NCBI RefSeq assembly: GCF_026241335.1
Contig: NZ_JAPHAV010000004.1
Location: forward strand, 1 to 64,000
Reading direction: 5' to 3'
Origin: Ochrobactrum chromiisoli
GTDB taxonomy: Bacteria; Pseudomonadota; Alphaproteobacteria; Rhizobiales; Rhizobiaceae
Length of the DNA stretch: 64,000 bases
The position numbers and the translations under genes were made by a program. Within the stretch, counting starts at the first letter, position 1. Every line of letters begins with the position of its first letter. The notes beneath the pieces are model-generated. The model searched no databases and was not told where the DNA came from. It worked only from the letters and a program-made list of their open reading frames with translations. Below, piece after piece: positions 1 through 64,000 of the stretch.

Positions 1-235
1 CATAACCAAATCAAACATCGCTGTCAAACTCAATCTGCCAACTCAAGGGACGAACCAGTCTGCCGCTAGCAGCGTCGCCGCCCTCGTTGTGGCGCCATAT
101 AGACCCCACTCAACAAAACTGTCAACGCATAATCCGCAAAAAGGATAACTTTTCTTTCCACAGGCAAAACAACCCATTTTTACCAAACACAAACAATTTA
201 AAACATCCCAACTCTATACCAAATCAATATTGCAC

Positions 236-1093
236 TTAACGCGACGGTGCGAGCAGCCAACCCATACGCTCAGCAACGCAGTCCGCCAATGCACGCACCC
301 GCCCACCCATCGTCTCAAGAATCTCCGGCCGCGCCTCTGCGGCCATCATAGAAAGAGCAATCCCGGCCACAGGATGATTTGGACGATCACAGATCGCGGC
401 ACCGATACAAAACATACCTTCACGCAACTGACCGTCATCGAGCGAATAGCCCTTCTTCTTCACCACAGCCATTTCTGCTTCGAACGCCCTCAAGGATTGA
501 ACGCTTGAAGGTGTAATGGGCTTGGGCCATTCAGAAGGAAGATGACGCGTCAACTCCTGTGGGGACATCGAAGACAGCATCGCCTTTCCGGTCGCGGTAA
601 ACACAGCTGGCACACGCATCCCAATGCGGAACGTAATGCCAAGCGGCGCAGACGAGTCACGGCAAGAGAGATAAATGACTTCCGGACCTTCAAGGTGCGA
701 AAGCGTCAATGTATAAGGATCAAGCCCTTCTGCTTCTGCCACGGCCTCATGAAACGCATCCACAATATCACTTCCGGCAAGGAAGCTATTCGCCCAGCGA
801 ACGGAATGCGGCCCCGTGGTAAAACTGCCATCACGATTAAGCTTCAGCAATTTAAGATGAACCATTGTCTGGCACAGGCCATGCACACTGCTTTTGGGCA
901 ATCCGGTCTGGCGCGCAATATCCGAGAGCTTCAGCCCTTCTCTGCCGGATTGATTTGCCTGCGCAATCTGATCCAGAATTTGCGAAGCCCGAACCACAGC
1001 CGGAACCAGCTTCAGGGAACTCTCGTCGTCGCTCACCGTTTTATCCATATGCTTAGCCGCTAACCTGACTGACCGATTGACTTTATCCGTCAC
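236..1093 (-). CDS. IclR-family transcriptional regulator
   Basis: DNA-binding regulator of 285 aa. After a short N-terminal tail, a winged helix-turn-helix covers roughly residues 30-95 (LSDIARQTGLPKSSVHGLCQ is the recognition region), followed by the IclR effector-binding domain ending in the typical GIALSMM / VRALADCVAERMGW region. It is transcribed divergently from the aldehyde dehydrogenase at 1175, its likely target. The start is uncertain: GTG at 1093 has no clear ribosome site, and an ATG at 1048 (MDKTVSDDES) would give a 270-aa protein that still contains every domain. The effector is unknown; a semialdehyde or its precursor is an inference from the neighbour. Confidence 0.88.
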   Translation of the reverse strand: MTDKVNRSVRLAAKHMDKTVSDDESSLKLVPAVVRASQILDQIAQANQSGREGLKLSDIARQTGLPKSSVHGLCQTMVHLKLLKLNRDGSFTTGPHSVRWANSFLAGSDIVDAFHEAVAEAEGLDPYTLTLSHLEGPEVIYLSCRDSSAPLGITFRIGMRVPAVFTATGKAMLSSMSPQELTRHLPSEWPKPITPSSVQSLRAFEAEMAVVKKKGYSLDDGQLREGMFCIGAAICDRPNHPVAGIALSMMAAEARPEILETMGGRVRALADCVAERMGWLLAPSR

Positions 1094-1104
1094 GGTCTGT
1101 TTAA

Positions 1105-1138
1105 TTCAATATATCGTAAGCCGTTCAATATACTGAAC
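1105..1138. promoter_or_regulatory. candidate IclR operator between divergent genes
   Basis: TTCAATATA occurs twice as a direct repeat (1105-1113 and 1124-1132). The second copy lies inside an inverted repeat GTTCA-N6-TGAAC (1123-1138). The site sits just upstream of both the regulator and the dehydrogenase, where an IclR protein would repress or activate. This rests on symmetry and position only. Confidence 0.4.
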
Positions 1139-1174
1139 AGCTTAGTTCTTCAAGACTGGGATGGAATATCAGAT

Positions 1175-2626
1175 ATGCTCGCTTTAAAAGACCCCTCACT
1201 GCTTAAATCGCAATGTCTTGTGGATGGAAACTGGATAGACGCAGCAGACGGCAAAACTATTGACGTCACCAATCCGGTCGATGGCTCCGTCATTGGCACC
1301 GTTCCCTCCCTCTCTGTCGACACTATTAAAGAGACAATCAACGCTTCGAACAAGGCGCTGCCGGGTTGGGCTGCAAAGACCGCCAAAGAGCGCGCTGGAA
1401 TCTTACGCAAATGGTTTGACCTGATCATTGCCAATGCAGATGACATTGCCCTTATCATGACATCGGAACAGGGCAAACCGCTCGCTGAGGCGCGTGGTGA
1501 AGTTCTTTATGCGGCCTCTTTCATTGAATGGTTCGCAGAAGAAGCCAAGCGCGTCTATGGCGACACCATTCCGGCCACACAGCCCGGCCAGCGCCTGACC
1601 GTGATCCGTCAGCCGGTCGGTGTGACGGCGGCAATCACGCCATGGAACTTCCCGGCGGCCATGATTACGCGAAAGGCAGCGCCCGCACTGGCAGCTGGCT
1701 GCACGATGATCGTCCGGCCTGCCGATCTCACCCCGCTGACCGCGCTTGCGCTTGGTGTTCTGGCGGAAAAGGCTGGCATCCCGGCAGGCGTTCTGCAGAT
1801 CGTGACCGGCAAGGCCCGCGACATCGGCGCCGAACTCACCAGCAATGACATTGTCCGCAAGCTTTCCTTCACCGGCTCGACCGAAGTTGGTCGCCTGCTG
1901 ATGGCGCAATGCGCACCGACCATCAAGCGCATCTCACTTGAGCTTGGCGGCAACGCACCTTTCATCGTGTTCGACGATGCCGACATCGATGCGGCTGTGG
2001 ACGGCGCGATGCTTTCCAAATACCGCAATGCCGGGCAGACCTGTGTTTGCGCCAACCGCATCTATGTGCAGCGCGGCGTTTACGACACGTTTGCTGAAAA
2101 GCTGGCGCTTAAAGTGAAAGAATTAAAAGTCGGCAATGGCACCGAGCCGGGCGTCGTCATCGGCCCGATGATCGAAGAAAAGGCCATCACCAAAGTGAAG
2201 GCGCATATTGAAGATGCGGTTTCAAAAGGTGCAAAGCTTATTGCAGGCGGCAAGGAACTGGGTGGCCTGTTCTTTGAACCGGGCATTCTGACCGGCGTGA
2301 CCTCGGATATGCTTGTTGCCAAGGAAGAAACCTTTGGCCCGCTTGCACCGCTGTTTGCCTTCGACACGGAAGAAGAAGTGATCGCGGCTGCCAACGATAC
2401 GATCTTCGGTCTGGCCGCTTACTTCTATACGGAGAACTTCAGCCGCGCGATCCGCGTCAGCGAAGGCCTGGAGTATGGCATGGTTGGACACAACACCGGC
2501 CTTATCTCCAACGAAGTCGCACCATTTGGTGGTGTAAAACAGTCGGGGCTCGGTCGCGAAGGCTCGAAATATGGCATCGAGGAATATCTCGAAACCAAAT
2601 ATATTTGCAGCGCTTACAAACGATAA
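1175..2626 (+). CDS. NAD(P)-dependent aldehyde dehydrogenase, succinate-semialdehyde dehydrogenase type
   Basis: Oxidises an aldehyde to the acid; the best guess is succinate semialdehyde to succinate (GABA catabolism). The protein has 483 aa, the usual GabD length. Visible landmarks are the PWNFP oxyanion-loop motif, FTGSTEVGR of the Rossmann fold, the general base Glu in ELGGNAP, and the catalytic Cys in NAGQTC. The C-terminal FGGVKQSGLGREG stretch is typical of GabD. One oddity is that the cofactor-binding Lys of the usual KPA motif is Arg here (VRPAD). The gene is divergent from the IclR regulator. The exact substrate cannot be fixed from sequence; other semialdehyde dehydrogenases are alternatives. 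Confidence 0.88.
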   Translation: MLALKDPSLLKSQCLVDGNWIDAADGKTIDVTNPVDGSVIGTVPSLSVDTIKETINASNKALPGWAAKTAKERAGILRKWFDLIIANADDIALIMTSEQGKPLAEARGEVLYAASFIEWFAEEAKRVYGDTIPATQPGQRLTVIRQPVGVTAAITPWNFPAAMITRKAAPALAAGCTMIVRPADLTPLTALALGVLAEKAGIPAGVLQIVTGKARDIGAELTSNDIVRKLSFTGSTEVGRLLMAQCAPTIKRISLELGGNAPFIVFDDADIDAAVDGAMLSKYRNAGQTCVCANRIYVQRGVYDTFAEKLALKVKELKVGNGTEPGVVIGPMIEEKAITKVKAHIEDAVSKGAKLIAGGKELGGLFFEPGILTGVTSDMLVAKEETFGPLAPLFAFDTEEEVIAAANDTIFGLAAYFYTENFSRAIRVSEGLEYGMVGHNTGLISNEVAPFGGVKQSGLGREGSKYGIEEYLETKYICSAYKR

Positions 2627-2648
2627 AAATCAGCAAACACGACTTTAA

Positions 2649-2683
2649 AAGGGTGGCGCGCATTGTTCGCGCCGCCTTTTTTT
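2649..2683 (+). terminator. intrinsic terminator after the aldehyde dehydrogenase
   Basis: GC-rich inverted repeat (GGCGCG...CGCGCC) flanked by GGTGGC/GCCGCC and followed by seven T residues. Confidence 0.75.
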
Positions 2684-2743
2684 ATTATAGACGGTGCAAA
2701 TAATCCCTGGGTGTTTGCCCCCTTAAAAAATCCGGAAATTTTC

Positions 2744-3334
2744 ATGCTGCGCCGACTCTATGACTGGACGATCTCGCTTGCTGCCCGAAAGTCGGCCGAA
2801 TACTGGCTCGCCTTCATCGCCTTTATAGAAAGCTCGGTATTTCTGGTGCCCGCCGATGTGCTCTTTCTTCCGATGGCGCTTGCGCGCCCGGAACGGGCCT
2901 ATCGTTACGCGCTCGTCGCAACCATCTTTTCCGTTCTTGGCGGCATAGCAGGCTGGTATTTGGGCTATCATGCCTATGAGCAGGTCGCAAAGCCTGTGCT
3001 TGAAATGTATGGCAAGCTCGACACCTTCGAGCAAATGCGCGGAACGACCAGCGCCGACATGATTCTGCTGATGCTCATCACATCAGGCCTCGCGCATCTG
3101 CCGCCGATCAAGGTTGTCACCATCCTCTCCGGCGCGGCAGGCATCAATATCTGGTTGTTCATTGCATCCGCGATCATTGCGCGCGGCGCACGATTCTTCT
3201 TCCTCGCATGGCTGTTGAAGCGTTATGGTGAACCGATCCGCGAATTTATCGAAAAGCGTCTCGGCCTGCTGGCTGGTCTCGTTGCTGTTTTGCTGATCGT
3301 GCTCTTCGTCGGGATTAAATATCTGAACGCCTGA
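2744..3334 (+). CDS. YqaA/DedA-like SNARE-associated membrane protein
   Basis: Integral membrane protein of 196 aa, starting at ATG 2744 (MLRRLYDWT). A longer reading frame from 2663 runs through the preceding terminator and is unlikely. It has four to five hydrophobic segments and the family-typical re-entrant stretch with acidic and proline residues (FIESSVFLVPADVLFLPMA). A GGIAGWYLGY motif follows. Relatives belong to the VTT/DedA superfamily, which includes lipid scramblases and flippases. The role of YqaA members is poorly known; a function in envelope homeostasis is inference. Confidence 0.8.
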   Translation: MLRRLYDWTISLAARKSAEYWLAFIAFIESSVFLVPADVLFLPMALARPERAYRYALVATIFSVLGGIAGWYLGYHAYEQVAKPVLEMYGKLDTFEQMRGTTSADMILLMLITSGLAHLPPIKVVTILSGAAGINIWLFIASAIIARGARFFFLAWLLKRYGEPIREFIEKRLGLLAGLVAVLLIVLFVGIKYLNA

Positions 3335-3426
3335 TTTTGCCTCAAGCCGGTCAAATTTAATTGCTTGGAGACAAAGCAGTATTTTAGGCTAAAGAAATAA
3401 GGCCAGCATGGCGCAGGAAATTTCAT

Positions 3427-3951
3427 ATGGCATTTGCACTTAACAAACCGGTTGGCAAAATTCAGTCTTGGACCGCAGGCATCATGGCAGTCGGAATGGC
3501 TGCAACAGTCGGAACGGCTTTGGGCTTCGAGCATCTGGCTGGTTTCATGCCCTGCAAACTCTGCCTTGAAGAACGCACGCCTTATTATATCGGCGTTCCG
3601 GTTCTGGCCGCAGCCTGGGTTTCTTATAGATTGAAATGGCCTCCGGTTCTCACGCGCGGTCTGATCCTGATTGGTGCACTGCTGATGACCTTTGGCCTTG
3701 CGCTTGCCATCTATCACACCGGTGTCGAACTCAAATACTGGCCGGGTCCGGCTGATTGCAGCGCAGCCACCATGAAGCTCACGCTGGATGCCGGCAATCT
3801 GCTCGGCGATCTCAACGCGACCCGCCCGCCTGCATGTGACAGCGCACCGGGCTTCTTTCTCGGCCTGTCATTTGCAGGATGGAACGTGGTCGCAAGCCTG
3901 CTTTTTGCAGCGATTGGCTACTACGGCGCTTTTGCAAAAGGTGGAAAGTAA
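3427..3951 (+). CDS. dsbB: disulfide bond formation protein DsbB
   Basis: Inner-membrane quinone reductase that reoxidises DsbA. The 174-aa protein has four predicted membrane helices, the first periplasmic-loop cysteine pair CKLC (in MPCKLCLEE), and a second loop with two cysteines (DCSAATMK and PPACDSAP). That is the four-cysteine arrangement expected of DsbB. It starts at ATG 3427. No dsbA is adjacent. Confidence 0.87.
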   Translation: MAFALNKPVGKIQSWTAGIMAVGMAATVGTALGFEHLAGFMPCKLCLEERTPYYIGVPVLAAAWVSYRLKWPPVLTRGLILIGALLMTFGLALAIYHTGVELKYWPGPADCSAATMKLTLDAGNLLGDLNATRPPACDSAPGFFLGLSFAGWNVVASLLFAAIGYYGAFAKGGK

Positions 3952-4123
3952 GAGGGAATTCTGAGGAAGTTGTTCTTTCTGGGATCCGAATCAAAAAGCG
4001 GCAGGCCATGGCGAAAATGGTGGTTCTCGAATGCCGAAGCGAAATATAATTTTGGGTGCATGAGCATCGGAACGTAGACAAATTGCCATTTGCAGACCGG
4101 CATGGCGACTTTTGGAGCAGACA

Positions 4124-4696
4124 CTAAGGCTCCAGTTCGACATCCCAATACAGAAAATCGAGCCAGCTTTCATGAAGATGGTTGGGTGGGAAAAGACGGC
4201 CATTTTTGTGCAGATCCTGCACGCTCGGCATGACCGGCTTCTGACGCGGCCACATATGTGCTTGAGCTGGCATCAACCCGCCTTTGCGCAGATTGCAAGG
4301 GGAGCACGCGGCGACCACATTTTCCCACGTCGTCTCGCCGCCATGGCAACGCGGGGTAACGTGATCAAAGGTCAGATCATGCGGAGAGCCGCAATACTGA
4401 CATTCAAAACGATCACGCAGAAACAGATTGAAGCGCGTAAACGCCGGATGACGCGGCGGCTTTACATATTCTTTCAGGCAAATCACGCTCGGCAAACGCA
4501 TGGAAAACGATGGCGAAGATACGACCTGATCATATTCCGCCACGATATGCACGCGTTCAAGAAAGACTGCCTTGATCGCATCCTGCCAGGACCAGAGCGA
4601 CAAAGGGTAATAGCTGAGCGGCCGATAGTCCGCATTGAGAACCAGAGCAGGCAAACCACTGCTCGAAACGGTTCGGGGAGAGACGGCTACATTCAA
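4124..4696 (-). CDS. HNH endonuclease domain protein
   Basis: A 190-aa protein with a compact HNH nuclease domain in the C-terminal half: CxxC (FECQYCGS), the catalytic His in FDHVTPRCHGG, ENVVAACSPCNLRKGG with the second CxxC, then an Asn/His-rich end. The start was chosen as TTG at 4696 (LNVAVSPRTV) because a strong Shine-Dalgarno AAGGAGGTG lies seven bases upstream; a longer reading from ATG 4750 runs through that site. Stand-alone HNH proteins of this type are conserved housekeeping proteins of unknown substrate in Rhizobiales. Confidence 0.85.
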   Translation of the reverse strand: MNVAVSPRTVSSSGLPALVLNADYRPLSYYPLSLWSWQDAIKAVFLERVHIVAEYDQVVSSPSFSMRLPSVICLKEYVKPPRHPAFTRFNLFLRDRFECQYCGSPHDLTFDHVTPRCHGGETTWENVVAACSPCNLRKGGLMPAQAHMWPRQKPVMPSVQDLHKNGRLFPPNHLHESWLDFLYWDVELEP

Positions 4697-4959
4697 GGGC
4701 ACACCTCCTTCAGAGCAACTCCGAAAGGAAAAGTGCGAATGGCTTTCCATGCGGAACTGCGCTCTTCACCGAAGCGCCCCGCACCCGTTATGGGCGCAAC
4801 CTACAACGCTCCAGCTTTGTGAAAGCGGCAGCGCGATAGGCAGGAGATCAAGTTTCTGCGAATCGAAATACCGTCATTCACCTGATGCGAATAATGTAAT
4901 CCCGACGTGACAGGATTGTGAAGCGGAAACGCGTTTATCACCCCGGAAACACGCAAGAT

Positions 4960-5604
4960 TTACAGAAGAGGGGCAGCTTCGCGTCCCTTGATTGCGGCGT
5001 AATATGCCCAGAACAAACGCGCTGCCACGCCGCGCCATGGCGCCCAGTCTTCAGCCAATACACGAAGAGCCGCCGCATCAGGCCTCGTTTCATGCGCGAA
5101 AGCGTGACCGACAGCCGTTTGCAGCGCCACATCGCCCGCCGGAAACACATCAGGATGACCAGCAGCAAACAGCAGATAGACTTCAGCCGTCCAGGGGCCG
5201 ATGCCCTTAATAGCGGTCAACGCCTTGATCGCTTCTTCGGCAGGCAGATCACACAGCCCATACAGGTCGATTGCCCCTTCTGCCAAGGCTTCACTCAAGG
5301 CAAAAAGCGTTCTCTGTTTTGGTCTAGAGAGCCCAGCAAAACGCCATGCCTCTTCCCCGCCTGCGATATAAGCTTCCGGTGTCATCGGATCGATCACCTG
5401 CTTGAATCGCGCCCATATGGCACTCGCACTGGCTGTTGAAACCTGTTGTGCAACGATGATCGAGGCGAGGCTTTCAAAGCCCGGCTGAGACCTGCGCAGC
5501 GGCACGGCATGAGAACGGCCTCGGATATCGATTAGCCGTGCGTCGGCTAACACCAGCGCTTCAAGCCCGGCTTCAATATCGTCCAATGTATCGATCCGCC
5601 GCAT
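4960..5604 (-). CDS. DNA-3-methyladenine glycosylase II (AlkA-type)
   Basis: Base-excision repair enzyme that removes alkylated bases. The 214-aa protein belongs to the helix-hairpin-helix superfamily; the HhH is visible in LTAIKGIGPWTAEVYL and the catalytic Asp in FPAGDVALQ. It lacks the extra N-terminal domain of E. coli AlkA, as short bacterial members do. The start at ATG 5604 (MRRIDTL) follows GAAAGG; an upstream ATG at 5658 would add 18 residues. It is divergent from gluQRS. Confidence 0.87.
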   Translation of the reverse strand: MRRIDTLDDIEAGLEALVLADARLIDIRGRSHAVPLRRSQPGFESLASIIVAQQVSTASASAIWARFKQVIDPMTPEAYIAGGEEAWRFAGLSRPKQRTLFALSEALAEGAIDLYGLCDLPAEEAIKALTAIKGIGPWTAEVYLLFAAGHPDVFPAGDVALQTAVGHAFAHETRPDAAALRVLAEDWAPWRGVAARLFWAYYAAIKGREAAPLL

Positions 5605-5673
5605 TGTCAGGCCTTTCTTTTCACACGCGCGCAAAGTACCAATACCGTCAAATGACAATCAACTGACATCAAC

Positions 5674-6549
5674 ATGACAAAACCTGTTTTTCGCTTCGCT
5701 CCCAGCCCCAATGGTCAGTTGCACCTTGGCCACGCCTATTCTGCACTTCTCAATGCACAAATGGCACGGACAAGCGAAGGACGCTTTCTGCTTCGCATGG
5801 AAGACATCGACACCGCCCGCTGCACGCCAGTGCTCGAACAGGGCATCTATGATGATCTCCACTGGCTTGGACTTGAATGGGAACAGCCGGTACGCCGCCA
5901 GTCGGAGCATTTTAGCGAATATCGCAATGCGCTGACCAAGCTTGCAGATAAGGGCCTCGTCTACCCCGCCTTTCTGAGTCGCACCGAGGTGCGCGCGATT
6001 ATCGGCGAAGCGCATGCCAAGGGCCAGGACTGGCCGTCCGATCCGGACGGCACACCGCTTTATCCGCAAGGCGAACGGGAGATGAGCGACAAGGAACAGA
6101 TGCAGCGCATCGTTTCCGGTGCGCCCTATGCGTGGCGGCTCAATATGGAGAAAGCGCTCGACATGGCTGGCGAAGCGCTGTTCTGGAATGAAAGCGGCCA
6201 AGGCCCGGACGGTGAGACCGGCCACCTTATCGCCGATCCTGCACAATGGGGCGACGTGGTGATTGCCCGTAAAGACACACCTACGAGCTATCATCTTTCC
6301 GTCGTGGTGGATGATGCGTTGCAAGGCATCACGCATATTGTCCGCGGGCGCGACCTGTTTCATGCAACATCTGTGCACAGGCTTCTGCAGAAGCTTCTGG
6401 GCTTGCCGGAACCGCTTTATCATCATCACGATCTTGTGCTGGGCGATGATGGTCTGAAACTATCCAAAAGCCGCAAGGATACGGCACTCAGCAGCCTGCG
6501 CGAACAGGGCTGGACTCCTGATCAGATTAAACGCACCCTGAACTTGTAA
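5674..6549 (+). CDS. gluQ: glutamyl-Q tRNA(Asp) synthetase
   Basis: Transfers glutamate to queuosine at the wobble position of tRNA-Asp. The 291-aa protein is a truncated class I GluRS catalytic core without an anticodon-binding domain. The HIGH-type motif is HLGH in the segment APSPNGQLHLGHA, and the KMSKS-type motif is KLSKS followed by RKD. The length and missing anticodon domain separate it from GltX. It begins 69 bases from the divergent glycosylase gene. Confidence 0.9.
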   Translation: MTKPVFRFAPSPNGQLHLGHAYSALLNAQMARTSEGRFLLRMEDIDTARCTPVLEQGIYDDLHWLGLEWEQPVRRQSEHFSEYRNALTKLADKGLVYPAFLSRTEVRAIIGEAHAKGQDWPSDPDGTPLYPQGEREMSDKEQMQRIVSGAPYAWRLNMEKALDMAGEALFWNESGQGPDGETGHLIADPAQWGDVVIARKDTPTSYHLSVVVDDALQGITHIVRGRDLFHATSVHRLLQKLLGLPEPLYHHHDLVLGDDGLKLSKSRKDTALSSLREQGWTPDQIKRTLNL

Positions 6550-6686
6550 TTCATTTTCGCCGCAGCGTCACAGATGATGTGCCCGCACGCTGATTGACGA
6601 AAGCGCGCTAAAGCGGTTCAAAGACATCTTAATGGCTGGTGTTGAAAGATACTGGCAGTGTTTTTTTATTTGAAGGAGGCAGAGCC

Positions 6687-8873
6687 ATGGTTTCTCAGAA
6701 AGCCGGTCATTACGTTGAGATAGAAGGCTTGCGCGTTGCCCCTGAACTGGTGGAGTTTCTGGAAAGCGAAGCCGCACCCGGCGCGGGCGTTGAACCAGAC
6801 GCCTTCTGGAAGGGCTTCGCCGCCATCATCCGCGATCTCGCACCGAAGAATAGCGCCCTCCTCAAAAAGCGCGACGACATGCAGGCCAAGATTGATGCCT
6901 GGTACAAGAACAATCGCGACAAAGGCTATTCGCAGGCGGATTATCAGCAATTCCTGAAAGATATCGGCTACCTCCTGCCGGAAGGCGGAGAATTCAAGGT
7001 TTCGACTGCCAATGTCGACCCGGAAATCATGCATATTGCAGGGCCGCAGCTTGTCGTTCCGGTCATGAATGCACGCTATGCGCTCAACGCCGCCAATGCA
7101 CGCTGGGGTTCGCTCTATGACGCGCTTTACGGCACCGATGCGATCTCCGAAGAGGACGGCGCGGAAAAAGGCAAAGGCTACAACCCGAAGCGCGGCGAAA
7201 AAGTCATTGCATGGGCCAAGAATTTTCTCGATGAAAGCGCACCGCTCAATGCGGGCAAATGGGCCGACGTCACCGGCCTTTCCGTCAAGGACGGCAAACT
7301 CGCTGTAACGCTTGCCGATGGCTCAGCCACCGCCTTGAAGGACGGCAGTCAGTTCAAAGGCTATAATGGCGATGAAAGCGCACCCACCAATGTGCTCTTG
7401 GCCAAGAACAACATGCATGTCGATATCGTCATCAATGCGGACAGCCCGATCGGCAAGACCGACCCGGCGCATATCGCAGACATGGTTCTGGAGTCGGCTA
7501 TCAGCACGATTCAGGATTGCGAAGATTCGATTGCGGCCGTCGATGCGGAAGACAAGGTTGCGGTTTATCGCAACTGGCTCGGCCTGATGAATGGCAAGCT
7601 TGAAGACACGTTCGAGAAGAACGGCAAGCAGATGACGCGCCGCCTCAATGGAGACCGCAGCTATAAAACGCCTGATGGTTCCGACCTTACCCTCAAGGGC
7701 CGTTCGCTGATGCTGGTGCGCAATGTCGGCCACCTGATGACCAATCCGGCGATCATTGATGCCGACGGCCATGAAGTGCCGGAAGGCATTATGGATGCCG
7801 CTTTCACGAGCCTGATTGCACTGCATGATATTGGCCCGAACGGTCGCCACCTGAATTCGCGCGAAGGCTCGGTCTATATCGTCAAGCCAAAGATGCACGG
7901 ACCGGAGGAAGTGGCATTTGCCAATGAAATCTTCACCCGCACCGAAGAGCTGCTTGGCATGAAGCCGAACACACTGAAAATCGGCATCATGGATGAAGAG
8001 CGCCGCACCACGGTTAACCTCAAGGAAGCAATCCGCGCCGCGAAAGAACGCGTCGTCTTCATCAATACCGGCTTCCTTGATCGCACCGGCGACGAAATCC
8101 ACACCTCGATGGAAGCTGGCCCGATGATCCGCAAAGGCGACATGAAGCAGGCCGCCTGGATCGGCGCTTATGAACAGTGGAATGTCGATATCGGTCTTGA
8201 ATGCGGCCTTTCCGGCCATGCGCAGATCGGCAAGGGCATGTGGGCCATGCCGGACTTGATGGCCGCCATGCTCGAACAGAAAATCGCCCATCCGAAGGCT
8301 GGAGCGAACACCGCATGGGTGCCATCGCCGACCGCAGCAACCCTGCACGCAACCCATTATCATCAGGTTGATGTGGCAGCAGTTCAGGAGAAACTGAAAA
8401 GTCGCCCACGTGCCAAGCTCGACGACATTCTGTCCGTGCCGGTCGCAAGCCGTCCAAACTGGACACCGGAAGACATCCAGCACGAGATCGACAACAATGC
8501 GCAAGGCATTCTCGGTTATGTCGTGCGCTGGGTTGATCAGGGCGTAGGCTGCTCGAAAGTGCCGGACATTAACAATGTTGGCCTGATGGAAGACCGTGCC
8601 ACGCTGCGTATTTCGGCACAGCATATCGCCAACTGGCTCTATCATGGCGTGGTTTCAGAAGCGCAAGTCATGGAAACCCTAAAACGCATGGCAGCTGTCG
8701 TGGACAAGCAGAATGAAGGCGATCCGCTTTATCGTCCGATGGCCGTAGACTTCGATAAGTCGATTGCTTTCCAGGCAGCTTGTGATCTCGTTTTCAAGGG
8801 CCGCGAACAGCCGAATGGCTACACCGAGCCAGTCCTGCATCGCCGCCGTTTGGAGTTAAAAGCGCAAGGCTGA
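6687..8873 (+). CDS. glcB: malate synthase G
   Basis: Condenses glyoxylate and acetyl-CoA to malate in the glyoxylate pathway. The 728-aa protein has the G-isoform length, with family signatures such as [26 protein letters not shown] and the C-terminal plug domain. ATG 6687 was chosen because GAAGGAGG lies immediately upstream; the reading frame is open further upstream (6639) but lacks a ribosome site there. It is a monocistronic gene closed by a terminator at about 8903. Confidence 0.95.
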
Positions 8874-8902
8874 TTTTTATCCACTTGAAAGTGATCGAAA
8901 AT

Positions 8903-8928
8903 GGCGGGAAAAATCCCGCCGTTTTCTT
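8903..8928 (+). terminator. intrinsic terminator after glcB
   Basis: GGCGGGA/TCCCGCC stem followed by GTTTTCTT. It lies between glcB and the acetyltransferase start. Confidence 0.7.
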
Positions 8929-8947
8929 ATTCATTAAGGCCTCTGAA

Positions 8948-9442
8948 ATGACCCTCACCATCCGCTTTGCCAACGAAGCTGACCTCCCTGCTCTGCTTGC
9001 AATCTATAATGATGCGGTCGAGAACACGCTTGCCATCTGGAACGAAACGCTCGTCGATCTGGAAAACCGCCGCGAATGGCTTGAAAATCGCAACCGGGAC
9101 GGCTTTCCGGTTCTGGTGGCTGAACGGGAGGGACAGGTCGTTGGCTATGCAAGTTATGGCCCATTCCGTCCGTTTGAAGGTTTCCGCCACTCATCCGAAC
9201 TCTCTGTTTATGTGGCAAGCGATGCACGCGGTGGCGGTATTGGACGCACACTTCTGGCAGAGCTTGTAGAAGAAGCACGCGAACGCAAAGTCCATGTCCT
9301 TGTAGCAGGCATCGAATCTGGCAATGCAGCATCAATCGCGCTGCACAAATCGCAAGGCTTTGAAGATAGTGGTACGCTGAAACAGGTGGGCCAGAAATTC
9401 GGACGCTGGCTAGACCTGACCTTCATGCAAAAGATACTCTAA
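8948..9442 (+). CDS. GNAT-family N-acetyltransferase, phosphinothricin acetyltransferase-like
   Basis: A 164-aa single-domain GNAT protein. The N-terminal stretch RFANEADLPALLAIYNDAV and the ASYGPFRPFEGFRHSSELSVYV segment are typical of the Pat/YncA (methionine sulfone / phosphinothricin) subgroup. The acetyl-CoA pyrophosphate loop is visible as DARGGGIGRTLL. The start at ATG 8948 was chosen because the upstream part of the frame (from 8885) overlaps the glcB terminator. The substrate is unknown; amino-acid analogues are the family expectation. Confidence 0.85.
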   Translation: MTLTIRFANEADLPALLAIYNDAVENTLAIWNETLVDLENRREWLENRNRDGFPVLVAEREGQVVGYASYGPFRPFEGFRHSSELSVYVASDARGGGIGRTLLAELVEEARERKVHVLVAGIESGNAASIALHKSQGFEDSGTLKQVGQKFGRWLDLTFMQKIL

Positions 9443-9459
9443 TCAGCACCGCTCAACAG

Positions 9460-9497
9460 AAAGCGCAGCGGGCCATTGCCCTGCTGCGCTTTTTTTG
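9460..9497. terminator. intrinsic terminator, possibly bidirectional
   Basis: AAAGCGCAGCGGG / CCCTGCTGCGCTTT hairpin with a run of seven T. It follows the acetyltransferase gene. Confidence 0.75.
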
Positions 9498-9647
9498 TTT
9501 ATACAAGCGTATTCGCAAGGACCCGGTGAAAGCCCGGGTGGCTCTTCTGGCCGCCTATCCGCCAGACAACGCAACAACATCCCCATTTTTACAATCGGCC
9601 ATGTTGATTCGGGCATCCCTGTCCGTTTTCTATTTGCGGAAAATTCA

Positions 9648-11132
9648 ATGACACGTCTTGCTGCCTACCGCCGCGAGTGGTTCTCCAATATTCGCGGCGA
9701 TATTCTTTCCGGTATCGTCGTAGCACTCGCTCTTATCCCGGAAGCTATCGGCTTTTCTGTTATCGCCGGCGTCGATCCCAAAGTCGGCCTTTTCGCTTCT
9801 TTCGCCATTGCCTGTGTTTCCGCATTCACCGGCGGACGCCCCGGCATGATCTCTGCTGCGACCGCTGCAACGGCTGTGGTGATGGTCTCACTCGTCAAAG
9901 AACATGGGTTGCAATATCTTTTTGCAGCCACGATCCTGATGGGCTTTTTTCAAATCATCGCAGGCTTTCTCAAAGTCGGGCGGCTGATGCGTTTCGTTTC
10001 GCGATCCGTCATCACCGGCTTCGTCAATGCCTTGGCAATCCTCATTTTCATGGCACAATTGCCCGAACTCATCCATGTCCCCGTCGAGACATATTGGATG
10101 ATCGCAGGTGGCCTCGCCATCATCTATCTGTTTCCGCGCATAACCAGAGTGATCCCATCGCCACTGGTGGCAATCGCGGTTTTGACCACGCTTGCGTGGA
10201 CAACCGGCATGGATCTGCGCACCGTGGGTGATCTTGGCGAATTGCCATCGGCTTTGCCGATCTTCGCGCTTCCACAAGTGCCGCTGACCCTCGAAACACT
10301 GCAAATCATCCTGCCTTATTCGATCACGCTTGCAGCCGTTGGCCTGCTCGAATCGCTGTTGACCGCCCAGATTGTCGATGACATGACGGATACAACCAGC
10401 AACAAAAGCCAGGAATGCATTGGTCAGGGCACCAGCAATATCGCATCCGCGATGATTGGTGGCATGGGTGGTTGCGCCATGATCGGACAGTCGGTGATCA
10501 ATGTCACATCCGGCGGTCGCGGCAGGCTTTCAACCTTTGTTGCTGGTTCTTTCCTGCTGTTTCTTATTCTCGTTCTCGACGATCTGGTGCGGATCATTCC
10601 GATGGCAGCCCTCGTGGCGGTGATGATCATGGTGTCAATTGGCACCTTCTCATGGCGTTCGATCCTTGATCTACGCCGCAACCCGCCATCCTCCTCCATT
10701 GTCATGCTTGCAACCGTCATAACGGTGGTTTCCACCCATGATCTTGCCAAGGGCGTTCTGGTTGGCGTGCTGCTTTCCGGTGTATTTTTCGCAGGCAAGG
10801 TCGCAAAGATGTTCCGTGTAAGCGAAACCATCAATGAGGATGAAAACGAGCGCACCTACACCGTTCAGGGCCAAATCTTCTTTGCCTCCGCGCAAAGCTT
10901 CATTGCGGCTTTCGATTTTTCCACGCCTGCAAAGAAAGTGACGATTGATGTCAGTCATGCCCATCTGTGGGATATCACATCAGTCGACGCTCTTGATAAA
11001 GTTGTTTTGAAATACCGTGCCAGCGGTACGGATGTTTCGGTGATCGGCTTTAATGAAGCAAGTAGTGACATGATCGACCGCTTCGCCGTCCACGATAAGG
11101 AAATTGGCACCGCGAAACTGGCGGTACACTAA
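9648..11132 (+). CDS. SulP-family anion permease with short STAS domain
   Basis: A 494-aa inner-membrane transporter. The core has about 11-14 hydrophobic helices, with the SulP signature region near [20 protein letters not shown] and the conserved [15 protein letters not shown] motif. A C-terminal STAS domain (about residues 400-490) includes [20 protein letters not shown]. The start ATG 9648 follows a purine-rich GGAAAA stretch; an upstream in-frame start at 9495 lies in the preceding terminator. The substrate (sulfate, bicarbonate or dicarboxylate) cannot be assigned. Confidence 0.87.
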
Positions 11133-11138
11133 ACAAAG

Positions 11139-11166
11139 AAAAGGGCCGCTTTCGCGGCCCTTTTTA
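11139..11166. terminator. bidirectional terminator between convergent genes
   Basis: AAGGGCCGC TTTC GCGGCCC hairpin flanked by A-rich and T-rich tracts. It serves the SulP gene and the convergent MFS gene. Confidence 0.8.
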
Positions 11167-12510
11167 TCAGTTCACCTGTGGAACGGCAGGCAGATCATCA
11201 AGCCCGATAGCCCCTTCAACCTGATCGCTGCGGGCAATCAGGTAGAGGCCAAGCACAGAGGTCAGAGCGGCGATGAACACCAGATACCAGGCATGCGCCA
11301 TCGGATTGACCGCCAGAAGCGAGGTTACGATCACCGGCGTCAGACCACCGAAAACCGCATAGGAAACATTGTAGGAAAACGACAGGCCCGAGAAGCGCAC
11401 CGGCGCCGGAAATGCCCGCACCATCACATAAGGGGCCGCGCCAACCATGCCCACCGAAAGGCCCATCACTGCATAAAGCGCAAACAGAACAGGCAGAGAA
11501 ACTGCCGCATAGGTGTAGAACACGAAAGTCGCAATACCGAAGAAAATACCAGCGACCGCAAAGAATCGGCCGCTGCCAATGCGATCAACGATCGCGCCGG
11601 CACTCACTGTTCCAAACATCAGAAACAACGTGCCGAAGCTCGTGGCGGCAAGCGACTGCAAAGGCGTGTAGCCATAAAGTTTTTGCAAGAAAGTTGCCGT
11701 CATCAGCGTGGTGACGACAATGCCAGCCGACAGAATCCAGGTCAGCAGCACAGAAATGATAACCCCATGCATGTGGTTGCGCAGAACGGTGCCAAGCGGC
11801 AGCTTGTCCTTGAGGAGATGACTGTTCTTCATCTCGGTGAAAATCGGGGTTTCAGCCAACCAGCGGCGCAGATAAACGGCGAATAGGCCAAAAATACCAC
11901 CGATGAAGAATGGTATGCGCCAGGCGTAAGCAGCAAGTTCTTCCGGCGTGAAAATCCAGTTGATGGCGGTGGCGATCAGCGAGCCGATCATGATACCGAG
12001 TGTCAGGCCCGAGCAGAGGAAGCCGCACGCCATGCCAACACGATTGGCGGGGACATGCTCCGCCACAAAGGTCCATGCGCCGGGCACTTCGCCACCGATG
12101 GCAGCGCCCTGCAACATGCGGAAGATGATCAGCAGAATGGGCGCGCCAACGCCAAGCGTTGCATAGGTTGGCAGGCAGGCCATCGCCAAGGTCGAGATCG
12201 ACATCAGAAATACCGAGAATGCAAACACGCGCTTGCGGCCAAATTTATCACCGAAATGCGCCAGCACGATGCCACCAATCGGACGCACCAGATAACCAGC
12301 AGCGAAGATGCCAAAAGTCTGGATCAGCACCAGCCAGTCAGGCATATCGGGCGGGAAAAACAAATGACCAATGACGCTCGCAAAAAACACGAAGATGATA
12401 AAATCATAAAACTCCAGCGCACCGCCCAATGCAGAAAGGCCAAGGGTGCGGAAATCCTGCCGGTTTAGCGGGCGGGGATTGGGGCTTGTATGGGAGTTTG
12501 TCGATGCCAT
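11167..12510 (-). CDS. MFS transporter, metabolite:H+ symporter (MHS) type
   Basis: A 447-aa, 12-helix major facilitator. The loop 2-3 motif is visible as GDKFGRKRVF and the YLVRPIGGIVLAHFGD stretch is characteristic of the MHS subfamily (ProP/ShiA/citrate type). The start ATG 12510 (MASTNSH) is preceded by AGAAGAG; the frame continues upstream to 12597 without support. It ends at the shared terminator with the SulP gene. The substrate is likely an organic acid or osmolyte (family knowledge) and is not determinable here. Confidence 0.85.
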   Translation of the reverse strand: MASTNSHTSPNPRPLNRQDFRTLGLSALGGALEFYDFIIFVFFASVIGHLFFPPDMPDWLVLIQTFGIFAAGYLVRPIGGIVLAHFGDKFGRKRVFAFSVFLMSISTLAMACLPTYATLGVGAPILLIIFRMLQGAAIGGEVPGAWTFVAEHVPANRVGMACGFLCSGLTLGIMIGSLIATAINWIFTPEELAAYAWRIPFFIGGIFGLFAVYLRRWLAETPIFTEMKNSHLLKDKLPLGTVLRNHMHGVIISVLLTWILSAGIVVTTLMTATFLQKLYGYTPLQSLAATSFGTLFLMFGTVSAGAIVDRIGSGRFFAVAGIFFGIATFVFYTYAAVSLPVLFALYAVMGLSVGMVGAAPYVMVRAFPAPVRFSGLSFSYNVSYAVFGGLTPVIVTSLLAVNPMAHAWYLVFIAALTSVLGLYLIARSDQVEGAIGLDDLPAVPQVN

Positions 12511-12626
12511 CAATTCGTTCTCTTCTGACGGGTTTGCTGATGTGAAGCCCTCTTTATTGGGCCGGGGTTTAATGCGCCAATTGTGCCTTCGCTGCAAGGC
12601 TTGACTTTCAGCCCAAAAATCCCTTA

Positions 12627-12643
12627 CTTAGAACTATTCTAAA
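12627..12643 (+). promoter_or_regulatory. Irr-type iron control element (ICE box) upstream of mbfA
   Basis: CTTAGAACTATTCTAAA, a palindrome TTAGAA-N3-TTCTAA, ends 15 bases before the mbfA start. It matches the ICE motif bound by the haem-responsive regulator Irr in Rhizobiales, where mbfA is a known Irr target repressed under iron limitation. Confidence 0.75.
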
Positions 12644-12658
12644 CTATGGATTTGAGAA

Positions 12659-13642
12659 ATGATTAGTCGATTTTTCAGCAATGGCCGCCGCCCTTTTGAA
12701 TCACTCTCCGAACAGGAGATCCTCGCCCTCGCCATTTCATCGGAGGAAGATGACGCACGCATCTATCTGGCCTACGCTGACGGCCTGCGTGATGAATTTC
12801 CGCAGTCGGCGAAAATCTTTGAACAAATGGCTGATGAAGAGCATCAGCATCGTGATGCGCTCATTGCGCGACACCGCGCCCGTTTTGGGGACAATATTCC
12901 GCTCATTCGCCGTGAACATGTCAGCGGATATTATGAGCGCAAACCCGACTGGCTTGTCCGCCCCCTGGGGATCGACAAGGTGCGTGACGCCGCAGCGCAA
13001 ATGGAAGAGCAAGCCTACCGCTTTTATGTTGAAGCTGCCAAACGTGTCACCGACGCGCAGACACGCCAACTGCTGGGCGACCTTGCACTGCAGGAAAAAA
13101 AGCACGAAGCAAAAGCTGAATCGCTTGAGAATGAACTCACACCGCACACCGTGCAGGACGAAGAACGCGCACTTGAGCGGAAACAGTTCATCCTGACCTA
13201 TGTGCAGCCGGGTCTGGCTGGGTTGATGGATGGCTCGGTCTCCACTCTCGCGCCGATTTTTGCGGCAGCTTTCGCCACGCAGGATACATGGCAGACATTT
13301 CTCGTCGGCCTTTCGGCCTCGGTGGGTGCGGGTATTTCGATGGGCTTTACGGAAGCCGTGCATGATGATGGCAAGCTGTCAGGCCGTGGGTCACCGATCA
13401 AGCGCGGCATTTCCTGCGGCGTGATGACGACACTCGGCGGCCTTGGCCACACCCTGCCCTATCTCATCAAAGACTTCTGGACCGCGACAAGCATCGCAGC
13501 AATTCTTGTGTTCTTCGAACTCTGGGCCATCGCTTTCATCCAGAACCGCTATATGGAAACGCCATTCTTCCGCGCAGCCCTTCAGGTGGTGTTCGGTGGC
13601 GCGCTTGTGCTGGCTGCCGGCATATTGATTGGCAGTGCCTAG
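12659..13642 (+). CDS. mbfA: membrane-bound ferritin-like iron exporter MbfA
   Basis: A 327-aa fusion of an N-terminal ferritin-like diiron domain with a C-terminal VIT1-type membrane domain. Residues 20-75 carry SSEEDDARIY and MADEEHQHRDAL, and residues 105-160 carry MEEQAYRFY and LALQEKKHEA with the Glu/His iron ligands. The membrane part includes GLAGLMDGSVSTLAP and SVGAGISMGFTEAVHDDGK. Family members export iron and protect against peroxide. The ICE box 15 bases upstream indicates Irr control. The stop overlaps the convergent amidotransferase gene by four bases. Confidence 0.92.
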   Translation: MISRFFSNGRRPFESLSEQEILALAISSEEDDARIYLAYADGLRDEFPQSAKIFEQMADEEHQHRDALIARHRARFGDNIPLIRREHVSGYYERKPDWLVRPLGIDKVRDAAAQMEEQAYRFYVEAAKRVTDAQTRQLLGDLALQEKKHEAKAESLENELTPHTVQDEERALERKQFILTYVQPGLAGLMDGSVSTLAPIFAAAFATQDTWQTFLVGLSASVGAGISMGFTEAVHDDGKLSGRGSPIKRGISCGVMTTLGGLGHTLPYLIKDFWTATSIAAILVFFELWAIAFIQNRYMETPFFRAALQVVFGGALVLAAGILIGSA

Positions 13643-14448
13643 ACCTCGGCCTTCTCACAAGAACGCGAAGCGGGTTCCAAAAACGCATCAATCGCAATAC
13701 GCCCCTGCCGGGAAACAGTAACAAAACTGTTTGCCGGCACGGCCATCCAGTTTGCAGCATCCCCATCAAGTGGCTCCGATACAACGCATATACCAGACGC
13801 GCTGCCCAGCGTGGCCGTATAAAGCGTCGGCGCAAAGGCATCGGTGGCATAACGGATTGCATAAAGCTGATTGCCATCGGAGAAAGCCGCCGTCAGCCGC
13901 AGGAATGGCGGCACACCCGCGCGCACGGCGTCTTCAACAATTGTTGAAACCATGCGCTTCATGGCCAGAACAGGATCTCGATCAAGGCCAAACTCCAGCA
14001 TCAGAAGAAAGATCAGCTCCGAATCAGTCGCGCCGTGTTTTTGCGCATAGACCTCGTCGCTCAGATGGCCTTCCAGCCTGCGCCGCAAACGGTCGAAATT
14101 GCCGATCTGTCCATTATGCATAAAGCTCCAGCGATCTGAAACGAAGGGGTGACAGTTGGAGCGGCTTGTCAATCCACCGGTTGATGCGCGGACATGGGCA
14201 AGAAAAAGGCGCGACCGGATCTGCCGCGCAAGACTGTGTAAGTTCTGATCGGACCAAGCGGGCAGAATATCCCGATAAAGCCCCGGCTCACTGCGCTCGC
14301 CATACCAGGCAACACCAAAACCGTCGCCATTGGTTCGTGTTTTTGCTTCATGCGCGTCGTGGCTCTGCGCCACGAGCGAATGACAGGGAGACGATATAAT
14401 GTCTTCCAGATAGGTTTCAGGTCCAAGATAAGCGGCCCAACGACACAT
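13639..14448 (-). CDS. class II glutamine amidotransferase (YafJ/EgtC-like)
   Basis: A 269-aa N-terminal nucleophile amidohydrolase. The protein begins MCRW, so Cys2 becomes the catalytic nucleophile. Conserved NGDGFGVAWYG, LAHVRASTGG and FMHNGQIGNF motifs of the glutaminase fold follow. No synthetase partner domain is fused. It forms a likely two-gene unit with the small DUF6356-type gene upstream (14 bases apart). EgtC proteins act in ergothioneine synthesis, but no egtB or egtD is adjacent, so the substrate is left open. Confidence 0.85.
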   Translation of the reverse strand: MCRWAAYLGPETYLEDIISSPCHSLVAQSHDAHEAKTRTNGDGFGVAWYGERSEPGLYRDILPAWSDQNLHSLARQIRSRLFLAHVRASTGGLTSRSNCHPFVSDRWSFMHNGQIGNFDRLRRRLEGHLSDEVYAQKHGATDSELIFLLMLEFGLDRDPVLAMKRMVSTIVEDAVRAGVPPFLRLTAAFSDGNQLYAIRYATDAFAPTLYTATLGSASGICVVSEPLDGDAANWMAVPANSFVTVSRQGRIAIDAFLEPASRSCEKAEV

Positions 14449-14462
14449 TTTCGATCCGGCGA

Positions 14463-14678
14463 TTACCGGCCCCGGTTATGAGTTCGCTCATACAACTGGC
14501 GAACAATTGTGCTCGCAGTCTTCTCGAACAAAAATGGCAAAATTGCATGAATGAGGGCAGCAAAAGCTGCACAAAAAAGCTTGAACGAAAAACGACCCGC
14601 AAAGGCCATATGCTCAAAATAGGTTTCATCTACGGATTCAGGATGCTCCGTAAAAAGCCGTGTAATACGTGTTGTCAT
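14463..14678 (-). CDS. small membrane protein, DUF6356-like
   Basis: A 71-aa protein starting MTTRITRLF. It has the pattern FTEHPESVDETYFEHMAFA followed by one long hydrophobic segment (FKLFCAAFAALIHAILPFLF) and ending STIVRQLYERTHNR. This matches the general form of the alphaproteobacterial DUF6356 family, recalled without a search. Start ATG 14678 is preceded by GGGAGT; a longer frame begins at 14714. Function is unknown. It is co-directional with the amidotransferase. Confidence 0.7.
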   Translation of the reverse strand: MTTRITRLFTEHPESVDETYFEHMAFAGRFSFKLFCAAFAALIHAILPFLFEKTASTIVRQLYERTHNRGR

Positions 14679-14823
14679 TGAAAATACTCCCGTCAACGAG
14701 CAATTTGTTCCCATTTATGCGGCGCAGAAGCGCCTTTCCGGAAAATCATTTTAGCAAAAGCAAACGAGATGAAATCTCAATTTATCCTTGATAATTTACA
14801 TTTTATGAGACAATCATCCCAAT

Positions 14824-15294
14824 ATGAAGCTCACACTGGATGAAATTGATCGAAAAATCTTGAATGAGTTGCAAATTGACGGAACCCTATCCGTTGATTC
14901 TCTCTCAGAGCGCGTGCATCTTTCCCGCAATGCCTGCTGGCGGCGGGTCAAACGCATGGAAGATGAAGGCGTCATCAAGGCGCGTGTCGCTTTGGTCGAT
15001 GCCGAAATGGCAGGTTGCGGCCTTTCCGTCTTCATTCTGGTTCGCACATCAAGCCACGACCCCGAGTGGCTGGGGAAATTTCGCAGCGCCACGGCCCGTT
15101 TTCCGGAAATCGTTGGCGTCTATCGCATGACCGGCGATCTCGACTATGTGCTCAAAGCGCGCGTTTCAGACGTCAAGGCTTATGACCGGCTCTATCAGCG
15201 GCTGATCGCAAGCGTTCCTTTGTCGGATGTGTCGGCTTCTTTCGTCATGGAAGAGATCAAGGAAACCACGGCTGTGCCGCTTGAACGGGATTAA
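14824..15294 (+). CDS. Lrp/AsnC-family transcriptional regulator
   Basis: A 156-aa regulator. The N-terminal HTH (residues 1-60, ILNELQIDGTLSVDSLSERV / SRNACWRRVKRMEDEGVI) is followed by the RAM effector/oligomerisation domain with VYRMTGDLDYVLKARV. It is divergent from the DUF6356-like gene. The ligand is probably an amino acid by family; the target is unknown. Confidence 0.9.
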   Translation: MKLTLDEIDRKILNELQIDGTLSVDSLSERVHLSRNACWRRVKRMEDEGVIKARVALVDAEMAGCGLSVFILVRTSSHDPEWLGKFRSATARFPEIVGVYRMTGDLDYVLKARVSDVKAYDRLYQRLIASVPLSDVSASFVMEEIKETTAVPLERD

Positions 15295-15438
15295 TTCTCC
15301 CGTGAAAGGCAGCTCATGGTGTAAAAGCATGATCCTGTGCCGCACTATCATTGCAAAACTAAAAATAGGCGGTACACCTTTGATGTGTTTTCACGTATGA
15401 GCGTCGCCAATTTAACTTCACGTAGGAAAGGCCCCCTC

Positions 15439-15897
15439 ATGACAGCACCAACGCTCGGCATCATTCGCCTTGAACATGCGGAAAGCCTTGATCTCCCCGC
15501 TTATGAGACCTCCGGCTCGGCTGGCATGGATCTCCGCGCCGCTGTAGCAGAAGATCGCCAGATCGTGCTTCTGCCGGGACGCCGCACCCTGGTACCAACC
15601 GGCCTCATCTTTGAAATCCCGGAAGGCTATGAAGTGCAGATCCGCCCTCGCTCTGGCCTCGCCTTCAAGCATGGCATCACCTGCCTCAACACGCCGGGGA
15701 CCATTGATTCCGACTATCGCGGCGAAGTGAAGGTGCTTCTTGTTAATCTCGGTGACGAAGACTTCCGCATCGAACGCGGTATGCGCATTGCACAGGCTGT
15801 GTTCGCGCCGGTCGTTCAGCCAAAAATTGAAGAGCGCTCACAGGTCAGCGAAACAGCTCGCGGTGCTGGCGGTTTCGGTTCAACCGGCACAGCCTGA
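15439..15897 (+). CDS. dut: deoxyuridine 5'-triphosphate nucleotidohydrolase (dUTPase)
   Basis: Hydrolyses dUTP to dUMP, keeping uracil out of DNA and feeding thymidylate synthesis. The 152-aa trimeric-type enzyme shows all five motifs in order: [39 protein letters not shown] and the C-terminal [11 protein letters not shown] arm. The start ATG 15439 follows GTAGGAAAGG. A longer frame to 15337 lacks support. Confidence 0.95.
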
Positions 15898-15922
15898 TAA
15901 ATCGGGCATATAAAGTGAGAAT

Positions 15923-15950
15923 AAGCCGGGGATCCCCGGCTTTTCTTTTA
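15923..15950 (+). terminator. intrinsic terminator after dut
   Basis: AAGCCGGGGATCCCCGGCTT is a perfect hairpin followed by TTCTTTT. Confidence 0.8.
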
Positions 15951-16097
15951 TTGTTCACCCTTGGGTTAAATGATGATTCAAGCCACCCATTTTTGGGGCT
16001 ATTAGGCGCATGACAAATAATTAAGATGAATTCCTGAATATGTAGACATAGATAACCAGCAAAGACTGGTTTGATATTGATTTTCAGAGGTTACCGG

Positions 16098-17315
16098 GTG
16101 CTCAAATCCAACGATTCACTTTCCACAGGTTCAAAGCAAAAGCGCGTAAAGCGCAATCGAAGCCGCTTCTGGCTTCTGCTGCCGATTGCTTTGATCGTAC
16201 TGGGTGGTGGCTGGTATGTGCTGAGTGGGCGGGAATCCGGCAGCCAGCAAAGCGCTTATCTGGCTGAAACCGTGCAACGTGGAAATATCGAAGATTCGAT
16301 AACAGCAGTTGGCAAACTCAACGCTTTGCGCAGCATCAATGTCGGCGCGCAGGTTTCGGGGCAGTTAAAAAGCGTGAAGGTTGAAGTTGGCGATGAAGTC
16401 AAACAAGGTGACTTGATTGCCGAAATCGACCCCTCCCCTTTTGAGAAAAAAGTAGAGATTTCCAGCGCCCAGCTCGATAATCTGAAAGCGCAGCTGTTAA
16501 GCAAACAGGCACAGCTTACGCTCAAGAAAGCCAATGCTGCCCGCCAGCGCTCGCTGCTCGCCACCCGCAACGCATCACAGTCGACGATTGATCAGGCTGA
16601 TGCCGACCTGTCCATGGCCGAAGCCGATGTCAAAGCCCTGAGTGCGCAAATCCGCCAGCAGGAGGCACAGCTTGCAAGCGACAAGGTCGATCTTGGCTAT
16701 ACAAAAATTTACAGCCCTATGACCGGCACCGTCGTTGATCAGACCACCAAAGAGGGCGAAACGCTGAATGCCGTGCAGAGTGCACCGACCGTGGTAACGG
16801 TCGCAGACCTCAAAGTCATGACCGTGGAAGCCCAGGTTTCCGAAGCTGACATCAGCAGGCTGAAGCCCGGAATGCCAGTCTATTTCACACTTCTCGGCCA
16901 GCCGGACAAGCGTTTTACCGGCACGTTACGCCAGATCAAACCAACGCCTCAGACTGACAATAATGTCGTTCTTTATTATGCGCTGTTTGACGTTCCCAAT
17001 CCAACCGGCGAACTCATGATCAATATGAGTGCACAGGTCTATTTCGTGCTCAATCACGCAGACAACGTGCTCATTGTTCCCACCGCAGCGCTTCACGCCA
17101 AGCCTGATGGTGCAGGCAAACCGCAGACGAGTGTTCAGGTCGTCGATCAAAATGGTTCGGTGGCCGAACGCACCGTTGAAGTCGGCGTTCGCAACCGCGT
17201 GCAGGCTGAAATTAAGAACGGTCTTGAAGAAGGCGACAAGGTCATCGTCACCTCAGCATCTGCAACCGCAGGCTCCAATGCACGTGGCCGCAGGTCCGGC
17301 GGTATGTTCTTCTAG
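16098..17315 (+). CDS. macA: MacA-like periplasmic adaptor (HlyD/RND family)
   Basis: A 405-aa membrane-fusion protein that links an inner-membrane pump to an outer-membrane channel. One N-terminal membrane anchor (FWLLLPIALIVLGGGWYVL) is followed by a biotinyl-lipoyl half motif (INVGAQVSGQLKSVKVEVGDEVKQGDLIAEIDPSPF). A long coiled hairpin (about residues 120-205) and beta-barrel domains follow. Start GTG 16098 was chosen for the GAGG ribosome site; a TTG at 16071 is an alternative. The MacB-like gene lies about 100 bases downstream, behind an extragenic repeat. Confidence 0.87.
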   Translation: MLKSNDSLSTGSKQKRVKRNRSRFWLLLPIALIVLGGGWYVLSGRESGSQQSAYLAETVQRGNIEDSITAVGKLNALRSINVGAQVSGQLKSVKVEVGDEVKQGDLIAEIDPSPFEKKVEISSAQLDNLKAQLLSKQAQLTLKKANAARQRSLLATRNASQSTIDQADADLSMAEADVKALSAQIRQQEAQLASDKVDLGYTKIYSPMTGTVVDQTTKEGETLNAVQSAPTVVTVADLKVMTVEAQVSEADISRLKPGMPVYFTLLGQPDKRFTGTLRQIKPTPQTDNNVVLYYALFDVPNPTGELMINMSAQVYFVLNHADNVLIVPTAALHAKPDGAGKPQTSVQVVDQNGSVAERTVEVGVRNRVQAEIKNGLEEGDKVIVTSASATAGSNARGRRSGGMFF

Positions 17316-17400
17316 AGCATTTCCAGCAAAAGTGCGAAGCGGTTTTGCGTGAGACAATGCTTAAAAACAAAGAGATAGAGCGGATCCTACGAGACCGTTA
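17314..17400. repeat. extragenic repeat (AGAGCATTTCCAGCAAAAG family)
   Basis: Begins AGAGCATTTCCAGCAAAAGT and continues GCGAAGCGGTTTTGCG...ATAGAGCGGATCC. The same opening phrase recurs at 19377, and the ATAGAGCG end recurs in the repeats at 32936 and 61440. It separates the macA- and macB-like genes. Confidence 0.6.
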
Positions 17401-17417
17401 AAACAGGAGCGGCTCTA

Positions 17418-19373
17418 ATGGAATCAGCGATGAATGACATGCCCCTCATCAGATTGCAGGATATTCGCAAAACTTATCACAATGGCGACCTTGCCGTTGA
17501 AGTGCTGCATGGCATCACGCTTGATATTCGTGCCGGTGAATTCGTGGCCATCAAGGGCGCTTCCGGTTCAGGCAAGTCGACGCTGATGAACATTCTGGGC
17601 TGTCTCGACAGCCCGAGCGGTGGTGAATATTGGCTTGAAGGTGAGGATGTCTCGACGCTTGATGCGGATGAGTTGGCCGCGCTGCGCCGCCGCACATTCG
17701 GCTTCGTGTTCCAAAGCTATAATCTCATTGCCACATCAACGGCTCAGGAAAATGTCGAGGTTCCGGCCATTTATGCCGGTATGCCGGCAGCAGAGCGTCA
17801 TGCGCGTGCAGCCGAACTTTTGAATTCGCTCAAGCTTGGCGACCGACTGGACCATCGCCCCAATCAGCTCTCTGGCGGTCAGCAGCAGCGTGTTTCGATT
17901 GCGCGCGCACTGATGAATGGCGGACGCATCATTCTTGCCGATGAACCGACAGGTGCGCTCGACAGCCAGAGCGGCGAAGATGTGATGGCGCTGCTGCGCG
18001 CAATGCATGAACAGGGTCATACGATCATCGTGATCACCCATGCCCGCGAAGTGGCGGAGCGCGCAGACCGGCTGATCGAGATTCGTGATGGACAAATCCT
18101 GTCCGATACGCTCATGCGTGAAATGCCTGACAGTGATGCACCGCAGAACCTGCAGCAAATAGCGGCAAACAGTGCCGCAGGCATGGCCGATATTTCAGAA
18201 GCGGTCAAAATGGCGATGCGGGCCTTGCGCGCCAACATCTTCCGCACGGTGCTCACATTGCTTGGCATCATCATTGGGGTGAGTTCGGTTGTCACAATGC
18301 TTGCAATCGGCACAGGCGCACAAAATTCTATCCTGGATCGCATCAATGCGATGGGGACCGATCTGGTGCTTATCCGGCCATCCATGCCGGGGTTTCGCGG
18401 CTCCGGCTCGGTCGCAACGCTTGTTCCCGAAGACGCTGACGCCATCCTGCAATTGCCCAATGTGAAAACGGCCGTACCGGAAGTGACCGGCAGTGTGACA
18501 TTGAGACGTGGAAATATTGATTATCAGTCACAGGCCAACGGCACTGTTCCGGCTTTCTCGACCGCAAAGTCATGGAAAATCGAAAGCGGCGACTTCATCA
18601 CTGAACATGACATGGAGAGTTATGCGCCGGTTGCTGTGATTGGAAAGACTGTCGAGAAAACGCTGTTCCCAGATGGTTCAAACCCGATTGGCCAGTATAT
18701 TCTGATCCAGAAAATACCGTTTCAGGTCATTGGCACGCTGGAATCAAAAGGCGCAGGCTTTGGGGGATCAGATCAGGACGACGTCGTGGTCGTACCGCTG
18801 ACAACGGGCAATCTACGGCTTTTCGGCCAGAAATATGTGCGCACCATCACGGTTCAGGTGAAAGATTCTGACCTCATCAACACCACACAGGACCAGATTC
18901 AGGAATTGCTGGACCAGCGCCACAAACAGCGCGATACCATGATCACCAATATGTCCTCTATTCGTGATGATGCAGCGGCGATGGGGTCGACGCTGACCAT
19001 ATTTCTCGGATCTGTTGCAGCAATCTCACTGCTGGTTGGCGGCATTGGCGTGATGAACATCATGCTGGTCAGCGTGACCGAACGAACGCGCGAAATTGGT
19101 GTGCGCATGGCAACGGGCGCGCGCCGCCGCGATATTCTTTTGCAATTCATCACCGAAGCTCTGACCGTCTCGGCTATCGGAGGCGCTATCGGCGTCCTTG
19201 TGGGCCTGGGCGCCGCAACGCTTGCAGGTCTGGCCGGGCTGACGATCGGCTATAGCGCAGGTCCGGTTCTGCTGGCTTTTGCCTGTGCCTTTGCCACCGG
19301 CCTCGTGTTTGGCTTTCTGCCCGCCCGCAAAGCTTCACGATTGTTGCCTGCCGTTGCGCTTTCATCTGAATAA
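17418..19373 (+). CDS. macB: MacB-like ABC transporter, fused ATPase and permease
   Basis: A 651-aa protein. The N-terminal ABC ATPase has Walker [11 protein letters not shown]-loop FVFQSYN, signature [10 protein letters not shown], Walker [13 protein letters not shown] and the H-loop ITH. A permease follows with four membrane helices and a large MacB periplasmic domain (about residues 290-520), and a FtsX domain near the end ([25 protein letters not shown]). With the upstream adaptor it should form a tripartite exporter; the outer-membrane channel is not in the window. The substrate (macrolide, siderophore or peptide) is not determinable. It could be considered a candidate exporter for small peptides, but nothing specific shows this. 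Confidence 0.9.
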
Positions 19374-19376
19374 AAC

Positions 19377-19420
19377 ATTTCCAGCAAAAGTGCGTGAGCT
19401 TTTTGCGCGGGATAATACGC
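19377..19420. repeat. short extragenic repeat copy
   Basis: CATTTCCAGCAAAAGTGCG shared with the copy at 17317, followed by a diverged hairpin (GTGAGCTTTTTGCGCGGG). It lies in the gap between the macB-like and porin-like genes. Confidence 0.45.
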
Positions 19421-19534
19421 AAGAAAAATGGTTAAGAAATAAGGTTAAGTTGTATTTAACTTTTCATCTTTAGTCTCGCTCTTGAAATTCAGTTGCGACG
19501 CGTTTGCGGCGTAACAGCTTGATGGGACGCATAG

Positions 19535-20272
19535 ATGAACGGCTTTATTAAAATTTTCTGCGCAAGCCTTGCTGTGTCGTTGTCCATAATGGCCTTCGCT
19601 CCGGCAGCTGTTGCGGCAGATTTTACTGAAGAGGTTCCAGAAGTAATCGTTACCCCGCCTGCGGTTGGTGGCTGGTATCTGCGCGGCGATATCGGGTATT
19701 CGTGGAACCGCTTTAAGCACGCCGATTACGCCACGTCCCCTTGCACCAGCAATTGTGGCAGTTCCGTATTTGAGAACAACACCATTTCGGGCGACCTCAA
19801 AGGCTCGTTCCTTATTGGTGGCGGTGTTGGCTATCAGGTGACGGATTATTTCCGCACGGATCTAACCCTCGACTATATGGCACGCTCTAAGTTTGCTGGC
19901 GAGCGTGACGAAAGCCACATGTCCGGCTTGTCGCTTCTGGCAAATGCCTATGTTGATCTGGGAAATTTTGCAGGCGTGACCCCTTATCTGGGCGCTGGCA
20001 TCGGCGGCACGCGCGTGAAATGGGCGGATGTGGTCGATACGCAGAACAATGATGTCTATTCTGGTGATGCGAACTGGCGTTTCACCTATGCGCTGATGGC
20101 CGGCGCTTCGGTTGATCTCACACACAATCTCAAGCTTGATGCCGGATATCGATATCGTCATATCAACGGCGGAAAGATGTTTGAGGGCAACCCGACTATC
20201 GGCAACGGCTACGACAAGGGCATGAATGTGCACGATATACGCGTTGGCCTTCGCTATATGTTTGGCGGCTGA
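19535..20272 (+). CDS. outer-membrane beta-barrel protein
   Basis: A 245-aa protein with a Sec signal peptide (cleavage near AVAA-DFT, about residue 28) and an eight-stranded-type barrel: repeated aromatic strands such as GGWYLRGDIGYSW, GVGYQVTDYFRTDLTLDYM and VTPYLGAGIGG, ending in the typical DIRVGLRYMFGG. It resembles the Omp25/Omp31-like porin-family barrels of Rhizobiales in design. Two Cys in an early loop (CTSNCG) could form a disulfide. The function is probably structural or surface-exposed and is unproven. Confidence 0.83.
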   Translation: MNGFIKIFCASLAVSLSIMAFAPAAVAADFTEEVPEVIVTPPAVGGWYLRGDIGYSWNRFKHADYATSPCTSNCGSSVFENNTISGDLKGSFLIGGGVGYQVTDYFRTDLTLDYMARSKFAGERDESHMSGLSLLANAYVDLGNFAGVTPYLGAGIGGTRVKWADVVDTQNNDVYSGDANWRFTYALMAGASVDLTHNLKLDAGYRYRHINGGKMFEGNPTIGNGYDKGMNVHDIRVGLRYMFGG

Positions 20273-20300
20273 TCATACAGAGCGCATTGATTGAACCAAA

Positions 20301-20330
20301 GACTCGGCAAGCCGGGTCTTTTTCTTTTTA
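20301..20330 (+). terminator. intrinsic terminator after the barrel gene
   Basis: GACTCGG CAAG CCGGGTC stem (one wobble pair) followed by TTTTTCTTTTT. Confidence 0.7.
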
Positions 20331-20478
20331 TGTCCTAAATTCCCATCCAAACCATACATAAGTTAGCAACTTAGCTATTTTTCGTTTTTAAAATTTCAAA
20401 TTGCGCATAAAAGGCCGCATGAAATTCATGTTGTCTCAAAAATAAAAATTAGACTGTGCGCAGTCTGAAGGGAGAGAA

Positions 20479-21420
20479 ATGAAAGCCCTCGTCGCTTTGT
20501 CAGATTTCGTCGGACGCTCCTTTGCTGTCTGGATACTCGTCTTTGCCGTGCTTGGCTTCCTGCTGCCATCGACGTTCAGCGTGTTTGCGCCATGGATCGT
20601 TGTGTTGCTTGGCATCATCATGTTTGGCATGGGTCTTACAATTTCGACCAAGGATTTTGCGGAAGTTGCAAAGCGGCCGTTTGAAGTGCTCATTGGTGTT
20701 GGGGCTCAATTCCTGATTATGCCGCTCCTTGCGGTTTTGTTGACCCGGATTATTCCGATGGGACCTGAGGTTGCTGCCGGTGTCATTCTTGTCGGCTGCT
20801 GTCCGGGTGGCACAGCCAGCAATGTTATGACCTATCTCAGCAAAGGAGATGTTGCGCTCAGTGTTGCCTGCACCAGTGTTACGACTTTGCTTGCTCCCCT
20901 CGTTACACCGTTTCTCGTGTGGTTCTTTGCCAGTCAGTATCTTCCGGTCGATGCGATGAGTATGTTTATCAGCATCCTCAAGGTTATTCTCGTACCGCTC
21001 GCGCTGGGCTTCATTCTGCAAAAGCTGATGCCTGGTCTTGTGAAGGCTGCGGTGCCGATGCTGCCACTGGTGTCGGTTATCGGTATCGTTTTGATTGTTG
21101 CAGCTGTGGTTGCCGTCAACAAAGCCGCGATCGCCCAGTCAGGTGCAATGATTTTCGCAGTTGTCGTGCTGCATAATGGTTTCGGTTTGCTGCTGGGATA
21201 TTTCGCGGCCCGCGCAGCCGGTCTTTCGCTTGCCAAACGCAAGGCCATCAGTATTGAGGTTGGTATGCAGAACAGCGGTCTGGGTGCGGCGCTTGCGAAT
21301 GCGCATTTCTCGCCTTTGGCGGCCGTTCCGAGTGCTGTTTTCAGTGTGTGGCACAATGTTTCCGGTGCGCTCGTTGCAAGTATTTATAGGCGCATGCAAG
21401 ATAAGCCATCCAGCAAATAA
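20479..21420 (+). CDS. bile acid:sodium symporter (BASS) family transporter
   Basis: A 313-aa membrane protein with about ten hydrophobic segments. The family signatures FGMGLTIS and VGCCPGGTASNVMTYLSKGDVALSV are plain, and EVGMQNSGLGAALA follows near the C-terminus. It is preceded by GGGAGAG. Bacterial BASS proteins co-transport organic anions (pantoate, keto acids) with sodium; the substrate here is unknown. Confidence 0.88.
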   Translation: MKALVALSDFVGRSFAVWILVFAVLGFLLPSTFSVFAPWIVVLLGIIMFGMGLTISTKDFAEVAKRPFEVLIGVGAQFLIMPLLAVLLTRIIPMGPEVAAGVILVGCCPGGTASNVMTYLSKGDVALSVACTSVTTLLAPLVTPFLVWFFASQYLPVDAMSMFISILKVILVPLALGFILQKLMPGLVKAAVPMLPLVSVIGIVLIVAAVVAVNKAAIAQSGAMIFAVVVLHNGFGLLLGYFAARAAGLSLAKRKAISIEVGMQNSGLGAALANAHFSPLAAVPSAVFSVWHNVSGALVASIYRRMQDKPSSK

Positions 21421-21434
21421 CTTTTGAACAGTTG

Positions 21435-21465
21435 AACCCGCCGCGGCTGCCGTGGCGGGTTTTGT
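21435..21465 (+). terminator. intrinsic terminator between the symporter and serC
   Basis: AACCCGCC GCGGCTGCCGT GGCGGGTT hairpin followed by TTG. It isolates the serC-serA unit from the symporter. Confidence 0.7.
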
Positions 21466-21521
21466 AAAAATATCTGCCACAGCATATTGTGAAAATCTTG
21501 CTTTCCGGTATTTTCATCAGC

Positions 21522-21570
21522 GGGCCACGCCTCCCCAACGAGGCGCGTGCTATCTGAGAGGATAGGAAAC
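21522..21570 (+). ncRNA. candidate serC leader RNA (alphaproteobacterial serC motif)
   Basis: Two consecutive hairpins sit directly before the serC start. The first has the stem ACGCCTC/GAGGCG (about 21527-21545) and the second CTATC/GATAG (21550-21565), whose loop holds the purine-rich ribosome site TGAGAG. A conserved RNA of this location, the 'serC' element reported with other alphaproteobacterial motifs (SAM-II, speF, suhB, ybhL), is known upstream of serC-serA operons. The match here rests on position and pairing, not on a covariance search. Confidence 0.55.
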
Positions 21571-21573
21571 AAA

Positions 21574-22749
21574 ATGACGACGATTGCGAAGCCGGCAGTT
21601 CGCCCGGCTAACCCTAATTTTTCTTCAGGTCCCTGTGCAAAACGTCCCGGCTGGTCGCTTCAAGCGCTTGCCGATGCGCCGCTTGGCCGCTCGCACCGCG
21701 CGAAAATCGGCAAGAACAAGCTCAAAGAAGCCATCGACCTTACCCGTGAAATTCTTGGCGTTCCAGCTGATTACCGCATAGGCATTGTTCCTGCATCGGA
21801 TACAGGTGCGATGGAAATGGTGCTGTGGTCGATGCTTGGTGAGCGAGGCGTTGATATGGTCGCATGGGAAAGCTTCGGCGCCGGCTGGGTTACAGACGTG
21901 ATCAAGCAGCTCAAGCTTGAAGACACCCGCACCTTTGTTGCACCCTATGGTGAGATTGTCGATTTTGCTGAAGTTGATTTCGACCGCGACGTGGTTTTCA
22001 CATGGAATGGCACCACTTCGGGTGTGCGTGTGCCGAATGCCGATTTCATTCCGGCCAACCGCAAGGGTCTGAGCATTTGCGATGCGACCTCGGCTGCTTT
22101 TGCGCAGCGCCTTGATTTTGCAAAGCTTGATGTGGTGACATTCTCCTGGCAGAAAGTGCTGGGCGGTGAAGGCGCGCATGGTATGCTCATTCTTTCCCCA
22201 CGCGCTGTTGAGCGTCTGGAGAGCTATAAGCCAGCATGGCCGTTGCCAAAGATCTTCCGCATGACGTCCGGCGGTAAGCTGATCGAAGGCATTTTCGTTG
22301 GCGAAACCATCAACACCCCTTCGATGCTCTGCGTTGAAGATTATCTTGATGCACTGAGCTGGGCGCGGTCCATCGGTGGCCTTGATGGTGTTGTCGAACG
22401 TGCGGATGCAAATTTTGCCGTGCTCAATGCCTTCGTTGAGAGAACGCCGTGGATTGCCAATCTGGCCAAAAAGCCAGAAACGCGCTCCAACACATCGATA
22501 TGTCTGACAATTGTTGATCCGGAAGTAAGCGCACTTTCGGCGGATGCACAGGCAGCTTTTGCCAAGGGCATCGTCTCGTCTCTCGAAAAGGAAGGCGTTG
22601 CTTTCGATATCGGTTCTTATCGCGATGCGCCTTCTGGCCTTCGCATCTGGACGGGTGCGACGGTCGAGGCTTCTGATCTGGAAGCGCTGACGGCCTGGCT
22701 TGATTGGGCTTTTGCCACGCAGAAAGCTGCATTGAAAGCCGCTGCATAA
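21574..22749 (+). CDS. serC: phosphoserine aminotransferase
   Basis: Converts 3-phosphohydroxypyruvate and glutamate to O-phosphoserine, the second step of serine synthesis (also used in the pyridoxal phosphate pathway). The 391-aa fold-type I PLP enzyme belongs to the alphaproteobacterial/archaeal-type subgroup. The PLP lysine is in [15 protein letters not shown] and the phosphate-binding stretch includes PASDTGAME. It starts at ATG 21574 after GAGAGGATAGG. It is followed 92 bases later by serA, as is usual in Rhizobiales. Confidence 0.93.
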
Positions 22750-22841
22750 TCGCAAGCGATGCAGAGAGCTGTGGCCGGAGTTGGGACGGCCATAGCCCGC
22801 ATCTTATTATCGTGCACATCCGAAATCCGAAGGAGGCCCTT

Positions 22842-24443
22842 ATGGCACCTCGCGTACTCGTATCCGATAAATTGTCGCCGACTGCCGTTCAGATTTTCAA
22901 GGATCGCGGCGTTGAAGTTGATTACCTGCCAGAGCTTGGCAAAGACAAAGAAAAGCTGCTTGAAGTTATTGGTCAGTATGACGGCCTTGCCATTCGCTCT
23001 GCCACCAAGGCAACCGAAAAGCTGATTGCAGCAGCAAGCAAGCTCAAGGTCATTGGTCGCGCCGGTATTGGCGTGGACAATGTTGATATTCCAGCGGCCT
23101 CGCGCCGCGGTATTATTGTGATGAACACGCCTTTTGGCAATTCCATCACCACCGCCGAACATGCCATTGCATTGATGTTTGCAGTTGCGCGGCAGTTGCC
23201 AGAGGCAGACGTTTCCACCCGCGCTGGCAAGTGGGAAAAGAACCGCTTCATGGGCGTGGAAATTACCGGCAAAACGCTTGGTGTTGTGGGTTGCGGCAAT
23301 ATTGGCGCGGTTGTTGCTGCGCGCGCTATTGGTCTCAAGATGCATGTCGTTGCGTTCGATCCGTTTCTGTCGGAAGCACGGGCGCAGGAGCTTGGCGTCG
23401 AAAAGCTTGAGCTGGATGAACTTTTGGCACGCGCTGATTTCATCACGCTGCACACACCACTGACCGATAAAACGCGCGGCATCATCAATGCTGAGGCACT
23501 TGCGAAGACAAAGCCGGGCGTGCGCATTGTCAATTGTGCACGCGGCGGTCTGATCGTTGAAAAAGACTTAGTCGCAGCGCTGAAATCCGGTCATGTTGCC
23601 GGTGCCGGGATTGATGTCTTCGAAACCGAACCCGCCACAGAGAACGAATTGTTCAATCTGCCCAATGTGGTCTGCACACCGCATCTTGGTGCTTCCACGT
23701 CCGAAGCGCAGGAAAATGTGGCGATCCAGGTGGCCGAGCAGATGTCGGACTATCTGGTTAAAGGGGCAGTTTCCAACGCGATCAACATGCCTTCGATCAC
23801 CGCAGAAGAAGCGCCGCGTCTTAGACCATTCATCAAGCTTGCAGAAGTTCTGGGGGCTTTTGTCGGTCAGGTGACGGACGAGCCTATTCAGGAAGTGGAA
23901 GTGCTTTTTGATGGCGCGACAGCCGCCATGAACACCCGTGCTCTGGTCAGTGCTGCTCTTGCTGGTCTGATCCGTCCGCAAGTGGCCGATGTGAATATGG
24001 TTTCGGCACCGATCATGGTGAAGGAACGCGGAATCATCGTTTCCGAGATCAAGCGCGACAAGTCCGGTATTTTTGACGGCTATATCAAGCTGACCGTGAA
24101 AACCACGGAACGTGAACGCTCGATTGCCGGCACCTGCTTTTCGGATGGCAAGGCCCGTTTCATCCAGATCAAGGGAATCAACCTTGATGCGGAAGTCGGT
24201 CCGCACATGCTTTATGTCACCAATGTCGACATTCCAGGCATGATCGGTCTGCTTGGAACGATCTGCGGCAAGCATAAAATCAACATCGCAAACTTCGCGC
24301 TCGGACGTGATCATCCAGGCGGCGATGCCATTGCGATGCTCTATGTCGATGACAAGATTCCACAGGCAGCACTTGACGAACTGATCGCTCAAGAGGCAAT
24401 CAAGGCGGCAAGACCTTTGGAATTCAACATCGAGGAAGCTTGA
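22842..24443 (+). CDS. serA: D-3-phosphoglycerate dehydrogenase
   Basis: First enzyme of serine synthesis. The 533-aa long form has a D-isomer dehydrogenase catalytic and NAD domain (GVVGCGNIGAVVAAR; catalytic Arg in NCARGGLIVEKD, Glu in ETEPA, His in TPHLGASTSEA). An intervening ASB domain and a C-terminal ACT domain (about residues 455-530, MLYVTNVDIPGMIGLLGTI) follow, where serine feedback would act. Start ATG 22842 follows AAGGAGG. It is in an operon with serC upstream and an acetyltransferase downstream. Confidence 0.95.
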   Translation: MAPRVLVSDKLSPTAVQIFKDRGVEVDYLPELGKDKEKLLEVIGQYDGLAIRSATKATEKLIAAASKLKVIGRAGIGVDNVDIPAASRRGIIVMNTPFGNSITTAEHAIALMFAVARQLPEADVSTRAGKWEKNRFMGVEITGKTLGVVGCGNIGAVVAARAIGLKMHVVAFDPFLSEARAQELGVEKLELDELLARADFITLHTPLTDKTRGIINAEALAKTKPGVRIVNCARGGLIVEKDLVAALKSGHVAGAGIDVFETEPATENELFNLPNVVCTPHLGASTSEAQENVAIQVAEQMSDYLVKGAVSNAINMPSITAEEAPRLRPFIKLAEVLGAFVGQVTDEPIQEVEVLFDGATAAMNTRALVSAALAGLIRPQVADVNMVSAPIMVKERGIIVSEIKRDKSGIFDGYIKLTVKTTERERSIAGTCFSDGKARFIQIKGINLDAEVGPHMLYVTNVDIPGMIGLLGTICGKHKINIANFALGRDHPGGDAIAMLYVDDKIPQAALDELIAQEAIKAARPLEFNIEEA

Positions 24444-24448
24444 GCGAT

Positions 24449-24958
24449 ATGGCAGACGGGATTGAACAGGCAGAATGGCGACGGATGCAGGCGCTGGATA
24501 TTGCGGGTGTTACGTCTGTCGCCAACATTGTTCATCCCGATTTTTTCGAGGACGAGGCGGTCTTCCGGGACCGCTTCAAAATCTATCCGGCGGGTTGCTT
24601 TGTGCTGGTGCGTGGCGCTGAAATCCTCGGTTATGGCATCAGCCATCCATGGCAACTCGATTCGGTGCCTGCGCTGAATTCTGTTCTGGGCGAACTGCCC
24701 AAGGAAACCAGCACCTATTATATTCACGACATCGCCCTTTTGCCGGAGGTTCGCTCTGGTGGGCAGGCATCGCGTGTGGTCGACCTGATGGCCGCTCAGG
24801 CAGAGCGCGATGGTTTTGTCACCATGGCCTTAGTTGCAGTGAATGGTTCGCAGGGGTTCTGGGAGAAAAAAGGCTTTGTTACCCGCGACGTGCCAGCACT
24901 CGAAGAAAAGCTGAAAGGCTATTCGGATGAAGCGCTGTATATGGTCCGTGCAGGTTAG
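24449..24958 (+). CDS. GNAT-family N-acetyltransferase
   Basis: A 169-aa GNAT protein starting five bases after the serA stop, so probably in the serine operon. The acetyl-CoA fold is seen in YYIHDIALLPEVRSGGQASRVVDLMAAQA and VNGSQGFWEKKGF. ATG 24449 was chosen because CGAGGAAG lies ten bases upstream; a TTG at 24440 overlaps the serA stop. The substrate is unknown. Confidence 0.82.
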   Translation: MADGIEQAEWRRMQALDIAGVTSVANIVHPDFFEDEAVFRDRFKIYPAGCFVLVRGAEILGYGISHPWQLDSVPALNSVLGELPKETSTYYIHDIALLPEVRSGGQASRVVDLMAAQAERDGFVTMALVAVNGSQGFWEKKGFVTRDVPALEEKLKGYSDEALYMVRAG

Positions 24959-25169
24959 AGATCACAAATATACCCGCTCGGCTGGGTTGAGGACGCCTTT
25001 CGCACCAATATTTTCAATTTTTCCTTAGTTTCTTGCATGAAAGAGTCGCGCAAGCGGTATTCAGTCTGTATAGAGACGAGGGATCAGCACCTCGCGTTGC
25101 ATATGTGAGGCTGCTTGCGATCCTTGGGTTTTTTTAAACGGCTGTATGCCGGACCGAGGAGTTTTCTCA

Positions 25170-26459
25170 ATGGCGAATGTAGTTGTCGTCGGGTCGCAAT
25201 GGGGCGACGAGGGCAAGGGAAAGATCGTGGACTGGTTGTCCGAACGCGCCGATGTCATCGTGCGCTATCAGGGCGGTCATAACGCGGGTCATACACTTGT
25301 TATCGATGGCGTCAGCTACAAGCTTTCGCTTCTTCCATCCGGCCTTGTGCGTGGCAAACTGAGCGTGATCGGTAATGGTGTTGTGGTTGACCCGCATCAT
25401 TTCGTCATGGAAGTTGAAAAGCTGCGTGCGCAGGGGATCGAAATCACCCCTGACGTTCTGCGTATTGCAGAAAATGCACCGCTGATTCTGTCGGTTCACC
25501 GCGAACTCGACGCGATGCGCGAAGGGGCAACCGAAGGCCTTAAGATCGGCACCACCAAGCGTGGCATCGGCCCTGCATATGAAGACAAGGTTGGCCGTCG
25601 CGCGATCCGCGTAATCGATCTGACCGAGCCGGACACGTTAGAGCCAAAGGTTGAGCGCCTGCTTGCGCATCACAATCTGCTGCGCCGCGGCATGGGCCTT
25701 GAAGAAATTCCTGTTGCGACCATTCTTGAAGAGCTGACCTCGGTTGCGGACAAGATCCTTCCCTATATTGATCAGGTCTGGCGTGTTCTCGACGAACGCC
25801 GCAAGGCTGGCGACCGCATCCTTTTTGAAGGTGCGCAGGGCGCGCTGCTTGATAACGACCACGGCACCTATCCGTTCGTGACCTCTTCGAACACCGTTGC
25901 CGGTCAGGCCGCTGCTGGTTCGGGCCTTGGTCCAACAGCAATCGGTTATGTACTTGGCATCACCAAAGCTTACACGACCCGCGTTGGTGAAGGCCCGTTT
26001 CCGACCGAACTCAACGATGAAATCGGCGAATTCCTTGGCACCAAGGGCCATGAATTCGGCGTGGTGACGGGTCGTAAGCGTCGTTGCGGCTGGTTCGATG
26101 CGGTGATCGTTCGTCAGACGGTTCGCACTTCGGGCATTACCGGCATTGCACTGACCAAGCTCGACGTTCTCGACGGTCTTGAAGAAATCAAGATTTGCGT
26201 GGCTTACGAGCTTGATGGCAAGCGCATCGACTATCTGCCATCCTCGATGGGTGCGCAGGCGCGCGTCAAGCCGATCTATGAAACGCTGCCGGGCTGGTCG
26301 GAAACGACGGCAGGCGCACGTTCGTGGAACGATCTTCCGGCGCAGGCAGTCAAATATGTTCGTCACATTGAAGAACTGATCGGTGCTCCGGTTGCAATGC
26401 TTTCGACAAGCCCAGAACGCGAAGATACTATTCTTGTCACGGACCCGTTTCAGGACTAA
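25170..26459 (+). CDS. purA: adenylosuccinate synthetase
   Basis: Joins IMP and aspartate with GTP hydrolysis, the first committed step to AMP. The 429-aa protein has the P-loop [11 protein letters not shown] at the N-terminus, GGHNAGHT, the IMP-binding [14 protein letters not shown] (as GTTKRGIGP), and the C-terminal guanine-binding LSTSPERED. The start ATG 25170 follows GGAG. It is apparently monocistronic with a terminator at 26487. Confidence 0.96.
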
Positions 26460-26486
26460 CTTATTTTCGTAGCAACATTATTCTGA

Positions 26487-26530
26487 AAAAATCCCCGGTT
26501 TGTCATCATGGCTGACCGGGGAATTTTTTA
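26487..26530 (+). terminator. intrinsic terminator after purA
   Basis: ATTCCCCGGT...-type stem: ATCCCCGGTT and GACCGGGGAAT pair around a 14-base loop, followed by TTTTTT. Confidence 0.75.
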
Positions 26531-26656
26531 AGGTTTTTTTGCGATCATTTTGCAAGGCCTTGCTTAATCGTGCCGTAGACCTTTGCTTTCTATCGATTAT
26601 TGTGATTATTGAGATATTTATTGCATTTCGTACTCGCGGAAACTGGGTAAGACGGC

Positions 26657-28063
26657 ATGGCTGATTTTGTAGCGGTTCTGAAAAAGACAATCGATGCGCA
26701 GGCGGACAAATCGCCGGAGCTGCGCCAGCGCGTCTATGCAAAGGCACGTGCAACGATTGAACAGAAGCTTGTGACGGCTAATGCCTCGCAGTCCGTGGCT
26801 GTTCGCCAACGCAAAATTCTTGAAGATGCGATTGAAGAAGTCGAAGCTTTCTACGCGCCGCCTGCTTCGGTGCCTGCGCCCGAAGAGCCGCAGAGTGATG
26901 CACTCGAAGAGTTTCTGCACGAATCAACCCTTTCAGCCGCAACCTCTTCCTATGATGATGAGGTTCCGTTTTCGGCAGATCGCCGTGCCTCCGATAGTAA
27001 TGGCGATGATGACGGTGATGCAGCGCCCGTATATGCGCGCCGTCCGGATGAATGGATTGTGGAACGTGATCGGGATGGTGAGGATGAGCCAGCCTCTTCG
27101 CGCCGCAGAGAATATGCCGATTCTGATGGTTCCGGGACAAAGCGTTCCTACACTGGTTTAATGATTGGGCTTGTCGCCCTTGTGGTGGTTGGTGCAGGCG
27201 GTTATGCGCTCTGGAGCAACAAGGACACGTTGCAGGAAATGGCCTCCAGCCTTGGCCGCAGCGATGCGCCTGCAAGCAGCGATACGACGACAGCGCCGTC
27301 AGATGCGAACACATCTCCGGCAGCCACCGAGCCGCAGCAGAATGCACAACAACCATCGTCTGAAAACCAGAAGATGACGCAGCGTCTGATGCCCGATGGC
27401 AGTGAAGTGGATAATGGCCCTTCGGGTGGTGATGCTGGCATTGGTGAGGGCAAGTCCACCGCCGCTTCAACGCCTGGTAATGAGCAGACAAACACGCAGA
27501 ATCAGCCGCAGTCTCAGCAAGCCGTCGCTGTTGGCCAGCAGGCGCTTCTTTACGAAGAGCGCGGCGGAACAGAAACCGGCTCGGTCGAACGCGGAAATGT
27601 GGTCTGGTCTGAGATTGAAGAAAGCCCAAGCGAAGGCGAACCGGCAGCGCCTGCCATTCGCGCAACGGTGACGATGCCTGAAAGCAACGTCGAGCTGAAA
27701 ATGACGATTCGCAAGAACACCGATCAATCCATTCCAGCCAGTCATCTGATTGAGATGGTGTTCACAGTGCCCGAGAATTTTGTTGGCGGAGCGATTGATA
27801 ATGTTCAACGCATTACTTTTAAGGATACCGAGCAGGCCGCCGGCAATCCCCTGATCGCCGTACCGTCGAAGATTGCCGATAACTTCTTCATTATCTGGCT
27901 CAACGATGCAAAGACCGCGCAGGATACCAACCTTTCGCTGATGCGCCGTCTGCAATGGATCGACATTCCGATTTCTTATCGCAATGGTCGCCGCGCCTTG
28001 ATCAGCCTGGAAAAAGGCGTTCCGGGCGAGAAGGTCTTCAATGACGTTCTGGGTGCCGGCTAA
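26657..28063 (+). CDS. conserved membrane protein of unknown function
   Basis: A 468-aa protein not assigned to a named family. Residues 1-65 are helical and basic/acidic. Residues 66-160 are acidic, Pro/Ser/Asp-rich and likely disordered. One membrane segment is at about 167-186 (GLMIGLVALVVVGAGGYALW). A Gln/Ser/Thr/Asn-rich linker runs to about residue 300, and a compact C-terminal domain (about 310-468) contains VTMPESNVELKMTIRKNTD, EMVFTVPENFVGGAIDNV and SLEKGVPGEKVFNDVLGAG. The topology suggests a cytoplasmic N-part and a periplasmic C-domain. The start GTG/ATG region at 26657 fits. It is closed by its own terminator, so it is a single-gene unit. Confidence 0.75.
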   Translation: MADFVAVLKKTIDAQADKSPELRQRVYAKARATIEQKLVTANASQSVAVRQRKILEDAIEEVEAFYAPPASVPAPEEPQSDALEEFLHESTLSAATSSYDDEVPFSADRRASDSNGDDDGDAAPVYARRPDEWIVERDRDGEDEPASSRRREYADSDGSGTKRSYTGLMIGLVALVVVGAGGYALWSNKDTLQEMASSLGRSDAPASSDTTTAPSDANTSPAATEPQQNAQQPSSENQKMTQRLMPDGSEVDNGPSGGDAGIGEGKSTAASTPGNEQTNTQNQPQSQQAVAVGQQALLYEERGGTETGSVERGNVVWSEIEESPSEGEPAAPAIRATVTMPESNVELKMTIRKNTDQSIPASHLIEMVFTVPENFVGGAIDNVQRITFKDTEQAAGNPLIAVPSKIADNFFIIWLNDAKTAQDTNLSLMRRLQWIDIPISYRNGRRALISLEKGVPGEKVFNDVLGAG

Positions 28064-28081
28064 GACTTAAACCGGAATCAG

Positions 28082-28112
28082 AAAAGGCCGCTTGAAGCGG
28101 CCTTTTCTTTTA
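28082..28112. terminator. terminator between convergent genes
   Basis: AAAAGGCCGC TTGA AGCGGCCTTTT hairpin with flanking A and T tracts. It is shared by the unknown membrane protein gene and the convergent pyrophosphatase gene. Confidence 0.8.
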
Positions 28113-28129
28113 CCCGATATTTCGTCCGG

Positions 28130-28732
28130 TTACTTCTTTTCAGAAAAAGCCTTAATCGCCTGAGCGACTTCGTTTGCAGCGGTTTCAGCATTGTCAAAAC
28201 CGTTCAACTCAACGAGCTTTCGGCCTTCTGGCAGCTGCTTATAAACGCGGAAGAAGGCTTCAAGGCGCTGCTGCTCAATCTTAGGAAGGTCTGAAATTTC
28301 TTTGATGGTGTCATAGGTCGGGTCGATTTTTGAGGTCGGGACGGCCACAATCTTGTCGTCCTTTTCGCCGCCATCAATCATCTTGAGAACGCCAATTGGG
28401 CGAACCTTGATGATGGCGCCCGGAACGATCGGCTCACGGGTATAGATAAGGGCGTCGAGTGGATCGCCGTCGCCTGCCAGCGTGCTGGTGATCGAACCGT
28501 AATTGGCTGGGTAGACGACTGGCATCGACTGATAGCGATCAACCACGATGTGGCCGGTCTTGTCATCGATCTCGTATTTGGTGAAGCTACCCTGAGGGAT
28601 TTCAATGGCAGTGTAGAATTCTTTTCCGTCCTGCTCTTTCTGAGGATAATCAAGATAAGAGACATATTCAGAAGCAGATACAGCGGTGGCAGCGCTCAGA
28701 GCAAACGTTGCAGCAAGCAGGAGCTTTTTCAT
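28130..28732 (-). CDS. exported inorganic pyrophosphatase (family I)
   Basis: A 200-aa family I soluble pyrophosphatase core with the catalytic signature GDGDPLDALIYT and VYPANYGSI, VRPIGVLKMIDGGEKDDKIVAVP. Unlike the usual cytoplasmic Ppa it begins with a clear Sec signal peptide (MKKLLLAATFALSAATAVSA-SEY). It should therefore hydrolyse pyrophosphate in the periplasm, or at least be secreted there. Start ATG 28732 is preceded by a GGTCTCCCA stretch with a weak ribosome site. A second, cytoplasmic Ppa would be expected elsewhere. Confidence 0.85.
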   Translation of the reverse strand: MKKLLLAATFALSAATAVSASEYVSYLDYPQKEQDGKEFYTAIEIPQGSFTKYEIDDKTGHIVVDRYQSMPVVYPANYGSITSTLAGDGDPLDALIYTREPIVPGAIIKVRPIGVLKMIDGGEKDDKIVAVPTSKIDPTYDTIKEISDLPKIEQQRLEAFFRVYKQLPEGRKLVELNGFDNAETAANEVAQAIKAFSEKK

Positions 28733-28827
28733 TGGGAGACCTTCAGGCTTCGGTGAAATATGTACCGTTGCCTAAAGACATTCCATTACAGTTATTTGAC
28801 AGATTTTTATTGATTGGATGACAGAAA

Positions 28828-28868
28828 CGAAACTGCCGCAAAATGGAAAGATCCATTTGCGGCAGTAA
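28828..28868 (-). terminator. intrinsic terminator after rpoH
   Basis: CTGCCGCAAATGGA and TCCATTTTGCGGCAG pair (one bulge) around a short loop; read on the minus strand it is followed by TTTCGTTT. Confidence 0.65.
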
Positions 28869-28887
28869 CAATCCGAATTTGTCAGGT

Positions 28888-29799
28888 TCAGGCGTGTGCA
28901 TCCTCAACATGATTGAGTGCCTTTTGCTGTTTGAAAGCTGCAGCCTTGACTGCAGCCTGGACTTTTTCAAAAGCGCGCACTTCGATCTGACGCACGCGTT
29001 CGCGGCTGATTCCGAACTGGCCGGAAAGATCTTCCAGCGTCATTGGATCTTCCGAAAGGCGGCGTGCCTTAAAAATAAGCCGTTCGCGTTCGTTCAGTGT
29101 ATCCATTGCCTGTTCAAGCAGCGAGCGGCGGCTGTCCAGCTCGTCCTGTTCGATCAGAACCTGCTCCTGGCTGCTGCTATCATCGACAAGCCAGTCCTGC
29201 CATTCACCCGATTCACCTTCGGCTGCGCGCAAAGGAGCGTTGAGCGAAGCATCGCCCGACAGACGGCGGTTCATCGAGACCACTTCGTCTTCACTGACCT
29301 GCAGTTTGGTTGCGATCTGTTTGACCTGATCCGGGTTGAGATCACCATCATCGAGCGCCTGAATCTTACTCTTCATCTTGCGCAGATTGAAAAACAGGCG
29401 CTTCTGATTGGCCGTCGTGCCCATCTTCACAAGACTCCACGAGCGCAGGATATATTCCTGGATCGAAGCCTTGATCCACCACATTGCATACGTGGCAAGA
29501 CGGAAACCCCGTTCGGGTTCAAAACGCTTGACTGCCTGCATCAGGCCGACATTGCCTTCGGAAATAACTTCGCCGATTGGCAGGCCATAGCCGCGATAGC
29601 CCATGGCGATTTTTGCCACAAGACGCAGATGGCTTGTCACAAGCTTATGCGCAGCCTTGGGGTCAGCATGTTCATGATAACGCTTCGCCAGCATGTATTC
29701 TTCCTGTGGCTGAAGCATGGGAAAGCGGCGAATTTCTTCCAGATAACGGGTAAGCCCGCCGTCACCGGATGTAATACTTGGAAGACTAACCTGGGCCAT
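28888..29799 (-). CDS. rpoH: RNA polymerase sigma-32 factor (heat shock)
   Basis: A 303-aa group 3 sigma factor. Region 2 shows HLRLVAKIAMGYRGYGLPIGEVISEGNVGLMQAV and the RpoH box is seen in NQKRLFFNLRKMK. The region 4 HTH is MTLEDLSGQFGISRERVRQIEVRAFEKVQ. It directs heat-shock promoters. Start ATG 29799 has a strong AAAGGAGGG site. It is close to the rluD-type gene, the arrangement seen for rpoH1 in other rhizobia, so it is probably the RpoH1 paralogue. Confidence 0.94.
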   Translation of the reverse strand: MAQVSLPSITSGDGGLTRYLEEIRRFPMLQPQEEYMLAKRYHEHADPKAAHKLVTSHLRLVAKIAMGYRGYGLPIGEVISEGNVGLMQAVKRFEPERGFRLATYAMWWIKASIQEYILRSWSLVKMGTTANQKRLFFNLRKMKSKIQALDDGDLNPDQVKQIATKLQVSEDEVVSMNRRLSGDASLNAPLRAAEGESGEWQDWLVDDSSSQEQVLIEQDELDSRRSLLEQAMDTLNERERLIFKARRLSEDPMTLEDLSGQFGISRERVRQIEVRAFEKVQAAVKAAAFKQQKALNHVEDAHA

Positions 29800-30012
29800 A
29801 AAGCACCCTCCTTTATAATTTCAGGTTCCCGTCTGGCGAACCTGTCACGCTGGCTGCCTCCTGCACTTCCTGCGTGAACTTACATATATAGGTATGATTT
29901 TGGCGAAAACACGATCTTTAAACCCATGAAACAATGTGTCACTAGAATGTGAACGCCAGCCGAAATTCGCATGACGGCCGGCTGTTTCCGAGCCGGAATG
30001 ATTGACAGGGCC

Positions 30013-31017
30013 CTATATAGAGTGCTGGCGGAAATTTTCCAGAAGCTGCTGCATATCTTCGGGCATGTCCGCTTCAAAACGCATCAGTTCTTCTGTTGTG
30101 GGGTGGGTGAAGGCAAGAAGCCTTGCGTGCAATGCCTGGCGTTGGAAGCCATTTACGGCATTTTTAAGCGGCTCTGGCAGCTTGTTGGCCTTGGTTTTGT
30201 AGGCGCCGCCATAATCCATATCGCCAACCAGTGGATGACCAATATGGGCCATGTGCACGCGGATCTGGTGTGTTCGGCCTGTTTCAAGACGGCATTCCAC
30301 CAGCGAGGCAAGTGAGGTTGCATCCTCTTGCGGCGCAAATTTTTCAATTGTCGCATAATGGGTGACGGCATGACGGGCATCTTCACGCTCTTCATTGACG
30401 ACAGCCTGCTTGGTGCGATCGCGATGCGAGCGTCCAAGATAGGCGTCGATATAGCCCTGGGGGCGCTCGGTCATGCCCCAGACAAGCGCGAGATACGCGC
30501 GTTCCAGATCGCCATTGCGGCCATGGTCGGCAAATTGCTCACTTAAATGCCGGTGGGCGTGATCGTTCTTGGCAACGACCATCACGCCGCTGGTGTCCTT
30601 ATCCAGACGATGCACAATGCCCGGGCGGCGAACACCGCCGATGCCGGACAAGCTATCGCCACAATGGTATATCAAGGCATTGACCATTGTTCCCGTCCAG
30701 TTGCCATTGCCTGGGTGCACGACAAGCCCCGCGGGCTTATTGATGACAATAAGATCATCGTCCTCAAAGAGAATATCAAGTGGGATGTTCTCGCCTTGCG
30801 GATCGGCCGGTTCAGGCTCGGGCAGCACGACGGTAATCTTCATACCTTCGCGCAGCTTCTGCTTTGCGCTGCTGGCAGGAACACCATCGAGGGTCACATG
30901 GCCCTCAGCAATCAGGGACTGGACGCGACTGCGGGAGAGTTCCGGCCCCAATGCTGCGGCCAACCACTGGTCTAATCTCTTGCCCGTAGCATCCGTGTCG
31001 GCAATTAGTTCTTTCAA
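30013..31017 (-). CDS. rluD: RluA/RluD-family pseudouridine synthase
   Basis: A 334-aa protein. The N-terminal S4 RNA-binding domain (LDQWLAAALGPELSRSRVQSLIAEGHVTLDG) is followed by the catalytic domain with the key Asp in GIVHRLDKDTSGVMVVAK and conserved ECRLETGRTHQIRVH. It isomerises uridines in 23S rRNA (RluD site by family resemblance). The start TTG 31017 (LKELIADT) was preferred because GGGAAGAG lies just upstream. A longer frame to 31086 would overlap the divergent gene at 31074. Confidence 0.88.
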   Translation of the reverse strand: MKELIADTDATGKRLDQWLAAALGPELSRSRVQSLIAEGHVTLDGVPASSAKQKLREGMKITVVLPEPEPADPQGENIPLDILFEDDDLIVINKPAGLVVHPGNGNWTGTMVNALIYHCGDSLSGIGGVRRPGIVHRLDKDTSGVMVVAKNDHAHRHLSEQFADHGRNGDLERAYLALVWGMTERPQGYIDAYLGRSHRDRTKQAVVNEEREDARHAVTHYATIEKFAPQEDATSLASLVECRLETGRTHQIRVHMAHIGHPLVGDMDYGGAYKTKANKLPEPLKNAVNGFQRQALHARLLAFTHPTTEELMRFEADMPEDMQQLLENFRQHSI

Positions 31018-31073
31018 TTGTCTCTTCCCTTCGTTATCACGCGCCACGCGGGTGCATGAACCGGAGTCATTTA

Positions 31074-31553
31074 ATGCAGGATCCACACTATCCCAGATAT
31101 CAGAATCAGCAGGATTCAGGATATCAGGACTATCAGCAGGGCTATTATCCGGACCAACAGCAACCGGAACCCCCGCTTGATCCGGCGATGGAGAAGGTCC
31201 GTCGCAAGATGATCCGTCTGCTTGCGGTTTCCATAGGTGTTATGTTGATTGGTCTTATGGCTGTGCTTGTCGCAGTTGTCTACAAGATCAATCGCGCACC
31301 GGAAACTCCGCCTGCGGCCGAGGCGCGTTCTGACATCCCTGGACAGGTTGCGGAACCTCTTAAGCCGGAGCCTCCAAAGCTGATTGAATCGCAGATTGAG
31401 CTTGCGCCGGGCACACGCTTGCTGTCGCAAAGCCTTTCCGGCGAGATGCTTTCCCTGGAAACGCTTCTGCCGGATGGCGGTACTGAACTCATTATTTATG
31501 ACTATCGCGAATCACGAATTGTGGGGCGCGTTAAGCTTGGTAATGTAGAGTGA
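31074..31553 (+). CDS. small membrane protein, DUF6476-like
   Basis: A 159-aa protein. The N-terminal 40 residues are Gln/Tyr/Pro-rich (HYPRYQNQQDSGYQDYQQG). One membrane helix (LLAVSIGVMLIGLMAVLVAVVY, about residues 47-68) is followed by a periplasmic domain rich in Pro and Glu and ending in a beta-strand-like LIIYDYRESRIVGRVKLG. Start ATG 31074 follows CGGAG. This layout resembles the DUF6476 group (recalled, not searched). Function is unknown. It is divergent from rluD. Confidence 0.72.
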   Translation: MQDPHYPRYQNQQDSGYQDYQQGYYPDQQQPEPPLDPAMEKVRRKMIRLLAVSIGVMLIGLMAVLVAVVYKINRAPETPPAAEARSDIPGQVAEPLKPEPPKLIESQIELAPGTRLLSQSLSGEMLSLETLLPDGGTELIIYDYRESRIVGRVKLGNVE

Positions 31554-31668
31554 ACGGGATTTCCGGGCGGCGGTTTTGCCGCCCATATCATTTCTAGATG
31601 CTGGTCTAGATACTGGCATTGCGCTTTTTCGCGGTCGAGGCTATATCAGCAACGACGATCCAAACTCC

Positions 31669-31743
31669 GCGCCCATCGTCTAGCGGTTAGGACGGCGCCC
31701 TCTCACGGCGCAAACAGGGGTTCGATTCCCCTTGGGCGTACCA
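31669..31743 (+). tRNA. tRNA-Glu(CTC)
   Basis: A full cloverleaf can be drawn. The acceptor GCGCCCA pairs with TGGGCGT (G1-U72 wobble), the D arm is GTCTAGCGGTTAGGAC, and the anticodon stem is GCGCC/GGCGC with loop CTCTCAC, giving anticodon CTC at 31702-31704. The T arm is AGGGG/CCCCT with TTCGATT, and CCA is encoded at 31741-31743. Confidence 0.95.
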
Positions 31744-31872
31744 GTCATCCCAAGTAATTGGCAGACACCAAAGCTGTTTGGAATATAAGCACGCAGGCGT
31801 TCAACAACGGGCATACGATATGCCAAAAGCAGAAAATGCCAGATAACCGGGCTAATACAATCTCGCTGCCCT

Positions 31873-32055
31873 TTAACGGTCGCTGCAATGCCAGCCACCC
31901 GTGGGGTCTGGGCAGCATTTAATCTGCTGCCCATCCCAATAATAATATTTACATTGTTCATCAGATGGTAAGTCAACTCCGGTCTCTGCCAAGCTGATGT
32001 TACCTGCAATTATTAGAATGGAGAAGGCCAGTAAGAATGAAGCATAATTTCCCAT
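31873..32055 (-). CDS. small secreted cysteine-rich protein
   Basis: A 60-aa ORF: MGNYASFLLAFSILIIAGNIS begins a clear signal peptide (cleavage near SLA-ETG), then a 37-residue mature part with four Cys (one single, one CC pair, one single: EQCKYYYW, IKCCPDPTGGWHCSDR). It lies in AT-rich DNA just after tRNA-Glu, on the opposite strand. The ribosome site is weak. No family recognised. The signal peptide and the even number of cysteines make a real exported peptide plausible. Confidence 0.55.
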   Translation of the reverse strand: MGNYASFLLAFSILIIAGNISLAETGVDLPSDEQCKYYYWDGQQIKCCPDPTGGWHCSDR

Positions 32056-32140
32056 GACAGACCCATTTATAAATTAATTTTTATATAAACTATATTATGG
32101 AATTTATTTATTTTAATAAATATTAAACTAAGTAAACTTA

Positions 32141-32332
32141 TTAAAAGCATATATTCCATATGGCGAAAACTGCAGTGCAATATACGGCACAATTCAAGGC
32201 ATCGCGGCCATTCGCTATGCATAGCGCACTATTTTCAGGTTTTAATTGAGATAATGATTCAGCTTCCGCATATTCGGCTGATGTAATACAGATGCACCCA
32301 ATTAATGCTGAAAGTATAACAAATTTACGCAT
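32141..32332 (-). CDS. small secreted cysteine-rich protein
   Basis: A 63-aa ORF starting MRKFVILSALIGCICIT at ATG 32332, preceded by GGGAGGAAATT, an excellent ribosome site. A signal peptide ends near YAEA-ESL. The mature part of about 39 residues carries four Cys (SALCIAN, ALNCAVYC, NICF). Base composition is AT-rich like the neighbouring small secreted gene at 31873, suggesting that both came with the same insertion. No family recognised. Confidence 0.62.
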   Translation of the reverse strand: MRKFVILSALIGCICITSAEYAEAESLSQLKPENSALCIANGRDALNCAVYCTAVFAIWNICF

Positions 32333-32535
32333 TATAATTTCCTCCCATTTATTATTATTGTGCATCCATTTTCTTATTATAAATATATTATTTCAACGGC
32401 AATTTTTCATGAACAAAATATTGGGGTTGGGATAGCGGGATTATATGTCCAAGCGCAGATGCAAAGTGATTTGCTCTTGGTTCGATGTGAGATCAAACTT
32501 TATCATCGAAAAATGAGGATAGCTGGAGCAGAGCC

Positions 32536-32898
32536 ATGAACGGACCGAAAAGGATTATCTCAGCAGTTTCGTTTGTCTTCATGGCGGCATTGCTGGCGGG
32601 TTGCATGGGCAGCCCGTACAATGATGGCTACCGGAATTACGAGCCGTCTTATGGCGGTTATTATGGTGGGTCTACAGTGGTTTATCGGTCTGGACCGAGA
32701 TACAATTCAAGATATTATCGGGATGACCGGTACTATAAAGGGCGCCATTATCGTCGCGGCGACAATTATAACAGACCGCCGCAGCGTCCAGATGATAAAC
32801 CGGATGAACGCCCTGTTGCGAGACCGGCGCCGCCACAAAGCGAAACGAACGTACCGCAGGAAGCTTTGCGCAGGCTTATGCGGTCGAAACAGGAATAA
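32536..32898 (+). CDS. Tyr/Arg-rich lipoprotein
   Basis: A 120-aa predicted lipoprotein with lipobox LLAGC (Cys at about residue 23). The mature chain is low in complexity: Tyr/Gly/Arg repeats (SYGGYYGGSTVVYRS, RYYRDDRYYKGRHYRRGD) then a Pro/Asp/Arg-rich end. The design resembles glycine/tyrosine-rich surface lipoproteins of Rhizobiales. Function is unknown. Start ATG 32536 follows GGAGCAGAG. Confidence 0.7.
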   Translation: MNGPKRIISAVSFVFMAALLAGCMGSPYNDGYRNYEPSYGGYYGGSTVVYRSGPRYNSRYYRDDRYYKGRHYRRGDNYNRPPQRPDDKPDERPVARPAPPQSETNVPQEALRRLMRSKQE

Positions 32899-32935
32899 GT
32901 TTCGGCATTCTGGGCGTCGTCTTGCGAGGCTAAAG

Positions 32936-33083
32936 CATGTTGCGGAAAAGTGGGAACCACCTTCGCGTGAAAATCAGTCCACCGGACTGATTTCTATTCC
33001 CGCTAGGATTTGAGAACGCCGTGCATCTAAACAAGAAGATAGAGCGAGCGTATTGGGTGCGGTTATGCGCGACGCGCTCCAAT
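32936..33083. repeat. extragenic repeat, long copy
   Basis: Starts GCATGTTGCGGAAAAGTGGG and contains a hairpin AATCAGTCCACCGGACTGATT. It ends with AACAAGAAGATAGAGCGAGC...CGCGACGCGCTCCA. It shares its first half with the copy at 33438 and its second half with the copy at 61440. The rest of the gap to 33265 shows nothing recognisable. Confidence 0.65.
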
Positions 33084-33265
33084 CGCTTGCCAGTCCTGAA
33101 AATTTTGCTTTAGGTTGCAAGCTGCCATGCAGAGCGTTGACCTGATCCGTCGAATTGTTACACGCCCAGCTTCATTGGTGGTATGCTTAAAAAAGAGCAC
33201 AATGACCTGAACGGATAACTGTGCAGGTCTGGAACATTCCGCTCTTAAGCAAGAAAGCTTCCATC

Positions 33266-33406
33266 ATGGCAAAAGGCCAAGTACGCAGCAATCGTGAAGT
33301 GCGCAAACCGAAGAAAGACAAATCAGCTTCTGCTGAAAAGGCATCTGGCCCCGCAATCGGGCGCTTCGCAACCCAGATCAAGGAAGCTGAAAAGCAGAAG
33401 AAGTAG
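33266..33406 (+). CDS. small basic protein, unknown function
   Basis: A 46-aa, Lys-rich protein (MAKGQVRSNREVRKPKKDKS...ATQIKEAEKQKK). Such short proteins recur in Rhizobiales genomes, which supports it being real. ATG 33266 is used; a GTG/ATG frame to 33221 is open but less typical. No membrane segment. A role in nucleic-acid or ribosome binding would be a guess from charge alone. Confidence 0.6.
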   Translation: MAKGQVRSNREVRKPKKDKSASAEKASGPAIGRFATQIKEAEKQKK

Positions 33407-33437
33407 TTGACAGAGACTGCTTGCCACATCTGTCTTT

Positions 33438-33540
33438 CCTAGAGCATGTCGCGGAAAAATGAGAACCGCCTTTGCGGGAAAATCAGTCCGCCGGGCTGAT
33501 TTCTATTCCCGCTACGATCCGAGAACGACATGCGTGAAAA
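33438..33540. repeat. extragenic repeat copy
   Basis: AGAGCATGTCGCGGAAAAATG start, hairpin AATCAGTCCGCCGGGCTGATT, and GAGAACGACATGCGTGAAAAC end. It is about 85 percent similar by eye to the first 100 bases of the repeat at 32936. Confidence 0.65.
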
Positions 33541-33596
33541 CAAGGTAGGCGTGGATGTGCCTGCCTATTTGTATAATCCCCATAACGGAGTTTGGT

Positions 33597-33803
33597 ATGA
33601 TTGCAGCCTATATCGGATCTGCTGCGGTGAGTGCCGGTGTGTATCTTTTGTTGAAACGCAAGGCGCGAAAGACGCGGCTTATCATCTCCTGGAGCGTGTT
33701 TCTGGTTCTGTGCGCACTGTTCACCATCTGGTTCATCAACACCGGAGGGGAGTACGGAATTATGGGTAAAAACGGTATTAATCCCGATTGGGCGAGACAA
33801 TAA
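33597..33803 (+). CDS. small membrane protein, unknown function
   Basis: A 68-aa protein with two hydrophobic segments (IAAYIGSAAVSAGVYLLL and LIISWSVFLVLCALFTIWFI) around a basic loop KRKARKTR. ATG 33597 is preceded by CGGAG. It is followed by a similar two-helix protein gene at 33980. No family recognised. Confidence 0.6.
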   Translation: MIAAYIGSAAVSAGVYLLLKRKARKTRLIISWSVFLVLCALFTIWFINTGGEYGIMGKNGINPDWARQ

Positions 33804-33979
33804 CACGCCAGTTTATTTGCTTGGAACCAGCCGGTTCGAATTGACCCTAATCAATGCATTTCTTCAGCAGATAATCGATTATAGCAGCATCGACAGGCAA
33901 TTTTCTTGAGACGTTTTTACGAGGATGGACAAAAGTCGATAGTGCGTATCTATTTGTTGAAACTATACTGGAGGGGATT

Positions 33980-34183
33980 ATGGGGACACGGCTTCAATTG
34001 GCATCGATCATAAGTTCGATTGCGTTTATCGTTTTGATCGGCATCGGCTTTATCGTAATCCTGACAGTGCCGGAGCTTTCACAGAATCCGGCCTATCCTA
34101 TGATCTGGGCAGTGGTTATCAGTGCCATCATCACGCCCATCGTTGGCTGGATAATCGCGATTAAAATACTCAAGACGCGATAA
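33980..34183 (+). CDS. small membrane protein, unknown function
   Basis: A 67-aa protein with two membrane helices (SIAFIVLIGIGFIVILTV and AVVISAIITPIVGWIIAI). The ribosome site GGAGGGG lies just before ATG 33980, so expression is likely. No family recognised. Confidence 0.65.
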   Translation: MGTRLQLASIISSIAFIVLIGIGFIVILTVPELSQNPAYPMIWAVVISAIITPIVGWIIAIKILKTR

Positions 34184-34350
34184 GATCAATCTGCGTGGCG
34201 CTTTCCGATCCGCGTGAAATGCTGCGTCGGCAAACAGGGTTCACATCTGCACCATAACGTCTGGAACGTTGTAAAAATGGGCAGGGAACACAGTTTGTCG
34301 ATTGATCAAACATGCGGATTACAAAATGGCTTGGGGAGATATTCTCTCTT

Positions 34351-34374
34351 CCAGTTGCAAAAATTTGCAACTGG
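34351..34374. promoter_or_regulatory. perfect palindrome upstream of the Fur-family gene
   Basis: Two 11-base arms, CCAGTTGCAAA and TTTGCAACTGG, are separated by AA. The site ends 25 bases before the Fur-family start at 34400. Its inner TTGCAAA/TTTGCAA part resembles the TGCAA-type motifs bound by rhizobial Fur/Mur proteins. Autoregulation is a plausible inference. Confidence 0.55.
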
Positions 34375-34399
34375 CGCCTTGCGGGTGCATAATCAGGCC

Positions 34400-34825
34400 A
34401 TGAGTGAATCGCACAAAAAACCCGATTATGAGCAGGAGCTGAGGCAGGCTGGTATCCGCATTACGCGGCCACGCCGCATCATCCTCAACATATTGACTGA
34501 AACGGAAGATCATCCGGATGCGCTGGAAATTTTCAGGCGCGCTGTTGAGGTTGATAATAGTATTTCATTATCAACCGTTTACAGAACTATGAAGCTGCTG
34601 GAGGAACTTGGGGCTATCCATCGCCATGCCTTCGCTGGCGGTCCATCGCGGTTTGAGCAGGCGAATGGGGCACATCATGACCACATCATCGATATGGATT
34701 CGGGGGAAGTGGTTGAGTTCAGCTCTGAAAAAATAGAAAAATTGCAGGAAGAAATCGCCCGGGCGCTCGGATATGAAATTGTGCATCACCGGCTCGAACT
34801 TTATTGTAAAAAAATCGAATCCTGA
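34400..34825 (+). CDS. Fur-family metalloregulator (Fur/Mur group)
   Basis: A 141-aa regulator. Winged helix: [19 protein letters not shown] and [20 protein letters not shown]. The dimerisation and metal part has [30 protein letters not shown] and ends [14 protein letters not shown]. The HHDH motif and GEVVEF stretch match the rhizobial Fur/Mur proteins, which often sense manganese. No CxxC zinc pairs are visible. The ATG at 34400 lies behind a perfect palindrome, and the longer frame to 34214 crosses it. Confidence 0.87.
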
Positions 34826-34826
34826 C

Positions 34827-34851
34827 GGAACCAAACTTTTGGATATCCGTT
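34827..34851 (+). promoter_or_regulatory. EcfG-type promoter of the candidate small RNA
   Basis: GGAAC (34827-34831), 16 bases, CGTT (34848-34851). This is an exact match to the EcfG general-stress sigma consensus GGAAC-N16/17-CGTT. A start of transcription is expected at about 34858-34861. Confidence 0.7.
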
Positions 34852-34857
34852 CATGTT

Positions 34858-35023
34858 TTCGAGGACCACGATAAGCCCCGCAAGCGGTCCTCATTGGCCA
34901 ACAACAATGTCCCCGTTTGAAGTTGGCTGTGAGAATGTCGCGCAGACGCCCCCCGTTATGTCGCCGACGTTCCGCATCTTTAAGGAAAGCCGTTGTGGTT
35001 CAAACCATGACGGCTTTTCTTTT
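34858..35023 (+). ncRNA. candidate EcfG-dependent small RNA with C-rich loops
   Basis: About 165 nt from the predicted start to the terminator. Hairpin 1: GAGGACC (34861) with GGTCCTC (34886), loop holding CCCC. Hairpin 2: GCCAAC (34897) with GTTGGC (34922), loop holding CCCC. Hairpin 3: GTCG (34937) with CGAC (34965), loop holding CCCCCC (34949-34954). A terminator follows at 34986. The only ORF (82 codons from 34853) has no coding character and no ribosome site. C-rich loops are typical of alphaproteobacterial sRNAs that pair with ribosome sites; GsrN of Caulobacter is the described EcfG/SigT-dependent example. Confidence 0.6.
34986..35023 (+). terminator. intrinsic terminator of the candidate small RNA
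   Basis: AAAGCCGT and ACGGCTTT form the outer stem, TGGTT and AACCA the inner stem. The run TTTTCTTTT follows. Confidence 0.8.
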
Positions 35024-35050
35024 ATGAGTGGGGAAATGTGGGAAGGTCTT

Positions 35051-36061
35051 TCAGGCGTCGAATTGCTCTGCCGGAACGTGCAGGGAATAGACTGCACCTG
35101 AGCCATCAACGCGGTATTCTGCATGTCCGTTCACCGCTTGCGGCACAATGCGCTGCAGGACCGCACTGCCAAAGCGCGGGTCGTGCTGAAACACGTCCGG
35201 CATGGCCGGATTGGTTTCTTTCCAATAAAAGAGCAGTTCGTCTTCGCCTGCATCGGTCTGGAGAATTTTTGCAGAAATGATGACGCGGCCATAAGGAATC
35301 GATAATCCGCCAAAGGATGTTGCATTGACGATCAGCTCGTGCAGAGCAAGGCCGATATGCAGCGCTGCACCCGGAAACAAATAAGGGTTGTCGCCTTCAA
35401 TGCTCAGCCGTTCATCATTGATATCGATATATTTTTCGATTTGGGACTGCACAAGATCGACAAATAAGGCACCGTGCCAGTTGGAATCGGTCACCAGATC
35501 CTGCGAATAGGACAGAGACTGAATGCGTCCGCGAAACTTGAGAAGAAAGTCATCGACAGAATCAGTGAAGCGCGCCGTTTGGCTGGCAATGCTCTGCACA
35601 ATGGCGAGCAGATTTTTCGAGCGATGGCTCACTTCGCGCAACAGGGTTTTTAAAACTTGTTCGCGGCGTTTTAGTTCACTGATTTCCAGCGCCGTTGTAA
35701 CAAGGCCAACAACGTTGCCATTTGCATCAAGATCACAATCAATGTGAAAGTCGATCCAGCGAAGCTTGTCGCCATCATTAATGGCCAGCTCAATATTTTG
35801 TGCCGTTCCGGTTTCGATTGCTGTGCGCTTTGCTTGTTCGAGCCTCGACATTGACGTCGAGAAAATAAAATCACAATCCCGTCCACCCGCTTTCCATTTC
35901 TCCTGCCAATAGCTGGGAATGTTCTCCCCCCAGGCATAAAGCATATCGGGCGTCTGGTAGAGCACGCAGATATTGCTGTTTCGCACAGCGCCCAGCAATG
36001 CGCGCAATCGTGACGCATCAGACTTTGTTTCGTTGAGGGGGGATGGGGTTAACGCGGCCAT
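35051..36061 (-). CDS. PAS domain HWE-family sensor histidine kinase
   Basis: A 336-aa cytoplasmic kinase. A PAS-like sensor (about residues 15-130) includes LYQTPDMLYAWGENIPSYWQ. The HWE/HisKA_2 phosphoacceptor region has His in REVSHRSKNLLAIVQSIASQ, followed by the ATP-binding domain with LALHELIVNAT and the diagnostic FYWKETNP (WxE). It carries no transmembrane helix. HWE kinases commonly phosphorylate PhyR, whose gene lies about 0.6 kb away, so a role in general-stress control is likely. Start ATG 36061 has GAGG five bases upstream; 36079 is an alternative. Confidence 0.85.
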   Translation of the reverse strand: MAALTPSPLNETKSDASRLRALLGAVRNSNICVLYQTPDMLYAWGENIPSYWQEKWKAGGRDCDFIFSTSMSRLEQAKRTAIETGTAQNIELAINDGDKLRWIDFHIDCDLDANGNVVGLVTTALEISELKRREQVLKTLLREVSHRSKNLLAIVQSIASQTARFTDSVDDFLLKFRGRIQSLSYSQDLVTDSNWHGALFVDLVQSQIEKYIDINDERLSIEGDNPYLFPGAALHIGLALHELIVNATSFGGLSIPYGRVIISAKILQTDAGEDELLFYWKETNPAMPDVFQHDPRFGSAVLQRIVPQAVNGHAEYRVDGSGAVYSLHVPAEQFDA

Positions 36062-36274
36062 GAATGCCTCAATTACCATGCGTTGTAGAGTGAAAAGGAA
36101 TGGGTGAATAACAAAAGCTTGGTTGATAAAAACAAGAAGCAACAGGCAATAATTTCAATAATTTTGGATCAACACTGTGATGAATAACCGCGCCGTTGAC
36201 GAAGGTCGTGCAACGGCGCAATTTTTGCTGGCTGCCTTGCAAGGCGGTGAGCCGCCTTGCAAGAGCCGACAGGA

Positions 36275-36439
36275 TTAAGCCTTGCGGATAGCCGAGGCGA
36301 TCAAAGATATGACCAGCAGGGCGAGGAATACGAAGAAAAGAATCTGCGCTATACCCGCTGATGCGCCGGCAATACCGCCAAAGCCCAAAGCGCCTGCGAC
36401 CAGCGCGACGACGAGAAAGACAAGAGCATAATAAAGCAT
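36275..36439 (-). CDS. small membrane protein, DUF1328 (YtjA) family
   Basis: A 54-aa protein with two hydrophobic helices and the pattern [25 protein letters not shown]...[19 protein letters not shown] of DUF1328 proteins. ATG 36439 is preceded by AAGGAGACC. An exact EcfG promoter lies upstream (36471-36496), so it is a member of the general stress regulon, consistent with its place beside phyR. Confidence 0.85.
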
Positions 36440-36470
36440 TGTGGGTCTCCTTTTCATTGATTGAAAGGGA

Positions 36471-36496
36471 AACGTCTGATCGTTGCTTTTGGTTCC
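36471..36496 (-). promoter_or_regulatory. EcfG-type promoter of the DUF1328 gene
   Basis: Read on the minus strand: GGAAC (36496-36492), 17 bases, CGTT (36474-36471). It ends 32 bases before the DUF1328 start codon. Confidence 0.7.
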
Positions 36497-36569
36497 TCGA
36501 AATAGACAATTTGAAGGTCCAGACTGCAAATAAATCGCGCTTTTTAGCACATAGTTGTCAGTTTAACGC

Positions 36570-36609
36570 TGACACCCCCGCAAGAAGTCATTCTTTGCAG
36601 GGGTGTCAC
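36570..36609 (-). terminator. hairpin downstream of phyR, possible terminator
   Basis: GACACCCC-CGCAAGAA pairs with TTCTTTGC-AGGGGTGTC around a five-base loop. It follows the phyR stop on the minus strand, but no clear T-run follows, so termination is uncertain and it may act in 3'-end stability. Confidence 0.45.
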
Positions 36610-36628
36610 TTTGCGTCACATTTCCAGT

Positions 36629-37423
36629 TCAGGCTGCAACCTGAGCGGCTTCTTCAAAGAACAAAGCCTGGCTGATAAGCGCCTTGACCATGTCTGGATT
36701 AAACGGCTTGGTCACAAGGAAGGTCGGTTCAGGGCGCTCGCCGGTCAAGAGCCGCTCAGGGAACGCGGTGATGAAGATCACGGGGATTGTGCCATCCTGC
36801 AAAATCTCATTCACAGCATCAATGCCGGAACTGCCATCAGCCAATTGAATATCCGCAAGCACCATTCTCGGCTTTTCGCGGCTATAGAGCGCAAGCGCTT
36901 CATCCTTGGTGCGTGCAATGCCGACGACTTCATGGCCAAGACTCTCGACCATCTGTTCGATGTCCATCGCAATAAGCGGTTCATCTTCGATAATCATAAT
37001 TCGCGTTGCCACCTGTTTCGAAATTTCTGTCGAAGCAGATGTCAAAATACGGCCGAATTCACGCTCATCGATTTCAAGAATTTCAGCGGCTTCCCGATCA
37101 TTGAACCCTTCAACAGCGACGAGCAAAAAGGCCTGTCTCGGCAAAGGGGAAATATAAGAAAGATTTCGCGCTGCCTGCTTTTCCCATGCAAATTCAGAGG
37201 CAGGCTCCGGAATTTCGACAGAGGCCGTTTTATACAGATTGCAGAACAACCGATAAAGCGCGATCCGGTCTGCTGATGCAGGCGGGAAGATGCTGATGTC
37301 TGCGATCAATGCTTCCAATGTCGCAGCAACATAGGCGTCGCCTGATGCCTGCGAGCCTGTCAGAGCACGCGAAAAACGGCGGAGATAGGGAAGATGCGGC
37401 GCAATACGCGTCGATAACGTCAT
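36629..37423 (-). CDS. phyR: general stress response regulator PhyR
   Basis: A 264-aa anti-anti-sigma factor. The N-terminal sigma-like domain mimics regions 2 and 4 of an ECF sigma (LPYLRRFSRALTGSQASGDAYV; LPRQAFLLVAVEGFNDREAAEIL). The C-terminal receiver has the phospho-acceptor Asp in MVLADIQLADGSSG, acidic pair IIEDEP, and the switch Lys in VTKPFNPD. When phosphorylated it sequesters NepR and frees EcfG. Start ATG 37423 follows GAGGAG. It is divergent from nepR-ecfG and has its own EcfG promoter (37526-37550). Confidence 0.95.
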   Translation of the reverse strand: MTLSTRIAPHLPYLRRFSRALTGSQASGDAYVAATLEALIADISIFPPASADRIALYRLFCNLYKTASVEIPEPASEFAWEKQAARNLSYISPLPRQAFLLVAVEGFNDREAAEILEIDEREFGRILTSASTEISKQVATRIMIIEDEPLIAMDIEQMVESLGHEVVGIARTKDEALALYSREKPRMVLADIQLADGSSGIDAVNEILQDGTIPVIFITAFPERLLTGERPEPTFLVTKPFNPDMVKALISQALFFEEAAQVAA

Positions 37424-37525
37424 GGTTTTTGGACTCCTCATTGCCGCACTTCTTGCTTTTTACACTCACCGACAGGACGCGAAAGCTCTTCGGCAATGTT
37501 ATAGAGCACGGCATAATGCTACACA

Positions 37526-37550
37526 AACGTTGCAGTTTGAGAAAAGTTCC
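37526..37550 (-). promoter_or_regulatory. EcfG-type promoter of phyR
   Basis: Minus strand: GGAAC (37550-37546), 16 bases, CGTT (37529-37526). It is an exact consensus match and gives positive feedback on phyR. Confidence 0.75.
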
Positions 37551-37571
37551 TCGAGATTTTAAAAAAGTGAG

Positions 37572-37596
37572 GGAACTTTTTCAGAGTGGGCGCATT
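37572..37596 (+). promoter_or_regulatory. probable EcfG-type promoter of nepR-ecfG
   Basis: GGAAC (37572-37576), 16 bases, CATT (37593-37596), one mismatch from consensus. Its -35 region forms an inverted repeat with the -35 of the phyR promoter (AAAAGTTCC / GGAACTTTT). Confidence 0.5.
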
Positions 37597-37659
37597 TAGC
37601 CTCCAGAGTAATGCATTTGTGATCGTGGAACAGGGCGAGATGCCTGGAATGAATAAGTG

Positions 37660-37887
37660 ATGACAGAAAAGAAAAACCTTCAAGCGAACGGGGCCGGGAT
37701 CCGGCTCAACGGGCGCGTCCGGAAGGACATTTTAGGACCTAACTGCGAAGTCGGTCTCAAACTCAAAGCGCTTTATACCTCAATACAGGAAGAGACAATT
37801 CCGGATCGTTTCCTCGACCTTTTGGAAAAACTCGATCAGGCTGAACAGGAGAGTACGCGTGGGCAAAGCACTGGTTCCGTCGGCTGA
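37660..37887 (+). CDS. nepR: anti-sigma factor NepR
   Basis: A 75-aa protein with the NepR core GLKLKALYTSIQEETIPDRFLDLLEKLDQ and an N-terminal basic tail (RLNGRVRKDILGPN). It binds EcfG in unstressed cells and is titrated by phospho-PhyR. Start ATG 37660 (GTG 37657 is an alternative by one codon). It overlaps the ecfG start by 29 bases, indicating translational coupling. Confidence 0.92.
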   Translation: MTEKKNLQANGAGIRLNGRVRKDILGPNCEVGLKLKALYTSIQEETIPDRFLDLLEKLDQAEQESTRGQSTGSVG

Positions 37888-38431
37888 AGAGTTGGCGCAA
37901 TTCAAGCGCGAACTCCTGGCCTCGCTGCCAAGTTTGCGTGCGTTTGCGGTATCATTGATCGGCCAGCATGATCGTGCTGACGATCTGGTTCAGGACACAA
38001 TTATGAAAGCCTGGGCCAAGCAAGAATCCTTTGAGTTGGGAACCAACATCAAGGCATGGCTGTTTACGATCCTGCGCAACGAGTTTTACAGCCAGATGCG
38101 TAAGCGTGGTCGTGAGGTGCAGGATACGGACGGTGTTTTCAGCGAACAACTGGCTGTGCATCCATCGCAATATGGCACGCTTGATTTGCAGGATTTCAAG
38201 GTAGCGCTCGATCAGCTGCCTGATGACCAGCGTGAGGCCATCATTCTGATTGGAGCGTCTGGCTTTGCCTATGAAGAGGCTGCTGAAATCTGTGGCTGTG
38301 CTGTTGGCACGATCAAAAGCCGTGTCAGCCGTGCGCGCACGCGCCTTCAGGAGATACTGCAAATTGAAGGCGATGCAGACTACGGGCCGGATGCCAATTC
38401 ATCCCGCGCCACGCTGAGAAGCTTCGCCTGA
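37859..38431 (+). CDS. ecfG: general stress sigma factor EcfG (RpoE1)
   Basis: A 190-aa ECF15-type sigma factor. Region 2 shows LPSLRAFAVSLIGQHDRADDLVQDTIMKAWAKQESF and NIKAWLFTILRNEFYSQMRKR. Region 4 shows LPDDQREAIILIGASGFAYEEAAEICGCAVGTIKSRVSRARTRL. Start GTG 37859 lies inside nepR. It directs GGAAC-N16/17-CGTT promoters, several of which are found nearby in this window. Confidence 0.94.
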   Translation: MGKALVPSAEELAQFKRELLASLPSLRAFAVSLIGQHDRADDLVQDTIMKAWAKQESFELGTNIKAWLFTILRNEFYSQMRKRGREVQDTDGVFSEQLAVHPSQYGTLDLQDFKVALDQLPDDQREAIILIGASGFAYEEAAEICGCAVGTIKSRVSRARTRLQEILQIEGDADYGPDANSSRATLRSFA

Positions 38432-38471
38432 CGCCTGTGCTGATGCATGCAAATGCCGGAAACAGACCGGG

Positions 38472-38511
38472 AAAGCATTTCCTGTTTTGATTGAATTATT
38501 GGAAATGCTCT
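38472..38511. repeat. REP-like palindromic unit
   Basis: AGCATTTCC and GGAAATGCT arms around TGTTTTGATTGAATTATT. The same unit in inverted orientation is at 51876-51913. Confidence 0.6.
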
Positions 38512-38560
38512 GCCGGTTTGTTTTCACGCAATAGGCTACGAATTTCGGTTTCGGCATACC

Positions 38561-38683
38561 AGGCCGTGTGGACAATTATATTCTGGTTCGTGGTATGGAG
38601 ATACACGCCACGGCGGCCTTTTCTGCTGTTCAGAAACAAAACCTTCTCATGCCACGACTGAAAAATAATTGTCCACACGGCCT
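38561..38683. mobile_element. MITE-like element with 19-bp perfect terminal inverted repeats
   Basis: A 123-bp segment bounded by AGGCCGTGTGGACAATTAT (38561-38579) and its exact reverse complement (38665-38683). The similarity of the two ends continues imperfectly to about 38 bases (TTCGTGGTATGGAG / CTCATGCCACGAC). It encodes no transposase. The rest of the 348-bp gap between ecfG and the kinase gene holds only the REP-like unit at 38472 and the kinase leader. No clear target duplication could be seen. Confidence 0.5.
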
Positions 38684-38779
38684 AGGCACTTGAAGAGTTC
38701 GCTTTACTAATATTTGCTTGTCAAACCATTATGGAAGATCCGTGCGGTCCTCCGCACTGGTTTGTAACTTTGAATTCTT

Positions 38780-40213
38780 GTGGATTTGCCGTTGTCATCA
38801 GCCTTTTCAAACCGCCTGTTCAAACCTTCGATGCGCCCGATTGCCTTTATCGTGTCGCTTAGTCTGGTTTTGTTATCGGCGTTGATAACCCTGTTTCTTT
38901 CCTATGGTGTGAACAAACAGGTTGTCGATATTTCAAGGAACTTTGAACTGCGCGAGCAGGTCAACAGGGTGACACGCATTGCCTATAATATTGAGATGAG
39001 CCGTCGCGGATATCTTCTGACGCTGGATGAAGATTATCTTGATCGCTACGAGCGTTCGATTGCCAATATTGACCAGACGCTGGATGATCTTGCCGTCATG
39101 ACAGAAAATAATCCGCCGCAGCATGCGCGGGTTATAGAGATCAAGTCGCTGGTTAAGCAGGGTCAAAAAGATGTTCGTGAGACGATCATTCTTGCCAGGC
39201 AAGGCAAGATTGGCGAGGCCACTCAACAACTTCGCAGTAACGAGGGCAAAAATCTGCGCGATCAGCTTGCGCAAACAGTGTCGCAATTTGTCGCCACGGA
39301 GGGACAGGAACTTGCACAGCGCAATGCCTATATAGACAGGATGCGCTCCTTGCTGACGGCGACTTCGATCGTCGCGCTTACCTCAGCAGCCGTGCTGGGT
39401 TTTTTGCTTTTGTCACGTGTTCAGCGCGCGGCACGTCTGCTCTTTGAAGGGCAGTCGGCTTTGCTGTCTGAGAAAGAGCTTCTTGAGGAACGCGTGAAAG
39501 AGCGAACAGCGGAGCTCGAACGGGAGCGTGCTGTTGCTGAGCATGAGCGCAAACGGGTTGAAATCCTTTTGCAGGATTCAAACCACCGCATCGGCAATTC
39601 ACTGGCCACTGTTTCTTCGTTGCTTGGCCTGCAATTGCGACAAACGCGCAGTGAAGAAGCCCGCGCGGCCCTCGTTGCGGCGCGCGATCGGGTGCAGACG
39701 GTTTCGACCGCGCATCGCAGGCTCCGGCTGGGCGAGGATATGGAATCGACGCGAATTGATGAGTTTCTGGAAACAGTTATCGAAGATATCCGCGAGGGAA
39801 TTGCGGATGATCGCCAAATCACTTTCACAACGGATTTTGCGCCACTTGATCTCAAAGCGCGGGATGTTACGACAATCGGTATCATTCTGGGCGAGCTTAT
39901 CACCAATGCGATCAAGCATGCTTTCAAGGGGCGGCAAGGCGGTCGAATTTCAGTTAGCTTCAAAAATGACGTTGAGAGTGGAAAGCCTGCTTTGATGGTC
40001 GAAGATGACGGTATCGGCTGGCAGGGTGGCGATACGGATAATGCGCGCGAACAGAATGGCCTTGGCACGCTGGTGGTCGAGCAACTTTGCATGCAGTTTG
40101 GCGAAAAGCCGGTTTATTCGACGTCCGAAGATGGTACGGGAACACGCGTGATCGTCCGGTTGTCCTCCCTTGTTCACGCGCGGCCAGATCAGGAGCACGA
40201 AGCTTCGTCATAA
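38780..40213 (+). CDS. CHASE3-type membrane sensor histidine kinase (HisKA_2)
   Basis: A 477-aa kinase. A membrane helix at about residues 20-42, a periplasmic CHASE3-like helical sensor (residues 43-190, with SRRGYLLTLDEDYLDRY), a second helix at about 192-212, a coiled linker (SEKELLEERVKERTAELERERA), then HisKA_2 with phosphoacceptor His in QDSNHRIGNSLATVSSLLGLQ, and an ATPase domain (GELITNAIKHAFKG, VEDDGIGWQGG, NGLGTLVVEQL). Located directly after ecfG in the same direction, it is a probable PhyR kinase. GTG 38780 is the start used. Confidence 0.9.
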   Translation: MDLPLSSAFSNRLFKPSMRPIAFIVSLSLVLLSALITLFLSYGVNKQVVDISRNFELREQVNRVTRIAYNIEMSRRGYLLTLDEDYLDRYERSIANIDQTLDDLAVMTENNPPQHARVIEIKSLVKQGQKDVRETIILARQGKIGEATQQLRSNEGKNLRDQLAQTVSQFVATEGQELAQRNAYIDRMRSLLTATSIVALTSAAVLGFLLLSRVQRAARLLFEGQSALLSEKELLEERVKERTAELERERAVAEHERKRVEILLQDSNHRIGNSLATVSSLLGLQLRQTRSEEARAALVAARDRVQTVSTAHRRLRLGEDMESTRIDEFLETVIEDIREGIADDRQITFTTDFAPLDLKARDVTTIGIILGELITNAIKHAFKGRQGGRISVSFKNDVESGKPALMVEDDGIGWQGGDTDNAREQNGLGTLVVEQLCMQFGEKPVYSTSEDGTGTRVIVRLSSLVHARPDQEHEASS

Positions 40214-40273
40214 AAACGGCCCCCAACGAAACATCGCGGGGAGCCGGTCTCATCTGTTTTGCTTATCGTAAAA

Positions 40274-40702
40274 TCAGCGCTTCGTCTTATTTGAAAGCAA
40301 GCTCACCAGCGCTATGCCTGCCAATGGCAGTGCGACAGCGAGAATTGGACGTTTCAGAATTGACGGCACGGTTGCAATTGCAGCCGTTGCCACGAGTGCT
40401 GATTTGTCTGCGGCGATACGCTCTTTGCGTTTCTTTTCTTCTGCCGCAGCCTGAACTTTGAGCACTGCAATGATAAGCAGAGCAATGATAATCGATAGCC
40501 CTGCGAGAATGAGTGCAGCAATCGGCCCGCCGTAATTTTGAGCCAGTGCAAGAAAAGCGGCGACGCAAAGAAACACAACCGCGATCAGTCCGAAGACAGC
40601 AATTGCCGCTCCAAAAATTGCAGCACGTTTAGCACGTCCGGTGAGAAGCTTTAGCTCATCACCGGCAAGCGTTGCCACGACTGGTGCCAGAAGCTTCAGC
40701 AT
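40274..40702 (-). CDS. membrane protein, YqjE / holin-like (DUF1469) type
   Basis: A 142-aa protein with two long hydrophobic helices (IFGAAIAVFGLIAVVFLCVAAFLALA and PIAALILAGLSIIIALLIIAVL), a charged linker KVQAAAEEKKRKER, and a further hydrophobic stretch near the end. This is the layout of YqjE/holin-like stress proteins. It starts eight bases after the DUF883 gene and forms an operon with it. Confidence 0.75.
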   Translation of the reverse strand: MLKLLAPVVATLAGDELKLLTGRAKRAAIFGAAIAVFGLIAVVFLCVAAFLALAQNYGGPIAALILAGLSIIIALLIIAVLKVQAAAEEKKRKERIAADKSALVATAAIATVPSILKRPILAVALPLAGIALVSLLSNKTKR

Positions 40703-40710
40703 GGCGCGGA

Positions 40711-41064
40711 TCAGCGGCGCGAGAGAAGGGCGAGCAGATAACCGATACCAACAGCCGTCGCCAGCGATGCAATCGGTTTGGCCCGCACTGTTTCGGTCAA
40801 CTGCGCTTCGACATCCTGCGCTTTGCTTTTCAGGTCATCGACAACGTCTTCACCCTGCACATATGCGCTTTTATACGTTTGCTTGGCGGTGCGTTTCGCA
40901 TCGCGCACAGTCTGGGAACCAAGATTCGCCAGGGTTGCGGCGATGGCAGCAATATCTTCCTTCAGCTGCTCGACCTGAGACTGAAGGTCTTCAGTTGTCG
41001 AATCGGTCAGTGCCTCTTCGAGATTTTCCTCAATCTTACGCGTGTTGGTTGTTCCGCGCGCCAT
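40711..41064 (-). CDS. DUF883 (ElaB/YqjD-like) membrane-anchored protein
   Basis: A 117-aa protein with a long amphipathic helix (residues 10-95: DLQSQVEQLKEDIAAIAATL, DLKSKAQDVEAQL) and a C-terminal hydrophobic tail (SLATAVGIGYLLALLSRR). It resembles E. coli YqjD/ElaB, inner-membrane proteins linked to ribosomes in stationary phase. In an operon with the YqjE-like gene. No EcfG promoter was found upstream. Confidence 0.83.
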   Translation of the reverse strand: MARGTTNTRKIEENLEEALTDSTTEDLQSQVEQLKEDIAAIAATLANLGSQTVRDAKRTAKQTYKSAYVQGEDVVDDLKSKAQDVEAQLTETVRAKPIASLATAVGIGYLLALLSRR

Positions 41065-41323
41065 GTCAGGCCTCCTGTTTAATCACTGTTTGCAACATAT
41101 GTTGTTCGACGAGTGGTCTAATTTCTAAAATTGCATCCCACGGTAACAGACGTCGAGCCAATTTAGGCATCAAGAAGACGACAAGCAACCGTATCAATTC
41201 ACCACAATAACGTTGTTACGGCGCAATGGTTGCATGTTCAGGCATAAGTCAGCAACTCAAACCATGACGATCTGCAAGTCATGGTAAATATCGCTGGAAT
41301 CGTTTGCGCTGACGCGTCCTGTC

Positions 41324-41485
41324 TTACGCAAAAAACAGATAGGCTGCGCAAGCGACAGTGATGAAAGCCAGACCGCCGTAATAGGATGGCTTTAATGATC
41401 GCGCGCGAACAGGCAATGGATCATCGTTGCCTGCCATCGCCATACGAGCAGCGTTTTCAAGTGCCTGAATGTCTTTAAGCATCAT
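41324..41485 (-). CDS. small membrane protein, unknown function
   Basis: A 53-aa protein, MMLKDIQALENAARMAMAG...PSYYGGLAFITVACAAYLFFA: an N-terminal soluble helix and one C-terminal membrane helix. ATG 41485 has a strong GGAGGAGAG site. No family recognised. The gap 41065-41323 holds nothing recognisable. Confidence 0.6.
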   Translation of the reverse strand: MMLKDIQALENAARMAMAGNDDPLPVRARSLKPSYYGGLAFITVACAAYLFFA

Positions 41486-41808
41486 GAGCCTCTCCTCCCG
41501 AATTCCGTTCAGTCCCAGGCAATGATTGGAAATGCCCAAACTATCCCCAAACTGTCCATTGCAGCATATCACGCCTGATTTGAAGCTTTTATGCAAGTGC
41601 TATCCCGATAAGGGGATCAGCGTTCTTGGGGGCAGCAGGTTTGAGAAATTTATGTGTTCAATCCTAAAAATAGCAGCATTTTCAAAACATGACTTGCATC
41701 ATCATATTAATGGGAGTTAAGAAAAGGCCTCAAGTGGCATGACAGGCGGCGGGGCAGTCTGCATGATTGATCTGTCATGTACGCTCGGACCTGAACAATC
41801 AAAAGGCG
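41486..41808. other. intergenic region before the exbB-exbD-tonB operon
   Basis: A 323-base gap, AT-rich towards its middle. No convincing ORF or RNA. It contains one TGA-N9-TCA match, listed separately. Confidence 0.4.
41690..41704 (+). promoter_or_regulatory. candidate iron-responsive operator (RirA-type IRO)
   Basis: TGACTTGCATCATCA fits TGA-N9-TCA, the IRO pattern bound by RirA in Rhizobiales, located 105 bases before exbB. A short motif can occur by chance (expected about 0.08 times in this gap), so support is only the match plus the iron-transport function of the operon. Confidence 0.35.
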
Positions 41809-42768
41809 ATGAAAATGACTGGTTTCTGGCGAAAAAGCTTCATGGCTGCGGCGATGGGCATGGGGCTGCTGGCATTTGCGGGTTCTGCACTTGCACAGGA
41901 GGCACAGCAGCCTGCCAACGATAGCCCCGCTGCGACCAGCCCAGCCCCCGTTCAAGCACCGGCAGCCCAGCCCGCCATTATACCATCCGCAACCCCAGCA
42001 AGTGAACCCAATGCAGCAGAGCCACTGACCGCAACCGAGGCGCCCCCTGCTTTTGTCCTGCCGCATGACCTTTCGCCATGGGGTATGTTCATGGCCGCCG
42101 ACTGGGTTGTGAAAGGGGTGATGATCGGTCTTGCGGTTGCATCACTTTTAACCTGGACGATCTTGATCGCGAAATCGCTTGAACTGGCCGGTGCTCGCAG
42201 CCGCGCCAAACACGCATTGAAGATCATTGGTCATTCGGCGACACTTTCCGAAGCTGTTCGTACACTTGAAGGCGCGAAGGGACCGGCTTCCATTCTGGTC
42301 CGCGCTGCCGAAGATGAAGTTCGTCTTTCTGGCCCGGCATTGGCGCGTGCCGGAGGGGAAGGCCTTAAGGAGCGCGTTACCTCGCGCCTGTCGCGCATCG
42401 AAGCAAAAGCCGGACGCCGTCTTTCCAAGGGTACGGGCATTCTGGCAACCATCGGTTCGGTCGCGCCCTTTGTCGGTCTTTTTGGAACTGTGTGGGGCAT
42501 CATGAATTCGTTTATCGGCATCAGTCAGGCACAGACGACCAATCTTGCTGTTGTTGCTCCGGGCATTGCAGAAGCGTTGCTCGCCACGGCCATCGGCCTT
42601 GTTGCGGCCATTCCTGCCGTTGTTATCTATAACGTTTTCGCCCGTTCAATCACTGGTTACCGCGCGCTGCTTGCCGATGCTTCAGCGGGCGTTGAGCGTC
42701 TGGTAAGCCGGGATCTTGACTTCAGAACAGCTGGCGTGCGTGAAGGCGCGCTGCACGCAGCGGAGTAG
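41809..42768 (+). CDS. exbB: TonB-system energiser ExbB
   Basis: A 319-aa proton-channel subunit. The N-terminal signal-like segment (MGMGLLAFAGSALAQE) and a Pro/Ala-rich periplasmic stretch (residues 25-85) are the extended form common in alphaproteobacteria. Three membrane helices follow with the MotA/TolQ motif TIGSVAPFVGLFGTVWGIM and EALLATAIGLVAAIPAVV. ATG 41809 has AAAAGG upstream. First gene of exbB-exbD-tonB. Confidence 0.92.
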   Translation: MKMTGFWRKSFMAAAMGMGLLAFAGSALAQEAQQPANDSPAATSPAPVQAPAAQPAIIPSATPASEPNAAEPLTATEAPPAFVLPHDLSPWGMFMAADWVVKGVMIGLAVASLLTWTILIAKSLELAGARSRAKHALKIIGHSATLSEAVRTLEGAKGPASILVRAAEDEVRLSGPALARAGGEGLKERVTSRLSRIEAKAGRRLSKGTGILATIGSVAPFVGLFGTVWGIMNSFIGISQAQTTNLAVVAPGIAEALLATAIGLVAAIPAVVIYNVFARSITGYRALLADASAGVERLVSRDLDFRTAGVREGALHAAE

Positions 42769-42772
42769 TATC

Positions 42773-43249
42773 ATGGCTGGCAAAGTTCGAGAAGGCGATG
42801 GCGACGATCTGGAACTGAACCACGAAATCAACGTGACACCGTTCATCGATGTTATGCTGGTTCTCCTGATCATCTTCATGGTTGCGGCCCCTCTTGCGAC
42901 TGTGGACATCAACGTGGATCTGCCTGCGTCGACTGCAACACCTGCACCTCGCCCTGACAAGCCGATCTATGTGACGCTCAAGGAAGATTTATCCATCAGC
43001 GTTGGCAACGACACGGTTGCTCGCGAAGGACTGGGGCAAAAGCTTGACGGTGTGTCTGAGCGAAACAAGGATGCGCGGGTCTTTTTGCGGGCTGACAAAA
43101 TGGTTGGTTACGGTGAATTGATGCGTGTGATGAACCTGCTGCGAGAAGCTGGCTATCTCAAGATTGCGCTGGTCGGCCTTGAAACTGTGGGGGCTGCCTC
43201 TGATGGTTCAGCACCAGCCTCTGCGCCGGTTGGTCAGGGAGCACAGTAA
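42773..43249 (+). CDS. exbD: TonB-system protein ExbD
   Basis: A 158-aa protein. A short cytoplasmic N-terminus is followed by one membrane helix with the conserved Asp ([21 protein letters not shown]) and a periplasmic domain (VFLRADKMVGYGELMRVMNLLREAGYLKIALVG). It lies four bases after exbB. Confidence 0.92.
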   Translation: MAGKVREGDGDDLELNHEINVTPFIDVMLVLLIIFMVAAPLATVDINVDLPASTATPAPRPDKPIYVTLKEDLSISVGNDTVAREGLGQKLDGVSERNKDARVFLRADKMVGYGELMRVMNLLREAGYLKIALVGLETVGAASDGSAPASAPVGQGAQ

Positions 43250-44170
43250 ATGGACAGATTGCCGCCCGAACATCCCCCCCTTAAAAATGTGGCATCGACG
43301 GATAGCCATCATTATTCCTTTTGGCATGATGCAGGGCGTTGGATTGGTGCGGGGATTATCGTCTTAAGTGTACATGCTGCCGGCGCCTATGCGATCAGCA
43401 TGAATCAGGATGAGGATCAGCCGGATGGCGCGCAGGTTGCTGCCATGGTGGTTGAGTTTGCACCTGAGCCGGAAGCTCCGATGGAAGAAGTGGTGTCCGA
43501 AGCACCTCAACAGGAAACGGCTGTAGAGCCTGTCGAAGAGGTTCAACCGGAGCCCGTCGTTGAGGAGATCAAGGAGCCGGAACCAGAGCCGGAGCCTGAA
43601 GTGATCAATGAACCGGAAGAGGTAATTCCGGATATTGTTGAGGCCCCTAAGCCGGAAGTGGCTGTACCGGCTCCGGTCGAAAAGCCGAAGCCAAAGATTG
43701 AAAAGCCGAAGGAAGAGAAGCCAAAGGCCGAAAAGCCAAAGCCGGTCAAGAAAATCGAAAAGCCGAAGCCAAAGCAGGCGGAGAAGGCCAAGGAAACGCG
43801 CCAGGCAAGTGCGCCGCGCATGGACGTGGATTCGGGTGCCAAACCCGTTGCCAATCGCCGTGGCGACAACAACGCATCAGCTGGTGTCAGTTCCAATAAG
43901 TGGCAGTCGAAACTTTATTCGCACTTGTTGCGCCGCACGCGTTCATTGCAGCGTCAAGCTGGCAGAGGTGTGAAAGGGACGGCACAGGTTGCGTTTGTCG
44001 TTGATCCGTCTGGTAATATTCTCTCTGTGAAACTGGCGCGCTCATCGGGCAATCCAACTGTTGATGAACTGGCTGTTCAGGCCACGCGCAACTCATCGCC
44101 CGTGCCTGCGCCACCCGCCGCAATTGCAAAGCCGCGGATGCCAATCACGGTGCCAATTCAGTTCAAATAG
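43250..44170 (+). CDS. tonB: energy-transducing protein TonB
   Basis: A 306-aa protein with an N-terminal anchor (ALYAIS-type helix at about residues 30-50), a long Glu/Pro/Lys-rich spacer (residues 70-190, repeats of EPEPEP and KPKPK) that spans the periplasm, and a C-terminal TonB domain (SKLYSHLLRRTRSLQRQAGRGVKGTAQVAFVVDPSG). It starts directly at the exbD stop. It powers TonB-dependent receptors, e.g. siderophore and haem uptake. Confidence 0.92.
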   Translation: MDRLPPEHPPLKNVASTDSHHYSFWHDAGRWIGAGIIVLSVHAAGAYAISMNQDEDQPDGAQVAAMVVEFAPEPEAPMEEVVSEAPQQETAVEPVEEVQPEPVVEEIKEPEPEPEPEVINEPEEVIPDIVEAPKPEVAVPAPVEKPKPKIEKPKEEKPKAEKPKPVKKIEKPKPKQAEKAKETRQASAPRMDVDSGAKPVANRRGDNNASAGVSSNKWQSKLYSHLLRRTRSLQRQAGRGVKGTAQVAFVVDPSGNILSVKLARSSGNPTVDELAVQATRNSSPVPAPPAAIAKPRMPITVPIQFK

Positions 44171-44188
44171 GCAGCGAAGCGATGTCTT

Positions 44189-44232
44189 AGAGCAACTCCG
44201 GCAAAAGCGGAAACCGGTTTGTTAAACTCTAC
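44189..44232. repeat. short extragenic repeat fragment
   Basis: TTAGAGCAACTCCGGCAAAAGCGGAAACCGGTTT-type unit (only described), with the AGAGCA...GCAAAAG...CGGTTT order seen in the copy at 17314. Confidence 0.4.
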
Positions 44233-44263
44233 ATCGAGCATCACCAGCCCGCTTCCGCCAATA

Positions 44264-44290
44264 AAAAAGCGCGGAATGTCCGCGCTTTCT
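44264..44290. terminator. bidirectional terminator between tonB and glmM
   Basis: AAAAAGCGCGGA ATGT CCGCGCTTT hairpin between convergent genes. Confidence 0.75.
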
Positions 44291-44312
44291 GATGCTTTAT
44301 CTCGCATGCCGA

Positions 44313-45665
44313 TCAGGCAGCGGCACTTTCCGAAGAAATGACGCTGATAATATCATTGACGACCTTCTCAACGAGAACACGATCATCGCCTTCCGCCATA
44401 ACACGGATAAGCGGCTCGGTTCCCGAAGGGCGAATAACCAGACGGCCTTGCGTACCAAGACGGTCCTGCGCCTCATTAATCGCGCTCTTGACCTTCTTGT
44501 TCTCAAGTGGCTTTCCGCCAGCGGTACGCACATTCTTGAGAAGCTGTGGAACCGGCTCAAACTTGCGGCACAATTCGCTCAGCGGCTTATTCTCTTCCTG
44601 TGCAACGGCAAGGATCTGCAATGCAGAAACCAAGCCATCACCCGTGGTCGCAAAATCTGACAGAACAATATGCCCTGACTGTTCGCCACCCACATTAAAG
44701 CCATGCTCACGCATATGCTCAACCACGTAACGATCACCGACCTTGGTGCGGGCGAGCGTCATGTTATGATCATGCAAAAAGCGTTCGAGGCCGAGATTCG
44801 ACATAATTGTCGCAACGATACCGCCGCCTTGCAAACGGTCAGACCGAGCCCATGATTCGGCAATCACAGCCAAAAGCTGATCGCCATCAATCACCGTGCC
44901 GTTTTCATCGACAAGCAGAACACGATCAGCGTCGCCATCCAGTGCAATACCAACATCGGCGCGCACTTCATGCACTTTCTTCATCAACCCAATCGGATGG
45001 GTCGAGCCACAATCCTCATTGATGTTGATGCCGTTTGGCTCGTCATTGATGGTAATGACCTCCGCGCCAAGCTCCCATAGCGCTGCAGGTGCAACCTTAT
45101 AGCCCGCGCCATTGGCACAATCGACCACAACCCGCAGACCATTGAGCGAAATATTGCGTGGCAGCGTGCGTTTCGCAAATTCGATATAGCGATAGATATC
45201 ACCATCAACGCGCTTGGCCTTGCCCACTTCACCATGGGTCGCAAGATGCGCGGACAAATCACTGTCGATCAGGCTTTCGATCTTCAGCTCGATTTCATCG
45301 GACAGCTTGAATCCATCAGGACCGAAAAGCTTGATGCCATTATCATAGAAAGGATTATGCGAAGCCGAAATCATCACACCAATATCAGCACGCAAAGAAC
45401 GGCAAAGCATAGCAACGGCCGGCGTTGGAATTGGACCAAGCAGGAAAACATCCATGCCGGCAGCGGTGAAGCCCGCAACCAGTGCGTTTTCCAGCATATA
45501 GCCGGAACGCCGCGTATCCTTGCCGATCACAACGCGTGAGGCCTGTCCCTTGCGACGGAAGATATGACCGACAGCCATACCAACTTTCATGGCAATATCA
45601 GGCGTCATCGGAAAGCTGTTGGCCTTGCCGCGAATGCCGTCGGTTCCAAAATACTTGCGTGTCAT
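44313..45665 (-). CDS. glmM: phosphoglucosamine mutase
   Basis: Interconverts glucosamine-6-P and glucosamine-1-P for peptidoglycan and LPS precursors. The 450-aa protein has the N-terminal YFGTDGIRG, the phosphoserine loop [11 protein letters not shown], metal-binding DGDADRVL and the phosphate-binding [15 protein letters not shown]. Start ATG 45665 ([10 protein letters not shown]) follows AAGG; longer frames to 45689 and 45707 exist. It is downstream of ftsH in the same direction, a common order. Confidence 0.95.
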
Positions 45666-45928
45666 ATTCTTAGCCTTGCGTTGCGCCATAGAGCTGTCTC
45701 GAAGCAAACAAATATCAGTCGCTGTTAATTCCTAAGGCAGCAATGGCATCCGAACTTCCTGAGCCCGGCAATCGATTGTCTGCGTTATTAGCGCAAAACC
45801 ACCCGTCATTGCAATTTCACCTTTCGGGGAAACAGACCACTTTAAAGCATCAATTTCCAAATCTGTCCTATGATGCGCCGAAATCCTTAACCGAGCCTTT
45901 CCGACAAAACTCGCTGTGAAAGCAGAAA
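45666..45928. other. intergenic region between ftsH and glmM
   Basis: Together with the ftsH terminator the gap is about 304 bases. No further gene or structured element was seen. Confidence 0.4.
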
Positions 45929-45950
45929 AGCCGGGCAGACTGCCCGGCTA
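45928..45950 (-). terminator. intrinsic terminator after ftsH
   Basis: AGCCGGGCA GTC TGCCCGGCT on the minus strand followed by TTTTCTGCTTT. Confidence 0.75.
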
Positions 45951-45970
45951 TTCATAATCATTACAGATGC

Positions 45971-47905
45971 TTATTGCGGCTGCGGGTTCGGTTCCATGCC
46001 AGGCTCACTGCCCGGTTCATCACCCTTGCGCTTACGCTTGCTTCCCGCTTTCGGAACACCTGAACCGCGCGACGGCGTATCATTGCCCTGATCACGCGAT
46101 GGCTTGTTGCCTGCGATCAGTTCCCTGATTTCATCGCCGCTGAGCGTTTCATATTCCAGAAGACCTTCCGCCAGTGCAATCCAGTCCGCACGCTTTTCCG
46201 TCAGGATGCGGGTGGCATCGGCATAGGCCTCATCAATCAGGCGGCGCACTTCGGCGTCGATGATCTGCGCGGTTTCTTCCGAAATATTCTGCGTGCGCGA
46301 AACCGAATGCCCGAGGAAAACCTCTTCCTGATTGTCACCATAAGCCACACGGCCAAGCTTGTCGGAATAACCCCACTGCGTGACCATCGAACGAGCAAGT
46401 TTCGTCGCCTGCTGAATATCGGAAGAAGCACCAGACGTAATGTTTTCCTTGCCGAATTTCAGCTCTTCCGCCACACGGCCACCCATCATGATCGCCAGAC
46501 GCGAGATCATCCATGTATAGGTCGCTGAATAACGATCACCTTCAGGAAGCTGCATCACCATACCCAGCGCACGCCCGCGCGGAATAATGGTTGCCTTGTG
46601 AACAGGATCCGAACTCGGAACATTGAGCGCAACGATCGCGTGCCCTGCTTCATGATAGGCCGTATTGGCCTTTTCTTCCTGCGTCATGGCGGAGCGGCGT
46701 TCCGCACCCATCATGATCTTGTCCTTGGCGTCTTCGAATTCCTGCATGGTCACAAGGCGCTTGTTGCGGCGTGCGGCCATCAGGGCAGATTCGTTGACGA
46801 GATTGGCAAGATCCGCACCGGAAAAGCCCGGCGTACCGCGTGCGATAACCTTGAGATCAACATTGGGTGCAAGCGGAACATTGCGCACATGCACTTTGAG
46901 AATCTGCTCGCGGCCCACAATATCAGGGTTCGGAACGACGACCTGACGGTCAAAACGGCCCGGACGCAACAATGCAGGATCAAGAACGTCAGGACGGTTG
47001 GTTGCAGCAATCAAAATGATCGATTCATTGGCTTCAAAACCATCCATCTCAACCAGAAGCTGGTTAAGTGTCTGTTCGCGTTCGTCGTTACCGCCACCAA
47101 GACCGGCGCCACGATGACGACCGACAGCATCGATTTCGTCGATGAAGATAATGCAAGGCGCATTCTTCTTGGCCTGTTCGAACATGTCACGGACGCGGCT
47201 TGCACCAACACCGACGAACATTTCAACGAAGTCAGAACCCGAAATCGTGAAGAACGGCACATTGGCTTCGCCTGCAACAGAGCGCGCGAGCAAAGTCTTA
47301 CCGGTTCCGGGAGGACCAACGAGCAGAACACCACGTGGAATCTTACCACCCAGACGCTGAAATTTCTGCGGATCGCGCAGGAATTCAACAATTTCTTCCA
47401 GATCCTGCTTGGCTTCTTCAACGCCCGCAACGTCCTGAAACGTCACGCGACCATGCGCTTCGGTCAAAAGCTTGGCCTTGGACTTGCCAAAGCCCATCGC
47501 ACCGCGCGAACCACCCTGCATCTGACGCATGAAGAAAATCCACACGCCAAGAATAAGAATCATCGGCAACCAGGAAAGCAGAATGCCTAAAAGCGAGCTG
47601 GATCCATCGCTTTCAGGGCGAGCAGTAATCGTCACGCCTTTATCTTCAAGGCGCGAAACCAGCCCAGTATCGCCGGGTGAATAGGTCTGAAAGGTCGAGC
47701 CATTATCAGCAAACGTACCGCTAATCCGCTCACCAGTGATCGTAACCGACTTCACGCGCCCATTGGAAACGTCATCGATAAACTGGGAATAGGAAACTTC
47801 ACGGGAATTCGTGCGCTGGCCAGGACTCTGGAACAGGTTGAACAGCGCGATCAAGAGCAGGGCAATGATCGCCCAAAGGGCGAAGTTGCGATAGTTCGGA
47901 TTCAT
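45971..47905 (-). CDS. ftsH: ATP-dependent zinc metalloprotease FtsH
   Basis: A 644-aa membrane-bound AAA+ protease. Helix 1 ([19 protein letters not shown]) and helix 2 ([20 protein letters not shown]) flank a periplasmic domain. The AAA module has Walker A GPPGTGKT, Walker [10 protein letters not shown] and the SRH ([23 protein letters not shown]). The zinc site HEAGH is followed by the protease domain, and the end is disordered. Start ATG 47905 ([11 protein letters not shown]); the frame extends to 47932. It degrades misfolded membrane proteins and RpoH-like regulators. Confidence 0.96.
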
Positions 47906-48021
47906 AACGGGTCCAATCGATACCACGGCCACCCCGCGAGAACGGGATGATGTTTCGTTCTAACATAGGATCGAAGGAAGGCCTTGCCAAGGCGCGAGAG
48001 CCGCACAGTCTTCGATTCTTA

Positions 48022-49377
48022 TCAAACTGGTTTATAAAAATTAGGACATTGTCGTCCAAAACGCTGCTCAAAGGCTTTTGCCAGCGCAAAATCATAGCCA
48101 GGAAGAACGTGATCAAAGAGCGCGAAGTGCTTTTCGATGCTGATTCCCGCAGGCAATTTCTGCCCGTCGAGTATTGGAAGCTGCGAAAGTTTGCCGTCTT
48201 CATAAATCGCAGGCAAAACAAGCAAAGCTTCGCGCAGCGCAGAATCAACTTCCAGTCCCGCACCTTTAACGAAATCGCCAAACTCCTGCCGATCCGGTGC
48301 CGCCACCTTCAAGGAAGCTGTTCCATCATTGTGGAAACGGAACCGACCATCCCAGATGATCTGCTGCCCCGGATCAAGACGCATAACGGGAAGATTGCGC
48401 CGCTCACGTCGAAAGCAGTGCGGCTGGCCGTTTTTGCCAAGTTCGATAAGCGCGCCAAAAATTGTCAAGCGGTCCACTTTCTCATGACCTGACAGAAGCT
48501 TTTCAATGCGCGAGCGCTCGGCATCACCGGGCAAAAAGCGGCGCCCTCCGGCAAGCGAAGCAAGCAGCCCCGATAAAAGCCGCCGGATATTTTCTGGCAA
48601 TGCAGCATAGACATCCGCATCGACCCCAATCGTGCCAAACGGGTCCATTTGAAGACAATGCGCATTTGCCAGAGCAGCAATCAGAATTGCGTTGTCACGC
48701 TGACGCGCAGCGCGCGCCACAGCGATTTTTTCGAGAACCATGGCGGGGTCAGCCAATGCTGCTGTGGTTGCGCGCACCCGCGGACGTTCATAACGCGTAT
48801 TGACATTGCTTGGATCATCAATCCACACAACACCCCGCTGACAAAGCATATCGCGTAAGACAGCACGCGACAGATGAAGCAATGGCCGGATAAGCTCAAC
48901 CGAATTTTCGAGCCTCGAACGCGATGCCATGGCCGCAAGTCCACGCGCTTCTGAATGCGAGCTGCGCTCTTTGCGCATCAGAAATGTTTCGATCTGATCG
49001 TCGCTTGTGTGGCCAGTGGCAATAACATCTGCACCAGCCTCATGTGCTGCCTGAACCAGCAGGCGATATCGGGCAGAACGTGCGGCTGCGGCAATGCCTG
49101 TCTTCGGCTTGGCGTCGTCCCATGTCAGCGTGCGATGAGAAAGCCCATGCGCTTTGCAAAGCTTCCCGACATCAGCCGCTTCTTTGGCCGATTCGGCCCG
49201 CAAACCATGATCAATGGTGACAACGGTGATCGACGGCGGGGACTTGAGCGTCGCGAGATAGTCTTTCAGCAAAAACAGCAATGCCAGTGAATCACTGCCA
49301 CCTGAAACAGCAGCGACAATTCCTTTTGCATGCTCTAATTCGAAAGGTTTTAAAATATCGACCGGGGAAAGCCCCAC
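48022..49377 (-). CDS. tilS: tRNA(Ile)-lysidine synthase
   Basis: Adds lysine to C34 of the CAT-anticodon tRNA-Ile. The 451-aa protein has an N-terminal PP-loop [14 protein letters not shown], tRNA-binding features, and the C-terminal substrate domain near [22 protein letters not shown]. It sits between cpoB and ftsH in the same direction, an order conserved in alphaproteobacteria. Confidence 0.93.
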
Positions 49378-49392
49378 GAATGATCTCCAAAA

Positions 49393-50847
49393 TCAGCATT
49401 TAATCCGTTTACGTTCATCCGTAACCCGCTTCAAAATGGCGGGTGCGGCGCTCGGATAACGCTCGGGAATTTGCTTGAATGTCGCGCAGGCGACATCGTT
49501 ATTGTCCATCTTTTCAAGCGTCATACCAAGCTTGAACATGTTTTCCGGGGCACGTTTGGACTCTGGATAATCGCGTTGCGTATCGATGAAAACAGTCGCA
49601 GCTTCAGGATAACGTGATTGGCCGTAAAGCGATTCACCCAACCAGTAACGCGCTTCGGCAGTGGCCGGATCGGCTGGATAGCGTTTAATATGTTCGCGAA
49701 AACCTGCTTCAGCCGCTTTGTAATCGCCCGACATAAGATATTGATAGGCAGCCTGATAAAGCGAATTCGGATTATCATCCGTCGGCAGAGACGCCACCGC
49801 ATCGCCTCCCGGCACGGCTGCACCCTGTTCCGCCGGACGCGGCTGAACATTGATCGTTTCGCCGATTACATTGCCATTGTTATCAAACTCGATGGAGCCA
49901 AGCGTTTTTGGCGGCTCCCCACGTTGCGGCCCGCCTTGTGAGGCAGCGCCTGAACCAATAGCCATGGAATCGGCGCCCGATGCATTATTGGCCGCCGTCT
50001 GTGAAGAAGAACCGAGATTCCCGTCCTGCATTGTGGTTCCCGAACCCCCGTTATCAGGGGTTCCGGTGGCTGTTGCGTCGGCAAGTGACGTTTCACCTGC
50101 CTCCTTGCCTGCATCAGCGCGCCCACCTTCGAGCTTCTGGAACCGGCGTTCATTTTCTTCCTGCATTTTCTGCATCTGGTCCTGAAATTCCAGAACCTGA
50201 AAATTCATGGCTTCCGCGCGGTTACCAAGCTTATCCGCAATATCAACCGGATTACCCATGCCCTGCGAACAAAGATCCCCACCCGGAGGTGGTGCTGCCA
50301 ATGGTGCACTCTGACCAGCACTTGACTGGGTGGAAGCTGTGCCACCGTTTTTCTTTTCCAACTCTTCAAATCGGAAGAGATTGTCGTCCTGCGTTTTTTG
50401 CAGCAATTCGTCGGTAAAACGAATCTGCGCATCCACATCCTCAACCTTGCCGGTCAGGTTGCGAATGAGTTCCTGCTGCAAGCCGGGGCTCTGGTAGCCA
50501 CCCTGCCCGCCTGTGCCACCGCTATCACGCATGGCGTCATCGAGAATGGCTGTCGAACCAATGACAACATGATTCTGTGCGCCGCCCTTGCCTTTTTCAA
50601 GTGCCCGGAAACGGGTTTCATTATCACGCTGAACCTGAAGCATCTTATCGCGAAGTTGCAGGATGCGGGCGTATGACTGCGCATTCTGATGCGCAAGATT
50701 GCATATCTGCTGCGAAAACTGGCCACCCCCGAGATCGCCCGCCTGCGCAATCTGGATGGTTCCCTGCTCAGAAGAAACAGATGCAGCCAGAACCGGAGCA
50801 CCCGCCAAAAGCGGCAGCATGGCAAATGCCAGTGTCACTTTTCTCAT
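49393..50847 (-). CDS. cpoB: cell division coordinator CpoB (YbgF), tol-pal associated
   Basis: A 484-aa periplasmic protein. Signal peptide (VTLAFAMLPLLAGAPVLAAS), coiled-coil segments (YARILQLRDKMLQVQRDNETRF; EVQDQM-type repeats), a low-complexity Gly/Ser/Gln-rich middle, and a C-terminal TPR domain (SLYQAAYQYLMSGDYKAAEAGFREHIKRYP...). It is longer than the E. coli protein because of the extra repeats. Start ATG 50847 (MRKVTLAF) has GAGG upstream; ATG 50859 is an alternative. It couples Tol-Pal to peptidoglycan synthesis. Confidence 0.9.
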   Translation of the reverse strand: MRKVTLAFAMLPLLAGAPVLAASVSSEQGTIQIAQAGDLGGGQFSQQICNLAHQNAQSYARILQLRDKMLQVQRDNETRFRALEKGKGGAQNHVVIGSTAILDDAMRDSGGTGGQGGYQSPGLQQELIRNLTGKVEDVDAQIRFTDELLQKTQDDNLFRFEELEKKNGGTASTQSSAGQSAPLAAPPPGGDLCSQGMGNPVDIADKLGNRAEAMNFQVLEFQDQMQKMQEENERRFQKLEGGRADAGKEAGETSLADATATGTPDNGGSGTTMQDGNLGSSSQTAANNASGADSMAIGSGAASQGGPQRGEPPKTLGSIEFDNNGNVIGETINVQPRPAEQGAAVPGGDAVASLPTDDNPNSLYQAAYQYLMSGDYKAAEAGFREHIKRYPADPATAEARYWLGESLYGQSRYPEAATVFIDTQRDYPESKRAPENMFKLGMTLEKMDNNDVACATFKQIPERYPSAAPAILKRVTDERKRIKC

Positions 50848-51085
50848 TGGTTTCCTCATTCCCTTTCGCCCCTATTGCTCATGTACCCTAAAACCTTTCG
50901 ACCGCGGTCATCATGTTCATGCTCATCGTGATATTTGATGCCTGAATATCAACTGAACACCCAACTTCGCGCGGCCCTCTTTCGCTTTTAGAGAAAATCC
51001 ATAAAAAGCAAAGATGCTTTCCCTATCACACAGGTGAGTTCGGCCAAAATTTGTCGAAGATGCCAATAAGTCGGTCCCTGAAACA

Positions 51086-51117
51086 AAAAAAGCAGCCCAA
51101 AGGCCGCTTTTTCTGGA
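51086..51117 (-). terminator. intrinsic terminator after pal
   Basis: AAGCGGCC TTTG GGCTGCTT (imperfect) on the minus strand followed by a run of seven T. The remainder of the gap 50848-51142 shows nothing. Confidence 0.65.
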
Positions 51118-51142
51118 TTAGGTTCAGGCGATTTTCTGAAAC

Positions 51143-51649
51143 TTAGCTACCGGCACCGTTGAGAACGGTAACCGCACGGCGGTTCTGCGACCAGCAAGAG
51201 TTGTTGTCGCAAACAGCCACTGGACGTTCGTTGCCGTAGGAAACGGTACGCATACGGCTGGTTGGAACGCCACGAGCCGCAAGGAAATCACGGGTTGCAG
51301 CAGCACGGCGCTGGCCGAGTGCAAGATTGTATTCGCGTGTGCCGCGCTCGTCCGCATGGCCTTCAATCGTGACCGAATACTGCGGATAACGCTGCAACCA
51401 CTGAGCCTGCTTCGACAGAGTCTGCTGTGCGTCTGCACGGATCAGCGACGAGTCGAGGTCAAAAAGAATGCGGTCACCGACGTTCACAGTGAAATCCTGA
51501 GAAGAGCCAGGCGCTGCTGCACCACCAGCAAGACCAAGATCTCCGGCATTGTTCGGAAGGTTCTTCTTGGACGCACAACCGACAACGGCGAGCGACATGA
51601 AAAGGGCAATAGCGATAGGGCTACGTGCGATCGACTGGAAACGGCGCAT
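51143..51649 (-). CDS. pal: peptidoglycan-associated lipoprotein Pal (Omp16)
   Basis: A 168-aa outer-membrane lipoprotein. Lipobox VVGC with Cys at about residue 24, then an OmpA-like peptidoglycan-binding domain (FDLDSSLIRADAQQTL; IEGHADERGTREYNLALGQRRAAATRDFLAARGV). This is the length of Brucella Omp16. The start ATG 51649 (MRRFQSIARS) is preceded by GGAG. Part of the tol-pal cluster. Confidence 0.95.
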   Translation of the reverse strand: MRRFQSIARSPIAIALFMSLAVVGCASKKNLPNNAGDLGLAGGAAAPGSSQDFTVNVGDRILFDLDSSLIRADAQQTLSKQAQWLQRYPQYSVTIEGHADERGTREYNLALGQRRAAATRDFLAARGVPTSRMRTVSYGNERPVAVCDNNSCWSQNRRAVTVLNGAGS

Positions 51650-51875
51650 GGGCCGGAGCTCCTTAAGATTTGATGTTCCTGCGTGACCAACCAATAATCA
51701 TATTTAGGTTAAGGCAGGCTCAAGAAGTATGGTTAACAATTCCTTATGGCCAAATGCAGAACGGCTTTTCAGTTGCAATTCTCCTTTTAGGCCATGATGG
51801 CTAAATGCGGCAGAAACACGACCCAACGGCCTGAATTATGGCATTTTACCGAAAAAAGCATGAAACAAACAGATA

Positions 51876-51913
51876 GAGCATTTCCAATGTTTCAATCAAA
51901 ACTGGAAATGCTC
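51876..51913. repeat. REP-like palindromic unit
   Basis: GAGCATTTCCA and TGGAAATGCTC, perfect 11-base arms around 16 bases. It is the inverted-orientation twin of the unit at 38472-38511, and lies between pal and tolB. Confidence 0.65.
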
Positions 51914-51948
51914 AACGTTTCACACCCTTAGGCTCACCATGAAGGTAA

Positions 51949-53280
51949 TTACTCAAGCAATGGCGACCAGGCTGGATCTGAACCGAAGTTCGGAGTCTGG
52001 ATCTGACGCTCATTACGGCCTGTCAGATCAATCGTGAAAAGCTTGGGACCACCAGCACCAGCGGCCTTGCGGAAGAACATCAGCACGCGGCCATTGGGAG
52101 CCCAGGTCGGGCCCTCATTATGGAAGCCGGAAGTCAGAAGGCGCTCACCCGTACCGTCGGTTTTCATGACACCAATGGAGAACTGACCCTGCGACTGCTT
52201 CGTGAAAGCGATCAGATCACCGCGCGGAGACCAGACAGGCGTCGAATAGCTGCCATCCCCTGCCGAAATGCGGCGTGGATTGGAACCGTCAGCACCCATG
52301 ACATAGAGCTGCGGACGACCGCCACGGTCCGACGAAAACACGATCTGCGAACCATCGGGCGAATAAGAAGCACTCGTATCAATTGCCTGACTGCTGGTCA
52401 GACGTGTCGTCGTGCGGTTACGCAGATCCATCGTATAAATATTGGCGCTGCCATCGTCCTGCAAAAGGCTCATGACAACCTTCTGTCCGTCCGGCGAAAA
52501 GCGTGGTGCAATCGACATGCCGGGGAAGTTGCCAACCAGTTCGCGCTGACCGGTTTCCAGCTGCAACAGATAAACGCGCGGCTGACCACCGGCAAACGAC
52601 ATATATGTCACTTCCTGACGGTTCGGCGAGAAGCGTGGCGTCAGCGCCATGTCACGACCGTCAGAGAGATAGCGCACATTCGCGCCGTCCTGATCCATAA
52701 TCGCCAGACGCTTCACACGCTTCTGCGCAGGGCCCGATTCATCCACAAAAACAATGCGTGTATCAAAATAACCCTTTTCACCCGTCAGGCGCTCATAAAT
52801 CGCATCTGCAATAATATGCGCAACACGACGCCAGTTATCGGGCGTTGTGAAGAACTGCTGACCGATCAGCTGCTGGCCGCCAAACGTATCCCAAAGGCGG
52901 AATTCAGCCTTGAGCCGTCCATCGGGCTGCTTGGTAATACGACCTGTCACCAGTGCCTGCGCATTGATCACTTTCCAGTCTTCAAAACGCGGCGATGCAT
53001 CAGGGTTGGATATCTTTTCAATGAAAGCCCCCTTGTTGATCGGCGCAAAAAGGCCCGAACGTTCAAGATCGGCTGCAATGACCGACGTGATATTCGCACC
53101 CAGCTGATCACCCGAAAGAAAATCGGTGACCGCAATTGGCAATGGCTCAACCACACCCTTGTTGATGTTGATTTCCACCACCGCACGCGCAGGCATGGTG
53201 GCCACCAGGCTCGCAGCAATCATACAGGCGAAAGCCGAAAAAACGATCCGGATCTTTTTGTTCATGATGCCGATTTTCAT
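51949..53280 (-). CDS. tolB: Tol-Pal system beta-propeller protein TolB
   Basis: A 443-aa periplasmic protein. Signal peptide ([24 protein letters not shown]), TolB N-terminal domain (residues 30-160), then six WD40-like beta-propeller repeats with recurring ...[35 protein letters not shown] motifs. It binds Pal and TolA. Start ATG 53280 follows AGAGG. Confidence 0.95.
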
Positions 53281-53348
53281 GTCTTTAGGGACCTCTTTTG
53301 TCCTTTGGCCTCGTTAAGGCAATCGATAGGAGTGACCAGCAAGGCTGA

Positions 53349-54419
53349 TCAGAACATTTCACTCGGGTCGAAGTTGACGATCACTTCCGACCATGAATCA
53401 TATTTGTCTGCTGGCAGGTTATAAGGTGCACAACGGGCCACAGCGCGTTTCGCACTTTCCGCTGCTGCACGACCAACACCGTCAGTGCCACCACCAGATG
53501 TCACTTCAGGAACACCCTGAATAGAACCATCCTGATTGAGATGCATCTTCACCGTGACAATCAGTCCTGGCGCGTCTGCCACACCGGCAGGCACATTCCA
53601 GCACTTGGAAATGGCACCACGAAGCGCATCCATTTCATTCTGGCTCAATTTTGAGCCACCCGTATTCTTCTTGCCGCCAAGCGATGCCTGATCGGTCGAA
53701 CGCTTTGCACCGCCGCCTGATGTCTTCTGCTTGTTGAGAAGCGCTGCCACTTCATCAGCAATCGCATCATTTTTCGATTGCGACGTCTGCGAGGCCGACT
53801 GCGTCGGCTTCTTTTCTTCCACAGGCTTGCGATCCGGCGTTTTTGCCGTCTGCGCCTGCGGCGGTTTTGGCTTTGCCTGTGGCGCCGGCACATTATCCGG
53901 CAATTTCGGTGCCGTCTGGTCAGGAGCTTCCGCCTGTTTTTCGATCGCTTCTGCGACCGGATCAGGCTTCACGTCCTGTTTTGCTTCAGGCTTGGTTTGC
54001 ACTTCCGTCGCAGGAACCGGTGTCGGCTTTTCCTGCGGCGTTGGTTCGGGCTTGGGATCAGGCTTCGGCTCCGGCTTTTTCACCGGCTCCGGCTGTGCCT
54101 TTGGTTCCTCAGCCGCTTCAATTGGCTTGGCCTTGTTGTCTGGTTTCGGCGGCGTCTGAAGATCGACTTCATTGTCACCGACATTCTGGGCATCCGGTAC
54201 GGTGTTCGGCTTTTTGGTCGGAACGGGCGCCGACTTTTCCTTCATGGGCGCAGTTTTATCGCCCTGCTGGATTTGCGTGATCGATTCGATCGGCACGATG
54301 TCGACCGGAAATGATTCCGAATCCTGCACGTCGAAAGGCTTCGGCGAGGAAAACGAAACCACAACCAGCGCAAGCGCAACGGCATGGAGTGCAACAGAAG
54401 ATATCAGGCCAGCCTTCAT
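53349..54419 (-). CDS. tolA: Tol-Pal system protein TolA
   Basis: A 356-aa protein. N-terminal membrane helix (ISSVALHAVALALVVVSFS), a long Pro/Lys/Glu/Gln-rich periplasmic spacer (residues 60-240), and a C-terminal domain with one disulfide-type Cys pair (AISKCWNVPAG, VARCAPYNLPADKY). Typical of alphaproteobacterial TolA. It spans the envelope with TolQ and TolR. Confidence 0.92.
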   Translation of the reverse strand: MKAGLISSVALHAVALALVVVSFSSPKPFDVQDSESFPVDIVPIESITQIQQGDKTAPMKEKSAPVPTKKPNTVPDAQNVGDNEVDLQTPPKPDNKAKPIEAAEEPKAQPEPVKKPEPKPDPKPEPTPQEKPTPVPATEVQTKPEAKQDVKPDPVAEAIEKQAEAPDQTAPKLPDNVPAPQAKPKPPQAQTAKTPDRKPVEEKKPTQSASQTSQSKNDAIADEVAALLNKQKTSGGGAKRSTDQASLGGKKNTGGSKLSQNEMDALRGAISKCWNVPAGVADAPGLIVTVKMHLNQDGSIQGVPEVTSGGGTDGVGRAAAESAKRAVARCAPYNLPADKYDSWSEVIVNFDPSEMF

Positions 54420-54426
54420 GATGCCG

Positions 54427-54879
54427 TCAGCTATCCTGCTCCTGGAGTGTCACAAGGCCGATATTCTTGAAACCGGCGGCGGAGATACGAGCCATAACCT
54501 TCATGACAGTGCCATAATCGGCAGCCTTGTCACCGCGCACAAAAATGCGCTCTTCATACCCGGTTTTGGCAATCGCCTGAAGCTTGGGAACCACTTCATC
54601 AATCGGAATTTCAGTTTCCTGAATAAAGATCCGACCTTCGTTGTTGACCGAAACAGTGATTGGCTGCGTATCGGCATTCATGGCCTTGGCCTGCGTATCG
54701 GGCAGATCAATCGGCACACCAACCGTCAGAAGCGGTGCGGAAACCATGAAAATGATAAGCAGCACCAGCATCACGTCCACGAATGGCGTAACGTTGATCT
54801 CGCTCATTAATGCCTTCTTGCGGCCACGCCTGCGGCGACCACCCGATTGCATTCCCTGATTTCCAACTGACATGCCCAT
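54427..54879 (-). CDS. tolR: Tol-Pal system protein TolR
   Basis: A 150-aa ExbD/TolR protein. Membrane helix with the conserved Asp in [22 protein letters not shown] and a periplasmic domain with [18 protein letters not shown]. It lies seven bases upstream of tolA. Confidence 0.95.
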
Positions 54880-54925
54880 TTCAATATTCCCGAAGGCTCG
54901 ATTTAGCTTTGATGCTGGAACACGC

Positions 54926-55636
54926 TTAGTTGCGTGGCGTCAGCTTCTCATCAATTTGGCGCGACAGTATGGCGGAGAACTCGTCTGCAAAACCTTCAAG
55001 GCGTCCGTTGATTTTGCCTGCATCACCCGAGAGCTTGTTATAGGCAATAACCGCAGGGATAGCTGCGAGCAAACCAATGGCCGTTGCAAGCAGCGCTTCC
55101 GCAATACCGGGAGCAACAACCGCGAGGCTGGTATTTTTCGAGGCCGCAATCGCCTGAAACGACGTCATAATACCGACAACAGTACCAAACAGCCCCACAA
55201 ACGGCGCGGCTGAACCGGTCGTAGCCAGAAAGCCGAGACGCGATTCAAGTTTTTCACCTTCGCGGGCAAGCGCCACATCCATTGCCTTGTCGATACGCAT
55301 TTGAAGCGCTATCGGCGAGCGCGCGCCTTTTTCGAACGATTTCTTCCATTCGCGCATGGCAGCAATAAAGATCGACGCCATTCCCGTGGTGCGGCGCTCA
55401 TTAAGAGTGCGATAAAGCTCCTCAAGCGATTGCCCCGACCAGAAAGCCTGTTCAAAGCGATCGATGGCGCGACGTGCGCGGCCATAGGACACGATCTTGT
55501 CCACGATGATCGCCCACGTCCAGACCGAAGCGAGAATGAGACCAAGCATAACCAGCTTGACCACCCAGCCCGCATGCATAAACAGGCCCCAGAGGGTAAT
55601 ATCGGCGGCTGGGGCCGCAAGCGCAATATTTTCCAT
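54926..55636 (-). CDS. tolQ: Tol-Pal system protein TolQ
   Basis: A 236-aa MotA/ExbB-type proton-channel protein with three helices (KLVMLGLILASVWTWAIIV; TTGSAAPFVGLFGTVVGIM; EALLATAIGLLAAIPAVIAYN). First gene of tolQRAB on this strand. The gap 55637-55924 upstream contains nothing recognisable. Confidence 0.95.
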   Translation of the reverse strand: MENIALAAPAADITLWGLFMHAGWVVKLVMLGLILASVWTWAIIVDKIVSYGRARRAIDRFEQAFWSGQSLEELYRTLNERRTTGMASIFIAAMREWKKSFEKGARSPIALQMRIDKAMDVALAREGEKLESRLGFLATTGSAAPFVGLFGTVVGIMTSFQAIAASKNTSLAVVAPGIAEALLATAIGLLAAIPAVIAYNKLSGDAGKINGRLEGFADEFSAILSRQIDEKLTPRN

Positions 55637-55924
55637 CGATCTACCGTCCTCGAATCCAAACGCCCGGCGTCAGAACCGGGCGGCATCACAAATTCTTCTT
55701 AAAACGCCCGCTACCGAACGCCCCAACCACCATAAACGGACTTCAAATTAAAATCCTCACAGCGCTTGTCATGGTTAATTTTGGTGAAAGGAAGGCGTTA
55801 CACACGATCCAACCTCTCAACCGATTCCGTCATCATGATTAATCGGCCATTATGGTTAAAGATCAGTTAGCATTTAATAAGAGGCGATATAGGCCCGTTA
55901 ATTATTGCAGATCGGCTGAAAATA

Positions 55925-56389
55925 TCAGCCCGCTTTTGTGAAAGCCTCACGCCATTCATCCGGTATGCGACGCGGATGACCCTGCTTGGTAATCATCACT
56001 GCTTCAACTTTTGCTTCCGAAAGCAGACGGTCGCCACAGGTAATCTTCTGCGCCATGATCACACGCGCGCCGCGGATTTCATGCACACGGGTTTCAATCA
56101 GAATGAGATCATCCATCTTTGCAGGCGATTTGTAATCGATCTCCATGCGACGAACGACCCAGACCATTTCTTCACCCAAGGCGCCTTCAGCAAGTTCGAT
56201 GTGATGCACATCCTGAAGACGCAGAAAATCAGTGCGGCCGCGCTCATAAAATTCAAGATAGCGGCCATGATACACAAAGCCGGAAAAATCCGTATCCGCA
56301 TAATAGATACGCGCATAGAGATGATGCACCCCATCCTTTAATGCGCCTGAAACTGATTGTGCTGCTGCCTGATCGATTGTGTGCGTCAT
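55925..56389 (-). CDS. ybgC: Tol-Pal associated acyl-CoA thioesterase YbgC
   Basis: A 154-aa hot-dog fold thioesterase. The catalytic Asp is in [29 protein letters not shown] and conserved [19 protein letters not shown] follows. Its start overlaps the ruvB stop by four bases, so it is translationally coupled. It acts on acyl-CoA or acyl-ACP linked to envelope lipid metabolism. Confidence 0.93.
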
Positions 56390-57429
56390 TCGTCTTCCAT
56401 GAAAAGGCCAAACTGCGACTGCTGTGCCACTTCCGCAGGGGCAGCAAGTCCCATATGCTGCCAGGCAAGCGCCGTGAGAACACGCCCGCGCGGCGTGCGC
56501 TGCAAAAAGCCCTGCTGAATCATATAGGGTTCGATAATATCTTCAATGGCATCGCGCGGTTCGGATAGTCCGGCCGCAATGGTTTCGATCCCGACTGGTC
56601 CGCCGCCAAAATTTCGCGCGATCATATCAAGATAGCGCCGATCCAGCTGATCAAACCCGCGATTATCGACCTCAAGCCGCGAAAGCGCTTCATCGGCGAT
56701 CTTGCGATCAATGACATCGGCACCGGCAACCAGCGCGAAATCACGAACACGCCGCAACAAACGGCCCGCAATACGCGGTGTGCCGCGCGAACGGCGTGCC
56801 ACTTCCAGCGCGCCATCGGGCGAAATACCCATCTGCATGATGCGCGCACCGCGCCGCACAATATATTCGAGTTCTTCAACCGTATAGAAATTCAGCCTGA
56901 CAGGAATACCAAAGCGATCGCGCAAAGGCGTCGTCAAAAGCCCCAGACGCGTTGTCGCTGCAACCAGCGTGAATTTCGCAAGATCGATCTTCACCGAACG
57001 CGCTGCCGGACCTTCACCAATAATGAGATCAAGCTGAAAATCTTCCATTGCCGGATAGAGAATTTCTTCAACAGCCGGGCTGAGACGGTGAATTTCGTCG
57101 ATAAACAGCACATCACGATCTTCGAGATTGGTCAGAAGCGCTGCAAGATCACCAGCCTTGGCAATCACCGGACCAGAGGTCGAGCGGAAATTGACGCCCA
57201 GTTCTTTGGCCATAATCTGCGCGAGCGTGGTTTTTCCCAGTCCCGGAGGACCGACGAAAAGCACGTGATCGAGTGCTTCGCCGCGCACTTTGGCGGCTTC
57301 AATAAAGACTTTGAGATTGGCGCGCGCTTGCGCCTGCCCCACAAAATCATCCAGCGTTTGCGGGCGCAAAGTTGTATCGGCATCTTCGCCGCGCAGATCA
57401 GCATCGATAAGGGGATTGCGGTCGCTCAT
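56386..57429 (-). CDS. ruvB: Holliday junction branch migration helicase RuvB
   Basis: A 347-aa AAA+ helicase. Walker [12 protein letters not shown], Walker [13 protein letters not shown], and RuvB-specific [26 protein letters not shown] sensor motifs, with a C-terminal DNA-binding domain ([19 protein letters not shown]). Start ATG 57429 (MSDRNPLID); the frame extends to 57462. It forms the RuvABC resolvasome with its neighbours. Confidence 0.96.
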
Positions 57430-57469
57430 GCCATCCCTCTCGCATGAACATTCAGCGCACACAAGTAGC

Positions 57470-58087
57470 TCACCGCGACAACTCCTTCAGACCGAGGCGA
57501 ATAAGTTTGGCCGAATCGGCATCCTGACCGGCTTCTTTTAGCGCCGCAGCCACAGCATTGGCCGCCTGATCACGGGAATAACCGAGATTGGATAGCGCCG
57601 AGACAGCATCGCTGACCGGCGCCGAGGCAACACCTGAGCCAAGTTCCTGTTTGAGACCGATTGTTCCGCTGGCTTCCCCTGCAAAGGCCGGTGCTTTGTT
57701 CTTCAGCTCGGTGACAATCCGCTCGGCTACTTTTTTGCCAACGCCCGGCGCACGCGAAACCATGGCAATGTCTCTCAAAGCAATCGCATTGGCAAGTTCG
57801 GAAGGGGTCAGTGTTCCAAGCACAGCAAGCGCCACCTTCGCACCCACGCCCTGCACATTCTGCAACAGACGGAACCATTCGCGCTCAAGCTGCGACCCGA
57901 AACCATAAAGGCGGATCATGTCCTCACGTACATAAGTCTCGATCAAGAGAACCGCAGCTTCCCCTACCCCGCCAAGGTTACCAAGCGTGCGCGCCGAACA
58001 AAAAGCGACATAGCCAACGCCATGCACGTCGATAACCGCATGATCATCTGCAATTTCATCGATCACACCCTTGAGCTTGCCGATCAT
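57470..58087 (-). CDS. ruvA: Holliday junction binding protein RuvA
   Basis: A 205-aa protein. OB-fold N-terminus ([26 protein letters not shown]), two HhH motifs ([35 protein letters not shown]), and a C-terminal domain ([21 protein letters not shown]) that binds RuvB. Confidence 0.96.
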
Positions 58088-58099
58088 TGGATACCTACC

Positions 58100-58145
58100 C
58101 CGCTATAAGCGCATCGCGAAAAATGTAGAACGGTCTTCGCAATAA
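58100..58145. repeat. short extragenic palindromic sequence
   Basis: GCGCATCGCGAAAAATGTAG...CTTCGCAATAAGATGCGC: ends GCGCATC/GATGCGC are inverted. It lies in the 66-base ruvA-ruvC gap and resembles a degenerate copy of the AGAGCA...GGAAAA repeats. Confidence 0.4.
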
Positions 58146-58153
58146 GATGCGCG

Positions 58154-58672
58154 TTAACTCAAAAGCGCCTGCATTCTGCGAGCGCTGACAATGCTCTGAC
58201 GATGATGCGCATGGCAAATGGCAATGGCAAGCGCATCGGCAGCGTCACTCGTATCGAACGTTGCGCGCGGCATCAGAACTTTCACCATCATATGGATTTG
58301 CTGCTTTTCGCCATGGCCAACGCCAATGACCGCCTTCTTGACGGCATTGGGCGCATATTCTGCCACCGGCAGTCCCGCCTGCGCAGGGGCCAGAAGTGCA
58401 ATACCGCGTGCCTGCCCGAGCTTAAGCGTGGCAGTTGCATCCTTATTGACGAATGTATGCTCAACCGCCGCTTCATGCGGGACAAAGTCATGCAGGACTT
58501 TGGACAGCCCTTCATGAAGCTGACAAAGCCGTGAAGCGAGATCCAGCTCGGCATTCGACGTCACGGTGCCGGAACCGATAAAATGCAGGGAATTGCCAAG
58601 CGATTCGACGACGCCCCAGCCGGTACGGCGAAGCCCCGGATCAATACCAATGATGCGAATCGTTTCTTTCAT
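58154..58672 (-). CDS. ruvC: crossover junction endodeoxyribonuclease RuvC
   Basis: A 172-aa Holliday junction resolvase. The acidic active site appears as GIDPG (Asp), EHTFVNKD (Glu) and DASDAAD-type ending [17 protein letters not shown] (Asp). Start ATG 58672; the nine bases just before it belong to an inverted repeat (58673-58703). Confidence 0.95.
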
Positions 58673-58703
58673 AAGTGAACCCTATCCTCAGACAGGTTCA
58701 CTT
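58673..58703 (-). promoter_or_regulatory. perfect inverted repeat abutting the ruvC start codon
   Basis: AAGTGAACC (58673-58681) and GGTTCACTT (58695-58703), nine-base arms with 13 bases between. The inner arm touches the ATG and the loop holds the purine-rich GAGGATAGGG, the only plausible ribosome site. It could be an operator or an RNA hairpin affecting ruvC translation. Confidence 0.45.
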
Positions 58704-58799
58704 GACAGCACAAAAGTGAACAAAAGAGAAACATACGCAAGCCAACAGGCCACCTCTCATATCCAAAAAAAATGGACACACTATATTTTGACCAATTTA

Positions 58800-58829
58800 T
58801 TGGGCATTACAAATTTAGATTAATATTAT
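58800..58829 (+). promoter_or_regulatory. candidate promoter of the lasso-peptide operon
   Basis: TTGGGC (58800-58805), 18 bases, TATTAT (58824-58829), inside very AT-rich DNA 53 bases before the precursor start. An alternative -35 (TTGACC, 58788) has no well-spaced partner. Weak support. Confidence 0.3.
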
Positions 58830-58881
58830 AAATTACTTATGCAACTTATCTTTGAAGCTAATAAATATTAGGAGAATAATT

Positions 58882-59028
58882 ATGAATTTCTCTAAATTTT
58901 TTAGATTTATATCGGCAAAACAACATCAAGACTCTGTTGATTATATAGATGCAAAAAAAGCAACAAAAGGCGGCGGTGGATTTAGGTCTGAATCACCTCA
59001 GCTTTGGGATGATGGATTGAGTCAGTGA
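58882..59028 (+). CDS. lasso peptide precursor (A gene)
   Basis: A 48-aa precursor. It has an optimal ribosome site (AGGAGAATAATT) and precedes the maturation genes by 18 bases. Leader: 29 residues (MNFSKFFRFISAK...YIDAKKATK). Thr28 is at position -2 from the predicted cleavage, the conserved leader residue of lasso precursors. Core: GGGGFRSESPQLWDDGLSQ. A Gly1-Glu8 isopeptide bond would give an eight-residue ring (the only acidic residue at position 7, 8 or 9 is Glu8), with an 11-residue tail. Hand-summed monoisotopic mass is about 1973.9 Da for the lasso form (1991.9 linear). There is no cysteine, so class II. The leader lacks an obvious YxxP motif. Confidence 0.85.
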   Translation: MNFSKFFRFISAKQHQDSVDYIDAKKATKGGGGFRSESPQLWDDGLSQ

Positions 59029-59046
59029 ATGAATGATTAGGCAGAC

Positions 59047-60732
59047 ATGAGTGAGAATTCATGTCTGTCGAATTTTCAAGATAAATCTGGTGATGCGGTG
59101 CTCTCTATTTCAAACGACGATGCATTCGTATCGTCTGGTTTTTTTAAATATTTAAAGCATAAAGATTCTTCATCCTCTTGTGAAGAAAATCTATTCCTTT
59201 ATTCTTTCTCCCCCATATTAAATGAAATGGTTCTTTATGGGCACCGCGGAGAATTCCACATCAAGCCAACCGGAGGAGAAGTTAATGTCGAGAGACCACT
59301 CTGGTGCGCGCATGATATATTCTTTTTCTATAATAAAAATCAGTGGCTAATCTCGGATGATATGACCGCGATGTCAGCTATGCAGGCCAAGCTCAAATCG
59401 AATCCTGGCTTCATCGCGAACTATCTATCATCAACTGAGTTTGCCACAGATCAAACGCCCTTTACCGGAATAGGCTGTGTTATGCCCGGAACCACAGCCA
59501 TTCTTCATTCAAACGGGCAAATAACGTATAAACTCATCTGCGGTGAGACGTCTCAACTTGATAGCAATGAAATCCCTGAAACTCTCATTGAGCACATCAA
59601 CAGCGCTGGCGGGCCAAACAGACCGTTCATTCTGGAACTGTCAGGAGGTCTTGATTCTTCAGGTGTTTTCTACGCTGCCCTGACACAGCCACGAACGGCT
59701 GAACAACTATATCCGGTTACCTATTACGACCCCAATATATCGAATTCTTCCGATGTGGTTGCCGCTCAGGCGCTTTGCGGCAAGCATGGCGTTAATCTTC
59801 ACCTGATACCAATCCGTTCGGACGGCATATTCACCGATCTGTTCACCGGACCTGCTTACAAACCAAAGCGCCCATCTCTATGGCTGCTTCATTCGGCTTC
59901 GCAACGAGACCTGATCGATTATGCTCAGTCTTTGCCGACTGACTGCATGATTTTAAACGGGCACGGTGGCGACCACATATTTCTGGCAAATCCTGTGGCA
60001 AGTGCCGTCATTGATCATCTTTGGAAGAAACACCCCAATATTACCAAAGCTTTTGAAACGGCGCGCAAACTTACCGTTTTGAACCAAAAATCATGGTTGC
60101 GGCTTGCTCGTGAGAGCTTATCAGACTGCCAGGCACGGCTGTATTTCCATATCTACGGCGCGGCCAATATTGGTTCCTCTCAAGATAAAAAAGCAATATT
60201 CAATAGCGAACTGTATAGAATTGCGTTTAATGAGCAAAAACGCGTTAACAGCATTTTCCAAAATCAATCCGTATCGAGTGATTGGATACGGCATCGCCGA
60301 TCACTCATGGCAGCGGTCCATCATGGCGCGGCAGACCGTCTAACAGACATCCGATACCAGACTGTCTATCCATACCTTAATGAAACGCTGATCCGTTGGG
60401 CGGAAAACAGGTCGGACAGCTCAACCTTTTCTTATGAACTCAATAGATTGCCGCAAAGAGAAAGCTTCCACCGTCGTTTCGGCGCCACGAGTTTCATGCG
60501 TAAGGGAAAAGGAGATATCAGCGGTATTGTCCAGCGTATGATCCGTGCGGAAAGTGAACACATCGTTGAGTTGATACTCAATGGCGAAGCAGCCAAATGT
60601 GGCTTTATCAATAAAGCGAATGTGCTTGACGATATTCGCAGATGCCAATTGGGCGGCGAATTCATTTCGCCGTCAACGCTGCTGCTTTTGTCGCTCGAAC
60701 TTTATTACAAATGCTGGAAAAGCGAAATGTAA
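59047..60732 (+). CDS. lasso peptide macrolactam synthetase (C protein, asparagine synthetase-like)
   Basis: A 561-aa ATP-dependent cyclase that adenylates the Glu8 side chain and joins it to Gly1. The N-terminal half (residues 1-170) resembles the glutaminase-like domain of asparagine synthetase B but lacks an N-terminal Cys2, as lasso cyclases do. The synthetase domain starts at about residue 190 with the PP-loop ELSGGLDSSGVFYAAL (SGGLDSS at 199-205), followed by LNGHGGDHIF and the HRR...R-rich C-terminal region. Its stop overlaps the next gene by one base (TAATG). GC is lower than in the flanking ruv genes. The family is clear from the motif and the gene order; the exact product is inference. 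Confidence 0.87.
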   Translation: MSENSCLSNFQDKSGDAVLSISNDDAFVSSGFFKYLKHKDSSSSCEENLFLYSFSPILNEMVLYGHRGEFHIKPTGGEVNVERPLWCAHDIFFFYNKNQWLISDDMTAMSAMQAKLKSNPGFIANYLSSTEFATDQTPFTGIGCVMPGTTAILHSNGQITYKLICGETSQLDSNEIPETLIEHINSAGGPNRPFILELSGGLDSSGVFYAALTQPRTAEQLYPVTYYDPNISNSSDVVAAQALCGKHGVNLHLIPIRSDGIFTDLFTGPAYKPKRPSLWLLHSASQRDLIDYAQSLPTDCMILNGHGGDHIFLANPVASAVIDHLWKKHPNITKAFETARKLTVLNQKSWLRLARESLSDCQARLYFHIYGAANIGSSQDKKAIFNSELYRIAFNEQKRVNSIFQNQSVSSDWIRHRRSLMAAVHHGAADRLTDIRYQTVYPYLNETLIRWAENRSDSSTFSYELNRLPQRESFHRRFGATSFMRKGKGDISGIVQRMIRAESEHIVELILNGEAAKCGFINKANVLDDIRRCQLGGEFISPSTLLLLSLELYYKCWKSEM

Positions 60733-61397
60733 TGGGCATCACATTCAGGGATTATTACCATCCATGCTTCACAAGAGACGGCGGTGTCATTTTTGACAGT
60801 AAGAATGACCAATATATACTGCTCTCGGATGAGGAAACGACAATCATTCAGGCTGCGCTATTGAATCCTGAATTCAATGATGCATTGTCACCCAAACTTG
60901 AAACACTGATTGCGCCGTCAGTGACCGGTGAAAGAGAGCCTGTCGCCTCTCAGATAGCCAGAGGCATGAATGATTATTCATGGCGCTACCTGCCAGAAAA
61001 CCCAACCGCCTATGTCTCGGGACGCGCCAAACCTCGTTTGATTCTATGGGTTTATTTGATCCAGATCCTGATAAAGCGACGCGGAATTGTTGGAGCGGTA
61101 AATTTTATCACGCGCCACAGGTGGTTGTTCCGAAAATGGCTTCCTATTCTGGATATAAACGCGTTTTCCGACGACATAATGGTGGCGTCTCGACTTTCGC
61201 CATTCCGCTTTGAATGTCTTGAATTTGCAATCGCAGTGCGATGCTATGCACTGGTGCGGTCTATAGCAAATACCCGATTGTATCTTGGCATACAGCGTTT
61301 CCCGTTCGTCGCACATGCCTGGGTTGAGCATAACGAAAAACCAATCGGCGACGATCAAAACCTTCGCAATCGCGCCGCTGTCATTTTCCAGATTTAG
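60732..61397 (+). CDS. lasso peptide leader peptidase with RRE domain (B protein)
   Basis: A 221-aa fusion. Residues 1-85 form a PqqD-like leader-recognition domain (FTRDGGVIFDSKNDQYILLSDEE). The C-terminal transglutaminase-like cysteine protease has Cys162 in FECLEFA, His195 in PFVAHAWVE, and Asp207/Asp208 in IGDD, the Cys-His-Asp triad of lasso B proteins. The 33-residue Cys-His spacing is normal for the class. It removes the 29-residue leader after Lys29. ATG 60732 shares a base with the C stop, so translation is coupled. The longer frame to 60642 would overlap C and is rejected. Confidence 0.87.
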   Translation: MGITFRDYYHPCFTRDGGVIFDSKNDQYILLSDEETTIIQAALLNPEFNDALSPKLETLIAPSVTGEREPVASQIARGMNDYSWRYLPENPTAYVSGRAKPRLILWVYLIQILIKRRGIVGAVNFITRHRWLFRKWLPILDINAFSDDIMVASRLSPFRFECLEFAIAVRCYALVRSIANTRLYLGIQRFPFVAHAWVEHNEKPIGDDQNLRNRAAVIFQI

Positions 61398-61398
61398 A

Positions 61399-61426
61399 GA
61401 GACCTTTGTGCGCCCAACACGGTCTC
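61399..61426 (+). terminator. possible hairpin after the lasso operon
   Basis: GAGACC (61399) and GGTCTC (61421) pair around 16 bases, without a T-run. Weak, and merges into the extragenic repeat. Confidence 0.3.
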
Positions 61427-61435
61427 GGCGCTCTC

Positions 61436-61545
61436 AAGTACGACGCGGAAAGGCGGGTTCCCGCTACGTTTCAAGAACGACATGCGTGAGAACAAGAAGA
61501 TAGAGCGAGCCTATTGGGCACGATTAAGCGCGGCACGCTCTAAGA
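61436..61545. repeat. extragenic repeat copy
   Basis: Contains GAACGACATGCGTGAGAACAAG and AGATAGAGCGAGCCTATTGG...CGGCACGCTCTA, matching the second half of the copy at 32936 and part of the one at 33438. It marks the right edge of the lasso insertion. Confidence 0.6.
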
Positions 61546-62067
61546 TGCGCCGAAAGCCGTCTTCAGCAAAACGATTTGATCCGATACGGGATTGCCATGG
61601 GGTGCGCTTTGCAATGAAACAACTTCACCGTAAACATTGCGGTCCATGCGGCGCACACGCGCCTGAAGGCGCATTGAGCGTTCGATGAGTTCAATGAAGG
61701 CGAACGGCAATTCGTTCCAGCCCGGCGCAATATCACCGGCAGACGGCGTATCAAGACGCACCTTTGCCTTTTCGGCTTCGACCTGTTTGCGGGACATTTC
61801 GCCATTGCGCGCGGCACGCTGCAACAAGAGCCACGAAGCCACCTGCATGAGCCGTGTGGTCAGGCGCATCGATTCGGCTGCATAAAGGGTTGCAGCAACG
61901 CGCGAAAGACTGCGCGCTTCTTCACGGCCCTCCCCGTCGAGATAGCTCGCGGCTTCCTCAACCATATCCATGCCTTCACTGTAAATCGGCTTAAAGGAAT
62001 CCGAGAAAACCATGCGCTCGGCGAGGCTGATCATATTACCCGGCATCTGTCCCTGTTCGCTAATCAC
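61540..62067 (-). CDS. rcdA: RcdA-like protease adaptor (DUF1465)
   Basis: A 175-aa helical protein. MDMVEEAASYLDGEGREEARSLSR, LYAAESMRLTTRLMQVASWLLLQRA and GEMSRKQVEAEKAKVRL match the DUF1465 family, whose Caulobacter member RcdA helps deliver CtrA to ClpXP. Such proteins control the cell cycle in Rhizobiales. Start GTG 62067 follows AAGGTGG. It lies directly beyond the lasso locus on the opposite strand; the family assignment is from memory of the sequence pattern. Confidence 0.8.
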   Translation of the reverse strand: MISEQGQMPGNMISLAERMVFSDSFKPIYSEGMDMVEEAASYLDGEGREEARSLSRVAATLYAAESMRLTTRLMQVASWLLLQRAARNGEMSRKQVEAEKAKVRLDTPSAGDIAPGWNELPFAFIELIERSMRLQARVRRMDRNVYGEVVSLQSAPHGNPVSDQIVLLKTAFGAS

Positions 62068-62320
62068 TGCTCTGCCACCTTACATGAACGCGTTCACGTC
62101 CATTTTGTTGCTCGCATACCGCCAAGGTATGCAAATGAATTATTTGAACTGCTGTTCGACCATGGGGAGAGCGAAGACGGAACAGGCAGTTTTCATGAGT
62201 CCACGATAAACTGCACCTTCATGCACCGTCGCGCAAGAATATGTTTAACGAAAGGTTAAAAATTTGGGGAGGATTTTCAGGAATGGTAAATGGCTGCGGC
62301 TGCAAACTGGCAAAAAGGCA

Positions 62321-62420
62321 TAAAAAAAGAGCCGCAAAGGCGGCTCTCAGGAGTTTAACAGGGAGGCGTCAAACAGAGTGGCTAAACCACTCGGTAAGAA
62401 TCCAGCCGAACTGGATATGA
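62321..62420 (-). ncRNA. candidate small RNA downstream of opgC
   Basis: On the minus strand: hairpin ATCCAG/CTGGAT (62400-62416), hairpin GAGTGG/CCACTC (62376-62392), an unpaired pyrimidine stretch GACGCCTCCCTG (62360-62371), then a terminator GAGCCGC/GCGGCTC with seven T (62322-62346). A second terminator (62483-62510) already ends opgC, so this unit probably has its own promoter. No promoter could be defined. The remainder of 62068-62320 holds nothing seen. Confidence 0.4.
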
Positions 62421-62482
62421 ACTATTTAACGGTATTAAGATTAATGAATGGTTAACATCGTGTGTTTCAGGCCCGACAGACA

Positions 62483-62511
62483 TAAAAGCCGCCCGGAGGC
62501 GGCTTTTAAAA
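62483..62511 (-). terminator. intrinsic terminator after opgC
   Basis: AAAAGCCGCC TCCG GGCGGCTTTT hairpin with flanking T on the minus strand. Confidence 0.75.
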
Positions 62512-62520
62512 TCCGTATTT

Positions 62521-63762
62521 TTAAGCCTGCTGCAATGCGGGCTTGGGGCTTGAAACAACCGGAGCCTTTGCACCCTCGGCAGAAACTGGCTTAAGTGCAG
62601 GCTTCTTGCCCCAGCCAATGGTCGGCAGCCATTCAAGATAATAAGCCAAAGCGAACTGCATCACGACACCGGTTGCAATCAGCAACGTGTCATATGGAAA
62701 GCCGCCCGGATTAACGAGCTTCATTACCTGTGCAACCATCGCCAAAAGAGTCCCGGCAATAAACACAGGCAGCGAATGCTTGCCCAGAATGGCCAGCGGG
62801 TTTTGTGGTGACGTACGCGCAATGCTGTTAAGCGTCGGCACAACCGCGATCAGATAGGCCATCGCCAGCACATGCAAAAGACGGGGCGCCGAAAGGAACG
62901 TCTTGTCGAAACCGGTCAGCACCGCAGGCATGCCCATTGAGGCATCAATACCCCAAAGCGGAAGACGAACCCATGCAAGCGACAGCACCAGATAGCCAAC
63001 AGCAGCTGCAATCAATGCAGGATGTGCCGGAATTTTATCGCCGCGACGCACATACATGACGCCGGCAATACCGATGGCAAACAGAAACTGCCACGATAGT
63101 GGATTGAGGAACCAGACACCCGGCGTTGGATAATTCACTGGCGCGACATGATAAAGACCCGACAGCAACCACACCATGCCCGACACACCAAGCATCAGCG
63201 ACAGGCTGATACGCGCAAGCAGCAGCAGCAGCGGCGTCAGCAGAAGCACGACCGCATACATCGACAAAATGTTGTTATAGCCAAGCTGATGGCCGAGTGT
63301 GACAAGGCCAAGAAGCGCCTCGACCGGCTGTTTGACCAGCGGTCCGATATTGATCTGTGTGAGAAGCTCACGATGCTTGAGGAAAATGGCAGCGGAAGCA
63401 AAAATACCCACCGTCGCAAGCGTGGTCATAATATGCGCTGTATAAAGAACACAGGCACGGCGCCACATTTTCAGTGTCAGAACCAGACGGTTGCCCGGTG
63501 CAAACTTGGAACCATAGGCCAATGCAACGGCCATACCTGAAATCAGAACAAAAGCTTCGGCAGAATCAGAAAAGCCAAGATTCTTATGCGTGAAGTGCTC
63601 ATAAATCGTACCGGGCACATGATTGATGAAAATGGTAAGCAGAGCCAAAGCACGAAACACATCAATGCGTGTATCGCGGACTTTTGGCACTATTTTCGCC
63701 GTTTCATTCGTCATTTCGTCTGCCTGCTGTTTGTTTTCTGTCTGCAATAGCGCAACACTCAT
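62521..63762 (-). CDS. opgC: OpgC-family glucan acyltransferase membrane protein
   Basis: A 413-aa inner-membrane protein with about ten helices. The N-terminal RDTRIDVFRALALLTIFINHVPGTIYEHFTHKNLGFSDSAEAFVLISG carries the conserved Asp/His of the OpgC/acyltransferase-3 type. Repeated hydrophobic helices follow, with a Pro/Lys-rich tail (APVVSSPKPALQQA). Family members succinylate periplasmic glucans; in Brucella an OpgC modifies cyclic beta-glucan. Start ATG/GTG region 63762; an internal ATG at residue 17 is an alternative. Confidence 0.87.
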   Translation of the reverse strand: MSVALLQTENKQQADEMTNETAKIVPKVRDTRIDVFRALALLTIFINHVPGTIYEHFTHKNLGFSDSAEAFVLISGMAVALAYGSKFAPGNRLVLTLKMWRRACVLYTAHIMTTLATVGIFASAAIFLKHRELLTQINIGPLVKQPVEALLGLVTLGHQLGYNNILSMYAVVLLLTPLLLLLARISLSLMLGVSGMVWLLSGLYHVAPVNYPTPGVWFLNPLSWQFLFAIGIAGVMYVRRGDKIPAHPALIAAAVGYLVLSLAWVRLPLWGIDASMGMPAVLTGFDKTFLSAPRLLHVLAMAYLIAVVPTLNSIARTSPQNPLAILGKHSLPVFIAGTLLAMVAQVMKLVNPGGFPYDTLLIATGVVMQFALAYYLEWLPTIGWGKKPALKPVSAEGAKAPVVSSPKPALQQA

Positions 63763-63954
63763 TGCCGCCTATATAGCTGTTAATTCGGGCAGAACCCGGT
63801 TGGTTCCAATCAACTTTCGTTCCAGTGGATAACATTATGCCAGCACCCGGACAGCGCATGTCGGACAAGGCTGAGTCCGCCTAAAGGGGCTGTTCAACGA
63901 ACGCCTCTTACTTTATGCCCGAATTCCATCAACATTTTTCGCTAGGTTTGGTTT

Positions 63955-64000
63955 ATGAACGCGCCAACTGCAAAACAAAACAATGAACGCTGCCGCCTTT
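63955..64000 (+). CDS. start of an unidentified CDS (partial)
   Basis: ATG at 63955 opens a frame MNAPTAKQNNERCRL that runs off the window end. There is no strong ribosome site and too little sequence to identify it. Confidence 0.3.
   Translation, partial: MNAPTAKQNNERCRL

What the first reader, a model, noticed from the sequence alone, without database searches (positions are those of the whole stretch)
58882..61397. Complete lasso-peptide locus with a 48-residue precursor missed by length-based gene calling
Directly seen: a precursor with an AGGAGAA ribosome site, then an SGGLDSS-type cyclase gene, then a PqqD-like/transglutaminase-like peptidase gene with Cys162, His195, Asp207/208. Known: lasso precursors carry Thr at -2 and start the core with Gly, with Asp or Glu at core position 7-9. 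Here Thr28-Lys29/Gly30 and Glu8 fit exactly, predicting core GGGGFRSESPQLWDDGLSQ with an eight-residue ring. The four leading Gly residues and the acidic, Trp-containing tail look distinctive, though no database check of novelty was possible. The order is A-C-B rather than the A-B-C-D of microcin J25.
Basis: partly seen in the sequence, partly recalled or inferred. Interest (0 to 1): 0.93.

Follow-up and report, generated by a model that had tools for sequence, protein, structure and literature searches.

The report
Compact three-gene lasso peptide island
A small stretch of foreign-looking DNA carries a gene for a 48-residue precursor and two enzyme genes of the lasso-peptide type, which are predicted to trim the precursor and tie it into a knotted 19-residue peptide; it is a rare new example of a known kind, unusual mainly because neither an export gene nor a breakdown gene lies beside it.

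Summary
At 58882-61397 lie a 48-codon precursor gene with an AGGAGAA site, a 561-residue cyclase and a 221-residue peptidase overlapping the cyclase stop. The peptidase passes NCBI's lasso B2 model (52.1 bits, cut-off 33); its Cys162, His195 and Asp207 are invariant in 13 of 13 aligned B proteins, and its N-terminus best matches lasso leader-binding domains. The cyclase aligns with klebsidin's over 403 columns (E 4.2e-17). Of 580 small readings in the window, only this one has both the Thr/Gly/acid motif and a ribosome site. The genes fill a 2.8-kb insertion between ruvC and rcdA. No lasso B gene was found in the 34 other genomes of the genus; in 28 of 29 inspected the site is 70-240 bp. It has neither a cluster transporter nor an isopeptidase; the only ABC exporter seen within 10 kb is a core gene. 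Verdict: a genuine, rare, probably functional lasso locus, a new member of a known kind. Product, threading and role are predictions.

The parts
58740..61540 (.). Inserted stretch (island), about 2.8 kb, between the start of ruvC and the stop of rcdA; GC 0.453 against 0.557 (ruvC) and 0.561 (rcdA)
   Evidence: In 29 of 29 fetched genus relatives (of 34), homology stops at window 58733-58739 and resumes at 61530-61550. The ruvC-rcdA gap is 70-240 bp in 28 of 29, 1074 bp in one (L025), 2867 bp here.
58870..58876 (+). Ribosome-binding site AGGAGAA of the precursor gene
   Evidence: Read in the sequence
58882..59028 (+). Gene A: 48-residue lasso precursor
   Evidence: ORF; motif test; near-identical P0001
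58882..58968 (+). Predicted leader, residues 1-29, ending Thr28-Lys29
   Evidence: Thr at -2 before a Gly; the rule is given in PMC7549694 (passages)
58969..59025 (+). Predicted core GGGGFRSESPQLWDDGLSQ; predicted ring Gly1-Glu8, 11-residue loop and tail
   Evidence: Translation and mass
59047..60732 (+). Gene C: lasso cyclase (asparagine-synthetase type), 561 aa, with SGGLDSS (199-205) and NGHGGDH (304-310)
   Evidence: PF00733 37.9 bits, cut-off 21; hhalign to klebsidin cyclase E 4.2e-17 over 403 columns; S199, G200, G201, D203, S204, G305, D309, H310 invariant in 11 of 11 rows
60732..61397 (+). Gene B: leader peptidase with predicted fused recognition domain, 221 aa, overlapping the stop of gene C
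   Evidence: NF033537 lasso_biosyn_B2 52.1 bits, cut-off 33; PF13471 48.2 bits, cut-off 26
60732..60929 (+). Predicted recognition element (RRE), B residues 1-66
61152..61394 (+). Transglutaminase-like cysteine-protease domain, B residues 141-221, with Cys162, His195, Asp207
61458..61543 (.). Dispersed repeat at the right edge of the island, ending at the rcdA stop
   Evidence: 20 further places in the same genome, 19 of them within this part of the query

Best explanation
The three genes encode a 48-residue precursor (A), an asparagine-synthetase-like cyclase (C) and a cysteine peptidase fused to a predicted leader-binding domain (B), which are predicted to cut the precursor after Lys29 and likely join Gly1 to Glu8, giving a threaded 19-residue lasso peptide. 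Inferred steps: the RRE of B would bind the leader; Cys162/His195/Asp207 would cut before Gly30; C would adenylate Glu8 with ATP and close the eight-residue ring around the tail, with Trp13 as a possible plug. The cassette was likely acquired laterally as a compact unit, in one lineage of the genus, at a variable intergenic site. With no cluster transporter, release would depend on a core exporter or lysis. No isopeptidase was found, so the peptide would probably not be recycled by the AtxE2 route; a role in competition with close relatives or in signalling is the most likely use, untested.
For: B passes NF033537 and PF13471 cut-offs; catalytic residues invariant in 13 of 13 rows. N-terminal domain matches lasso B1-leader complexes best; the 13 of 50 listed rows that align only to B residues 1-68 are RiPP leader-binding enzymes or domains, by title or recall. 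C aligns with klebsidin cyclase over 403 columns, E 4.2e-17, and its low-confidence model matches asparagine-synthetase-type enzymes. A-C-B are adjacent and co-directional with an 18-base A-C gap and a C-B overlap. Precursor motif rare by chance. A precursor-like small ORF, by a looser pattern, was found beside 6 of 7 other B genes that I scanned. A near-identical precursor and cyclase exist in a protein collection (P0001 96%, P0002 98%). Empty sites in the genus.
Confidence: 0.87

Rival explanations
1. Relict cluster: once a full lasso system with transporter or isopeptidase, now stripped and no longer producing.
For: No cluster transporter or isopeptidase; R. leguminosarum has A-C-B-D; AT-rich upstream DNA and no convincing promoter.
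Against: All three frames are open, catalytic residues are intact, and near-identical A and C proteins recur in a protein collection.
Confidence: 0.15
2. Peptide is made and cyclised but acts inside the cell or leaves through an exporter encoded elsewhere in the genome.
For: A core ABC exporter lies 8.3 kb downstream (C45:69697-71517).
Against: That exporter is present in 34 of 35 genus genomes, 31 of 31 good ones, so it did not come with the island; nothing links the two.
Confidence: 0.3
3. Not a lasso peptide: an asparagine-synthetase/transglutaminase pair making an unthreaded macrolactam or another modified peptide.
For: Threading cannot be read from sequence; the best NCBIfam hit of the cyclase is a macrolactam-cyclase model below cut-off.
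Against: B passes the lasso-specific model; B and C both align with the klebsidin enzymes.
Confidence: 0.08
4. The 48-codon ORF is a chance ORF and the true precursor lies elsewhere.
For: The motif alone turns up in 3 of 580 small readings in the window and 1.8% of shuffles.
Against: Position immediately upstream of C, AGGAGAA site, and a near-identical relative in a protein collection.
Confidence: 0.03

Closest known systems
Klebsidin cluster (K. pneumoniae plasmid record NZ_LR890357.1, locus L047)
   Same: Precursor with Thr at -2 and Gly at +1; B2 protein; asparagine-synthetase-type C; hhalign E 4.4e-10 (B, 94 columns) and 4.2e-17 (C, 403 columns).
   Different: Order A-B-C-D with an ABC transporter gene; core sequence unrelated by eye.
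Asticcacaulis pASDW145_2 cluster (L046; astexin type by recall)
   Same: Alphaproteobacterial; a small 'hypothetical protein' that I take for the precursor, with GGGP after Thr-Lys; B2 protein; asparagine-synthase-type C.
   Different: Order A-B-C followed by an Atxe2-type isopeptidase and a TonB-dependent receptor; none is next to the present locus.
Unannotated cluster on R. leguminosarum pRlBT01d (L009)
   Same: A-C-B order; motif-bearing precursor candidate upstream.
   Different: ABC transporter gene follows B; B only 25.7% and C 24.4% identical; a common A-C-B ancestry is not resolved in the trees.
'Lasso peptide biosynthesis B2 protein' of Ochrobactrum sp. GPK 3 (P0020) and its cyclase (P0006)
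   Same: Same clade as the window's proteins at 100% bootstrap; 46% and 43% identical.
   Different: Its precursor and neighbourhood could not be fetched.
Microcin J25 (recalled; described in PMC13352647, passages)
   Same: Glu8 ring and Thr-Lys|Gly-Gly junction (recalled).
   Different: A-B-C-D; tail sequence unlike this one and RNA-polymerase target (tail recalled; target passages).

Membership tests
Lasso peptide biosynthetic locus | B: transglutaminase-like leader peptidase | tested here: met
   NF033537 52.1 bits over cut-off 33; PF13471 48.2 over 26; Cys162/His195/Asp207 invariant in 13 of 13 rows
Lasso peptide biosynthetic locus | RRE that binds the leader, fused to B or separate | tested here: met
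Lasso peptide biosynthetic locus | C: asparagine-synthetase-like cyclase with ATP-binding SGGxDS | tested here: met
   PF00733 37.9 over cut-off 21; hhalign to klebsidin cyclase E 4.2e-17; S199, G200, G201, D203, S204 invariant in 11 of 11 rows
Lasso peptide biosynthetic locus | Precursor with Thr(-2), small first core residue and Asp/Glu at core 7-9 | tested here: met
   Thr28, Gly30, Glu37 = core 8
Lasso peptide biosynthetic locus | Threaded mature product | not testable with these tools
   Needs mass spectrometry and NMR
Lasso cluster with ABC transporter (MccJ25/klebsidin type) | Transporter gene D in the cluster | tested here: not met
   No ORF for it within the insertion; flanking genes are ruvC and rcdA; among the ORFs of 130 aa or more within 10 kb on either side, the only ABC exporter is a core gene 8.3 kb away
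Lasso cluster with isopeptidase (astexin type) | AtxE2-type isopeptidase | tested here: not met
   NF033523 over the whole own genome (99.98% complete) gives only a 27.9-bit match, in the tolB gene, against a cut-off of 400

The most novel reading that the evidence does not exclude
This is a founding example of an unrecognised lineage of minimal lasso systems, order A-C-B, that travel as a cassette of under 3 kb without exporter, immunity or isopeptidase gene, and whose Gly-rich, acidic-tailed product borrows a core exporter or works in a new, non-antibiotic role.
Probability: 0.3. Interest if true: 0.5.

Novelty: new member of a known kind. Interest (0 to 1): 0.35.

Why it matters
It adds a sequence-distinct, rarely sequenced lasso lineage (five cyclase clusters above 40% identity, one of them the near-identical one, in a search of about 5.8 billion proteins that is limited to relatives sharing short exact words) and a defined insertion with empty sites in sister species. 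A lasso cluster with neither transporter nor isopeptidase lets one ask how such a peptide leaves the cell and what it is for. It also shows that small-ORF inspection beside a B2 gene gives precursor candidates in unannotated clusters (6 of 7 others here).

Tried and rejected
Two scans of a bacterial genome collection and one of viral contigs returned no related locus. Family- and order-level searches gave only the own genome (1 of 297, 1 of 397, 1 of 394); the class-level search gave 4 further genomes among 385 with distant B genes. These draws overlap one another, so the numbers do not add up to separate genomes.

The structure model of the cyclase is poor (mean pLDDT 52.5); I use its matches only as a weak fold check. 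Promoter and terminator scans were below shuffle expectation and are not used. In the trees, the place of the Rhizobium, Klebsiella, Asticcacaulis and L044 rows is unsure because of long branches, so I claim no shared origin of the A-C-B order. Of the 7 other B genes scanned for a precursor, L044 gave none. Menin, microtubule-protein and similar rows in the fold lists were set aside as common-fold matches.

Lack of a transporter is not peculiar to this locus among those I read: in L042 and L044 no ABC-like ORF followed C either, on short contigs (not scanned by profile).

That it belongs near Brucella/Ochrobactrum is my recall of the ruv/tol-pal neighbourhood and genome sizes, not a tool result. 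A paper search for an eight-letter piece of the core gave 0 papers. Searches for lasso peptide with Ochrobactrum (5 papers), Rhizobiales (7) or Brucella (18, 17 listed) and two wider ones (1 and 4 papers) listed nothing on such a locus by title and abstract start; I opened no paper. I saw passages, not whole texts, of PMC7549694, PMC12670498 and PMC13352647, which came from the listing.

Full report
What is there. Reading the sequence and its ORFs confirms three co-directional genes: A, 58882-59028, 48 residues, preceded by AGGAGAA; C, 59047-60732, 561 residues, beginning after an 18-base gap; B, 60732-61397, 221 residues, starting inside the stop of C (TAATG). The left neighbour is ruvC and the right neighbour rcdA (DUF1465), both on the other strand.

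Is the precursor real? The leader ends Thr28-Lys29 and the core would be GGGGFRSESPQLWDDGLSQ with Glu at position 8. The rules used here (penultimate Thr; Gly first in 62% of cores; RRE-guided cleavage; adenylation of Asp/Glu) are those stated in passages of PMC7549694. By shuffling, 1.8% of permuted versions carry the motif (369 of 20,000). In the window 3 of 580 small readings carry it, and one, this one, also has a ribosome site. A protein collection holds P0001, 96% identical, with Asn2Thr in the leader and Pro to Leu at core position 10, so the gene recurs and is called by gene finders in some genomes. As a comparison I scanned upstream of seven other B genes with a looser pattern: six had a motif-bearing small ORF, L044 had none.

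An insertion with empty sites. Neither the window's B protein nor the general lasso B2 model finds a match in the 34 other genus genomes (30 of these 34 are at least 90% complete and at most 5% contaminated). rcdA is present in 35 of 35. I had loci for 29 of the 34 others. In all 29, homology to the window stops at 58733-58739 and resumes at 61530-61550; the gap between ruvC and rcdA is 70-240 bp in 28, 1074 bp in L025, and 2867 bp here. The inserted stretch has GC 0.453 against 0.557 and 0.561 for the neighbours. Its right edge is a dispersed repeat with 20 more places in the same genome. So the three genes were likely gained as one cassette at a site that also took another insertion in L025; the route is unknown.

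What is missing. ABC transporter genes follow C or B in four other loci (L009, L040, L041, L043; Pfam) and in the klebsidin record. The Asticcacaulis record has an isopeptidase and a TonB-dependent receptor instead. In L042 and L044 I saw no such ORF after C, on short contigs. Here neither is present. The isopeptidase model finds only a weak match in the tolB gene in the own genome. I listed the ORFs of 130 aa or more on both sides and scanned with Pfam those within 10 kb: the one ABC exporter among them (C45:69697-71517) is present in 34 of 35 genus genomes, so it is core. A passage of PMC7549694 says that most proteobacterial clusters without a transporter carry an isopeptidase, so this locus is an exception, though not a lone one.

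Relatives. A search of about 5.8 billion proteins gave five cyclase clusters above 40% identity and six B proteins including the window's own. One relative is named as a lasso B2 protein of Ochrobactrum sp. GPK 3 (lineage). In trees, the window's proteins and these relatives form one clade at 100% bootstrap in both B and C. Plasmid searches found 45 and 42 records, all below 60% identity. The A-C-B order recurs in R. leguminosarum pRlBT01d with D; the trees do not resolve whether this is shared ancestry.

How it most likely works. Shown: gene anatomy, family membership of B and C, conserved catalytic residues, insertion. Inferred: leader binding by the RRE, cleavage after Lys29, ATP-driven closure of Gly1 on Glu8, threading with Trp13 as a possible plug, release through a core exporter. 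Function is open; competition or signalling are guesses.

Verdict. It is a new, rare member of a known kind.

Noticed in passing
window 61458-61543, also 32997-33082 and 33506-33544: Dispersed repeat of about 85 bp, 21 matches in the own genome in all and matches in 15 other genus genomes; one copy folds somewhat better than shuffles (z -1.88).
   Followed up: partly
L025, between ruvC and rcdA: A different insertion (gap 1074 bp) at the same intergenic site in another genome of the genus, so the site may be a hot spot.
   Followed up: no
L040 5453-6357, L042 1147-1782 and 7637-7876: Unannotated lasso clusters in two small-genome members of the class with several motif-bearing precursor candidates (three in L040; four and one at the two B genes of L042).
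   Followed up: partly
L009 6051-10495 (R. leguminosarum pRlBT01d): Unannotated A-C-B-D lasso cluster on a plasmid typed as conjugative.
   Followed up: partly
window 41767-44167 and 51146-55636: An ExbB-ExbD-TonB gene set and a tol-pal cluster (TolB, OmpA-type, TolR- and TolQ-type domains); TonB-dependent receptors were not searched for genome-wide.
   Followed up: partly
P0001 against window 58882-59028: The relative's precursor differs in leader residue 2 and core residue 10 (Pro to Leu), just outside the predicted ring.
   Followed up: no
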